IMG/VR virus record: IMGVR_UViG_3300008262_000741
Coordinates: 1 to 39,345 of that record
Source: a virus
Direction: 5' to 3' (one strand)
DNA: 39,345 nt
Below the pieces are notes generated by a model that made no database searches, was not told where the DNA came from, and saw only the letters and a program-made list of their open reading frames with translations. Positions 1 through 39,345 of this stretch are shown in pieces. Numbering within the stretch: the stretch's first letter is position 1; each line of letters starts with the position of its first letter. The position numbers and the translations under genes are program-made.

Positions 1-456
1 ATCCAGACTGCTGTTCACATCCAGAGCAGGATATTCGTCAACCGATTGGTTCACAGCAGAAGTAATCAGACGCTTGATGAAACTTGCCATCAGTTCAATC
101 TGACCATTCTCACTTACACCATGATTACTCATGTCATAAGCAGTATAGAAATCATATAGACTGGTGGGGGACAAACTATAAGTAACCACAACATCCATAT
201 CTTTCATAATGGTGTTGTCTTTGGTCTTAGGAGTCAGATTATCCGATTGAACAGTAATCTTACGAGTGTTGAAGACTTTGATACTACCGAAGCCATCGTA
301 TTTAATACCAGGCGTCAGCACTTCATTCTTCACCTGACCATCAAACCCCACATAGAGACCATTTTCACCTGTGTTGATGGTGGTGAATTGACCAGCGGTG
401 AGCACCAGGGCGAGAAGAACACCACCAGCACCGAGAACAATTTTACCAGTAGACAT
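1..456 (-). CDS. SPFH/prohibitin-like membrane protein (C-terminus beyond window)
   Basis: The visible 152 residues start at ATG (454-456), MSTGKIVLGAGG, with one N-terminal hydrophobic anchor (about residues 5-22) followed by a band-7/SPFH-like stretch: TINTGENGLYVGFDGQV, TPGIKYDGFGSIKVFNTRK, and a region TKDNTIMKDMDVVVTYSLSP, which matches the pattern of prohibitin/HflK-HflC proteins. Such proteins form membrane-bound oligomeric scaffolds, and T4-like cyanophages are known to carry prohibitin-family genes. The gene runs off the left edge, so the coiled-coil tail expected of the family is not visible. It is the last gene of a three-gene cluster of membrane proteins (843, 643, 456). A role in remodelling or protecting the host membrane is inference; the family call is fairly secure. 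Confidence 0.8.
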   Translation of the reverse strand, partial: MSTGKIVLGAGGVLLALVLTAGQFTTINTGENGLYVGFDGQVKNEVLTPGIKYDGFGSIKVFNTRKITVQSDNLTPKTKDNTIMKDMDVVVTYSLSPTSLYDFYTAYDMSNHGVSENGQIELMASFIKRLITSAVNQSVDEYPALDVNSSLD

Positions 457-481
457 AATTTAGTTAGGGAGTAAAGAACAA

Positions 482-643
482 TCAATCAGAAGTAACGCCA
501 GCGTAAATCAACGCTACGGCTACAATCAAAAGGAGGAGAAGAGGGAACATCTTGATGAAGAATAGAACAGGAAGTCCCCTTGAGAGAAGAACGAACAGGA
601 TTAGAAATACTCCTGCTCCAACACCAAGAATTCTAGCAATCAT
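482..643 (-). CDS. Small hydrophobic membrane protein
   Basis: A 53-residue ORF starting MIARILGVGAGVF and ending YAGVTSD. Almost the whole protein is hydrophobic, with two predicted membrane segments (about residues 5-20 and 26-48) separated by a short SRGLP turn. Its ATG overlaps the stop of the upstream gene (ATGA at 640-643), so translation is probably coupled. I do not recognise a family. Its place between another small membrane protein and an SPFH protein suggests that the three act together at a membrane, which is inference. Confidence 0.65.
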   Translation of the reverse strand: MIARILGVGAGVFLILFVLLSRGLPVLFFIKMFPLLLLLIVAVALIYAGVTSD

Positions 644-843
644 TTGAACCAACCGTTGATCAACGCAATAATAAACACAATAGCAAGGATAGAAAGACCA
701 ATCAGGGCACTAATCCACAGAGGAGACAGCACCCACACCCACGACCAAGTAATGTGACCCGTGAGTTTCAGACCAATAAACAGAACAGTCAGCAGACCAG
801 GGAAACCGATACCGCTGGAGGACGAAGAGGAGTTGCTGGACAT
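640..843 (-). CDS. Small transmembrane protein (resembles phage 'Fragile-X-F' type)
   Basis: A 67-residue protein: a Ser-rich start (MSSNSSSSSSGIG), then two hydrophobic segments, FPGLLTVLFIGLKLTG and LWISALIGLSILAIVFIIAL, linked by ITWSWVWVLSPLW. The GLLT..FI.LKLTG..TWSW.WVLSPLWI pattern is one I associate with small phage proteins annotated as transmembrane Fragile-X-F-like; that label is a sequence resemblance, not a known function. First gene of the 843-to-1 membrane cluster, preceded by a promoter-like element near 965 and a leader of about 110 bases. No clear ribosome binding site is visible. Confidence 0.7.
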   Translation of the reverse strand: MSSNSSSSSSGIGFPGLLTVLFIGLKLTGHITWSWVWVLSPLWISALIGLSILAIVFIIALINGWFK

Positions 844-962
844 AGTAATGAAATAATTTGGTGTGGGGTGCTGATCTCCCCTACAGCATGTGAAGGATCT
901 TACCTAGGACCTATCCCATTTGATTGTGGGTGGTTTCTCTAGGAGGGTTCGCTTCTGAAGTT

Positions 963-968
963 ATTATA
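963..968 (-). promoter_or_regulatory. Candidate promoter (-10 TATAAT) for the membrane-protein cluster
   Basis: On the minus strand the context is TTTGCCCTATAATAACTTC, with a perfect TATAAT. No good -35 sits 16-18 bases upstream. The GCCCTATA(A/C)T context recurs at 6725, 7325 (as ACCCTATACT) and 10935. The resulting leader to the ATG at 843 is about 110 bases and holds no ORF; I see nothing else in 844-1009 beyond this element. Confidence 0.5.
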
Positions 969-1009
969 GGGCAAAGGCACAGAGCTTGAAGTGACCCTGT
1001 GCCAGTTGA

Positions 1010-1381
1010 TCAAGTGTCATACTCTGCTGCTGCCTGCTGCATAGCTTCTGCAATTCTGTCGTTCAGATTGTCATTAGGATCATTCAGGATCTGTTGAATA
1101 GGATCATTATATTTTGCTTCGGTTTCTTTTAAACGCTGCAAAAAACTATCATATCCATAATCACCACTGTAGAGATAATCAATATGACGCATAATTTCAG
1201 CAATTCTACGAATTTGTGGTAGATAAGATTCCAGACATTCAATAACTTCATCTGGGTATCCATGATGATATCCCCACTCATCGTTCATGAAGTTGTTTTC
1301 AATTTCTTCTTCTAATTCATCAGCAAACTGAGATACTTTGTAGTATTCATAACCACAATCGTTGAAATGACCACCGCTCAT
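1010..1381 (-). CDS. Conserved phage hypothetical protein (MSGGHF family)
   Basis: 123 residues starting MSGGHFNDCGYEYYKVSQFA. The MSGGHF...Y opening followed by an acidic helical region (ADELEEEIENNF) is typical of a small phage protein family of unknown function. Rich in Asp, Glu, Tyr and Gln, mostly helical in appearance, with no membrane segment. Its ATG overlaps the stop of the upstream 1378-1590 gene (ATGA). Last gene of the long overlapping operon that runs down from 6284. Confidence 0.75.
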   Translation of the reverse strand: MSGGHFNDCGYEYYKVSQFADELEEEIENNFMNDEWGYHHGYPDEVIECLESYLPQIRRIAEIMRHIDYLYSGDYGYDSFLQRLKETEAKYNDPIQQILNDPNDNLNDRIAEAMQQAAAEYDT

Positions 1382-1590
1382 TTTACTGCCCCCAATTCAT
1401 CAAGTTTCTCATTCACAAAACCAGTCATATCAAGTGTGCGTGGATCTACACCTTCATCAAGACAATCAAGGTGAAACTCCATAACAGCACCAAGGATCAA
1501 ACAGGTGCGGCGGTGATCGTGCTCTGTGATGGTAGTATGTGGCATAGCAACATAGGCAACGATGTGCTCGTAGAGTTGATCGTAGGTCAT
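1378..1590 (-). CDS. Hypothetical protein
   Basis: 70 residues starting MTYDQLYEHIVAYV. Contains a His-rich stretch (MPHTTITEHDHRR) and two Cys (CLILGAV..., DCLDEG); not enough to call a metal site. Probably a small soluble helical protein. Overlaps both neighbours by four bases (ATGA type), so it is part of the same translation-coupled operon. No family recognised. Confidence 0.65.
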   Translation of the reverse strand: MTYDQLYEHIVAYVAMPHTTITEHDHRRTCLILGAVMEFHLDCLDEGVDPRTLDMTGFVNEKLDELGAVK

Positions 1591-1874
1591 TCAAATTCTC
1601 CTGGTTTAGGTTCGGGAACAGGCGGAAGAGGGGGAGGGGTTTGAGTTTGTTGTGGCAGTTGAGGCGGGGGAGTTACTACAGGTTCTGGTTTAGGTTGGTC
1701 TTTTACTTGAGTAAGTTCTTGCTCAAGTTCAGTAATTTTCTTTTCAAAGACAGAAATATCTTGCTGTGGTTCTGGTTGAGTTTGGTTTTCATTTGCCAAT
1801 TTCCAACCAGCAGCCCCAGCAGCAAAGATACTTGCGAGAGCGGCACAAACAGAAATAGTCTTAGAAAAACTCAT
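1587..1874 (-). CDS. Proline-rich membrane-anchored or exported protein
   Basis: 95 residues. The N-terminus MSFSKTISVCAALASIFAAGAAGW is a signal peptide or membrane anchor. It is followed by a coiled-coil heptad region (FEKKITELEQELTQVKD) and a Pro/Gln-rich tail (QLPQQTQTPPPLPPVPEP). This layout suits a protein tethered in the inner membrane and reaching into the periplasm. A spanin-like role can be imagined from this layout, but there is no lipobox and no partner gene, so I do not call it one. ATGA overlap with the upstream gene. Confidence 0.7.
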   Translation of the reverse strand: MSFSKTISVCAALASIFAAGAAGWKLANENQTQPEPQQDISVFEKKITELEQELTQVKDQPKPEPVVTPPPQLPQQTQTPPPLPPVPEPKPGEFE

Positions 1875-2098
1875 TCAATAACTTCCTCAATAATTTCCCA
1901 GTGTGCGTCAGACTTGTCACCAAAACGATTTACACCTTCACGGGTGCTCACCCACATAGCGTATTCGCCATTCTCGGATACCAAGAACAGCTCACCACCA
2001 GTATCCTGTTCTACAATACAAACAGGATTACGATTCATCACATTAGCAAAGCGGTTCTTTGCCTTGCTACTCTTGGGTTTGACGATTACCTTTCTCAT
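1871..2098 (-). CDS. Hypothetical small basic protein
   Basis: 75 residues, starting MRKVIVKPKSSKAKNRFANVMN. The N-terminal 20 residues are strongly basic (K/R), followed by a beta-rich part (CIVEQDTGGELFLVSENGEYAMWVS) and an acidic end. Overlaps the upstream gene by 32 bases and the downstream one by four. No family recognised; the basic N-terminus would allow nucleic-acid contact, which is inference. Confidence 0.65.
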   Translation of the reverse strand: MRKVIVKPKSSKAKNRFANVMNRNPVCIVEQDTGGELFLVSENGEYAMWVSTREGVNRFGDKSDAHWEIIEEVIE

Positions 2099-2258
2099 AG
2101 CAGAGTTCTACTCCATAGGTGTTTTTGATGTTGTCTGTCAGGTAATCATACAGCAGATCAGCAAACCCATAGTGGGGGCGTGTACCAGTTTCCAAACTGC
2201 CACTCGTTGCCACCGTCCACATAATGTCTAGTGCTTTTTTATCAGGTAAGGTCTTCAT
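2067..2258 (-). CDS. Hypothetical protein
   Basis: 63 residues from the ATG at 2256-2258 (MKTLPDKKALDIMWTVATSG), chosen because it overlaps the end of the upstream gene in the way usual for this operon; a longer reading from a TTG near 2282 is less likely. The sequence suggests a small helical protein (GFADLLYDYLTDNIKNTYGVELCYE). No recognised family. Confidence 0.6.
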   Translation of the reverse strand: MKTLPDKKALDIMWTVATSGSLETGTRPHYGFADLLYDYLTDNIKNTYGVELCYEKGNRQTQE

Positions 2259-2619
2259 CGTCCAATTCAACTCCATCAACAAGGTTTTTCAGTCGGTCCA
2301 TGACTTCATCCATGGGATAAGTCTCCACTTTTCCTAACTCAATATCTTCTACCATCTGCATTAGATACTCCAGGAACTCTTTGGGATAAACATCATCTTC
2401 ATTCAACGAAGCCCAGAACCATTCTTTACACTCTTCCTCTGGGTCGTCTTGGGTCAGCAGCGCGTACCCATCGTACCGTGATGACGCGAGATCGCACCAA
2501 ATACGGAAATTACAACGAATGCTCTGCCATCCTGTCATCCAACAGTGTCCAATCCAGTATTCCCACCAGTTCAAGGTGGTTTTGTTTTTTGCTGTTCCTC
2601 TTACTGGTGTACTAAACAT
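2242..2619 (-). CDS. Conserved hypothetical protein, Trp-rich
   Basis: 125 residues from the ATG at 2617-2619 (MFSTPVRGTAKNK). That start overlaps the upstream gene's stop (TGATG); the longer frame reaching 2658 overlaps the upstream gene and lacks a ribosome binding site. Unusually rich in Trp in the first half (LNWWEYWIGHCWMTGWQS, IWCDLASS), then acidic and helical (DDPEEECKEWFWASLNEDD). No membrane segment. Family unknown to me. Confidence 0.65.
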   Translation of the reverse strand: MFSTPVRGTAKNKTTLNWWEYWIGHCWMTGWQSIRCNFRIWCDLASSRYDGYALLTQDDPEEECKEWFWASLNEDDVYPKEFLEYLMQMVEDIELGKVETYPMDEVMDRLKNLVDGVELDDEDLT

Positions 2620-2783
2620 CACTCCAAATGCTCCCTGCAGAATTTGAAACGTTCCCATTCTTCATCGCTGAAGTTGTCACTAGCATACGGAATGCCCACC
2701 ACATAAGAACAGAATCGATTTATCTGTTCCGAGCGGTCCATGGGTGTGCTAGCGACCGCTGCAGCAAGTAGAATTTCAAGCAT
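2619..2783 (-). CDS. Small hypothetical protein
   Basis: 54 residues, MLEILLAAAVASTPMDRSEQ through EEWERFKFCREHLE. ATG at 2781-2783, directly after the upstream stop at 2786; the stop overlaps the start of the downstream gene as TGATG. Mostly helical, with two Cys (residues about 25 and 49). Packing between two coupled genes with no gap is the main support for it being real. Confidence 0.55.
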   Translation of the reverse strand: MLEILLAAAVASTPMDRSEQINRFCSYVVGIPYASDNFSDEEWERFKFCREHLE

Positions 2784-2785
2784 AA

Positions 2786-3058
2786 TCAACACTCATCAAT
2801 TGTGAGATAATCTGTGTCTTCTATGTAGTCCCAGTTCCAGGTGCGTTCGATGAATCCTACGTCAATTCCAAATTTATATGCCCAGAACATAATACTCAAC
2901 GTACTACCATTACCTGATTTGATTTGCAGATATGGCCAACTGGCATAATCATTCCAACTTACAGAACCTTGGAGAAGTGCCCAGTTCTTTGTATGAAGGA
3001 TTTGGGCATACCAATCATGCCCATAATCGTATCTGTGCTTTAGTGTGATTAGTTTCAT
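2786..3058 (-). CDS. Conserved hypothetical protein
   Basis: 90 residues, starting MKLITLKHRYDYGHDWYAQ. Rich in aromatic residues (WNDYASWPYLQ, RTWNWDYIED), beta-rich in appearance, no membrane segment. Its ATG overlaps the stop of the upstream 3055-3450 gene (ATGA). The pair probably works together, as both are aromatic-rich and of similar style. No family recognised. Confidence 0.7.
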   Translation of the reverse strand: MKLITLKHRYDYGHDWYAQILHTKNWALLQGSVSWNDYASWPYLQIKSGNGSTLSIMFWAYKFGIDVGFIERTWNWDYIEDTDYLTIDEC

Positions 3059-3450
3059 CGTCCTGTAATGTCCTCGTAGTCTTGTAGTTTACCATGCCTG
3101 AAGTGAATTTTCAAGCGTGGCCAATCTTCCCACGCTCCTTTCCAGTTGGCAGGATACACTTCAATATACTTTGTCATGTAGTGTGGTTGATACCTGCCAT
3201 GCACACCCGTTGACACCCATTCGTGGTTTCCCCATAGGAGGTTAGGGTCATACTTAGGATGCCCCTCTTCAAATACTTCAAATGTATGTGTGCCAACATA
3301 GCTCGGATACCACAGCAGACCAGTTGGATCTAACCAATAGTCAGTCATGGTGCCACCGATTCCTTCTTCAATATCTTTAGTCTGGCACACTACATTAGTA
3401 AATTGTTCGCCCAGATTATAAGATGATCTGAAGTAATCGAACATGCCCAT
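3055..3450 (-). CDS. Conserved hypothetical protein (MGMFDYF type)
   Basis: 131 residues beginning MGMFDYFRSSYNLGEQFTN. The MGMFD opening followed by a compact beta-rich domain with one Cys (VVCQTKDIEEG) recalls a phage family of unknown function in which the same opening precedes a zinc-ribbon-like part; here the second Cys pair is absent. Trp/Tyr-rich (NWKGAWEDWPRLKIHF). Overlaps the AbrB-like gene upstream by one base. Confidence 0.7.
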   Translation of the reverse strand: MGMFDYFRSSYNLGEQFTNVVCQTKDIEEGIGGTMTDYWLDPTGLLWYPSYVGTHTFEVFEEGHPKYDPNLLWGNHEWVSTGVHGRYQPHYMTKYIEVYPANWKGAWEDWPRLKIHFRHGKLQDYEDITGR

Positions 3451-3641
3451 TAGTCTTCCTCCACCTTTACAAGTTTGATGTGGTCATCTTCCAAAATCCA
3501 TTCTAGCAGATCTCCCTCATCCCAACCCAATTCCAGCAACAATTCGTCAGGAATGGGCATCATGAGTTCATCATTTTCTTCCTCAAGCGTAACAGTATAG
3601 GTTGTACTCAGGTTTGTATCGGTCGATGTACTTTCTTGCAT
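3450..3641 (-). CDS. AbrB/MazE-like swapped-hairpin protein
   Basis: 63 residues. The core TYTVTLEEENDELMMPIPDE, then LLLELGWDEGDLLEWILE, fits the SpoVT-AbrB fold: a beta-hairpin, the P-x-P/E-L-L turn, a G-W-x-E-G-D loop and a closing strand (HIKLVKVEED). AbrB/MazE proteins bind DNA as dimers and act as transition-state regulators or antitoxins. The usual basic DNA-contact residues are scarce here (the protein is very acidic), so DNA binding is uncertain. No toxin-like gene is evident next to it. The first 20 residues overlap the end of another small frame (3583-3723), so the true start could be further in. Confidence 0.6.
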   Translation of the reverse strand: MQESTSTDTNLSTTYTVTLEEENDELMMPIPDELLLELGWDEGDLLEWILEDDHIKLVKVEED

Positions 3642-3723
3642 GTGATTCAGTTTGAAAATAACAAGTTTTCTTTTCAGATTTATCTTCCAAGCGATACGGG
3701 AATGTATCTACGTATGGAAACAA
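3583..3723 (-). CDS. Possible small ORF overlapping two genes (TTG start)
   Basis: 46 residues, LFPYVDTFPYRLEDKSEK, then a Tyr-rich end (SHARKYIDRYKPEYNLYCYA). It opens at a TTG (3721-3723) seven bases after the stop of the 3731-4042 gene and overlaps the AbrB-like gene by 59 bases. The amino-acid pattern looks like real protein rather than noise, and short F-P-Y-V-D-T proteins of this kind are something I associate with cyanophages (from memory). No ribosome binding site is visible; stop/restart coupling would be needed. The same frame stays open upstream through the neighbouring gene, probably by chance. Confidence 0.4.
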   Translation of the reverse strand: MFPYVDTFPYRLEDKSEKKTCYFQTESHARKYIDRYKPEYNLYCYA

Positions 3724-3730
3724 AGACAGA

Positions 3731-4042
3731 TCAGAAGAATAAACGAGGGAGGTTGTCTGGTCCTTCGTCTTTGCGGGCTTGGCGGACTTCGAGGAACTTT
3801 TTGATGTTGTTGAGGTCTTGGTTGAGGTCTTCTTCTGTTTGGTCGATGAAGTATTCTGTGACTTGATTGACCGCTTCGGTTGCGTCGTCAGCGACTCCAA
3901 GTTCTTGGAGAGTGTTGAGTTTGTTTTGGATCGCGTTGATGAAGTCTTCTTGGGTCCAGGTGTTGAGGATGCTTTCTTGCGGGTCGTTTTTGTCCCAGTA
4001 GATTGTGAGGCTGCCATCGTCTTCTTGCTTGACATCAATCAT
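3731..4042 (-). CDS. Conserved hypothetical protein, acidic
   Basis: 103 residues, starting MIDVKQEDDGSLTIYWDKND. The N-terminal beta part (GSLTIYWDKNDPQESILNTW) is followed by acidic helices (EDFINAIQNKLNTLQELG, TEYFIDQTEEDLNQDLNNI). The start is supported by a GGAGAAAA ribosome binding site and an ATGA overlap with the upstream gene. The alternative frame on the same DNA is Ser/Thr/Lys-rich and judged a shadow. Function unknown. Confidence 0.7.
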   Translation of the reverse strand: MIDVKQEDDGSLTIYWDKNDPQESILNTWTQEDFINAIQNKLNTLQELGVADDATEAVNQVTEYFIDQTEEDLNQDLNNIKKFLEVRQARKDEGPDNLPRLFF

Positions 4043-4302
4043 TTTTCTCCAAGTGAATAATTTTTGAGTGTAGCACTTTGCTGAGCATATTCGTGACTGG
4101 TAAGATTTACCAGATCGGATGTGATCTTCTCAAGTACTTGAAAGCATGACCCAGGCAAGTTAGCGTAATTACCGAAACCAGGACCATAGATCGCATCTTT
4201 AACTTTATCCATCAGCATCGTGTATGCTGCTAGTTTATCATCAAACATATCAAGATAAAGGTCTTCATCTGTCTGTTTATTAAAACGTGGGATGTCAATC
4301 AT
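4039..4302 (-). CDS. Hypothetical protein
   Basis: 87 residues, MIDIPRFNKQTDEDLYLDMF. Mainly helical, with a central Gly/Pro turn (DAIYGPGFGNYANLPGS). Starts in the stop of the upstream gene (TAATG at 4300-4304) and overlaps the downstream one by four bases. It shares the MID(I/V) opening with its downstream neighbour but nothing further that I can see. No family recognised. Confidence 0.65.
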   Translation of the reverse strand: MIDIPRFNKQTDEDLYLDMFDDKLAAYTMLMDKVKDAIYGPGFGNYANLPGSCFQVLEKITSDLVNLTSHEYAQQSATLKNYSLGEK

Positions 4303-4718
4303 TATTCCAAACCAATAAGATCAGTTTCTTGTTGCAGTACGGTGCCCATCGGACCTTTAGGAGTTTTCATGAGACGGGCAATCTCTTCTTCGCGCTCGTT
4401 CCACTCTTTCACCCGCGCTTCCAAGTCCTCTTCCATGATCAGATCATACTCTTTACAGACCTTACGCTGCTCTGCTTCGGTTACATAATCGTTGAAGACC
4501 AACGACATAGCACCACTACGAATGCTAGCAGGACACATACCCACACACAGCATGAACTTTTCAAAAAGTTTGAAATACTGCTTGGCATTAAGATCAGCAG
4601 CAGGTGCTGTGATCAGATAGTGCTCTTCAGGAATAAAGTCATCAGCATCCCAGCTAGAACCATAGCTATGGGTGAAGGTTGCATCGAATTTGAATTCAAC
4701 AGTTGCTTCGTAAGTCAT
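4302..4718 (-). CDS. Hypothetical protein
   Basis: 138 residues, starting MTYEATVEFKFDATFTHSYG. A beta-rich N-terminus (VEFKFDATFTHSY) is followed by a long charged helical C-terminal half (AEQRKVCKEYDLIMEEDLEA, EWNEREEEIARLMK), a probable coiled coil. ATGA overlap with the upstream small gene. Function unknown. Confidence 0.65.
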   Translation of the reverse strand: MTYEATVEFKFDATFTHSYGSSWDADDFIPEEHYLITAPAADLNAKQYFKLFEKFMLCVGMCPASIRSGAMSLVFNDYVTEAEQRKVCKEYDLIMEEDLEARVKEWNEREEEIARLMKTPKGPMGTVLQQETDLIGLE

Positions 4719-4882
4719 TCTTCGTTATCGTCAGGGTTTTTGGGATTAGCAAAGGTGCCGAAATTGTATGTGTAATAAAGGAAGTTGTTGATGCTACGAT
4801 CAATACCTAAACTCTCTTTCACATCCAACCACGACTCGTATTCTAACTGAAGGTCTGGTCCTAAGTCAATAGTTACTTGCAT
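4715..4882 (-). CDS. Small hypothetical protein
   Basis: 55 residues, MQVTIDLGPDLQLEYESWLD to NPKNPDDNEE. Begins right after the oxygenase gene's stop (4884) and ends inside the next start (ATGA at 4715-4718). Acidic, beta then helix. The codon pattern and tight packing support it; no family recognised. Confidence 0.6.
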   Translation of the reverse strand: MQVTIDLGPDLQLEYESWLDVKESLGIDRSINNFLYYTYNFGTFANPKNPDDNEE

Positions 4883-4883
4883 A

Positions 4884-5489
4884 TCAAAACTCAATAGGTG
4901 CTACATCATTTTCTCTCAAAACCCCAACAGTAAACATGTTAAACGCAATAGTCCACCTAGGGAGTTTTGTCATGTTCTTACCAACCATGTGAGACAAATA
5001 TGATGGGAACATCACACACTGTCCAGATACTGGTTCTAAGACATGATAATCAACATTATACATGTTGACTGCTGTTTTTTCTGGTTGAATGTATGTGGAG
5101 AACAACCTGTTACCATTCACAGCAGGACTCATAACTTGAAATTTACCGCTGTTTGGTGGTGTGTCAAGAAACAAAACTCCACTAATCATAGAATTAGCAT
5201 GAATGTGATTCCTGCCCATCCCATCTTCTTCATGCAGGTTTACCCACGAAGATGTGAACCTCAGATCAAAATTATATCCAAGCATCTCAACAAATTTACG
5301 AGCCTTTGTCATTATTTGTTGGGAAGTATCTGGGAATTGATCCAGTATTTGTTGATCGATTGAAATGTACCCATAGGGTCTGGGGCGCATCTCAATTTGT
5401 TTGATCAAGGTTTCTTCATCTTGACTGACATTTATGAAACAGTTGAAGAAAGGAGTTGGAAACAAAGAGACAATCTCATCCTGCATCAT
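4884..5489 (-). CDS. 2-oxoglutarate/Fe(II)-dependent oxygenase (2OG-FeII_Oxy_5 type)
   Basis: 201 residues. The iron site reads H95-I-H97 in RNHIHANSMISGVLFL, where the second position is His rather than the usual Asp, as is common in this phage subfamily. The distal His is H167 (FPSYLSHMVG), and R178 (LPRWTIAFN) is the likely 2-oxoglutarate anchor. The SWVNLHEEDG stretch before the HxH and the SGVLFLDTP strand after it fit Pfam family 2OG-FeII_Oxy_5 (PF13759). It would be a cytosolic hydroxylase; substrate unknown. Two adjacent ATGs (5489 and 5486) lie behind a good AAGGAGG site. Unlike the other oxygenases here, it sits among small early-type genes. Confidence 0.85.
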   Translation of the reverse strand: MMQDEIVSLFPTPFFNCFINVSQDEETLIKQIEMRPRPYGYISIDQQILDQFPDTSQQIMTKARKFVEMLGYNFDLRFTSSWVNLHEEDGMGRNHIHANSMISGVLFLDTPPNSGKFQVMSPAVNGNRLFSTYIQPEKTAVNMYNVDYHVLEPVSGQCVMFPSYLSHMVGKNMTKLPRWTIAFNMFTVGVLRENDVAPIEF

Positions 5490-5622
5490 TTTCTTTCTCC
5501 TCCTTTATCTTTTCCATTAGAGAATCAGCCAACTCTGTCTGACCATCGTTACACGCTTCCATGTAAGCTATGATGAGTTTCCTCATGTTAGCAGAAATTA
5601 TAGGATTACTGTCTGAGTTCAT
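5476..5622 (-). CDS. Small hypothetical protein
   Basis: 48 residues, MNSDSNPIISANMRKLIIAY to KIKEEKENDAG. Helical and charged (MEACNDGQTELADSLMEKI). Its start overlaps the stop of the 5606-5809 gene by 17 bases, and its 3' end carries the AAGGAGG ribosome binding site of the oxygenase gene, so it links the two. No family recognised. Confidence 0.6.
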   Translation of the reverse strand: MNSDSNPIISANMRKLIIAYMEACNDGQTELADSLMEKIKEEKENDAG

Positions 5623-5809
5623 CATAATCACAATACAGAGTTTCTTCGGCATCAAGTTGCTCGGGATCTAACCACTCAAAGAACTCATCAGCGAGGGCGA
5701 GAGCATCATCAATACGCTCGTCTTGCATGAACTCTTGGAACTTATCAGTCACCCAATCAATCAGATCGTCACGTTGTTCGGACAGGCGGATTTCGACAGA
5801 GTTGCTCAT
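5606..5809 (-). CDS. Hypothetical acidic protein
   Basis: 67 residues, MSNSVEIRLSEQRDDLIDWV. Strongly acidic, almost entirely helical (KFQEFMQDERIDDALALADE, FFEWLDPEQLDAEE). ATGA overlap with the upstream gene. Function unknown; very acidic small proteins of this kind in phages are sometimes DNA mimics or inhibitors, but nothing specific supports that here. Confidence 0.65.
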   Translation of the reverse strand: MSNSVEIRLSEQRDDLIDWVTDKFQEFMQDERIDDALALADEFFEWLDPEQLDAEETLYCDYDELRQ

Positions 5810-6054
5810 AGTTTTTTGAGAAAGAGAACGTTGTTAAGGTGGTCGTACTGAATGAACTCTACATCACGAGGCAGCAGAGAGACGGCAGCAGCAGCAAAAT
5901 CGTTAGGAAACTTTGCGAACAGACGCCAGAACTTTGCCACACCATCGTAGTCTAGAGTAGACTTGGGGAGAACACGGATCTCGTACTCACCCATCGTGTA
6001 ACGATTGGGATACGGTTCTATGAACTCTCTGATGTGATCTTGCAGTAAATTCAT
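5806..6054 (-). CDS. Hypothetical protein
   Basis: 82 residues, MNLLQDHIREFIEPYPNRYT. Mixed alpha/beta (GEYEIRVLPKSTLDYDGVAK, FWRLFAKFPNDFAAAAVSLL). ATGA overlap at both ends. No recognised family; part of the operon starting at the 6312-6340 promoter. Confidence 0.65.
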   Translation of the reverse strand: MNLLQDHIREFIEPYPNRYTMGEYEIRVLPKSTLDYDGVAKFWRLFAKFPNDFAAAAVSLLPRDVEFIQYDHLNNVLFLKKL

Positions 6055-6284
6055 TTCGTAAAGACCTCAACGTTGTGCTCGTAATACAGTTTAGCAGAGT
6101 CGATCAGCAGTTTGCTCATGTGAGCAACATACTCAAGATCTTCTTCACAAGGATTTAGATCATAGGCATAATCCCAATCAACGGTGCCATCGGGATTTAC
6201 AGGAGCACCAAAAACGGTAATACCGTCATCGTCAAGAGCGAAAGCTTGCTCGTTTGCAACCAGATAGTAGCAGGGGATTTCCAT
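6051..6284 (-). CDS. Hypothetical protein, first gene of operon
   Basis: 77 residues, MEIPCYYLVANEQAFALDDD. The N-terminus is a beta hairpin (CYYLVANEQAFALDDDGITV), followed by an acidic middle (DWDYAYDLNPCEEDLEY) and a helical end. It is the first gene after a good sigma-70-like promoter and heads a run of overlapping genes that continues to about 1010. Function unknown. Confidence 0.7.
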   Translation of the reverse strand: MEIPCYYLVANEQAFALDDDGITVFGAPVNPDGTVDWDYAYDLNPCEEDLEYVAHMSKLLIDSAKLYYEHNVEVFTK

Positions 6285-6311
6285 GAGAAAGAAGCGATTG
6301 AACTCTGTGGT

Positions 6312-6340
6312 AATTTAGCAGGTGAGGCGCGGAATGTCAA
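6312..6340 (-). promoter_or_regulatory. Sigma-70-like promoter, TTGACA-17-TAAATT
   Basis: On the minus strand a perfect -35 TTGACA (6335-6340) and a -10 TAAATT (6312-6317) are separated by exactly 17 bases. It lies in the 59-base gap between the 6344-6697 gene and the 6051-6284 gene, so host RNA polymerase could start the long small-gene operon here. Confidence 0.65.
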
Positions 6341-6343
6341 GCA

Positions 6344-6697
6344 TCAGCGAGCGTAGAGATAACCGCCTGCCCAGTCACAACGCTCAAACATCTCTTCACG
6401 AGACGTGATAGAGAGCATATTGTAACGAACACCCTTGGCAGGCGCTTTCACACTCGCGGGTTTGTACACTTCACCAGTCTTCTTGTCGATAAAAGCATGG
6501 ATGCTGTCACGACGACCGTTGATGCACATGTGAATCTTGTGATACTTACGACCATCAGAGTTCAACTCGTAAGTATAACCATCAGGAGCAGTCTGCTGGA
6601 GAGCATCGCACAGCATCAGACCATACTTCACGATGTTGAGGTGGATGGTATTGCGGGCGGTTTGCTCGGAAGCGAACTGGGCGAAGGTGGTGGTCAT
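6344..6697 (-). CDS. Conserved cyanophage hypothetical protein
   Basis: 117 residues, MTTTFAQFASEQTARNTIHL. The C-terminal half is distinctive: HMCINGRRDSIHAFIDKKTG, then EVYKPASVKAPAKGVRYN and a final CDWAGGYLYAR. I know this pattern as a widespread cyanophage protein of unknown function. The IHAFIDKKTGEVYKPAS part looks like a small beta-sheet domain with a basic surface. Transcribed from its own promoter-like element at 6725. Good confidence in the gene, none in the function. Confidence 0.75.
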   Translation of the reverse strand: MTTTFAQFASEQTARNTIHLNIVKYGLMLCDALQQTAPDGYTYELNSDGRKYHKIHMCINGRRDSIHAFIDKKTGEVYKPASVKAPAKGVRYNMLSITSREEMFERCDWAGGYLYAR

Positions 6698-6724
6698 GGC
6701 GTGGTGTCTTTCGCTGATGTAATC

Positions 6725-6730
6725 AGTATA
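6725..6730 (-). promoter_or_regulatory. Candidate promoter (-10 TATACT)
   Basis: Minus-strand context TCTGCCCTATACTGATTAC, 28 bases ahead of the ATG at 6697. The GCCCTATA(A/C)T context is shared with the elements at 965 and 10935 and nearly so with 7325. No recognisable -35. Confidence 0.5.
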
Positions 6731-6737
6731 GGGCAGA

Positions 6738-6860
6738 TCAGAGCAGTTCTAGGGGGTCGTATGACAGTTCCTCAACTGGCAGGTCACGCTCGATCTCGGT
6801 CACATCGTATTCTTCATCGATCTGTTCCAGGAGCCAGCGGTCAAGCATTACTTCGTTCAT
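6738..6860 (-). CDS. Small acidic protein
   Basis: 40 residues, MNEVMLDRWLLEQIDEEYDV, ending SYDPLELL. Last of four coupled mini-genes (7301, 7131, 6988, 6860) joined by TGATG or ATGA overlaps. Strongly acidic and helical. Function unknown; support is the overlap chain. Confidence 0.5.
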   Translation of the reverse strand: MNEVMLDRWLLEQIDEEYDVTEIERDLPVEELSYDPLELL

Positions 6861-6988
6861 CATTTATTCAGGGGAGAAGAGTAAAAACGGCGGAAAGCAG
6901 TAACAATAATAATCAGAGTAGAAACTACACCAACCAAACCAAGGAAGGTGGTAGTGTCACCAACAAAACCGTAAGTGTCAGGTGTCAT
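6860..6988 (-). CDS. Small membrane protein
   Basis: 42 residues, MTPDTYGFVGDTTTFLGLVG, with one membrane segment (about residues 15-31, LGLVGVVSTLIIIVTAF) and a basic end (RRFYSSPLNK), suggesting an N-out, C-in single-pass topology. Start overlaps the stop of the upstream gene (ATGA), stop overlaps the next start (TGATG). Confidence 0.55.
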   Translation of the reverse strand: MTPDTYGFVGDTTTFLGLVGVVSTLIIIVTAFRRFYSSPLNK

Positions 6989-7131
6989 TTTGCGTAAATG
7001 CAGTTGGGATTAGTAGGTTGAGCAGCACACGCTTTATCGTATGCATCGAACAGTTGTTTGTCTCGTTGGATCAACATGCCGTTGTAAGCAACAACGGCAA
7101 CGACAGCGAGAGCGATGTAGGATAGTTTCAT
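6985..7131 (-). CDS. Small membrane-anchored protein
   Basis: 48 residues, MKLSYIALAVVAVVAYNGML followed by a charged middle (IQRDKQLFDAYDKACAAQPT) and the end NPNCIYAK. One N-terminal membrane anchor or uncleaved signal, and two Cys (C35 and C44) in the exported part that could form a disulfide. Coupled to both neighbours by overlapping codons. Confidence 0.55.
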   Translation of the reverse strand: MKLSYIALAVVAVVAYNGMLIQRDKQLFDAYDKACAAQPTNPNCIYAK

Positions 7132-7301
7132 CAGTACAGTTCGTAAGGTTCAACGTTGTACTCGATCACATCCAGGAACTCTTGGAAACGATCAAGAGCT
7201 TTCTTGTTCATCTTAGGATCCATGAAGGAGTAGTAGAACTGAAGAGAGTAGCGAGCACGATCTTCAGGGCGGTCCAGGATCTGTTGGAGGCGGGCGTTCA
7301 T
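7131..7301 (-). CDS. Small hypothetical protein
   Basis: 56 residues, MNARLQQILDRPEDRARYSL to EPYELY. Helical, with aromatic residues (LQFYYSFMDPKMNKKALDRF). ATG at 7299-7301 with an AAGGG ribosome binding site seven bases upstream and a promoter-like TATACT at 7325. First of the four coupled mini-genes. Confidence 0.6.
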   Translation of the reverse strand: MNARLQQILDRPEDRARYSLQFYYSFMDPKMNKKALDRFQEFLDVIEYNVEPYELY

Positions 7302-7324
7302 GTCGTTCCCTTGAGTACCTTAGT

Positions 7325-7330
7325 AGTATA
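7325..7330 (-). promoter_or_regulatory. Candidate promoter (-10 TATACT) for mini-gene operon
   Basis: Minus-strand context TGACCCTATACTACTAAGG, 24 bases before the ATG at 7301, overlapping the stop region of the upstream gene. Matches the CCCTATA(A/C)T context at 965, 6725 and 10935; -35 not recognisable. Confidence 0.45.
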
Positions 7331-7333
7331 GGG

Positions 7334-7528
7334 TCAGTCGAGCTCGTCCAGAGCATCCAGGAGACACTTCTGCAAGTGGCTCTCCAGGGTCCAGTCATCG
7401 ACGCCATGGGACTCGCAGATGGCATTAGCATCCTTCTCGTCCAGGCTCCACATGGCATCGAGCAGATACTTCATTTGCTGGGTGTCCAGGGGCACCAGCG
7501 TGGTCACAGAGGGGCAAGGGTAGGTCAT
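7334..7528 (-). CDS. Hypothetical protein
   Basis: 64 residues, MTYPCPSVTTLVPLDTQQMK, then an acidic helical part (LDEKDANAICESHGVDDWTL, HLQKCLLDALDELD). Noticeably GC-rich codons compared with the structural genes (the line from 7381 is 57 percent G+C). No clear ribosome binding site. No family recognised. Confidence 0.6.
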   Translation of the reverse strand: MTYPCPSVTTLVPLDTQQMKYLLDAMWSLDEKDANAICESHGVDDWTLESHLQKCLLDALDELD

Positions 7529-7567
7529 AGGGGTCAGAGGGGGGTTACAGGCGATTCTGGAGGGGTC

Positions 7568-7789
7568 TCAGCAGCACACCATGACTTTCATACGGGGCTG
7601 GGTGTGGAACTTGGTCACGGCGTACCCGTAAGTGTTGATACGCTCGTCTGCCTGACGCTCCATCTCACGCTTGCTGATCAGACGCTCGCTCATCTCAGCA
7701 CCATCAAACGAGGTGACTTGAACGAACTTATCAGTCAGACCAGCAGCAGGATAGAAGTCAACCTGCATGGCGCCTTGAACGAGTTGCAT
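7568..7789 (-). CDS. Hypothetical protein
   Basis: 73 residues, MQLVQGAMQVDFYPAAGLTD, then ISKREMERQADERINTYGYA and a basic end with two adjacent Cys (MKVMVCC). Beta-then-helix layout. A weak TATCAT -10 lies about 25 bases upstream. No family recognised. Confidence 0.6.
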   Translation of the reverse strand: MQLVQGAMQVDFYPAAGLTDKFVQVTSFDGAEMSERLISKREMERQADERINTYGYAVTKFHTQPRMKVMVCC

Positions 7790-7872
7790 GGGGTGTCTGT
7801 CGATTACTCTGTAATGATACAGCGTCCAGTGGGCGCTGTGGTGAGGGGGTGTGCAGGTTCTCAGGGTGGCAC

Positions 7873-7905
7873 AGTTCCGCGTGTTTTGCGTGGAGACGCG
7901 GAACT
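7873..7905. repeat. 10-bp perfect inverted repeat downstream of the endonuclease gene
   Basis: Arms AGTTCCGCGT (7873-7882) and ACGCGGAACT (7896-7905) with a 13-base loop. Placed a few bases after the stop of the HNH gene at 7912. No T-run follows on the minus strand, so it may be an RNA-stabilising 3' hairpin or a weak terminator rather than a classic one. Confidence 0.6.
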
Positions 7906-7911
7906 ATCATG

Positions 7912-8415
7912 TCACCCCCACATTTCTCTGAGTTGATTTACTACAGAATCGAGCGAGATGCCAGTACTCTTTGCAGCATAGATTGTAGAGACAAGCATAC
8001 TTTCCACATCATCACCAAGCATACCCATACTACGGTTACAATTATCACACAACCAACCGCGTTGAACGAGAGTTTTGTGGCAGTGATCAAACACCAACGC
8101 TGCTGTATCTGGGTCGTTCTTTTTAGGACCAGGATCACAACCACAACGGTCACAGCAAGTGCCGAGGGCAGGAGTCTTGGGTTTACCAGCAAGTTTAAAA
8201 GCTTTTGCCTTGCCCTGATTCATCTTCTTATTACAATCGCGGCAATCTGTTCTCAGATAGATCACCCTAGCGTTGGTGTTAGTAGAAGTATTCAAAGCAA
8301 AATGCTCAAGAGTATAAGGAAACACTACCTTACACTTAATACAAGCTTGGGTTTCCTTATGATAAGGTTTACCTTGCAGATGATCGGGAAGTGTGTAGGT
8401 CTTAGACTTAGGCAT
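7912..8415 (-). CDS. Recombination endonuclease VII-like HNH protein
   Basis: 167 residues from the ATG at 8413-8415 (MPKSKTYTLPDHLQ); the ATG at 8448 lies upstream of the predicted transcription start and is not used. The C-terminal module FDHCHKTLVQRGWLCDNCNR (D110-H111, H113, C123-x-x-C126), with earlier Cys (C87, C88 and C91), matches the His-Cys metal finger of T4 endonuclease VII (Pfam PF02945). An extra N-terminal zinc-binding pair is visible (C25-x-x-C28 and C58-x-x-C61). Free-standing members of this family in phages are often homing-type nucleases; true endonuclease VII resolves DNA branches during packaging. The gene has its own promoter, is preceded by a terminator and followed by a hairpin, which fits a self-contained inserted cassette. 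Confidence 0.8.
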   Translation of the reverse strand: MPKSKTYTLPDHLQGKPYHKETQACIKCKVVFPYTLEHFALNTSTNTNARVIYLRTDCRDCNKKMNQGKAKAFKLAGKPKTPALGTCCDRCGCDPGPKKNDPDTAALVFDHCHKTLVQRGWLCDNCNRSMGMLGDDVESMLVSTIYAAKSTGISLDSVVNQLREMWG

Positions 8416-8438
8416 GGGTGTGTTTCTTTGACTCTTAT

Positions 8439-8467
8439 AGTATGACACAAAAAAGGGGTGCCGTCAA
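8439..8467 (-). promoter_or_regulatory. Sigma-70-like promoter, TTGACG-17-CATACT
   Basis: -35 TTGACG (8462-8467) and -10 CATACT (8439-8444), spacer 17. The -35 is exactly the loop of the terminator hairpin 8449-8474, and the T-run lies in the spacer. Start of transcription near 8431 fixes the endonuclease start at 8415. Confidence 0.6.
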
Positions 8468-8474
8468 GCACCCC
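8449..8474 (-). terminator. Rho-independent terminator
   Basis: On the minus strand: stem GGGGTGC, loop TTGACG, stem GCACCCC, then TTTTTT. It ends the helicase operon (last gene stops at 8539). A second hairpin, CCCCG-TCTT-CGGGG (8495-8508), precedes it without a T-run. Confidence 0.8.
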
Positions 8475-8538
8475 CAAACCAGTCCGTCAACTGTCCCCGA
8501 AGACGGGGTGGATCTCAGTTTTTACATGCTCTGTCATG

Positions 8539-8808
8539 TTAACATGCTGCTCCCACAAGATCGCATCCTCTAGATTGTAGAAAATAGCTTGTTGTTTGCT
8601 TTTCTTGTTCTTCTTGCCCTTCATCCACACAACTGCGTACTTCATTCCAATACTCATGATAAACTACAAGATTTGATTGATAACGTCCAATACGCTTGGA
8701 CTTGTCTGGTTCATCCATGAAACAGATCGTTATGTAATCGTCGTCAATAAAGTTGACCCATCCTTTGGTCTGACGATACTCTACCATCGTACCATACTTG
8801 AAAGTCAT
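8539..8808 (-). CDS. Hypothetical protein with SH3-like N-terminus
   Basis: 89 residues, MTFKYGTMVEYRQTKGWVNF. The first 55 residues look like a small beta-barrel (GTMVEYRQTKGWVNFIDDDY, ITICFMDEPDKS), a layout common in phage proteins that regulate or bind translation and RNA factors; this is a resemblance only. The C-terminal part is charged (DEGQEEQEKQ). Starts as TGATG in the stop of the upstream gene. Last gene of the helicase operon. Confidence 0.65.
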   Translation of the reverse strand: MTFKYGTMVEYRQTKGWVNFIDDDYITICFMDEPDKSKRIGRYQSNLVVYHEYWNEVRSCVDEGQEEQEKQTTSYFLQSRGCDLVGAAC

Positions 8809-9005
8809 CAGTCAACTTCTTTGAATGCACTACGGTTTTTGTTTTCTGGTTTTGGTAGACGGAACATCTCCTTAAGGTCATTAAGGTCTGCAATTTTTTG
8901 TTCTAGCCTATCAATTTGTGCTTGTAAAATTTGAAAGTTTGAATCGTTATTGTTCTGCATCATCAGAACATTACGCATAGCATCTTTAAATTCGTCTTCA
9001 GTCAT
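8808..9005 (-). CDS. Coiled-coil protein
   Basis: 65 residues, MTEDEFKDAMRNVLMMQNNN. A clear heptad coiled coil spans about residues 22-46 (FQILQAQIDRLEQKIADLND), followed by a basic tail (PKPENKNRSAFKEVD). Start overlaps the upstream stop. Probably a small oligomeric adaptor; function unknown. Confidence 0.65.
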   Translation of the reverse strand: MTEDEFKDAMRNVLMMQNNNDSNFQILQAQIDRLEQKIADLNDLKEMFRLPKPENKNRSAFKEVD

Positions 9006-9147
9006 AATGGCTCAGTTGTCGTGTCAGTTCTACATCAATACCAATTAATTTAGAATACAGGAATTGCTCGTATTCGTTGCCTTTCAGCAGTTCAACGAGG
9101 TTATTTATTTGCATCTTGGCAAGGATCAGTTTGGTTTTCTCATCCAT
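8998..9147 (-). CDS. Small helical protein
   Basis: 49 residues from the ATG at 9145-9147, MDEKTKLILAKMQINNLVEL, then KGNEYEQFLYSKLIGIDVEL. The start is inside the end of the upstream gene; the longer reading to 9213 runs through that gene and is less likely. Amphipathic helices throughout. No family recognised. Confidence 0.6.
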   Translation of the reverse strand: MDEKTKLILAKMQINNLVELLKGNEYEQFLYSKLIGIDVELTRQLSHYD

Positions 9148-9463
9148 TTGCTGCTTCGGGTGGAGAAACGACATTTTCTGTGCTGGGCTTGCCATGGACC
9201 AGCAGTAGGGCACCCTCCGCCTTTTCAGCGAAGGATTTGTGGTAAGTGTTCATCTCCACGATAATATCGCGCAGATCATTATAGAATTCAAGGATACTGG
9301 TGCCCTTATCATCCAAATAGTCATGCACAGCGTCAGTCAGACGATCCTTACGCTGCTCACGGTAACGCTGCTCCCAATCCACATCAAGATCGGGGCGTCC
9401 TTCGGTCACATACTCATGTCCAGTCATATTGAATACGTAGGGGTTGTTGGGTTTCAGTTTCAT
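9140..9463 (-). CDS. Hypothetical protein
   Basis: 107 residues, MKLKPNNPYVFNMTGHEYVT. Charged and helical (WEQRYREQRKDRLTDAVHDY), with a low-complexity end (STENVVSPPEAANG). ATGA overlap with the upstream gene. Part of the operon behind the helicase. Function unknown. Confidence 0.65.
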   Translation of the reverse strand: MKLKPNNPYVFNMTGHEYVTEGRPDLDVDWEQRYREQRKDRLTDAVHDYLDDKGTSILEFYNDLRDIIVEMNTYHKSFAEKAEGALLLVHGKPSTENVVSPPEAANG

Positions 9464-9636
9464 TCGAAGTCGTTTCTCTTCGCGTGGAGATATTCTAGCA
9501 CACTATCCCGCCATTCCATCAACTCGTTGTAACATTTTTGATTATGGGCACACTGGCGTAGCTCGTGGTCTGGTTTCAAGACGCTCTCGATAAAAAGACC
9601 GAGAGCATCTTTCTGCTTGAGTTGCTTGTCGTTCAT
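9460..9636 (-). CDS. Small hypothetical protein
   Basis: 58 residues from the ATG at 9634-9636, MNDKQLKQKDALGLFIESVL, chosen because a GGAG site sits six bases upstream; earlier ATG (9648) and TTG (9654) starts are weaker. Contains two Cys around a His-Asn stretch (LRQCAHNQKCYNELMEW). Helical. Starts 28 bases after the helicase stop. Confidence 0.6.
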   Translation of the reverse strand: MNDKQLKQKDALGLFIESVLKPDHELRQCAHNQKCYNELMEWRDSVLEYLHAKRNDFE

Positions 9637-9664
9637 GGTAGTCTCCATAATCAATAGTATTTAC

Positions 9665-10912
9665 TCAACCAATCAGGGACTGACCCTTGACAAAGATGGT
9701 ATCTACAACCGCTTGCAGGCGCTTCTCAGTCTGCTTACCATAGTTGGTGAAGACAGGCACAGTCACGAAACCTGTACGCTTGCGGTACATCTCTAGTTTG
9801 CCAGGAACGATCTTACCAGACTGAATATCAGCGGCATCACGCTTGTCCAGACGGATCACACGACCGATGGTTTGCGCCATCTCAATCACAGGCAGATTGC
9901 GAAGGAGAATGGTGTGGGTGAGACCAGGCACGTTGATACCTTCAGACAAAATGCTGTAGTGGAACATGATAAACTTACGGCTGGGATCTTGACCCCAGGC
10001 AGTCAGAGTGTCAAAGAACACTTCACGACCCACTTTCTGTTTGTTGATGTAAGCACCATGCTTGCTGGTGATGTGGAGCACATCATAACCACGCTCAGCA
10101 AACTCTGCCATCACGTTGGTTTGAGACAGTAGCGCCCACAGCACACGAGTGTTAGGAGCAGCAACCAGGATTTTCTGAGCGGAATCAGAATCAAGTTTGC
10201 CAACAATATCCATCAGAACCTCGCGGTCATTCTCTGCAGCAAGCAGAGACTTGTTACGCTCAAAGTCAACAACATGAGCTTGAACAGTAGGAGGAATGAT
10301 GCTACCGTTGTTAATCAGTTCAGGAGCAGGCACAGAGATCAACTCCTTGCCATACACATCAGTATTGTGCATACTGATGTTGCCACCACGATACTTAGGA
10401 GTAGCGGTGAAATAGTATGCGTTCTTGGCAGTCGTCAGAGTAGCAGCAGCAACTTCCATGTAGAAGTCACGACGCACAGAGTTGTGCGCCTCATCGTAAT
10501 AGATGGTATCCACATCAATACCTGCCTCGTTGATGCGACGCAGAGAATTATAGGTGGTGAAGATCAGTTGGTGAGTGTTAGCTGCCTTGCACACAGCAGC
10601 GTGGCAACTGATTTCATCGATCTTGGTGGTGCTGTTGCCCACAACCTCACCGCTGTGAACGTGGAGAACACAGGCGTCAACCTTGCCGTTCAGTTCTGCC
10701 CAGAACTCTTCATAGAGTTGGACCGAAAGCAGGATGCGAGGAGAGACCACCACGATCGTCTGAGGGGTCTCTGCTGCCTGCAGGCGACGCAGACAGTCAA
10801 GGATCATCACAAGGGTCTTGCCGCCGCCTGTGGGGCAGGTGACGCGACCGATAGCAGCAGTCAGCAGAGCATCGAGCATACGCTGCTGGTGAGGGCGAAG
10901 GGTGAGGGTCAT
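9665..10912 (-). CDS. SF2 DNA helicase (DEAH, ResIII/UvsW-like)
   Basis: 415 residues from the ATG at 10910-10912 (MTLTLRPHQQRMLDALLTAA); the longer frame to 11014 crosses a terminator and a promoter and is rejected. Motifs: Q-like RPHQQ at 6-10; Walker A CPTGGGKT (26-33); Walker B DEAH (140-143); motif III FTATP (168-172); motif VI QTIGRVIRLDKR in the C-terminal third. This is the two-RecA-domain ATP-driven translocase layout of the type III restriction Res subunit/UvsW class. T4 UvsW unwinds branched DNA and R-loops and switches origin-dependent to recombination-dependent replication; whether this is the functional equivalent is uncertain. Heads a six-gene operon ending at the 8449-8474 terminator. 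Confidence 0.85.
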   Translation of the reverse strand: MTLTLRPHQQRMLDALLTAAIGRVTCPTGGGKTLVMILDCLRRLQAAETPQTIVVVSPRILLSVQLYEEFWAELNGKVDACVLHVHSGEVVGNSTTKIDEISCHAAVCKAANTHQLIFTTYNSLRRINEAGIDVDTIYYDEAHNSVRRDFYMEVAAATLTTAKNAYYFTATPKYRGGNISMHNTDVYGKELISVPAPELINNGSIIPPTVQAHVVDFERNKSLLAAENDREVLMDIVGKLDSDSAQKILVAAPNTRVLWALLSQTNVMAEFAERGYDVLHITSKHGAYINKQKVGREVFFDTLTAWGQDPSRKFIMFHYSILSEGINVPGLTHTILLRNLPVIEMAQTIGRVIRLDKRDAADIQSGKIVPGKLEMYRKRTGFVTVPVFTNYGKQTEKRLQAVVDTIFVKGQSLIG

Positions 10913-10934
10913 GCGGTGCGCTGTTGATGAAATA

Positions 10935-10940
10935 AGTATA
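10935..10940 (-). promoter_or_regulatory. Candidate promoter (-10 TATACT) for the helicase operon
   Basis: Minus-strand context CATGCCCTATACTTATTTC, directly downstream of the terminator 10948-10969. The expected -35 position (17 bases upstream) falls on the terminator loop, CCAGTG, which is a poor -35. Shares the GCCCTATA(A/C)T context with 965 and 6725. Confidence 0.5.
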
Positions 10941-10947
10941 GGGCATG

Positions 10948-10969
10948 AAAAAGGGGGCACTGGGCCCCC
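10948..10969 (-). terminator. Rho-independent terminator of the ParB-like gene
   Basis: Minus strand: stem GGGGGC, loop CCAGT, stem GCCCCC, then TTTTT. It lies 22 bases after the stop of the ParB-like gene at 10992. Confidence 0.85.
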
Positions 10970-10991
10970 ATGTGACAGTTGCAGAATTGGA

Positions 10992-12011
10992 TCAGTATTT
11001 GCAAACAGGAACAAGTTTACGAGACTTCAAATCATGTGAACCGTAGATTTGAGGAATGGCACCAAGAACAACATAAGGGCGTTCATTCGGAACTTCAAGT
11101 TTGATACCGCTCAGCGCATTATTCACCATGGTATATGATGCTGCGTAGAAGTATTCCAATTGAGTAACAAAAACTTTGAGTTTCTTTCGTGCTTTTTCGG
11201 GAACAGTTTCGTTTGTATAAAGAACTAGTTCGATGGGATCATCACATTTCGAGATAGCAGGGAGGATATGTTGACACCAAGCACGATAGTAATAGGTGTC
11301 GCTGTCAACTGACATCAAAAAGCGTTTCTTACCATCAATCTTCAGGTTACGCTTTTCACACCACTGTTCCCATTTTTCACGACTTTGACGATAAACCAGA
11401 GGGTCACCTCCGTTAGCGCCAGTAGCAAGAATCTCATCAATAATCTTAGTGATTACTCCACCGCGCTCACTAAACATTTTAGTGATTTCAAGTTCATTAT
11501 ATAACCAATCTTCAACAGAGCTCTTATCACAGTTAAGTTCACCCTCGGAAATAAGATAAAGAGCCGAAGTAACAACGTTAGAGGTCTTTACAGAAACTGA
11601 AGGTGGGTGCTCTCCGTTTGCTTTCAATCCGTTCGTGATATAGTTACGGGCACTATCATCAGAATAAGAATAGACAGAAATAGGAATAAAGCGTTCGCCA
11701 TTACGTTTTGCAGCAATAATGCGACCACGACCATCACGCGGGCGTCCATCAGTTCCATAGATGGGAGGCCAAAATCCAGTCAGAAATCCGTGGTTTTCGA
11801 AGTGAGTTTGCTGCGCTTCGATACGCTCATCAGTTTTTTCATCACGAATAGCAAGGTTCCAATAATCTTCATCATCCTCGTCTACTGTATAGAGATCAAG
11901 AAAATCGAAGTGAAGAAACTTACCATTCAGTTGTTTGGCAGGTTCAAGTGTTTTAAAATCATCGAGATTGATAACACCGATACCATTAAATCCAGGTTTT
12001 GTTTTAGACAT
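10992..12011 (-). CDS. ParB-like nuclease-domain protein
   Basis: 339 residues. The motif DGRPRDGRGRIIAAKRNGER (88-107), followed by IPISVYSYSD, is the G-R-x-R-x-x-A-A-x-R ... I-P-V core of the ParB/sulfiredoxin fold, preceded by the helix-plus-loop NHGFLTGFWPPIYG where ParB proteins place the box that binds CTP in true ParB. The C-terminal two thirds (helical, with HILPAISKCDDPIELVLYTN) is not recognisable. No ParA gene is in the window, so plasmid-type partitioning is unlikely; stand-alone ParB-like proteins in phages and mobile elements include nucleases and DNA-modification partners. Single-gene unit with its own promoter (12074-12102) and terminator (10948-10969). Confidence 0.75.
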   Translation of the reverse strand: MSKTKPGFNGIGVINLDDFKTLEPAKQLNGKFLHFDFLDLYTVDEDDEDYWNLAIRDEKTDERIEAQQTHFENHGFLTGFWPPIYGTDGRPRDGRGRIIAAKRNGERFIPISVYSYSDDSARNYITNGLKANGEHPPSVSVKTSNVVTSALYLISEGELNCDKSSVEDWLYNELEITKMFSERGGVITKIIDEILATGANGGDPLVYRQSREKWEQWCEKRNLKIDGKKRFLMSVDSDTYYYRAWCQHILPAISKCDDPIELVLYTNETVPEKARKKLKVFVTQLEYFYAASYTMVNNALSGIKLEVPNERPYVVLGAIPQIYGSHDLKSRKLVPVCKY

Positions 12012-12073
12012 AATTTACTTTAGCAATAGCAGTTGGGATGTTCTAAGTCGCTTTCGCATTTAAGAACAAAGTA

Positions 12074-12102
12074 AGAATAACACGGGTTTGGGGACGTGTC
12101 AA
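12074..12102 (-). promoter_or_regulatory. Sigma-70-like promoter, TTGACA-17-TATTCT
   Basis: Perfect -35 TTGACA (12097-12102), spacer 17, -10 TATTCT (12074-12079). The -35 lies between GGGG (12103-12106) and CCCC (12090-12093), so it could sit in a small hairpin loop. It serves the ParB-like gene starting at 12011. Confidence 0.7.
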
Positions 12103-12119
12103 CCCCTTGTTACAGTCTA

Positions 12120-12347
12120 TTAACTGTCTACGGCATCCACGGAGGCGATGTCGCATACAGGCACCTCATGCTCATTAGCAATACGATACCAAGGCATCAT
12201 CATACCATGATACTCAGGATGTGCCTGATATTCAGTAGTGTATTCAAATTCACCCAGATACTTTACTTCAGATTCTGGGATGTCATGATCACGCAACATC
12301 GCTTGCAGTTGCATGTGCGTCAGCTCATAGGTAGCAGGAACGTTCAT
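12120..12347 (-). CDS. Hypothetical protein
   Basis: 75 residues from the ATG at 12345-12347 (MNVPATYELTHMQLQAMLRD). The upstream ATG at 12374 overlaps the promoter -10 and would not be in the transcript. Helix-rich first half (a small DNA-binding-like H-M-Q-L-Q-A-M-L-R helix, not enough to call), then a His/Tyr-rich end (YQAHPEYHGMMMPWYRIANE). Single-gene unit. Function unknown. Confidence 0.6.
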   Translation of the reverse strand: MNVPATYELTHMQLQAMLRDHDIPESEVKYLGEFEYTTEYQAHPEYHGMMMPWYRIANEHEVPVCDIASVDAVDS

Positions 12348-12369
12348 TCGGTTTCCGTAGTGCTCCGCT

Positions 12370-12399
12370 ACCATAGCACGGGCGTCAAGCGGTTGTCAA
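12370..12399 (-). promoter_or_regulatory. Sigma-70-like promoter, TTGACA-18-TATGGT
   Basis: -35 TTGACA (12394-12399) overlaps the end of the 12385-13248 gene; -10 TATGGT (12370-12375) follows after 18 bases. A direct repeat of CTTGAC lies inside. It marks the border between the AT-rich structural block and the early-type genes. Confidence 0.6.
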
Positions 12400-13248
12400 G
12401 TCCTCGAATTCGTAAATTTTGTAATGATAAAAGAATATATCTTCAATTTGCTCATCTTCAGAGATGACAAATTCAATTTCAAATTTGGTTTTTCCAACTA
12501 ATAGGTCACGCATATATGATGCCTGACTCTCATCAATAAGATCATGATCTAAAAATAGATTTATGTATGTTTCCCTATATTCTTCAGTAAAATCTGTCTC
12601 TCTCAAGATTTTATCTGGTCTCAACTTGAGAGGATAATTAAGAACAAATTTATAGGAAAGTTTATTGCTATCTCTATAGAGAGTTGTAATTCCTCTAATA
12701 CGGTCTTCTACTTCATTTGTTTCCACACAGAGAGCATTCAACTTAGAAAACAATTTATTGTCAGAATATTCCTGTAAATTATATGTAGAATCATATAAAC
12801 TAACAGACGTAATAGATGCTTCTAGATCATATGTCATGCCATATATGATCGTATCTTTTGCATCTACGGCACCAGTAATTTTATCAATCTTTGGTTTTAG
12901 TTCAGAAAACTCTTCAGACTGAATCGAGCTAATAAAATGCTTGTATATTTCCCATGCATTAAGGACAGAATAATCTATCTTATTTCTACAATCATAAGAT
13001 TTAATTTCTCCATCAACATGTTCGATTATAAAAATTTTGTACAGATCTAGCAGAGGGGGATCAGTTGGTCTAGGAAATCTATATGTAAAAAATGATTGCA
13101 ACTTTGAATGGACTTCATCTTCTAAAACAGGAAGATATTGCCTGTCATTAAGAGAAGTGTACAACCATGGCATTTTCTCAAGAGTAGAAACATACTCTTG
13201 TCTGATCAAACTATGTTTATCAAGTACAATATAATTTTCGGAAAACAT
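12385..13248 (-). CDS. Hypothetical protein, end of structural block
   Basis: 287 residues, MFSENYIVLDKHSLIRQEYV. Acidic, Tyr/Phe-rich, alternating beta and helical stretches (IFIIEHVDGEIKSYDCRNKI, FEIEFVISEDEQIEDIFFYH). Very AT-rich DNA (the line from 13201 is 23 percent G+C). No signal peptide or membrane segment. It sits two bases from the upstream 13250 gene and ends the series of fibre and oxygenase genes. No family recognised. Confidence 0.65.
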   Translation of the reverse strand: MFSENYIVLDKHSLIRQEYVSTLEKMPWLYTSLNDRQYLPVLEDEVHSKLQSFFTYRFPRPTDPPLLDLYKIFIIEHVDGEIKSYDCRNKIDYSVLNAWEIYKHFISSIQSEEFSELKPKIDKITGAVDAKDTIIYGMTYDLEASITSVSLYDSTYNLQEYSDNKLFSKLNALCVETNEVEDRIRGITTLYRDSNKLSYKFVLNYPLKLRPDKILRETDFTEEYRETYINLFLDHDLIDESQASYMRDLLVGKTKFEIEFVISEDEQIEDIFFYHYKIYEFEDLTTA

Positions 13249-13249
13249 T

Positions 13250-13594
13250 TTAATTGGATAAGATAATTTGACCTAATTCATTACAAAGAGAAAAATGGAC
13301 ATATAGCTCTGGAAAAGCAACTTCTGTCTGACTTGTTGGAAAATTAGTCTCTAGAAAATCTACTGCTTCCTCCAAATTGCTCACTTCAACAAATGAAAAC
13401 TCAGAATTTTTCATCACAGTAAACATATCATTTGGAAGAATATCTTGCCAAATTGACATCGATTCATTAATTTTTTCGACATCTTGACTATTATTCCAAC
13501 CATAGGTCCTGATATAAATGATTGGTTTGCCAGATAACTTGGCATATCTTTCTATAAAGTTATCAAAGAAAAATATTTGATATTCTGAGTTCAT
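13250..13594 (-). CDS. Hypothetical protein
   Basis: 114 residues from the ATG at 13592-13594 (MNSEYQIFFFDNFIERYAKL), two bases after the stop of the oxygenase gene (TAACCATG); a TTG-started longer version to 13618 is less likely. Reads as a small alpha/beta domain (KPIIYIRTYGWNNSQDVEKI, FSFVEVSNLEEAVDFLETNF). No family recognised. AT-rich like its neighbours. Confidence 0.65.
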   Translation of the reverse strand: MNSEYQIFFFDNFIERYAKLSGKPIIYIRTYGWNNSQDVEKINESMSIWQDILPNDMFTVMKNSEFSFVEVSNLEEAVDFLETNFPTSQTEVAFPELYVHFSLCNELGQIILSN

Positions 13595-13596
13595 GG

Positions 13597-14127
13597 TTAT
13601 TTGAGCAGTAGTTTCCAAGCGATTGTTATACGTAGACCAATAAAACTCCTCGTTGGTCCTTCAGCCGTATGCGATATTACACCAGGAAATAATAATGCGG
13701 TGTTTGGTTTTGGAACATGAAAATAATAATTATCTTCTCCAAAATCAAACGCAGTTTTACCTCCCCAGTCTACATTCCAGGTTTCATTTGCATAAAACAA
13801 AAATGTTCTTCCACGATCATCATGCCAATCAACGTGAAAAGATCCCTTAGTTCCAAAAGTATGCCCATTTGCATACACATCATATAAATCATAATCTTGG
13901 TTGGTCTTTTCCTTAATGATATTTAGAAGATAATCTGTAAAGAAAGAATTATTCTCCAAACCCATAACCCAAAATGGATATCCCTTCCTACTCCTTGGAT
14001 CGGAATCATGATAAGAACCATGCCCAAACATCCAATTGGGGCTATTGACAGTCTGCAATATTTTTAGATAATCACTAGAAGAGAAAAAGTTATCGTACTT
14101 TATTATATCAGATTCGGTATATTTCAC
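13597..14127 (-). CDS. 2-oxoglutarate/Fe(II)-dependent oxygenase (complete)
   Basis: 176 residues from a GTG at 14125-14127 (the ORF has no earlier ATG). Iron site H98-V-D100 in GSFHVDWHDD, distal H153 in FPGVISHTAEG, and R160 (GPTR) or R166 (LRITIAW) as 2-oxoglutarate anchor. The WGGKTAFDF strand between them corresponds to the usual GGEL element. Length is normal for a compact double-stranded beta-helix enzyme of the prolyl-4-hydroxylase type. Neighbours are a truncated relative (14131-14499) upstream and an unknown gene downstream. The setting among fibre genes suggests hydroxylation of virion or host surface protein, which is inference. Confidence 0.8.
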   Translation of the reverse strand: MKYTESDIIKYDNFFSSSDYLKILQTVNSPNWMFGHGSYHDSDPRSRKGYPFWVMGLENNSFFTDYLLNIIKEKTNQDYDLYDVYANGHTFGTKGSFHVDWHDDRGRTFLFYANETWNVDWGGKTAFDFGEDNYYFHVPKPNTALLFPGVISHTAEGPTRSFIGLRITIAWKLLLK

Positions 14128-14130
14128 GAT

Positions 14131-14499
14131 TCAATCCAGCAAACAAAAACATCTCTTCCCTCCTTCATAATCATCATTAAGAAAACACGTCATACTATAG
14201 TCAGATCGAACTCCGCCACAAGGATTAGCATCGTAATGGTCTTTATACTGTCCACCAGTATGATACTTAACAAAATATATTTGAGATATTCTAGATAAAG
14301 AAAATGGCAAAATTGTGTTTAGAATAATATTTTGACAGTATTGATTCAGTTCCAAACTCCCTGGTCCATCAAAAACAGTTTGACATATCTTTAGAGATTC
14401 TGGATTACTGATCCTACCATCTTTATAATTTAAGTGTTTGCAGTAGTTATTAATGTATTCAAGTTGCTCATCATTTAATAAATCAATTTCATAAATCAT
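14131..14499 (-). pseudogene. Truncated 2OG-Fe(II) oxygenase (N-terminal half)
   Basis: 122 residues, MIYEIDLLNDEQLEYINNYC. It carries the first half of a prolyl-4-hydroxylase-type oxygenase: the strand ISQIYFVKYHTGGQY, then H88-Y-D90 (YKDHYDANPCGG), then YSMTCFLNDDYEGG. The frame then goes KRCFCLLD and stops, so the distal His and the 2-oxoglutarate Arg/Lys are absent. In the alternative frame the sequence right after EGG reads EEMFLFAGLNREIYRI before stopping, close to the usual GGE-hydrophobic strand, so a frameshift near 14157 plus loss of the 3' end is likely. Cannot be an active enzyme as it stands. Confidence 0.65.
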
Positions 14500-14506
14500 A
14501 TATCAA

Positions 14507-15415
14507 TCACTCAAACGTTACATCAGTATCTTCTTCTGTATAGTACTTAGTCCAATCAACATCAACTAAAGTATCTACTTCTAGAAGTTTCATTAGTTTC
14601 AGCATAGAACTTCTAACTTTCTGGTGGGATTGCTTATATTGTCCACCGAGTTGGTATAGGTTTGATATTCTAGTTCGAACAAAGTCAGAAGAAGCTTCAG
14701 AATCATGTTTCACCCACTGTGATGAGTCTTCTGGATCCATATATTCTGGTGCTGGAGTGACTCCATCTTCCAACATACCATCAGGATATAATTTTCTGTA
14801 TCCATTAGGATCAACTGGATATTTAATATCAAAGGTATATTTAAAAAACTCTAATGCATTTTCAAATTCATCTGGTTTTTTAACACTATCAGCTCTCAGA
14901 TATGCTCTCCACTTACTCCACATATCTTTCTCACCAGGAAAACTTTCTGGAACATCTGGTAGCATTCTCCAATCACTAGTGGAAAGCATAGCATTTTTTT
15001 CAGCAAGTTTTTTAACGTATCTTTGTTCAAAGAATACATATTCACCTGCGATCTCACCTATAGCACCCTGAATTTCAATAGATCTTACTTCTTTAATGAC
15101 CGTGAAAAATTCAAAACACAATTCAAAAAATTCTTTTGCCTGCTGAGGAGTTCCTCCTTTAAAATTATAAGTTGACCAGTAACTTGATTGTGTTGCAAAA
15201 TCATATTTAAGTTTTTTCCTCTGGCAAAAATATTCGCCAGTATTGAAATAACAGAAAAAATCTATTTGATCCTTTTCTGTATGCCAAAACGGATCGATGG
15301 CATTAGAAAAAAACTTTTCCAATAGTTCTGGATTAATGTTAGATTTTTCGAGATTATTCTTAGTAAAAATAATTTTATTAAGAAAATCAACGGTCAATAG
15401 TGCTTCTTTTATCAT
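14507..15415 (-). CDS. Tail-fibre assembly chaperone-like protein
   Basis: 302 residues, MIKEALLTVDFLNKIIFTKN. The diagnostic stretch is TSDWRMLPDVPESFPGEKD (146-164) followed by W166 and YLR (172-174). It fits the S-D-W-x-x-L-P-D-V-P ... W-x-x-Y-R-x-x-L-R signature of phage tail assembly chaperones (Phage_tail_APC/XkdW type). In other phages these proteins help fold and mount fibres and remain off or at the tip of the fibre. The surrounding 140-residue N-terminal and 125-residue C-terminal parts are not recognised (the family is usually shorter). A late-promoter-like GATAAATA lies 43 bases upstream. It sits in the middle of the fibre genes, as expected. Confidence 0.65.
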   Translation of the reverse strand: MIKEALLTVDFLNKIIFTKNNLEKSNINPELLEKFFSNAIDPFWHTEKDQIDFFCYFNTGEYFCQRKKLKYDFATQSSYWSTYNFKGGTPQQAKEFFELCFEFFTVIKEVRSIEIQGAIGEIAGEYVFFEQRYVKKLAEKNAMLSTSDWRMLPDVPESFPGEKDMWSKWRAYLRADSVKKPDEFENALEFFKYTFDIKYPVDPNGYRKLYPDGMLEDGVTPAPEYMDPEDSSQWVKHDSEASSDFVRTRISNLYQLGGQYKQSHQKVRSSMLKLMKLLEVDTLVDVDWTKYYTEEDTDVTFE

Positions 15416-15423
15416 CCGACTAC

Positions 15424-16104
15424 CTATGTGTTTTTAATGTACCATCCCGTCAATATATATTTATCTTGAGAAAATACCGTATTTCCTTTGTGTACATGAG
15501 TATAACCAGCTGGCCAAATAACTACAGTTCCAGCAGTTGGTTTGATCCTTCTTCTTTGATATAGAAACTCTGTTTCACCATCGCCATCTGGCATATCATT
15601 AAGGTAAATCATCCAAGTTAATTCTCTCATAGCATGTGACATGTTTGAGTTTTCATAATGCCACAAATGATATCCTCCACCTGGGGGAGTTTTTTGCATT
15701 TTAATATCTGTCGAGATCAAACCAGCATGTTTTAATTGAGGATAATTGTTAACATAGTGAAGAGCACATGATTTTAAAAATTGATTTACCTTATGAGTAA
15801 GATCATGATTAGCGTAATTAATTAAAAACGCATAATCTTTACGATTTAAAGATCCGCCATAATAATCTTCAGATCTATGAATTTGCGGATCTTGTTGGAC
15901 TTCATCTATGGTTTCATCAGATAATGGTTCAATTGCACAACCATTTCTAGAAAAATTAACATCAAAGAAATCAATCAATTCTTGACAAAATGATTTTGGT
16001 ACAAAATTTTTCCATACTCCAATAAAATCTTCGAATTCAAAATCTGTGATTTTTTCATCGCGCATCAACTCTACAGGTCTGTATGGTTGAACAGTATTTT
16101 TCAT
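15424..16104 (-). CDS. 2-oxoglutarate/Fe(II)-dependent oxygenase (HxE type)
   Basis: 226 residues from the ATG at 16102-16104 (MKNTVQPYRPVELMRDEKIT), chosen over a TTG nine bases upstream. The iron site reads H149-Y-E151 in GGGYHLWHYENSNMS, with Glu in place of Asp. The distal His is H203 or H205 in WPAGYTHVHKG, and K215 (DKYILTGWY) is the probable 2-oxoglutarate anchor. The strands LTWMIYLNDMPDGDGETEF and RIKPTAGTVVIWP are the classic double-stranded beta-helix elements. Follows the collar-domain gene 16110-17840 within six bases, so it is co-transcribed with fibre genes. Substrate unknown. Confidence 0.85.
   Translation of the reverse strand: MKNTVQPYRPVELMRDEKITDFEFEDFIGVWKNFVPKSFCQELIDFFDVNFSRNGCAIEPLSDETIDEVQQDPQIHRSEDYYGGSLNRKDYAFLINYANHDLTHKVNQFLKSCALHYVNNYPQLKHAGLISTDIKMQKTPPGGGYHLWHYENSNMSHAMRELTWMIYLNDMPDGDGETEFLYQRRRIKPTAGTVVIWPAGYTHVHKGNTVFSQDKYILTGWYIKNT
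15458..15465 (-). promoter_or_regulatory. Possible T4-type late promoter GATAAATA
   Basis: GATAAATA on the minus strand, 43 bases before the ATG at 15415. It lies in codons of the oxygenase gene (the D-K-Y-I-L stretch), so it may be chance. Confidence 0.3.
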
Positions 16105-16109
16105 AATAA

Positions 16110-17840
16110 TCAATATGCTTTGATAACGTATTTAGTCTTGTGAAATGGGTTCAATATTGGCACTTGTCTCTGTGGGGATAAAGCAACATCTGGGGTTGGT
16201 TTTTTGATATTTGTAGTTAAAGTAAATGTTCCTTCGGTCATGTCCATAAACACATCATTAGCATTTCCAGTATTTGTAGTGAAAACTAATTGTATGCTAG
16301 TTGAAGCATTTCCTAGTCCAGAACCATATGGAGATCCAATAACACCAGCGCCAGCAAAATTTCCACCAGAGAAATCTGTTTGTGGATTTTCTACTGCATC
16401 TAAAGTTAGATAGTGTGAGTGAGAAAGAGGAGATCCAGATGGAGGAGTGTAACTGTCAATTGTGAAACTACCAGATTGGGTATCAATAACTGCAGCAACA
16501 TCTCTACCACCACCAGGGGCATCATTACCAGAAGTGTCTATTAATTGACCAGAAGCAATTTGACCAGCAATAACGGTTGCTGGACTTGGCCAGTGTGTCA
16601 TGAATTCTATTTCTAATTGTTCTGTTCTATTACCAGTAGGACCAATAGAAGGATCTGGTAATTGTGCGACAAATGCATCGAGGTTTTGATATGCTGGATC
16701 ATAAAGTCTTAGTTCTTGCACAAAATTAGATCCAAGTTGAGTATTAAGGAATGCTTTCCACTGTGCCAATCTAACATCATCATAATCATCAGTACCACCA
16801 AATGGTCCATCATCACCACCAAGTCCATCTCCACTACCATCCCATGGCAACCACTCCTTTACAGTATCTCCAATACCAAATAACATTCTACTATTCCATG
16901 GAATTAAAGGATCTCCATCGTCAGCTTCAACAATTGCAGAAATATAAAGGTGGTCGTGTACTGGCACCTGGACAAGAACATCCCCAAGTGGTCCAATTTG
17001 AGCACTAACTGATCCAGTTATGCTAAAAGGTACTTCTGTAGTAACAGATTCCAATCCAGTCAATCTAACTGTACCTATCGAGAAGAATATACTATCTACT
17101 CCATTTGTTCCAGTACCCTCAATTTGCTCCAAAGGTTGAGATCCAGAAACATCAACTTTATCAAAATACCAATATCCACCTTCAGATCCAACCTTGAATA
17201 TATCACCGCCGACGGTAGAAACTGGCAAGAATGAAGATGATGCTCTACTGCCATCAACAAATCCAGTTCCAGCAAGTCTTCTATTTCTGTAATCTGGTAA
17301 CTTAAAGTTTCCAGAATATACCTTTGTTACTGGATTATAACTAGCATTTCCACCATAAGTATTGCCAATCACATCCCATAGAGCCCAGTATTGTGCAGCG
17401 GAAACTTCTCTACCATCACATGCAATAAATCCTGGATATCTTGATGCCAAAGATCCGCCAAGGTCACCATAACTAGCAGTTGCTGCTTCCTTGAGAACTG
17501 GAAGAACTGTTCCAATTGGATATCCATCAAATTTTTCAGATTTTCTACTGTACCAAACTCCAAGATCAGTTGCTGGTGGTGGTGGAGTTGCATATGTTGT
17601 TAATGCCCATGTAAAAGGGTTACTACTTGTTCCTGTACCAACAGTAACTGTTGTGGATGTAGTTGTTAACAGGTTACCAGATGCTTGTAAAATTAAATAG
17701 AATGTTGAATTAATAGTAGGATCGAATGTTCTTGGTCCCGCAACTGGAGTATCATAATCAATAGAAATTAATGCGCCATTTGTAGCATTAATGGTAATTG
17801 GTCTATTGATTCCAGTAACAGTTATGACATTACTTGACAC
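16110..17840 (-). CDS. Tail-collar-domain fibre protein (frame-broken from 17822-18991)
   Basis: 576 codons from a GTG at 17838-17840 without a ribosome binding site. Residues 1-90 read as the second half of an Ig-like repeat (VITVTGINRPITINATNGAL, FYLILQASGNL, FTWALTTYA), the same unit that fills the upstream gene. Residues 109-164 are a phage collar domain (IGTVLPVLKE, PGFIACDGREVSAAQ, WDVIGNTYGG). The remainder is a receptor-binding-like beta region ending GTFTLTTNIKKPTP and a terminal YVIKAY. Collar domains (PF07484) occur in short-tail-fibre and receptor-binding proteins. The open frame continues upstream of the GTG as PLDY-V-S-S-N without a start, so this is most likely the 3' part of a longer gene; see the finding on the junction. 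Confidence 0.75.
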   Translation of the reverse strand: MSSNVITVTGINRPITINATNGALISIDYDTPVAGPRTFDPTINSTFYLILQASGNLLTTTSTTVTVGTGTSSNPFTWALTTYATPPPPATDLGVWYSRKSEKFDGYPIGTVLPVLKEAATASYGDLGGSLASRYPGFIACDGREVSAAQYWALWDVIGNTYGGNASYNPVTKVYSGNFKLPDYRNRRLAGTGFVDGSRASSSFLPVSTVGGDIFKVGSEGGYWYFDKVDVSGSQPLEQIEGTGTNGVDSIFFSIGTVRLTGLESVTTEVPFSITGSVSAQIGPLGDVLVQVPVHDHLYISAIVEADDGDPLIPWNSRMLFGIGDTVKEWLPWDGSGDGLGGDDGPFGGTDDYDDVRLAQWKAFLNTQLGSNFVQELRLYDPAYQNLDAFVAQLPDPSIGPTGNRTEQLEIEFMTHWPSPATVIAGQIASGQLIDTSGNDAPGGGRDVAAVIDTQSGSFTIDSYTPPSGSPLSHSHYLTLDAVENPQTDFSGGNFAGAGVIGSPYGSGLGNASTSIQLVFTTNTGNANDVFMDMTEGTFTLTTNIKKPTPDVALSPQRQVPILNPFHKTKYVIKAY

Positions 17841-18991
17841 ATAATCAAGTGGAAAGCAGATGTTTTAGCATAGAGTGTTATTGTATCTCCGTTCTTTACA
17901 GTAGCTGGAAGTACTCCTATAGATCCATTATTAATTTTTACTTTAACTTCAGATGCCGTGGTAGAAACTAAGGTCACAGGAACTTCGATTCCAGTTCCAA
18001 GACCCTGAATTCCTCCAAGTGGTCTAGCAGCAGATGGTTGAAGATAATCTTCAATCGCATTTGTTACATCAGGAAAAACAAAACTGTCTGGTGTAGTGGA
18101 GGGATTGGATCCAGTTGTCACAATCCACGCAGATCCGTCAGCTTCATCTCCAATACTGACAGAAACTGATTTTGGTGTAAGACCAGTTGTAGAACTAGTA
18201 ACCTTTAATTGCAAATACTGACCATTTGAAATGTTCCTTGGATTTGAAGAAAATGTTACTCCGCTTAAAACATCAAATCCGTTTGCATTAGTAGATGTTG
18301 TGTTTGTATTAGATATACCAAACTCTGCTCCATTATCAACGGAAACTACAGCATCTGTGTTTAAACCTTGGATTCTAATTATATTACTATAAATTGCTGT
18401 ATTTACTGGTTGACCATTTAAATTATCAAATACTGGAAATGGATCTGGAATATTTTTAGGAACAGATTTTGTCGTGATTTTCCAAGTTTCATTACCAAAT
18501 CCGATCACAAGATTCAATCTTGTTGTTTGATCATTAAAACTTTTAGTTTTACCTCTTACCTGTATTTTTGCTCCATTTTCAACAGTTACGCCAACGGTAT
18601 CTTGAATCCAATCAGTATCCCATGTTCCATCTCCATTATAATCTATTCTAAGAGAATAAACATCAACTCCACCAATAATGTTTGCTCCGAGAGATATCGG
18701 TGCTTGTGTTGTTGGAGTAAGTCCAGAGACCGTGATTATTTCTTCGCCAAGTCTCGTGCCATCGCCATAAACATACATCGTATCCAACTCAGCATCCGTA
18801 ACAGACTGAAAAGGAAATGGATCTGGTTCAAAATCTTCTGGAACTGTGGTGATTAACCAAAACTGTAATAGATCTCCAATCCTTACAGTAATAGTTTCTG
18901 TATAATCCCAGAATGGAGGGGCAGTATATCTGAATTGGATATAATCACCCTCTCTTACATATAGTGGTGTAGTAGAGTATTGATATGCCAT
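17822..18991 (-). CDS. Ig-like repeat fibre protein (5' part of a split gene)
   Basis: 389 residues, MAYQYSTTPLYVREGDYIQF. Built of about three copies of a beta-sandwich unit of 100-130 residues: an I-x-I-x-G-L opening (IIRIQGLNTDAVVSVDNGAE), an N-G-x-x-I/L strand (NGAKIQVRGKTKSF; NGQYLQLKVTSSTTG; NGDTITLYAKTSAF), and a V-x-I-G...W-x-V-T-T end (SVSIGDEADGSAWIVTTGS). The last unit breaks off at AKTSAF and ends in an unrelated tail HLIMCQVMS. The missing half continues in the next frame in 16110-17840. A GATAAATA late promoter lies 26 bases upstream. Probably a virion surface fibre. Confidence 0.75.
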   Translation of the reverse strand: MAYQYSTTPLYVREGDYIQFRYTAPPFWDYTETITVRIGDLLQFWLITTVPEDFEPDPFPFQSVTDAELDTMYVYGDGTRLGEEIITVSGLTPTTQAPISLGANIIGGVDVYSLRIDYNGDGTWDTDWIQDTVGVTVENGAKIQVRGKTKSFNDQTTRLNLVIGFGNETWKITTKSVPKNIPDPFPVFDNLNGQPVNTAIYSNIIRIQGLNTDAVVSVDNGAEFGISNTNTTSTNANGFDVLSGVTFSSNPRNISNGQYLQLKVTSSTTGLTPKSVSVSIGDEADGSAWIVTTGSNPSTTPDSFVFPDVTNAIEDYLQPSAARPLGGIQGLGTGIEVPVTLVSTTASEVKVKINNGSIGVLPATVKNGDTITLYAKTSAFHLIMCQVMS

Positions 18992-19016
18992 TTCAGACTA
19001 AACGTTCCAGTAGTAT

Positions 19017-19024
19017 TATTTATC
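19017..19024 (-). promoter_or_regulatory. T4-type late promoter GATAAATA
   Basis: GATAAATA on the minus strand, 26 bases before the ATG of the 17822-18991 gene. The TAA stop of the truncated oxygenase 19020-19436 is inside this element. Confidence 0.55.
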
Positions 19025-19436
19025 TTAAAAAAGACACCAGCAGATTAAATCTGCCATCGGTATCAACATGCCAATTGTATTGGTCATTTTCTCCATAAAC
19101 TCTATAAGTCATGGCAGATCCAACCATACCATGAGGTTTATAGTAACGATTTATTAGAGGACAATCAGAATAATATTTTTTCAAATACTCATATCCGAGA
19201 TTTTCCAGTTCATTATTGATATCAAATATTATTTGATTATCATTTTTTAACTTCCCAAGAATGTATGCATCATTATCTCTGCTATTTTTGATCCTAGACA
19301 TATTAGGATGATTTTTTTCAATACATTCATGAGTTAAAGTAGTTCTAATTCTATCTAATGACTTATCATCTAATACATTAGTATACTCATAAATGTATTT
19401 TGTGTGCTTTATTAAAGTTGTCTCAAGTTTCTCCAT
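19020..19436 (-). pseudogene. Truncated 2OG-Fe(II) oxygenase (N-terminal half)
   Basis: 138 residues, MEKLETTLIKHTKYIYEYTN. Ends with the start of an oxygenase core: MTYRVYGENDQYNWHVDTDG, giving H123-V-D125, then one strand RFNLLVSFLR and the stop. The normal continuation (GGEL strand, distal His, Arg/Lys) is missing, so about 80-90 residues are lost. The stop codon lies within a late promoter motif that serves the next gene, so the 3' half seems to have been replaced by that promoter and gene. Its start overlaps the end of the adhesin gene 19412-21127. Not expected to be active alone. Confidence 0.65.
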
Positions 19437-21127
19437 ACACCTTCTTTATTAATATCAACTTGTATAGGGTTATTCGCTTTTATTTCAACAGCAACATCAA
19501 GACCATCAATAAGAAGTAAGTCTGATAATACTTCTGTCTCTGGTGTAAATACTGGATTCTCAGATTTAAATTTATCTTCTGTTTCTGGAAGAATTAAATT
19601 ATCTGGAGTTGCATCAATATTTATGTTGATATCTTTACTAGTAGATGCAGACCCCCCAGATCCCTCAGCAACAACAGCATAAGTAACCATTCTAGGTCCA
19701 AATTCCGTATATGGAATACTAGTATCAAAAGTTCCAGAAACTTCTGTTGTACCAACATTAATTTCAGCAGAATTTGGTTTGTTAAGTTGGAATGATGTTC
19801 CAGTTACTGTTGTACCGTCTAAGTAAAAATAGGTTGGTGTTACTGTAACAGAAGTATTCGAATATCTGGTAGTATAACTTATTGTAGATTGTTGACCATA
19901 ATCTATAGTATCTGGTGTGGTTATAGAAATTGTTGGTGGATAATATACTCTCAAAATTATGCTGTCAGAGTCAGTTCCACCAAGTCCAGAAACTGTAGCA
20001 CCATATGTAGTAGTTTGTGTTGGACAAACTTGACTAAAGCTATTGAGGTTTTGATTGGTTATGCCAGGTCCAATTGTAATTGTATCTGCATCACCAGTAG
20101 TTGTCCAAGATAATGTTGTGCATTCGCCAGCAATTATTGAAGATCTTGCGAGAGACAGAGTTACTATTGGTGGAATATAGACAGTAACAGTAACATTTCT
20201 GGTCGTTGTTTGATTTCCCTGTCCGTTAGCCGTAAGAGTATAAGTCGTAGTAAATTGTGGATTGACTGTGGTGCTGCCATCTACATCAACACTACCAATA
20301 CCGCCAATACTAGCAGAAATAGCGTTGCTAGTTTGCCATGACAAAGTAGAACTTTGACCTTGAATTATTGCTGAGGGAGAAGCAGTAAATGAATCAATTG
20401 TTGGATAGACTAAGGTGTAATCAACATCAATATACCCATTACCAAATGCATTAGTACCAGATCCAGTAAAAGTTGCATAATTTGAATCATATGCACTTGC
20501 TCCACCAGTTCCTCCTATTGATGGATACCTACCAGCACGGTCATCTGCGCCTTCTCTTCCACCAGCGCCTCCTGGGCATCCACCGCCGCCGCCGCCGCCA
20601 CCTCCGCCGTCAAATCCTTGAGATGCTCCAGTTCCACCTCCTGAAATACTAGATAAATTTCCAGTACCAAATCCCTGCCCAAATCCACCATCGCCACCAC
20701 GAAGAAAACCATCTGGATAACTAGCCCCACCAGCGCCACCACCACCACCAGCAACAATAATATATCCGTTTTTTACAGAATCAAATACTCCACTAGCTCC
20801 TCCACCTCCACCTCCTCCACCAGAACATCCCTGGGGACCAGTTCTTCCACCGCCCCCACCAGGAGCAACAGAAGAAGGTCCGCCAGCTCCAGCGCCACTA
20901 TTTGATACACATCCAAATCCACCCCCACCCTGTTTGCCAATTCTAAGTGTTAATGTTCTTGCCGTAAAGGAAGATAATACAAAGGTTCCCCATCTACCTC
21001 CACCCGCAGTTCCTCCAGGATTTCCATCACTTCCACCATTTCCACCAGATGCAGCTGCAACAAATAGCGTGACATTAGTTGCATTAGCAGGAATAGTTAC
21101 TGTAGTATCGTCTGTGTATCTTGCCAT
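19412..21127 (-). CDS. Gly-rich adhesin-like protein, paralogue 1
   Basis: 571 residues, MARYTDDTTVTIPANATNVT. Residues about 30-220 are a glycine-rich region with repeated G-G-G-G-x-G runs (QGGGGFGCVSNSGAGAGG, GGGGGGGGASGVFDSV), the pattern of polyglycine-helix sandwiches in phage adhesins such as gp38 of T-even-like phages. Two Ig-like repeats follow (from TIDSFTASPSAIIQGQSSTL; second with GECTTLSWTTTGDA and QVCPTQTTTYGA), then a beta unit, then a C-terminal module of about 65 residues (ATPDNLILPETEDKFKSENP ... NPIQVDINKEGVWRNLRQL) shared with the next two genes. Likely a host-recognition protein at the fibre tip. Confidence 0.75.
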   Translation of the reverse strand: MARYTDDTTVTIPANATNVTLFVAAASGGNGGSDGNPGGTAGGGRWGTFVLSSFTARTLTLRIGKQGGGGFGCVSNSGAGAGGPSSVAPGGGGGRTGPQGCSGGGGGGGGASGVFDSVKNGYIIVAGGGGGAGGASYPDGFLRGGDGGFGQGFGTGNLSSISGGGTGASQGFDGGGGGGGGGGCPGGAGGREGADDRAGRYPSIGGTGGASAYDSNYATFTGSGTNAFGNGYIDVDYTLVYPTIDSFTASPSAIIQGQSSTLSWQTSNAISASIGGIGSVDVDGSTTVNPQFTTTYTLTANGQGNQTTTRNVTVTVYIPPIVTLSLARSSIIAGECTTLSWTTTGDADTITIGPGITNQNLNSFSQVCPTQTTTYGATVSGLGGTDSDSIILRVYYPPTISITTPDTIDYGQQSTISYTTRYSNTSVTVTPTYFYLDGTTVTGTSFQLNKPNSAEINVGTTEVSGTFDTSIPYTEFGPRMVTYAVVAEGSGGSASTSKDININIDATPDNLILPETEDKFKSENPVFTPETEVLSDLLLIDGLDVAVEIKANNPIQVDINKEGVWRNLRQL

Positions 21128-21128
21128 T

Positions 21129-22541
21129 TTAGATCTGTCTTAAATTTTTCCATGTTCCAGATTTATTAATATCTACCTGGATTGGAGCGTTTGCTTTTAT
21201 TTCTACTGGAATATCAATATCTTCTATTAAATATAACTCGGATTGAATAATTTCTTCTGGAACTATATCTGGTGTATATACTGGTTCTTGACTTCTAAAT
21301 TTTTCATCAGTTTCTTCTAGATTTAAATTATTTGGAGTTTCATCGATAATTATTTCTGTAGTTTCGGTAATTCCAACGGATCCACCACTACCTTGGACAG
21401 TTAAAACATAATCAACAAATCTGGGTCCATAATCATCATACACTACATTAGTATTTAATGTTCCATCCCTAACAGTTGCCGACGATGGTGCTGATAACTG
21501 TGATGACGTTGCTGCTGGAAGATCATAATCATATGCTAATGTTGATCCAGAAGAATTTCTGAAATAAATTTTTAAATTAATAGAGCTGTTACCATACTTA
21601 CTGGTATATTGTATAGTTCCTTGTTGCCCATAATCTAAAGTTTCTGGAACTGTTAGTGTAGCAGTTGGTATTTGATTTACTGTTATGGTTATACTATCGG
21701 TATCTTCTCCACCAAGTCCAGAAACTCTTGCACTATAAGTTGTAGTATCAGAAGGACAAACTGTTGAGAAACTATTCAAGTTACCATTAGAAACTCCACC
21801 AGATAACCACGTTATACTACTAGCATCACCAGTAGTAGTCCAACTAAGAGTAGAACACTGTCCCGCAATAATAGTTGTTGGACTTGCAGATAAGGTGATA
21901 TTTGGAGGAATATAAACAACTAAAGTTGTGCATCTAGTCGTAGTCCCACCTTCGCCAGTAACGGTAATACAATATTGCTGATCATCGCTTGGAGAAACTG
22001 TGGTAGATCCGCTATAACTAGTATTTCCAACTCCAGTAACATTAGCAGAATATAAGTATGATCCGCTAGATGACCAAGACAAAGTTGCACTCTGTCCACT
22101 AATAATAGGATTTGGGCTTACTGATATACTTGCGTCTGGCGCTGCTGGTTGAGATGGTCCGTCCAAAGCAAACGAAATTGCAACAGGATTGGTTAAAAAA
22201 CTATCAGAGCTACTACTATTCTGAACCGTCCACGACCAAGCAATATTTTGTCCCTTAGAATAAAATTTTGTAGAACTATTTCCACTAGTAGTAAATCCAC
22301 CAGAGCTGAATGATCCCCCACCATAATTAATGGTTCCAGTATCATCAGTTGCAACAGTAAGCGTATAATTTCCAGACCACGGAGCATTAATGTTCCATCC
22401 CCCAGTAATAACAACGCTTTTTAGTCCAGTTGTTTGACTAGGATTATAAGGAGTTGACGCATAAGAGTTCATGAATGAACTCCAATTTGGATTGCTACAT
22501 GCATTCCAACCTACATCTCTACTAGTTGAGTATATTGGCAT
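21129..22541 (-). CDS. Adhesin-like protein, paralogue 2
   Basis: 470 residues, MPIYSTSRDVGWNACSNPNW. The N-terminus (1-125) is unlike the other paralogues: a beta domain with GWNINAPWSGNYTLTVATDD and a WSWTVQNSSSSDS end, perhaps lectin-like. Then come two Ig-like repeats (ASISVSPNPIISGQSATLSW; and GQCSTLSWTTTGDASSI with TVCPSDTTTYSA), a beta unit (TLTVPETLDYGQQGTIQYTS), and the shared C-terminal module (ETPNNLNLEETDEKFRSQEP ... NAPIQVDINKSGTWKNLRQI). Abuts its neighbours with one-base spacing. Swapping of N-terminal domains onto a common C-terminus is typical of receptor-binding modules. Confidence 0.7.
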   Translation of the reverse strand: MPIYSTSRDVGWNACSNPNWSSFMNSYASTPYNPSQTTGLKSVVITGGWNINAPWSGNYTLTVATDDTGTINYGGGSFSSGGFTTSGNSSTKFYSKGQNIAWSWTVQNSSSSDSFLTNPVAISFALDGPSQPAAPDASISVSPNPIISGQSATLSWSSSGSYLYSANVTGVGNTSYSGSTTVSPSDDQQYCITVTGEGGTTTRCTTLVVYIPPNITLSASPTTIIAGQCSTLSWTTTGDASSITWLSGGVSNGNLNSFSTVCPSDTTTYSARVSGLGGEDTDSITITVNQIPTATLTVPETLDYGQQGTIQYTSKYGNSSINLKIYFRNSSGSTLAYDYDLPAATSSQLSAPSSATVRDGTLNTNVVYDDYGPRFVDYVLTVQGSGGSVGITETTEIIIDETPNNLNLEETDEKFRSQEPVYTPDIVPEEIIQSELYLIEDIDIPVEIKANAPIQVDINKSGTWKNLRQI

Positions 22542-22542
22542 T

Positions 22543-24252
22543 TTAGAGAGACCTCAAATTTTTCCAATCGTTTTGCTTGTTTATATCGACCTGTATGGGT
22601 GCATTTGATTTAATTTCAACTGGTATATCAACTCCATCAATATACATTAATTCTGACAATACATCAGTTTGTGGAGTAAATACTGGATTCTCACTCTTAA
22701 ATCTACCATCCGTTTCTTCGATTACCAAATTATCTGGAGTATCGTCAATAATTATTTCAGTAGTTGTTGTATCAGTTGCTTCACCACCACTACCCTGTGC
22801 GACAATAATGTACTGAACAGAAAATGGTCCAGACTCCCCGTATGGTATATTTGTAGCAAGTGAATTATTTGAAACAACTGTATTTAATCCACCAATCTCT
22901 GCGCTATTGGCAACTGGAGTAATATTAATAACTGTACCAGTAGTTGTATAGTTATTGCCAGTAGTGTTATCTCTGAAAGTATAATATGGTGTTATTGTAA
23001 TTGATGAGTTTGCGTATTGAGTTTCAAAAGATATAAATCCCTGCTGACCATATACTAGTGAAGTTGGAGAAGAAATAGAGGCGGTTGGTGGTTCATAGAC
23101 AACAATAGTTACTGATGCTGGGGGAGAACTTCCACCAGATCCAGAAGCAACAGCAGTATAAGTTGTTGTTTGCGTTGGACAAACTGTTGCATTACTGGAT
23201 AAATTAGAATTTGTCAAAGGTCCACTAGTCCATGTAATTAGATCGGCATCTCCAGTTGTATTCCAAGCTAGTTGAGCACAACCACCTCTTATTACTGCAG
23301 TTTTTGTTGAAGATAAATTAACTGTTGGAATTATATACATAAAAAGTTCAATTCTTCCTGATGTGCCAGCATTAGCATTATTGCCACCTGCTGCTCCAGC
23401 ACCACCAACAGTTGCCGTATAACTTGCTCCAGGAGTATAACCTTTTTCTATTATTTGATTTCTACTCAACGTTACTTCCAAAGCACCACCAGATCCACCA
23501 CCACGTCCCTGAGCACCCTGTTTTGTTCCAATAGAAACAAATGTAAAACATCTAATATATCCGTTTGCTCCTTTATTATTTTGAAACCAAAGTTTAATAC
23601 CTCCATTATATTTGTCTCTAAATCCATTTAATGTGTATGGAGCAGCGGTTCCACCACCAGCAGCTTGTTGACAAATATCAGTAACATACCAAGTCCAAGA
23701 ATTATCTGTATATGGAACAACAAATCTAACATCATAATATTTTCCATTTGTTGGCGCATATCCAAATAGTCCATCGGCAGCGTCTTTATTTTCAAAAGAA
23801 ACTGTTATGTCAGGACTAGCTGTAGAAAAAATGTGTTCGTTAGTATCATTATTAAAGAAGTGGGTTGATGTGGAAACATATTGGTAATATCCAGGAGTTC
23901 CATCACCGCCAGCACCATATGAAACTCCACCATAACTTATAGCAGATCCACCAGCAAATAGTGCTCCATTATTTCCAGATGATGCAGAAACCCCAGCAAA
24001 ACCATTAGTATTAAATCCTCCACCAGATCCTAATGAGTTTTTGTTTCCAGATACGCCACCACCCTGTCCTCCACCAGCGACCATACCAAGCCAAGAAGAA
24101 TCACCTCCATTAGCTCCATCAGCATTACTTAATAAGTTTGGGGATACATATTCACCTCCACCTCCACCGCCCCACATACGCACACGCATGTTATATACCT
24201 GATCAGGTATTTGATAACTTTGAGTAGAAGTAAATGATACAGATACTGGCAT
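22543..24252 (-). CDS. Gly-rich adhesin-like protein, paralogue 3
   Basis: 569 residues, MPVSVSFTSTQSYQIPDQVY. The N-terminal 300 residues mix Gly-rich runs (MWGGGGGGEYVSPN; VAGGGQGGGVSGNKNSLGSG) with an inserted domain (YYDVRFVVPYTDNSWTWYVT ... GYIRCFTFVSIG). One Ig-like repeat follows (VIRGGCAQLAWNTTGDADLI, ATVCPTQTTTYTA), then the beta unit (SISSPTSLVYGQQGFISFET) and the shared C-terminal module (DTPDNLVIEETDGRFKSENP ... NAPIQVDINKQNDWKNLRSL). Follows the collar gene by one base. Function as for the other two paralogues, by inference. Confidence 0.75.
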   Translation of the reverse strand: MPVSVSFTSTQSYQIPDQVYNMRVRMWGGGGGGEYVSPNLLSNADGANGGDSSWLGMVAGGGQGGGVSGNKNSLGSGGGFNTNGFAGVSASSGNNGALFAGGSAISYGGVSYGAGGDGTPGYYQYVSTSTHFFNNDTNEHIFSTASPDITVSFENKDAADGLFGYAPTNGKYYDVRFVVPYTDNSWTWYVTDICQQAAGGGTAAPYTLNGFRDKYNGGIKLWFQNNKGANGYIRCFTFVSIGTKQGAQGRGGGSGGALEVTLSRNQIIEKGYTPGASYTATVGGAGAAGGNNANAGTSGRIELFMYIIPTVNLSSTKTAVIRGGCAQLAWNTTGDADLITWTSGPLTNSNLSSNATVCPTQTTTYTAVASGSGGSSPPASVTIVVYEPPTASISSPTSLVYGQQGFISFETQYANSSITITPYYTFRDNTTGNNYTTTGTVINITPVANSAEIGGLNTVVSNNSLATNIPYGESGPFSVQYIIVAQGSGGEATDTTTTEIIIDDTPDNLVIEETDGRFKSENPVFTPQTDVLSELMYIDGVDIPVEIKSNAPIQVDINKQNDWKNLRSL

Positions 24253-24253
24253 G

Positions 24254-25141
24254 TCAGAAACGTATTAAATATTCAACTAGAATAAATGGTGTAACAAGTT
24301 GATCAAGTTTTTGCTCTTCAAGGACATCAACATCAACATATGCAGTAACTCCACTCATATCAACTGGAATGGTACTATGTGTATAAGTAAAATTATGGGG
24401 ATATGTAAATGGTCTGGTAATATTATGCTGGTGAATAGATGCTCTTCCTGCTGCGTTGGATGTTTCTAAAACATGACCAGATCCACTATTTGCTCCAAAT
24501 CTTTTTCTATCTTTTCCTCCATCTCCACCAACCTCATGATTGCCAGTATAATTCAAATAAGTTTGATTTGAATTGTGTGCGTGTCCTTGAAAATTTTCAA
24601 TATCTAAACTAGTTTGACTAGTTTTAGAAGCTAAGACATACTTAGGTGATCCAAGCATATCGATTTGACCACTCTGAACAATCGTAGCATTTCCTATATA
24701 ACTGGCATTAATTCTATTACCAACATTACTAAGAACTTCGATTTGAGGTCCAACTCGATTTATTGGCGTTGCTTGCTCGGTTTCAGTATCAACAAAATCA
24801 TTATTATAAACACCAGTTCCTCTACCACCAAGAATTACTTTTGATCCAAGATCTGGTAATCTAAATTGTCCGAGATCTCCAGTAGCTGGATCCGCACCTC
24901 TAAGATTATCATTCTCCCTTCTAAATCTAGACTCATCTCCAACTCCAAGTATTTGAGCTAGAGCATAATAATCTTTTGCATTTTGAACAGATCCATCACA
25001 CTTCAAATAACCAGCTGGTAAATTTTGCCTAAAAACAGCAGAATTTGGATCATTTGAAGATCCAATACCAGGAGTTGAGTGAATAATAATTGATCCAGGA
25101 TAACCACCGTATCTAGATCTTTCTCTTGCGTAATTTGCCAT
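24254..25141 (-). CDS. Tail-collar-domain protein
   Basis: 295 residues, MANYARERSRYGGYPGSIII. Collar domain at 16-66 (LPAGYLKCDGSVQNAKDYYA, LAQILGVGDESRFRREN), with the C-D-G core and the strand-loop LGQFRLPDLGSKVILGG. A His-rich central part (QGHAHNSNQTYLNYTGNHEV; GRASIHQHNITRPFTYPHN) resembles the H-x-H iron-binding trimeric segments known from phage short tail fibres and receptor-binding tips. C-terminus ends PFILVEYLIRF. Probably a trimeric fibre protein. Confidence 0.75.
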   Translation of the reverse strand: MANYARERSRYGGYPGSIIIHSTPGIGSSNDPNSAVFRQNLPAGYLKCDGSVQNAKDYYALAQILGVGDESRFRRENDNLRGADPATGDLGQFRLPDLGSKVILGGRGTGVYNNDFVDTETEQATPINRVGPQIEVLSNVGNRINASYIGNATIVQSGQIDMLGSPKYVLASKTSQTSLDIENFQGHAHNSNQTYLNYTGNHEVGGDGGKDRKRFGANSGSGHVLETSNAAGRASIHQHNITRPFTYPHNFTYTHSTIPVDMSGVTAYVDVDVLEEQKLDQLVTPFILVEYLIRF

Positions 25142-25156
25142 TTTTAGTATTTCTGA

Positions 25157-26374
25157 TTAATATGCTCTAATAATATAGATACATGTCAAAGAAGGTTGGG
25201 TTGTATTCATATCTATCTGCAAAGCCGCAACATTACTAGCATTATCAAGAACAGTAGTTGAAGGAATATTTACAGCAGCATTCAGACTAGATCTTGGTTT
25301 CAAAGATCCCTGATCATATGTAACTTCTATAGCATCGTGAGTATGTGCAATAAGATCAGCGCCTTGCCAGTCCGATGCTGTATTGCTCACAAGTGTTCCA
25401 AAATTTCCAGAAGAAGGAATATCTGGATAATAATTTCTATATCCAGTAGGTATTTGAGCGGTATTTCCTCCCAAGAAATAACTTACTGTTTCTTCGCTTT
25501 CCAATCTTGGATCAAGAAGATTTGGAGAAATTGGAGTACGCTGTACACGCCTTGGAATTATATTAACTGGTGGATTTTCAGATCTCACTAATGCAAGTGT
25601 TCTACCAGGACTTCCATTTCCAAATCCACTAGTTCCTTCAAAATCGCCCCAATTTTTTTGTTGGATTTCATATTTAAATCTAACTTCCAGACCAGTATCA
25701 TCACCACCAAAAACGTCATCAACGTTATCAACTGCTTGCATAGTCCATGTTGTTGTGATGTTTTCATATGGAACAACACCACGTCCTGGTTGAGTATCTG
25801 GATTGCTAGCTAAAGTTTCGTATGAACCATTATGGGTATGATTTCTTACATGTGATACACCTAGTTTTCTGCCACCTAGATAAACCGTTTGTTCTCCTTC
25901 ACCTGGAATAATAGTATTACCATCGATTTTACCAACGTAATCATTTCTATCATTAAGGGTAAATATGACATCTGTATAGACATCAGTAAATACTGTTGGA
26001 ACGCCATTATCAGTGTTTGGACCGATAAAAGGAGAAATAATAGATCTTGCATCTGGATCAGTATCAATTGACTTTCCAGTTCCACCAGCAACTGTTGTTG
26101 CAAAGTATGATTCTTCCAAATCCATTAGAACTTTTCCATTAAGATTTGGCAAAACAAATTCACCAAAGTAATTTGGAAATGCACCACCTAGATTGGAGAC
26201 ACCTGCGTTATAAGTGTCTCCAATCACTTGAACTAGCAAAGGATAATCCTTTGCATTTTTTGTTGACCCATCGCATATAATCCATCCCTCAGGAATATTG
26301 CTGAGGGGTCCACTCCAAGGCATGATGGTGCCGATAACGGCAGCCTTTGCAGTTTTGGAAGATTGATAAAACAT
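25157..26374 (-). CDS. Tail-collar-domain protein
   Basis: 405 residues, MFYQSSKTAKAAVIGTIMPW. Collar domain at 15-57 (IPEGWIICDGSTKNAKDYPL, VQVIGDTYN) followed by FGEFVLPNLNGKVLMDLEES. Further on lie H-x-H segments (VSHVRNHTHNGSYETL; DLIAHTHDAIEV), which in short tail fibres coordinate iron along a trimer axis. C-terminus IDMNTTQPSLTCIYIIRAY matches the Y-I-I/V-K/R-A-Y end of the other collar proteins here. Four bases separate it from the upstream structural gene. Probably part of the tail-fibre system. Confidence 0.75.
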   Translation of the reverse strand: MFYQSSKTAKAAVIGTIMPWSGPLSNIPEGWIICDGSTKNAKDYPLLVQVIGDTYNAGVSNLGGAFPNYFGEFVLPNLNGKVLMDLEESYFATTVAGGTGKSIDTDPDARSIISPFIGPNTDNGVPTVFTDVYTDVIFTLNDRNDYVGKIDGNTIIPGEGEQTVYLGGRKLGVSHVRNHTHNGSYETLASNPDTQPGRGVVPYENITTTWTMQAVDNVDDVFGGDDTGLEVRFKYEIQQKNWGDFEGTSGFGNGSPGRTLALVRSENPPVNIIPRRVQRTPISPNLLDPRLESEETVSYFLGGNTAQIPTGYRNYYPDIPSSGNFGTLVSNTASDWQGADLIAHTHDAIEVTYDQGSLKPRSSLNAAVNIPSTTVLDNASNVAALQIDMNTTQPSLTCIYIIRAY

Positions 26375-26378
26375 CTGA

Positions 26379-29300
26379 TTATACGTCCATTAGATACCAA
26401 CCAGTCAGAGATGATGGAACACCTGGGTTACCATCTGGCGTAGAAGCACCAGCATAAACAAGTCCAAATGCAGCATATGGTGTTTGTACGATCAACTCAC
26501 CACCATTATATCCAATAAAGCTGCTGTTAGGAATGCTGCTCAATAGAGTATTTGCAGTATTGCTGACTTGACCTTGTACTTTAACGTTATCAGGTGCTCT
26601 TACAACTAAAGATAGGTTGTAAGTTAGATTACCACTAATATCTATAATGCGAATCGTATCTCCAATTAGAGCATTCTGTGGCAAGCGAACCATAGTATTT
26701 CCAGTAGCGTTAATGAAGTAATTGACATTTGCTTGTGCGTTAACCGTGGAATCGGTAGAATACTCCCATTTAGCACCACCAGTTCTCGTGAAGTAATTTG
26801 AAATACCAGCAATCTTAACTGCTCCATCATTAGCAACAGAGAAGATCTCATCTTCCTCATCAGTTCCACCAGAGTAAACTGTTAGATCACCACCTTCAAC
26901 ATAGACATCACCAACGACACGAAGATCACCACCGAACTTACTCTCGCCAGTTCCGAGAGCAGAGAAAGAACCATATGTGGTAAAGTCACCCGAAGAATTG
27001 ACAAACGTTAGTCTAGGTGTTGTTCCATCAGTTCCATAGATGCTGATATTTCCACCATTCATTCTAACATTACCAGTTGCTGTATCAATCTGGAATGTGG
27101 TTCTTAATGGTACAGTATCACTTCCACCATTAGTAATTGTGAAGAACTGTTGATTTACAATAGTCGATCCATTAATTGTTAATGTATTCTCAGTAGTTAA
27201 TGTTCCAGCGATATTTGTATTACCGCTGTTTGAAGCAACAGTAAATCTATTGAATCCAGCTCCAACTCCAAGATTACCAAAGATCTTTGTATTTCCAGTA
27301 GTTGATTCTACTTCGAATACAGTTGCTGCTGGGTCACCACCATCATTAACAGATAGTGTTTGTGGTTTAGTAGAAACTAATTGCTTAACCTTAACAAATT
27401 CTGATTGAGATAATCTGAGGAAGTCTTGAGTGGTAATAATTCCACCGAACTCAGCAATACCGATATTAACATCAATCGGTGAGTTAGTTAGTCCTGCTGG
27501 AGGATCATCAACTTCACCATCATTATTCAAGTCAACGCCAGTAATATAACTTGCGTTTGATTGCTTCTCTAACTTAGCAATCACACATCCATCTGGGTGA
27601 TTAGTATATGTTCCAGTTCCTTCTTGTCCTCTAGCAACAATCAGTCTATATCCGTTTGGATCATTTGGATTGCTTAGGTTAGCAAGTCCAACAACACGAA
27701 CGATTTCACTCTGAGCTTCATTTCTTAGTCCAGTAACGGCATTTGGAGCAACACCAACAGTATTTGGAGAAGCAGAATTTGCTCTGTCAATTAGGAGTAG
27801 ATCACCAACTCTAAAGTCACTTGGGGTAGGTGTTGTGATTGGTAGGTAATATGTTGTTCCAGCATCGTTTGTTCCGTTTACCTGGAAAGTAAAGTCTCCA
27901 CCACCAGCGCCACCACCAAGTTGATCATTAGTAATTGTTAGAACGTCGTTGTCTGTATAACCAGAACCAGGACTTTCAATTGTCAGATCAAAGCTCTTGT
28001 CAAATCTGATTAGAATTGTTACAGTAGCACCAGTTCCCGTACCACCCTGAACGTTCAGGAAGCTGTATGTTCCTGGAATTCTATTTGCGCCGCCGTCGTT
28101 AATAACATTATCGAGAGCAGCAATTTGACCGCCAGCAAGTAAGAATGCCGTGGAACCCCAGAATGAAACACCGCCAGTATCAATTAGTTTTCCACTCTCT
28201 TCATATCTGTAGAAATCAATATTTGGATTAGTTACCCCACCAACATTATGTGGAACAGCAGTAGTTCCAAATCTGGATCTTTCGACCTTTACAATACCAG
28301 CACTCAGACCACCATTTAGTCTAATGTTTCCTTCCACATTATGACTTGCCAAAACATTCAGAGTGTTTCTTACTGTAGTAGATCCACCAGTAGATCCCAA
28401 AGTAAACTGAGTTGCATTAGTTGCAAGATTTACAGTATTTGTTTGGTCTCCATCAAACAGATCAACAGTTCTGGTTTGAGTGAATATTCTAGATGTGCTC
28501 GTTCCAGCAGCATAACTCGAACCAATTTCCAATTCACCAGCAATTAGAGTCTGTCTTGTTCCAATCTTAGTGAAGGAAGAAAGATTACTCCATGCACCAC
28601 CAAGTACAATTTCACAGTTATTTGCAACAGAATCAGAAACGCTAGCAATATCAACGATTGCATTCTGAGAGTTTCTATGAATTCTTAAAGTGCTTTGAGT
28701 TGCAGCATTACCAATTTGAATAACTTGATTTGTTGACGAGTTACCAATATTGATGTTTTGATCAACATTAGTATTGTTACCAATACTTAAGATCTGTCCT
28801 TCGCCAGCAATATTTAAGATGTTGGCGTTGGAATTAACAAAGTTAAAGGTATTTGAAGTGGTAGTGATGTCTCCACCATTTACTTGTGTATCACCAGTAA
28901 TTTCAAAATTACCAGTTACTCTACCATCACCAACAACAACTAGAGCTCTGTTCAGATTCTTGAATGGGTTGACAAGATCATTAACAGCGGTATTAATACC
29001 AACTCTACCACCATTAGTTGTCATTACTCTGAGAGTAGCGACTGCATCTGGACTTGCACTATTTCCACCAACCAAGAAGGCATTATTTAAATTAGTTTCT
29101 GTCTTAACTATAGAAGATTCCGTTAGATAAGAAAGAATCTTCTTACCGCTAATAAACGTATTACCAACAACATCTAGGTTTGCTCTTGGATCGGTTTCAA
29201 GGGAAACGAATCCATTCTGACTCGCAACGTGCGACGAACGAGCAATAGTGTTGATTCCTAACTTATAGTCACCAATTGTTTCTGTATCTGTTCTAATTGC

Positions 29301-30848
29301 TTCAGCACCAAGAACACCAACTTCCTTCCAGTTTGCATTAGAGAACTGAATTGTTGGAACAACACCACCTGGAGGAGTTGCGGCAACAACGTCTACTGCC
29401 CAATTTAGAGTAGCAGAAGCAATAGAATCGATTACCTGGAAATAAACGTAGTTGTTGTCTGGATCATATGCATCACCTGGGGGGCTATAAATTGCCCAAG
29501 TTAGGTTCAATCTAGGATCAATAAAGAAGTTATTGATTCTGATCTGAGATCCAGATGTCAAACCAATATCTTTATTGCTAATGTCAAGTCCAGTAGAAGA
29601 ATCTACAAACGTTAGTTTGACTACATTACTTCCATTAAATGTAATGGTAAAGATTTGAGTTGCAGGGATTTGACGGAAGTAACTTGCATAAATCCATCCA
29701 AGTGATCCGCTCTGACCTACTTCCAGACCTTTGAGTAGAACATCACCAGTAGATGGAACTACTCCACTATATGATACGAATTGGTTTGCATAAACTCGGT
29801 CACCATTATCAGAAACTAAGGCATTATTATTTGGTGTAACGTTAGATGGATTTCCAGAAACAGTATGAGTCTGGAACATATATTTCTGACCATTACCTCT
29901 GGAATTAAATCCGAAGATTGCTGCCTGAATTCTATTCTTACCGATACGAATATCGCCATTAAGAGTTGGTCTGAATGCAGTTCTATCAAGAAGTTCATCT
30001 TGCTCTACACCAGTTACTCCATCAACAGTTGCAACATTAGAACGAATAATCAGAGAATCACGTATTTCTGTTAGATCATTATCTTGTACAGAAATAACTA
30101 ATGGAGATTGGAATGTATTCTGTAGTGTACCGTCTCCACCAACTACAGTGATGTTCTGCAGGAATGTTACGGGATCGTCAAATGTTGTGGAAACATTAGT
30201 TAGAGTATCATCGTCATCTGTGCTATCTACGAGTTGAGCAGATTCTAAGAAGGTCTCTTCGCCTGTGATAGCGTTAATCTTACGGTTACCAATATAGAGA
30301 TCACCGTTGGAGTTCAGACCCGTGTAGAAGACGATACCACCGTCCTGTTTCTTGCTTTGGGCATAGAAGTCCTCAGTGGGAGTTAGGACGATCTCCTGAC
30401 GCGCAGGGAGACCAGTAGAGTAGTTACCAGGACCGAAACCTAGGTATTCAAATGTATGGTTACCAGCACGGGCAATAGATGGTCTGCGAAGTTCAACATA
30501 GTAACGTTGATCAGAAAGAACTGTGCTGTTACCAGAGATAGGAATACGACGATCTTCTGAACCAGAAGTTGCATTACCAGTTTGAGCTTGGATTGCATTA
30601 GCACCGCTATACTGATTCATGACAAATGCTGGTTGGTTGATTAGGTCTTCAACCAATTCTCTTGTTACTGAGTTTTTGAAATCATTAGTAGTAACAAGTC
30701 CATGAATATAATTGTCCGCTGCAGAGTAAGTCTGAGGTGGATCAATTAGAGATGCTGCATAATCCTTCTCTTCATTTGTTGTAGAACTTGAAGTTTCTGA
30801 AGTTTCCACCAGAACCAGCACCAGTTGGGAATGGAGAGATATTGCCAC
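26379..30848 (-). CDS. Large virion structural protein, continuation of the 30772-37755 frame
   Basis: Open frame of 1489 codons. The protein-like reading starts only around 30770 (EEKDYAASLIDPPQTYSAAD, NYIHGLVTTNDFKNSVTREL), directly after the stop of the upstream gene. The nominal GTG at 30848 has no ribosome binding site and runs through the other gene's coding sequence; the first in-frame ATG inside is at 30620. Contains LRRPSIARAGNHTFEYLGFG, then many short beta repeats (NTFNFVNSNANILNIAGEGQ; GNLTYNLSLVVRAPDNVKVQ), the look of a beta-helical fibre. The C-terminus ends GVPSSLTGWYLMDV. Large fibre or baseplate-associated structural proteins of this style are usual for T4-like cyanophages. 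Possibly the second half of a single long gene. Confidence 0.75.
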   Translation of the reverse strand: MAISLHSQLVLVLVETSETSSSTTNEEKDYAASLIDPPQTYSAADNYIHGLVTTNDFKNSVTRELVEDLINQPAFVMNQYSGANAIQAQTGNATSGSEDRRIPISGNSTVLSDQRYYVELRRPSIARAGNHTFEYLGFGPGNYSTGLPARQEIVLTPTEDFYAQSKKQDGGIVFYTGLNSNGDLYIGNRKINAITGEETFLESAQLVDSTDDDDTLTNVSTTFDDPVTFLQNITVVGGDGTLQNTFQSPLVISVQDNDLTEIRDSLIIRSNVATVDGVTGVEQDELLDRTAFRPTLNGDIRIGKNRIQAAIFGFNSRGNGQKYMFQTHTVSGNPSNVTPNNNALVSDNGDRVYANQFVSYSGVVPSTGDVLLKGLEVGQSGSLGWIYASYFRQIPATQIFTITFNGSNVVKLTFVDSSTGLDISNKDIGLTSGSQIRINNFFIDPRLNLTWAIYSPPGDAYDPDNNYVYFQVIDSIASATLNWAVDVVAATPPGGVVPTIQFSNANWKEVGVLGAEAIRTDTETIGDYKLGINTIARSSHVASQNGFVSLETDPRANLDVVGNTFISGKKILSYLTESSIVKTETNLNNAFLVGGNSASPDAVATLRVMTTNGGRVGINTAVNDLVNPFKNLNRALVVVGDGRVTGNFEITGDTQVNGGDITTTSNTFNFVNSNANILNIAGEGQILSIGNNTNVDQNINIGNSSTNQVIQIGNAATQSTLRIHRNSQNAIVDIASVSDSVANNCEIVLGGAWSNLSSFTKIGTRQTLIAGELEIGSSYAAGTSTSRIFTQTRTVDLFDGDQTNTVNLATNATQFTLGSTGGSTTVRNTLNVLASHNVEGNIRLNGGLSAGIVKVERSRFGTTAVPHNVGGVTNPNIDFYRYEESGKLIDTGGVSFWGSTAFLLAGGQIAALDNVINDGGANRIPGTYSFLNVQGGTGTGATVTILIRFDKSFDLTIESPGSGYTDNDVLTITNDQLGGGAGGGDFTFQVNGTNDAGTTYYLPITTPTPSDFRVGDLLLIDRANSASPNTVGVAPNAVTGLRNEAQSEIVRVVGLANLSNPNDPNGYRLIVARGQEGTGTYTNHPDGCVIAKLEKQSNASYITGVDLNNDGEVDDPPAGLTNSPIDVNIGIAEFGGIITTQDFLRLSQSEFVKVKQLVSTKPQTLSVNDGGDPAATVFEVESTTGNTKIFGNLGVGAGFNRFTVASNSGNTNIAGTLTTENTLTINGSTIVNQQFFTITNGGSDTVPLRTTFQIDTATGNVRMNGGNISIYGTDGTTPRLTFVNSSGDFTTYGSFSALGTGESKFGGDLRVVGDVYVEGGDLTVYSGGTDEEDEIFSVANDGAVKIAGISNYFTRTGGAKWEYSTDSTVNAQANVNYFINATGNTMVRLPQNALIGDTIRIIDISGNLTYNLSLVVRAPDNVKVQGQVSNTANTLLSSIPNSSFIGYNGGELIVQTPYAAFGLVYAGASTPDGNPGVPSSLTGWYLMDV

Positions 30849-33800
30849 GTAGGCAGCTTAGATAGTAAATACCGTCTTGCTGACCTGCGATTCTACGCTG
30901 AAGTGTTTCATAACTGAAGACATAGAAAGTATCTTCGATGACTCCAGCATCTTGAACAGAAGCAACATAATATTCAACACCAGCATCATCCTGAATACGA
31001 TCACCAGGAGTAATGGTGTATACATTTGCGCCGTCTTGCTTGTAGTAATACTCTGGATATCCCTTGCGAATAAGAGTCTTGAGTGGCAGAGATTTGCCCA
31101 TATCCTGATCCTCAAGCATGTCAGCAAAGACATTACCTTGAGTAAATCTGGTATTGAAGAACTCACTAAACTCTAGTTTTCCACCACGAAGAGACTTAAG
31201 AATCAGATAGTGATCACCACCAACGGTGTAATATCCATGAATATTAGCAATACCAGAAGAATTTCCAGTCCACTCAACTTCATTTACAGAAGTACTCTGT
31301 GTCTTGCTGGTTACAAATTCTCCACCCTGAGGAGCAGAAATCTTAACAGTAGTAAAGCTTTCATTTCTCAAACCAGGATAGTTTAGAGCATCTACTGTAT
31401 GATCAAATACAGTTAGTTCTAGGTATTTAATATCTGGATTTAAAGTGTCTTCTACATAACGACCATTTTGAATAGTTGCTTGAATTCCAGAATTAAATCT
31501 TGCAAATGCTCTGTATTCGATACCTTGATTTGTAATATCCTTCTTGTATGGATCATAAGCAAAATCAGTATTTAATGAATTGAGAGCAAACTGAGTTGAA
31601 GTATATCCAATATACTCTCCAGCTTGTACTGGGTTCTCAAAACGAGCACCATATACAGATCCAGCAACTGGTTTCAGTAGAATTTTCTGCGGTACTAATT
31701 TACGAGTATCATCAGTTCTTGTCTTGATTACAAATCCATTAATAGGATCTCTTGCGTTCTCAAGATACTTAGGAATTACAAAACGAAGTTTGTATGTTCT
31801 GTCTTCTTTTGCTCTGGTATCATCTAGACGTGTGAACCAAGTATCAGTTGTTCTCGATCTTTCTGCATAATCAATTTGCTTCAATCTCCAGAAAATATTT
31901 TCTTCTCTGACAGACTGAGAATTTACAGAAGATCCTTCGTCCTTACACTGAACATACCACTTACCAGTAGAAGTTACAGCATCAGTAAATCCAGGATCAA
32001 ATCTTACTGGGCTTCTACGCTTGTTAGCAAATACTTGGAACGTTCCAAGTTGACCAGAAGTAAATGTAATTGGATTTACATTATTGATTGCATCAGCATG
32101 TGTCTTGTGAATGGTAAAGACTTTATCATTCTGATATCTTGCATAGAATTCTTTATTAGAATTAATTCTACCAACATCAGCACTTAGCGGATCAGTAATT
32201 GCAACATCAGAGTCATTTTCATATGTCGTTGAAACTAATGGAAGTTCACCACCTTCAATCTCTCTAAAGAATACTTTCTGTGGAGTAACTGATGAGAATG
32301 GAATATCAAAAATGTGAGATACATCTGTCTCAATACCAGCAGTTACACTATTTGTTAGCGTACATCTGTAGTTGTGAAGATCATATCTTTCATCTAGTAC
32401 AAACTGATAGATATCAATTTGAACATCTTTGTCAATTCCTTCTGTCTCAGATGAATAAATGTAGATACCAGCAGCTGCATTTTCTTTTGAAGTTGCAAGC
32501 ATTAACTTGGTTTGATCACTTCCATTAAAGAAAGTAGTAGTGCTGTAATTTTCTGGTTGTGTTCTTCTACCTGGAGAAATTACATAATATGTTCTGTTTG
32601 TTTCAAATCCATTAGGAAGTCTAACCAGACGCTTATCAATATCTACATATTTGCCAGTATTCGTATTAAAACGAGGGCGTGGAACGAGTCTTACTGGAGT
32701 TCCAGTTTCGAAGTTATGTGGGTTTGAAGCACCATAACCAGTAGTATCAACAGTAAACACAGTTGCTCTTGAAGCAAAAGTAGCAGTATTTACGGTTGGT
32801 TCTTCTCTAGCAACAGTTCCAAGACCACTACTGATGATGGTTGTGATAGCACCGATAAGAGTTTCGATAGCATTAGCAACACCAGCACACTCTCTCTGAG
32901 TTGGAGAACCTGGAGATCCAGTTGTTGTGTCCTGAATAACATCTGGATTTGATGATTCTGGTCCAACATCAACAGTTTTTGGAAGAGCATTTGCCCACTG
33001 ACCTTTCTCTAAGGTAAAGTATAGATTTACTGTTGTGCTTGTTTGTAAAGCATTTACAGTATTTCCAACATTAAATCTAGAGTTTGCAACACCTAGTTCA
33101 ATCTCCGTATTGCTGACGATTCTCTTAACATAAGTTCCAGCAGGAATATTTGTTGTTAATTGAACTGCATTTGGTTGCAGTAATCCATTAACATATGCTG
33201 GATTTACAGGATCAGTATTGTCATATTCAGCAACTTTCATGCCGATGACAATACCACGAGTATCGAGAACATCTACAATAGCAGATCCAGCTTCAGTTTG
33301 GCAATTGAATGCGAGGAAATCAAAGTTTCTCATCGCAGCAGTTGCTAACTGACCTGTGTAAGTCCAAGCATCTAATGTTTCTACCTTTTCGCCATCGATA
33401 TACTCCAGATCATTACCAACATAATATGCTTCAGCGACTTGAATAACGTTGCTGTTTCCACCAAATCTGAGGTCATTTACTAATCCATCAACAATATAAG
33501 TAACGTCACGGAAGCACTTAGATTGCTCAGCATTCAGAATAAAATCACCACGATTTACTTCTGGAAGTTCGAGAAGTGTAGCAAATTCAACTGCTTCGGT
33601 AACAATATCAAAAAGGTTTTCAATCGAAGAGCGAACGTTAGCACAATCCCATCTTCCAGTATCTACTGGTGGCAGATCATTAAGATTACCAGAAGCCAGA
33701 GAATCGCAAATAATACCAATCAACGTATCAACTGCCGACAGAACATCAGAACAGTTGTTAAGTGTGTACTCTGTTGGTTGTGCTGGAGAAGTTCTAGTGA

Positions 33801-36800
33801 TTCCAGTTAGATTTCCAACTCCAGCATCTGTTCCGATTCCTTGAATAATAATGTCAAGGAGAGTATTTGCTGCAGATACAGCAGATGCACATACAGGAGT
33901 TTCCCAATCATCAACAATTGTTGTATCGATGATTTGATCATAATCATTATTTGGAGACTTAGATACTGGAATGTTTCTAATTACATCAGTAACAAGTGCT
34001 TTTACTTCGATGAAGACACGTCTTGCTTCATCTCTCTCAGAATCAAGGAAAGTTTCAATTGGTTGACCGTTGAGAGTATTGGTAACGTATACATTTGCAG
34101 CGTCATATGATTTTGCGTTACCACCAAACTTAACGTCATACATGACAGCGTTAAGAACATCATATACATCATCAAGACAATCTTGCTCTGTATTTGTTGC
34201 TTGTGGTGCATATGATGGATATGCAACCTTCATGCGTTCATATGCTTCTTTAGCAATAAACTCTTTATTCTCAAGGACCATATTATATGCATCGGCATGA
34301 ATGTCCGAAACATATGCTGGGTCTCCATTATTATCAAGAGTAATTGTTAGATCTTTTTCATATAGTTTATTATTGATTGCAGCGTTAATTGCATCAGCAA
34401 CACGCTTGAATGCTGTAATAGATGGTTCTACTTCATTATCAACACCATTACCAATCAAAACATTATTATAGAAGTATTCTTTAGTTGCAGCAATAGTGTA
34501 TTCATTACCACCAAACCAAAGATCCTGGGCAATCGCGTCAACAATATGTCCAATATCTCTACGGCACTTGACTTCACCTGAAAGAAGGTTTCTAGTTACA
34601 ACTGCTGGCAATACTCCAAGATCACCATCATCGATTGCCTGAGTGATGATATCAGAAAGAGTGGTGATAGCACTTTGAACATCAGCACATGCTGTTGGAT
34701 CTGTATTAGGTACTACTCCGTTACCATCGTTATACTCAGACTCACCCGCAGTTACTGTGAGATCTTGATATGTTAGCTGGTTTGTTACTGCTGCAATCAT
34801 TCCTGCTTTTGCAGCATTAAATCCAGTTATGCTTTCAGCTTCTTCTCCAACCAATCCATTTGAAATTGGGTTTCCGCTGTTATCAAAATACTGCTCAGCA
34901 AACTTGATAGAATATTCATTACCACCAACAAACATGTCTAGGGCAACAGCATCAATAAAGTAACCGATGTCTCTGCGGCACTTAGTTGAACTGTTATTTG
35001 GGAAAGTAAATGTTGGATGTTGAGTTACAATCGCTTGAAGCGCAAGATCTTGAATCTCATCTTTGTTGCGACGAATTAAACGATACGCATCAGCAAAACG
35101 TGACTGTGCGTTGCTCTGAGTATCTCCAGGAATATAGAAGTCTGGGTGATAAACAGCAATCTCTGCAAGTGCATTATCTAGAATATAATCTCTATTCTCA
35201 ACGATTAGATTTCTTGCATCCTTATAGCGTCCAGCAGGATCTACTTTGTTTGCATCATCAACTGTAACACCATTATCAGTTAGATTCTGTTCTTCTGCTT
35301 CAGATCCAGTATATCCAACATTAACTCCATAAGAAGAAAGAACGCTGTTGGAATCTGGATCATATAGATCCGCTTTAATTGTTAGAAGATTAGCAATTGC
35401 AAGCTTGCAAAGATCTCTCGCTCTATTGAAAGCAAATACTGTCTCTCTTTCTTCACCAACAAAAGTTTCTGGAGTTCCATCACCATCAAAGTACTGCTTG
35501 ACTTTTTCAATAGTGTTATAGTTTCCACCATCTCTTAGGTCTTCTGCAATAGCATCAACCAGTTCTCCAACTGTCTCGGAACTAATAGTAGATGTTGGGA
35601 AAGAAGTTATAGTTTGTTGAATAGTAGTATCAATAATTTCCTGACGGTTTGCAATAATTAGATCACGAGCATCGTAGTAACGATTAGACTCTGGATCTAG
35701 ACCAGGATTAACATAAGGAATATTGCGAAGTCTTGGATACTTCTCCATGATGTATCCATAAACTTCCTCCTGAATCATGCGACGGTTGCTTTCAATTAAG
35801 TTAGCAGCATCTGCATAAACATTATTGATTGCAAATCCAGAAGGATTGAGGATACTTGCACTAGCAACGTACTTGACAAAACCAGTTGGTTCTAGTGTAA
35901 CATTAAATTCCTCAGTTCCACCAGGAGTTGCTGGATCTAATTGAACATAAAGCTTTTCATCTGTTTTAGCACCCAATCTGTATCCATTAATTGTAACAGC
36001 TGGACGATCAATAGGAGTAATAATATCATTACTACCTAGGAAAAGTTTAGTGTAGTTATTGACATTTTCGTTAGTTCCTTTGATGTCAACAACATAATAA
36101 TTTTGTTTCTTAGTATTTGCTTCAGACTCAACAACCTGCTGTGGTGGAATAATGTCGGTAATATAACCACCCTTATCTTGGTTGAAGGCAAATCCTTTGA
36201 AACCAATAGCGTGTAGAGAAGTATTACCAAAGTTAGAGTTGGAGTTGGTGATCGACATGTCACCACCCGATTCCATCAGGAAGTGATCAGCGAAACCAAC
36301 CGCGAAGATCGAAACGTTCTGAATGAATGCATCGTCAGAAGCACGAACGTGGAAGTTTCTCCAATCATCCTTCCAGTAAGAATCACCTTTGGTGTGATAT
36401 GGAACTGTAGCAAAAGCATCAGTCAGAGACGCTTGGTTCCAAGTATTAGAATACTCATCATAGCGAATGAATGCTCTGTCGTCTTTTTGGAGAGATACAC
36501 CAGTGTACTGAGCAATAACCATCGACTTAAAGCCTGTTGCCTTAAGACCATTAGCCCAGATACCACAAATACCCCAAGTAGAACGAATAGAACAGTTAAA
36601 AACATATGGCGATGCTGACTCTACGCTATCTACTTCTGCAAGTGTTTGTGCGTTCTGACCTAGAGTTGGAACACTAACTGTCTGTCCAGAAACAAGGTTA
36701 GTTCCAATAGCACTTACAACAATAGGAACTTCATAAGTGAACTTACGAGGATCATTCTGGTCGATACTCTTGATTGGGAAGATACCCTCAAGAATGCTAT

Positions 36801-37755
36801 CAATCTCGGTTCCAGAAATAGCAACAAACTGACCCTGGAAGTATCCATGATCAACTTTGGTTGTTACTTCAATTTCCGAAGTTGATGAAGGAATACTTGG
36901 TTTTGTTGTTGCGTCTGTTAGTTTCAGACTTTCAATAACTCTACTGTCAGATAGAGGTCCAACGATTCTATTTTCCTGAATGTTGAAATCAAATTCACCT
37001 GGATCATCAATTGTAGGCTGATATGCAGAGAATGCCTTAGCAATCTTTCTGTAGAATAGACCCAATTCTTCCTGATCTGCATATTCAAATACAGTCAGTT
37101 TGTGGTGAGAGTAGTTAGGAGCGGTTAACTTAGTGAAATCAGTTGGATCATAGTAAACAAGACCAGTTCCCTGTGTGTTATCATACAGAGGAGATTCTGA
37201 TGTTGTCTGACCATCCTTAATCGTGAACTGCCAGAAGTAACAACCACCAGTTACGTTAAAGATTGCAGAACGAGGAACTGTTACTGATGCAGGATCGGGA
37301 ACATATAAAGGACGAACAGTAGTTCTTCTAAGGTCATAACCAACAAGAGAAGAACCTCTAGGGATGATAGCACCACCCTCAGTATTGTTAAACTTGTAAA
37401 GTACGTTATCTGGATTAGAAATGTCAAGGATTGAGTTGTCAGTCCATGCATTTAGTGCTTGATCGAATCCAAATACATCAATACCGCTGGTGTCTACAAG
37501 ACCAGGACGGTTATCAATATAGTGAATGCCAGGCATCAGCATGATGCTGAACTGGTCAAATCTATCATTACCAAAACCAGGAAGATACGAATATCTTGCG
37601 ATTTCTAGGAAAGCACGCTGGATACTTTTGAATGGTGTAATTGGTGAATTACCTCTGTTTGATAACGCATCAGTCGCGTTGAAATCATCAGGAGAAACAT
37701 AAAGATACTTACCAGTTTTTGAGCTGATAAGGTTATCCAGACGTGTTAATGGCAT
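30772..37755 (-). CDS. VrlC-like giant virion structural protein
   Basis: 2327 residues, MPLTRLDNLISSKTGKYLYV. The N-terminus (DDFNATDALSNRGNSPITPF, KSIQRAFLEIARYSYLPGFG, QFSIMLMPGIHYIDNRPG) resembles a pectate-lyase/DUF1565-like beta-helix opening and the proteins called VrlC in cyanomyoviruses (from memory). The middle holds five diverged copies of a unit of about 65 residues: C-R-R-D-I-G-x-x-x-D-A-I/V-A-x-D-x-x-x-G-G-N-x-x-x-I, near residues 748, 932, 1072, 1205 and 1425. The end GSGGNFRNFKFYNK stops at 30772-30774. ATG 41 bases after a perfect late promoter. Likely a long fibre or baseplate-linked virion protein made late in infection. Confidence 0.8.
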   Translation of the reverse strand: MPLTRLDNLISSKTGKYLYVSPDDFNATDALSNRGNSPITPFKSIQRAFLEIARYSYLPGFGNDRFDQFSIMLMPGIHYIDNRPGLVDTSGIDVFGFDQALNAWTDNSILDISNPDNVLYKFNNTEGGAIIPRGSSLVGYDLRRTTVRPLYVPDPASVTVPRSAIFNVTGGCYFWQFTIKDGQTTSESPLYDNTQGTGLVYYDPTDFTKLTAPNYSHHKLTVFEYADQEELGLFYRKIAKAFSAYQPTIDDPGEFDFNIQENRIVGPLSDSRVIESLKLTDATTKPSIPSSTSEIEVTTKVDHGYFQGQFVAISGTEIDSILEGIFPIKSIDQNDPRKFTYEVPIVVSAIGTNLVSGQTVSVPTLGQNAQTLAEVDSVESASPYVFNCSIRSTWGICGIWANGLKATGFKSMVIAQYTGVSLQKDDRAFIRYDEYSNTWNQASLTDAFATVPYHTKGDSYWKDDWRNFHVRASDDAFIQNVSIFAVGFADHFLMESGGDMSITNSNSNFGNTSLHAIGFKGFAFNQDKGGYITDIIPPQQVVESEANTKKQNYYVVDIKGTNENVNNYTKLFLGSNDIITPIDRPAVTINGYRLGAKTDEKLYVQLDPATPGGTEEFNVTLEPTGFVKYVASASILNPSGFAINNVYADAANLIESNRRMIQEEVYGYIMEKYPRLRNIPYVNPGLDPESNRYYDARDLIIANRQEIIDTTIQQTITSFPTSTISSETVGELVDAIAEDLRDGGNYNTIEKVKQYFDGDGTPETFVGEERETVFAFNRARDLCKLAIANLLTIKADLYDPDSNSVLSSYGVNVGYTGSEAEEQNLTDNGVTVDDANKVDPAGRYKDARNLIVENRDYILDNALAEIAVYHPDFYIPGDTQSNAQSRFADAYRLIRRNKDEIQDLALQAIVTQHPTFTFPNNSSTKCRRDIGYFIDAVALDMFVGGNEYSIKFAEQYFDNSGNPISNGLVGEEAESITGFNAAKAGMIAAVTNQLTYQDLTVTAGESEYNDGNGVVPNTDPTACADVQSAITTLSDIITQAIDDGDLGVLPAVVTRNLLSGEVKCRRDIGHIVDAIAQDLWFGGNEYTIAATKEYFYNNVLIGNGVDNEVEPSITAFKRVADAINAAINNKLYEKDLTITLDNNGDPAYVSDIHADAYNMVLENKEFIAKEAYERMKVAYPSYAPQATNTEQDCLDDVYDVLNAVMYDVKFGGNAKSYDAANVYVTNTLNGQPIETFLDSERDEARRVFIEVKALVTDVIRNIPVSKSPNNDYDQIIDTTIVDDWETPVCASAVSAANTLLDIIIQGIGTDAGVGNLTGITRTSPAQPTEYTLNNCSDVLSAVDTLIGIICDSLASGNLNDLPPVDTGRWDCANVRSSIENLFDIVTEAVEFATLLELPEVNRGDFILNAEQSKCFRDVTYIVDGLVNDLRFGGNSNVIQVAEAYYVGNDLEYIDGEKVETLDAWTYTGQLATAAMRNFDFLAFNCQTEAGSAIVDVLDTRGIVIGMKVAEYDNTDPVNPAYVNGLLQPNAVQLTTNIPAGTYVKRIVSNTEIELGVANSRFNVGNTVNALQTSTTVNLYFTLEKGQWANALPKTVDVGPESSNPDVIQDTTTGSPGSPTQRECAGVANAIETLIGAITTIISSGLGTVAREEPTVNTATFASRATVFTVDTTGYGASNPHNFETGTPVRLVPRPRFNTNTGKYVDIDKRLVRLPNGFETNRTYYVISPGRRTQPENYSTTTFFNGSDQTKLMLATSKENAAAGIYIYSSETEGIDKDVQIDIYQFVLDERYDLHNYRCTLTNSVTAGIETDVSHIFDIPFSSVTPQKVFFREIEGGELPLVSTTYENDSDVAITDPLSADVGRINSNKEFYARYQNDKVFTIHKTHADAINNVNPITFTSGQLGTFQVFANKRRSPVRFDPGFTDAVTSTGKWYVQCKDEGSSVNSQSVREENIFWRLKQIDYAERSRTTDTWFTRLDDTRAKEDRTYKLRFVIPKYLENARDPINGFVIKTRTDDTRKLVPQKILLKPVAGSVYGARFENPVQAGEYIGYTSTQFALNSLNTDFAYDPYKKDITNQGIEYRAFARFNSGIQATIQNGRYVEDTLNPDIKYLELTVFDHTVDALNYPGLRNESFTTVKISAPQGGEFVTSKTQSTSVNEVEWTGNSSGIANIHGYYTVGGDHYLILKSLRGGKLEFSEFFNTRFTQGNVFADMLEDQDMGKSLPLKTLIRKGYPEYYYKQDGANVYTITPGDRIQDDAGVEYYVASVQDAGVIEDTFYVFSYETLQRRIAGQQDGIYYLSCLRGNISPFPTGAGSGGNFRNFKFYNK

Positions 37756-37795
37756 GATTATACTGACCCTGGGGCGTGAACTTTTTCCTTCAACT

Positions 37796-37803
37796 TATTT
37801 ATA
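37796..37803 (-). promoter_or_regulatory. T4-type late promoter TATAAATA
   Basis: Exact TATAAATA on the minus strand, 41 bases before the ATG of the 2327-residue structural gene. This is the T4 late consensus recognised with the sliding-clamp/gp55-type sigma system. Confidence 0.75.
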
Positions 37804-37906
37804 CACCAGCACGGTAGTTGTCCCCCTGGATCTTCATTTTGACAAGTTCTTTAATGCATATGTAAATGTAATTAAATTGTTCGTACCAAGTACAATCACC
37901 TTTCAT
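37799..37906 (-). CDS. Possible 35-residue ORF after the tRNA array
   Basis: MKGDCTWYEQFNYIYICIKE, then LVKMKIQGDNYRAGV. ATG at 37904-37906; the stop TAA lies in the late promoter TATAAATA. No ribosome binding site. Real-protein look is modest (basic, one Trp). It could be read through from the tRNA transcript. Otherwise the gap 37756-37922 holds only the late promoter. Confidence 0.3.
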   Translation of the reverse strand: MKGDCTWYEQFNYIYICIKELVKMKIQGDNYRAGV

Positions 37907-37922
37907 ATTTTTTGTGCGAAAA

Positions 37923-37996
37923 CACTCTCTCTAGGATTCGAACCTAGGACACCTTGATCCGTAGTCAAGTGCTCTATTCCGCTGAGCTAAGAGAGT
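37923..37996 (-). tRNA. tRNA-Arg(ACG)
   Basis: Acceptor ACTCTCT/AGAGAGT, D-stem GCTC/GAGC, anticodon stem CTTGA/TCAAG with loop CTACGGA, T-arm CTAGG-TTCGAAT-CCTAG, discriminator G. No CCA encoded. A34 would need deamination to inosine by host TadA. Last of the array, three bases after tRNA-Trp. Confidence 0.95.
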
Positions 37997-37999
37997 AGG

Positions 38000-38071
38000 C
38001 GAAGGGCCAGAGACTTGAACTCTGAACTTTGGTTTTGGAGACCAAGATGTTACCAATTACACCAACCCGAC
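38000..38071 (-). tRNA. tRNA-Trp(CCA), imperfect acceptor stem
   Basis: Anticodon stem TTGGT/ACCAA with loop CTCCAAA, T-arm CAGAG-TTCAAGT-CTCTG, D-stem GTGT/ACAT, discriminator G73 as usual for Trp. The acceptor GTCGGGT/GCCCTTC pairs at 1 and 4-7 but not at 2-71 (T/T) and 3-70 (C/T). Three bases to the next tRNA (Arg). Confidence 0.85.
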
Positions 38072-38074
38072 AGG

Positions 38075-38146
38075 TTCTGAGGGTAGGATTCGAACCCACG
38101 AATGGCGGGACCAAAACCCGCTGCCTTACCGCTTGGCGACCTCAGA
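38075..38146 (-). tRNA. tRNA-Gln(TTG)
   Basis: Acceptor TCTGAGG/CCTCAGA, D-region CGCCAAGCGGTAAGGC as in bacterial Gln tRNA, anticodon stem GCGGG/CCCGC with loop TTTTGGT, T-arm GTGGG-TTCGAAT-CCTAC. Reads CAA and, by wobble, CAG. Confidence 0.95.
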
Positions 38147-38150
38147 GTGG

Positions 38151-38221
38151 GGTGTCGTATGGGAATTGAACCCATCTAGGTAGTTCCACAAACTACTGCC
38201 TTACCACTAGGCTAACGACAC
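38151..38221 (-). tRNA. tRNA-His(GTG), without encoded G-1
   Basis: Acceptor GTGTCGT/ACGACAC, anticodon stem GTAGT/ACTAC with loop TTGTGGA, T-arm ATGGG-TTCAATT-CCCAT, C73. Position -1 is T, not the G that bacterial tRNA-His normally has. CCA follows C73 in the genome (38148-38150). Only one base separates it from tRNA-Met upstream. Confidence 0.9.
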
Positions 38222-38222
38222 A

Positions 38223-38296
38223 TAGCAGTAGGTGGATTTGAACCACCGACCATAGGAATATGAGACCCGTGCTCTGCCAGACTGAGCTATACTGCT
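38223..38296 (-). tRNA. tRNA with CAT anticodon (elongator Met or Ile2)
   Basis: Acceptor AGCAGTA/TACTGCT perfect, D-stem GCTC/GAGC, T-arm GGTGG-TTCAAAT-CCACC, loop CTCATAT. A1-T72 excludes an initiator tRNA. The anticodon stem CGGGT/TCCTA has only three pairs (28-30). Met or lysidine-modified Ile cannot be told apart by eye. Confidence 0.8.
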
Positions 38297-38300
38297 GAGG

Positions 38301-38389
38301 CGGAAGTGGTTGGATTTGAACCAACGGATGCCCCTAAAGACATCGACGGTTTAGCAAACCGCTGCATTAAGCCGCTCTGCCACACTTCC
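38301..38389 (-). tRNA. tRNA-Ser(GCT)
   Basis: Class II tRNA of 89 bases with a long variable arm, acceptor GGAAGTG/CACTTCC, anticodon loop TTGCTAA (GCT), T-arm GTTGG-TTCAAAT-CCAAC, discriminator G73 as expected for Ser. Reads AGC/AGT. Confidence 0.95.
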
Positions 38390-38392
38390 AAG

Positions 38393-38464
38393 TGGAACCG
38401 ACAAGATTTGAACTTGTGACCGCTCGGTTATCAGCCGAGTGCTCTACCGCTGAGCTACGGTTCC
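38393..38464 (-). tRNA. tRNA-Ile(GAT)
   Basis: Acceptor GGAACCG/CGGTTCC, D-stem GCTC/GAGC, anticodon stem CTCGG/CCGAG with loop CTGATAA, T-arm ACAAG-TTCAAAT-CTTGT, A73. All stems perfect. Confidence 0.95.
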
Positions 38465-38468
38465 AAGG

Positions 38469-38541
38469 CCGAGGAAGGTAGAATTGAACTACCGACACCA
38501 TGTTCTTCAGACATGTGCTCTACCAACTGAGCTATTCCCCG
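38469..38541 (-). tRNA. tRNA-Phe(GAA), unusual acceptor end
   Basis: Anticodon stem CATGT/ACATG with loop CTGAAGA, D-stem GCTC/GAGC, T-arm GGTAG-TTCAATT-CTACC. The acceptor is CGGGGAA/TTCCTCG, so C1-G72 with G73, whereas Phe tRNAs normally have G1-C72 and A73. Confidence 0.9.
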
Positions 38542-38544
38542 AGG

Positions 38545-38616
38545 TATTCCTAACGGGATTCGAACCCGTGCTGCCACCTTGAAAGGGTGGTGACCTAACC
38601 GCTAGTCGATAGGAAC
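38545..38616 (-). tRNA. tRNA-Glu(TTC)
   Basis: Acceptor GTTCCTA/TAGGAAT (G1-T72 wobble), anticodon stem CCACC/GGTGG with loop CTTTCAA, T-arm ACGGG-TTCGAAT-CCCGT, A73. First tRNA after the 198-base insert. Confidence 0.95.
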
Positions 38617-38814
38617 ATGGAGGGAGGGGTATCCCACACGAAGTCACTTATGGATTACGCTTCGTAGCCTTATGAATCCTGCCATCATCCGATGGTGGTT
38701 AGAATGTCTTTCCCCAATTCCAGTTCTTGCTACGCCATTCCTTACCTAACTGGCAACATTCAGGATGACGTGCTACAACCGCCAAGGAGGGACACTCCAT
38801 CGGCAGCGTAGCAA
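38617..38814 (-). other. 198-base insert in the tRNA array
   Basis: No tRNA T-arm or other tRNA hallmark. Contains a perfect 9-bp inverted repeat, TTGCTACGC on the minus strand at 38806-38814 and GCGTAGCAA at 38727-38735, about 70 bases apart, plus smaller hairpins (CCATC/GATGG; GGATT/AATCC with an inner TACG/CGTA). Could be a structured RNA processed with the tRNAs, or a remnant of lost tRNAs. Confidence 0.4.
38699..38800 (-). CDS. Possible 33-residue ORF inside the tRNA array
   Basis: MECPSLAVVARHPECCQLGK, then EWRSKNWNWGKTF. Three Cys and three Trp in 33 residues. ATG at 38798-38800, no clear ribosome binding site. Lies within the 198-base insert between tRNA-Asp and tRNA-Glu and between the arms of the 9-bp inverted repeat. 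Could equally be RNA structure. Confidence 0.3.
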   Translation of the reverse strand: MECPSLAVVARHPECCQLGKEWRSKNWNWGKTF

Positions 38815-38888
38815 CGACCCATACGGGATTCGAACCCGTGATCTCCACCGTGACAGGGTGGCGTGATAAGCCGCTACACTAATGGGTC
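38815..38888 (-). tRNA. tRNA-Asp(GTC)
   Basis: Acceptor GACCCAT/ATGGGTC, anticodon stem CCACC/GGTGG with loop CTGTCAC, T-arm ACGGG-TTCGAAT-CCCGT, discriminator G73 as expected for Asp. Four bases after tRNA-Tyr. Confidence 0.95.
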
Positions 38889-38892
38889 AAGG

Positions 38893-38974
38893 TGGGAGGA
38901 ACAGGATTCGAACCTGTGAAGGCAGAGCCGTCTGATTTACAGTCAGATTCCTTTAACCACTCGGAAATCCTCCC
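38893..38974 (-). tRNA. tRNA-Tyr(GTA)
   Basis: Class II tRNA of 82 bases with a variable arm, acceptor GGGAGGA/TCCTCCC, anticodon stem TCTGA/TCAGA with loop CTGTAAA, T-arm ACAGG-TTCGAAT-CCTGT, A73. Confidence 0.95.
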
Positions 38975-39013
38975 AGAACAGTTTATGTTTAAAGACCGAA
39001 CTGTGGCGGTCTA

Positions 39014-39086
39014 TGGGTCTGGTCGGGCTCGAACCGACGACTTACAGGTTAAAAGCCCGCTACTCTACCAACTGAGTTACAGACCC
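39014..39086 (-). tRNA. tRNA-Lys(TTT)
   Basis: Acceptor GGGTCTG/CAGACCC, anticodon stem GCGGG/CCTGT with loop CTTTTAA, T-arm GTCGG-TTCGAGC-CCGAC, A73. First tRNA of the transcript; a 39-base spacer with an AGACCG/CGGTCT hairpin follows before tRNA-Tyr. Confidence 0.95.
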
Positions 39087-39142
39087 AAGGGTTAAATTGT
39101 CAAGGTGCTGGTCGGGGTGGATCCCCTTCCGTCGATGGATGT

Positions 39143-39171
39143 ATCATAGCAAAAGGGGGGCGGTTTTGCAA
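39143..39171 (-). promoter_or_regulatory. Sigma-70-like promoter of the tRNA array, TTGCAA-17-TATGAT
   Basis: -35 TTGCAA (39166-39171), spacer exactly 17, -10 TATGAT (39143-39148), about 60 bases before tRNA-Lys. The -35 is at the tip of the terminator hairpin and the T-run lies in the spacer. Confidence 0.65.
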
Positions 39172-39181
39172 CCTGCCCCCC
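39151..39181 (-). terminator. Rho-independent terminator
   Basis: Minus strand: GGGGGGC, a bulged A, GGTT, loop GCAA, AACC, GCCCCCC, then TTTT. A very stable hairpin that ends the 33-residue ORF transcript. Confidence 0.85.
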
Positions 39182-39213
39182 TGATGAATCTTGCTTATGT
39201 GTCGGATGTTAGT

Positions 39214-39315
39214 TCATCGTTTCCACTTATGAGCAAGCAGGGGGGTTTGAGCAATATGCCAATAGCGGCAATCGCTTTCCATAAAAATCTCAATTTGCTT
39301 GCTGAAGTTAGACAT
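39214..39315 (-). CDS. Small late protein (33 residues)
   Basis: MSNFSKQIEIFMESDCRYWH, then IAQTPLLAHKWKR. ATG at 39313-39315 behind an AAAGG site nine bases upstream and the late promoter TATAAATA (39338-39345); the terminator follows 30 bases after the stop. The complete small transcription unit argues for a real gene. Function unknown. Confidence 0.55.
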   Translation of the reverse strand: MSNFSKQIEIFMESDCRYWHIAQTPLLAHKWKR

Positions 39316-39337
39316 GATGTTCGACCTTTAGTGTGTT

Positions 39338-39345
39338 TATTTATA
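39338..39345 (-). promoter_or_regulatory. T4-type late promoter TATAAATA
   Basis: Exact TATAAATA at the last eight bases of the window, minus strand, 22 bases before the ATG at 39315. Spacing and ribosome binding site fit a late transcription unit. Confidence 0.65.

Follow-up and report, generated by a model that had tools for sequence, protein, structure and literature searches.

A candidate terminator-promoter composite of T4-like cyanophages in which the hairpin loop carries the -35 hexamer

Described terminators, promoters and their proximity

Intrinsic (rho-independent) terminators consist of a GC stem with a short loop and a run of 5–6 T, directly after a stop codon, and bacterial sigma-70 promoters with an extended -10 combine a TTGACA-like -35, a 17-bp spacer and TGnTATAAT. 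The composite elements described here resemble both. They are unlike an ordinary intrinsic terminator in that the loop is fixed as TTGAC(A/G) and belongs to the next promoter, and unlike an ordinary sigma-70 promoter in that a hairpin loop contains the -35 and the stem arm and T-run together form the spacer. A hairpin is also part of the promoters of the N4 virion RNA polymerase, where it is extruded from the DNA near -12 and read by the phage polymerase, whereas the composites carry sigma-70 elements and have their hairpin centred on the -35 hexamer.

Terminators and promoters lie close together in E. coli and B. subtilis, and bacterial RNA polymerase that has terminated at an intrinsic site can stay bound to the DNA and start again close by (PMC6978380, PMC6978322, PMC11347151). 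A promoter near a terminator permits reinitiation there, and the likeness to the composites is one of proximity; distances were measured up to ~1000 bp in these bacteria, whereas in the phage composites terminator and promoter share the same bases. The Kayvirus early promoter p98 was mapped immediately behind terminator t97, through which late transcripts read; the adjacency is alike, and no -35 in a loop is described in the portion of that paper considered here (PMC7698491). A comparative cyanophage study predicted sigma-70 early promoters and terminators by separate programs, and the part of its text considered here does not report an overlap of the two (PMC3037559). A limited search of the open-access literature found no description of a -35 within a terminator loop and, the search being of this limited kind, novelty of the element is provisional.

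Candidate elements in the window

The window, meaning the whole stretch of 39,345 bases that was analysed, is a fragment of a T4-like cyanophage, with S-WAM2 and S-H9-1 (family Kyanoviridae) as the closest records. All main genes and 12 tRNA genes are on the minus strand, as are all features described below. Element 1 (8475–8439) is located between a 56 aa gene of unknown function (phrog_13220, 8487–8657), with 11 nt between its stop codon and the hairpin, and an endonuclease VII-like gene (7912–8415; phrog_2633, E 1.2e-13), whose ATG at 8415 is ~17 nt past the predicted start site (~8432). From 8480 to 8439 the sequence reads GGTTT-GGGGGTGC-TTGACG-GCACCCC-TTTTTT-GTGT-CATACT. The hairpin GGGGGTGC-TTGACG-GCACCCC (8455–8475; -16.3 kcal/mol, z -3.6) is followed by the T6 run of the putative intrinsic terminator (8449–8454), which falls within the promoter spacer. 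Folding gave a loop that is either exactly TTGACG (8462–8467), the -35 hexamer, or a UGAC tetraloop closed by a T.G pair. The -10 hexamer CATACT (8439–8444) follows at a spacer of 17 and is preceded by TGT (extended -10), and the promoter scored 9/12, with extended -10.

A first-pass annotation of this DNA had described three terminators in which a -10 at a fixed spacer of 17 placed the -35 on the hairpin loop, and all its coordinates and hexamers were correct when rechecked on the sequence. The geometry with the loop as -35 is real for element 1 and holds for element 3 as a weaker example; for element 2 it was abandoned, the loop there drifting in orthologs.

Element 2 comprises the terminator hairpin GGGGGC-CCAGT-GCCCCC (10953–10969; -12.9 kcal/mol), then T5, then TATACT (10935–10940), the -10 hexamer of a DNA helicase gene (9665–10911, ATG at 10911; phrog_16, E 1.6e-64). 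Across ~75 orthologous helicase loci the loops were CCAGT, TTCG, GCAA, CCCGT, TCTGT, ACCAC and others, with TTGCA in only a few, and the hairpin and TATACT/TATAAT were retained in most loci. This free variation ruled out CCAGTG as a -35; only the hairpin and the -10 persist, and element 2 appears to be a terminator with a promoter that apparently lacks a -35.

Element 3, upstream of the cluster of 12 tRNA genes (37922–39087), has a hairpin with a GCAA-capped apex (39155–39182; -23 kcal/mol), a partly conserved -35-like TTGCAA at the apex (4/6; 39166–39171), a T4 run (39151–39154) and, at spacer 17, the -10 TATGAT with TGC before it (39143–39148). A TTGxxA apex was present in 4/5 orthologs, with differing -10s; one had no hexamer and three had TTGACA with a poorer -10.

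The promoter at 12102–12074 (TTGACA-17-TATTCT) has its -35 between GGGG and CCCC without a T-run, as the annotation had stated. The four G-C pairs around TTGACA form a weak hairpin (z 0, equal to shuffles), and because it also lacks a T-run the site was rejected as a terminator. It is similar to variants of element 1 without a T-run, such as that of locus L170. The 339-aa protein encoded between this promoter and element 2 (10992–12011) matched no PHROG family at E 0.001.

The pattern GGGG-(0-3)-TTGAC-(1-4)-CCCCTTTT had one match in the window against 0/100 shuffles, and any such composite was present in only 1/200 Markov shuffles of the window. A simple promoter scan and a terminator scan of the window gave match numbers at chance level and so could not decide the matter. 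Since the window count is a single observation, related genomes were examined.

Related loci retain the phrog_13220 gene and have the element directly behind it. These orthologs of element 1 keep TTGAC and the -10 despite differing stems and differing downstream genes; in some of them the T-run, the -35 or the hairpin has been lost, so that no single part is indispensable. The downstream genes at this site vary among phages, and none of the related loci compared contained a match to the window's endonuclease VII-like gene. The boundary looks as if it were an insertion-tolerant slot.

Terminators and adjoining promoters in related genomes

Nine cyanophage genomes (S-WAM2, Syn9, S-PM2, S-H9-1, S-RSM4, S-RIM32, ACG-2014h, S-CRM01 and P-SSM2) were scanned together with T4 and S-TIM5, and to these were added 240 loci from IMG/VR that surround three conserved genes (2.37 Mb). 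An earlier loose terminator scan, in which TTGAC enrichment was borderline (5/66 vs 8/282, P 0.08), had picked up false hairpins within genes that diluted the signal, and it was replaced by a strict scan that called a perfect stem of at least 6 with at most one G-T pair and a T-run; thresholds for hairpins and promoters were chosen in this analysis. The strict scan called 149 terminators across the nine genomes, most of them on the coding strand, compared with 9 in shuffles. Inclusion of the IMG/VR loci raised the number to 535, which clustering of similar copies brought down to 254; clustering lowers but does not eliminate relatedness. UUCG and GNRA loops were common among the Kyanoviridae terminators.

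Promoter elements adjoin these terminators in general. A -10 (at least 5/6) was found at +8 to +14 of the stem end in 68 clustered terminators, where the rate at positions further downstream predicts 14.1 (P 5e-25); T4 had no clear excess, with a -10 behind 2/22 terminators against 1.6 expected. T4-type late promoters (TATAAATA/CTAAATA) lay within 25 nt behind Kyanoviridae terminators in 18 cases, with 0.7 expected. They were seen at L034, L046, L049, L055, L067, L069, L041, L101, L104 and other terminators, and were sometimes fused with the T-run. A composite near the PhoH gene (L311) reads AGGGGGTTGACAAACCCCCT TTTTCTGTGCTATAAATAGTA, and its -10 region also reads as the late promoter TATAAATA; it is possibly both early and late.

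A -35-like hexamer stood 16–18 bases before the -10, almost always at the apex, in 44 of the 254 clustered terminators (17%); the spacer was exactly 17 in 35 of these composites and TG preceded the -10 in 30. Of the 86 terminators that have a strict -10, 20 had a -35 matching at least 5/6 of TTGACA at spacer 17, and 0–3 had one at each of the spacers 8–16 and 18–28. For a permutation control, each hairpin was re-paired with a downstream flank taken from another terminator, which keeps loop and flank composition and breaks their relation. Strong pairs at spacer 17 numbered 30, compared with 3.6 ± 1.7 after permutation (maximum 8 in 300 permutations), and at spacers 13–15 there were 0 against 5.7 expected. 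Hexamers at the 16–18 bp distance of a sigma-70 promoter are thus placed above chance, and the suspicion that the geometry would be no commoner in related genomes than in shuffled sequence was not borne out. The geometry that the annotation had called constant does recur, as a subclass of the terminators and not at every terminator-promoter junction; composites made up 7/357 of the consensus-like promoters with spacer 17 across 12 genome sets.

IMG/VR was then scanned as a whole for terminators with a TTGAC loop, the -10 being left unspecified. Among the matches listed, the -10 (at least 5/6) stood at exactly 17 in 56 of 117 distinct terminators (48%) and at 18 in 16/117. The permuted control loop TTCAG had a -10 at 17 in 1/64 terminators among the matches listed. 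TTGAC outside hairpins on the same contigs had a -10 at 17 in 6.3% of cases, again among the matches listed (Fisher P 5e-32 for the TTGAC-loop enrichment), so the enrichment does not merely reflect that TTGAC is commonly a -35. Three contigs were checked, of which two match cyanophages (S-SRM01 and S-SKS1; S-PRM1) and the third matches T4-like phages of Methylophilales and Pelagibacter.

Scans of SPO1, JG024, Ma-LMM01, P-SSP7, HTVC008M and T4 found no related forms, and KVP40 and phiM12 had a few, with TTGAC in the stem or apex. Three loci of KVP40 (L760, L761 and L762) carry the near-identical GGGTTGACnnnnGTCARCCC TTTCTTGTATTAT, whose stem arm contains TTGAC and whose -10 follows at spacer 18. 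Three similar hairpins of phiM12 (L777, L780 and L783), AATTCCC.GTTGACA..GGGAATT TTTCTATGTT, have TTGACA across the apex. In P-SSM2 near 48630 (L037) the sequence CCCTTGACAT-ATT-ATGTCAGGGG TTTTATAAT contains a perfect TTGACA-17-TATAAT whose -35 is in the 5' stem arm, not the loop. A scan of bacterial genomes gave a -10 at 17 in 12/98 matches, chiefly with short tails of four T, and no claim is therefore made for bacteria.

Conservation, rival readings and proposed mechanism

The element was present behind hsp20 in 78/80 loci. Across 43 distinct sequences of this site TTGAC, the 17-base spacer, TG, TA...T and the T-run core were all invariant; the search demanded TTG, and the invariance is free evidence for AC and the remaining positions only. 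The stems vary (GGGGAC/GTCCCC, GGGTGC/GCACCC, AGGCAC/GTGCCT), and in 38 sequences 99.7% of stem cells were paired, with 27 double-sided changes against 6.8 in shuffled and 0–6 in slid controls. Pairing kept by compensatory changes is a property of intrinsic terminators, and conserved hexamers and spacing, seen here and in the orthologs of element 1, are a property of sigma-70 promoters. As a terminator needs no fixed loop and a promoter needs no covarying stem, both hairpin and promoter are under selection and conserved at the hsp20 site.

The consensus of the composites is approximately GGGG-n-n-TTGAC(A/G)-n-CCCC-TTTTT-nTGn-TATAAT, in which a GC-rich stem-loop precedes a T-run, as in intrinsic terminators. 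Of 198 distinct composites, 189 are preceded by a co-directional stop codon, a median of 10 nt before the stem, as is also expected of terminators, and 187 are followed by a start codon, a median of 16 nt past the predicted start site. This position supports the earlier suggestion of one modular element that closes one unit and opens the next.

Three other readings were weighed against a fused element. Under compactness alone, the promoter would lie directly behind the terminator, TTGAC would be in the loop at a distance of 17 by accident and the overlap would be unselected. The general adjacency of terminators and promoters, late ones included, is what such packing predicts, and adjoining sites without a -35 exist too, as at the helicase gene. 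It is nevertheless improbable and was already disfavoured, since a second permutation tally gave 38 observed pairs against 9.3 permuted at spacer 17 and 1 against 20 at spacers 13–15, TTGAC loops predict a -10 far better than the control loop among the matches listed, and the loop is invariant at the hsp20 site and free at the helicase site. The reverse reduction, to terminators alone, would make TTGAC a favoured loop and the -10-like hexamers chance occurrences in AT-rich leaders. Some loop preference does exist, given the common UUCG and GNRA loops, but the near absence of a strong -10 at 17 behind the control loop, the invariance of TG and TA...T in orthologs and the absence of the arrangement from T4 and SPO1 terminators leave this reading the least credible of the three.

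The GC inverted repeat could instead be a DNA operator, bound by a repressor or activator, or a structure of promoter DNA, without any termination. Covarying stem pairs would be expected of a DNA palindrome as well, and versions without a T-run occur (L170 and the window promoter at 12102). Against it stand the almost universal T-run of 5–6 (positions 13–17 >0.9 T), the location of the elements 10 nt behind stop codons, stems that vary from site to site, unlike a fixed operator, and ordinary UUCG-loop terminators at the same sites in other phages; we regard a promoter-only function as improbable to the same degree as compactness alone.

From the observed anatomy, enrichment, covariation and gene context, element 1 and, weakly, element 3 very probably belong to a recurrent class of fused terminator-promoter elements in T4-like cyanophages and relatives. 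Termination, initiation and any coupling of the two are predicted from sequence features, by which ~45 bases appear to act as stop sign and start sign together. At the RNA level, the GC hairpin and T-run would act as an intrinsic terminator and close the upstream unit ~10 nt past its stop codon; at the DNA level, this stretch would be a promoter for host sigma-70. The loop would supply the -35 (TTGAC followed by A or G), its first T pairing with its last base so that a UGAC tetraloop remains, the 3' stem arm and T-run would make up most of the 17-bp spacer, and TGnTAnnnT would be the extended -10, with the next gene beginning ~16 nt past the predicted start site. Because the loop is the sole sequence-free part of the hairpin and lies at the -35 distance, selection could put a -35 there without harming termination.

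A transcription-unit boundary would in this way be compressed into ~75 bases. The main benefit may be insulation and independent initiation within minimal intergenic space, and an additional effect may be that RNA polymerase pauses and releases its RNA atop the next promoter. Regulatory coupling of hairpin and promoter, which the annotation had suggested as a possibility, is plausible. T4-like cyanophages rely on host RNA polymerase, so a handover of this enzyme would be possible in them. We consider it a tentative and rather unlikely extension that polymerase terminating in the T-run is released onto the next -35/-10 and reinitiates without leaving the DNA, and that a readthrough or paused polymerase occludes the promoter.

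Usually seen as filler, the loop of a terminator can double as promoter sequence and be conserved in that role. For engineering, the composite may offer a terminator-promoter part that is natural and very short. In the open literature searched there was little mapping of transcript start or end sites for cyanophages, and the pattern offers a simple rule for locating transcription-unit boundaries in these phages. With termination and initiation predicted on the same bases, recycling of RNA polymerase becomes directly testable in a natural system. If such a relay were true, neighbouring phage units would be coupled in time by a ~45-base device across the T4-like cyanophages.
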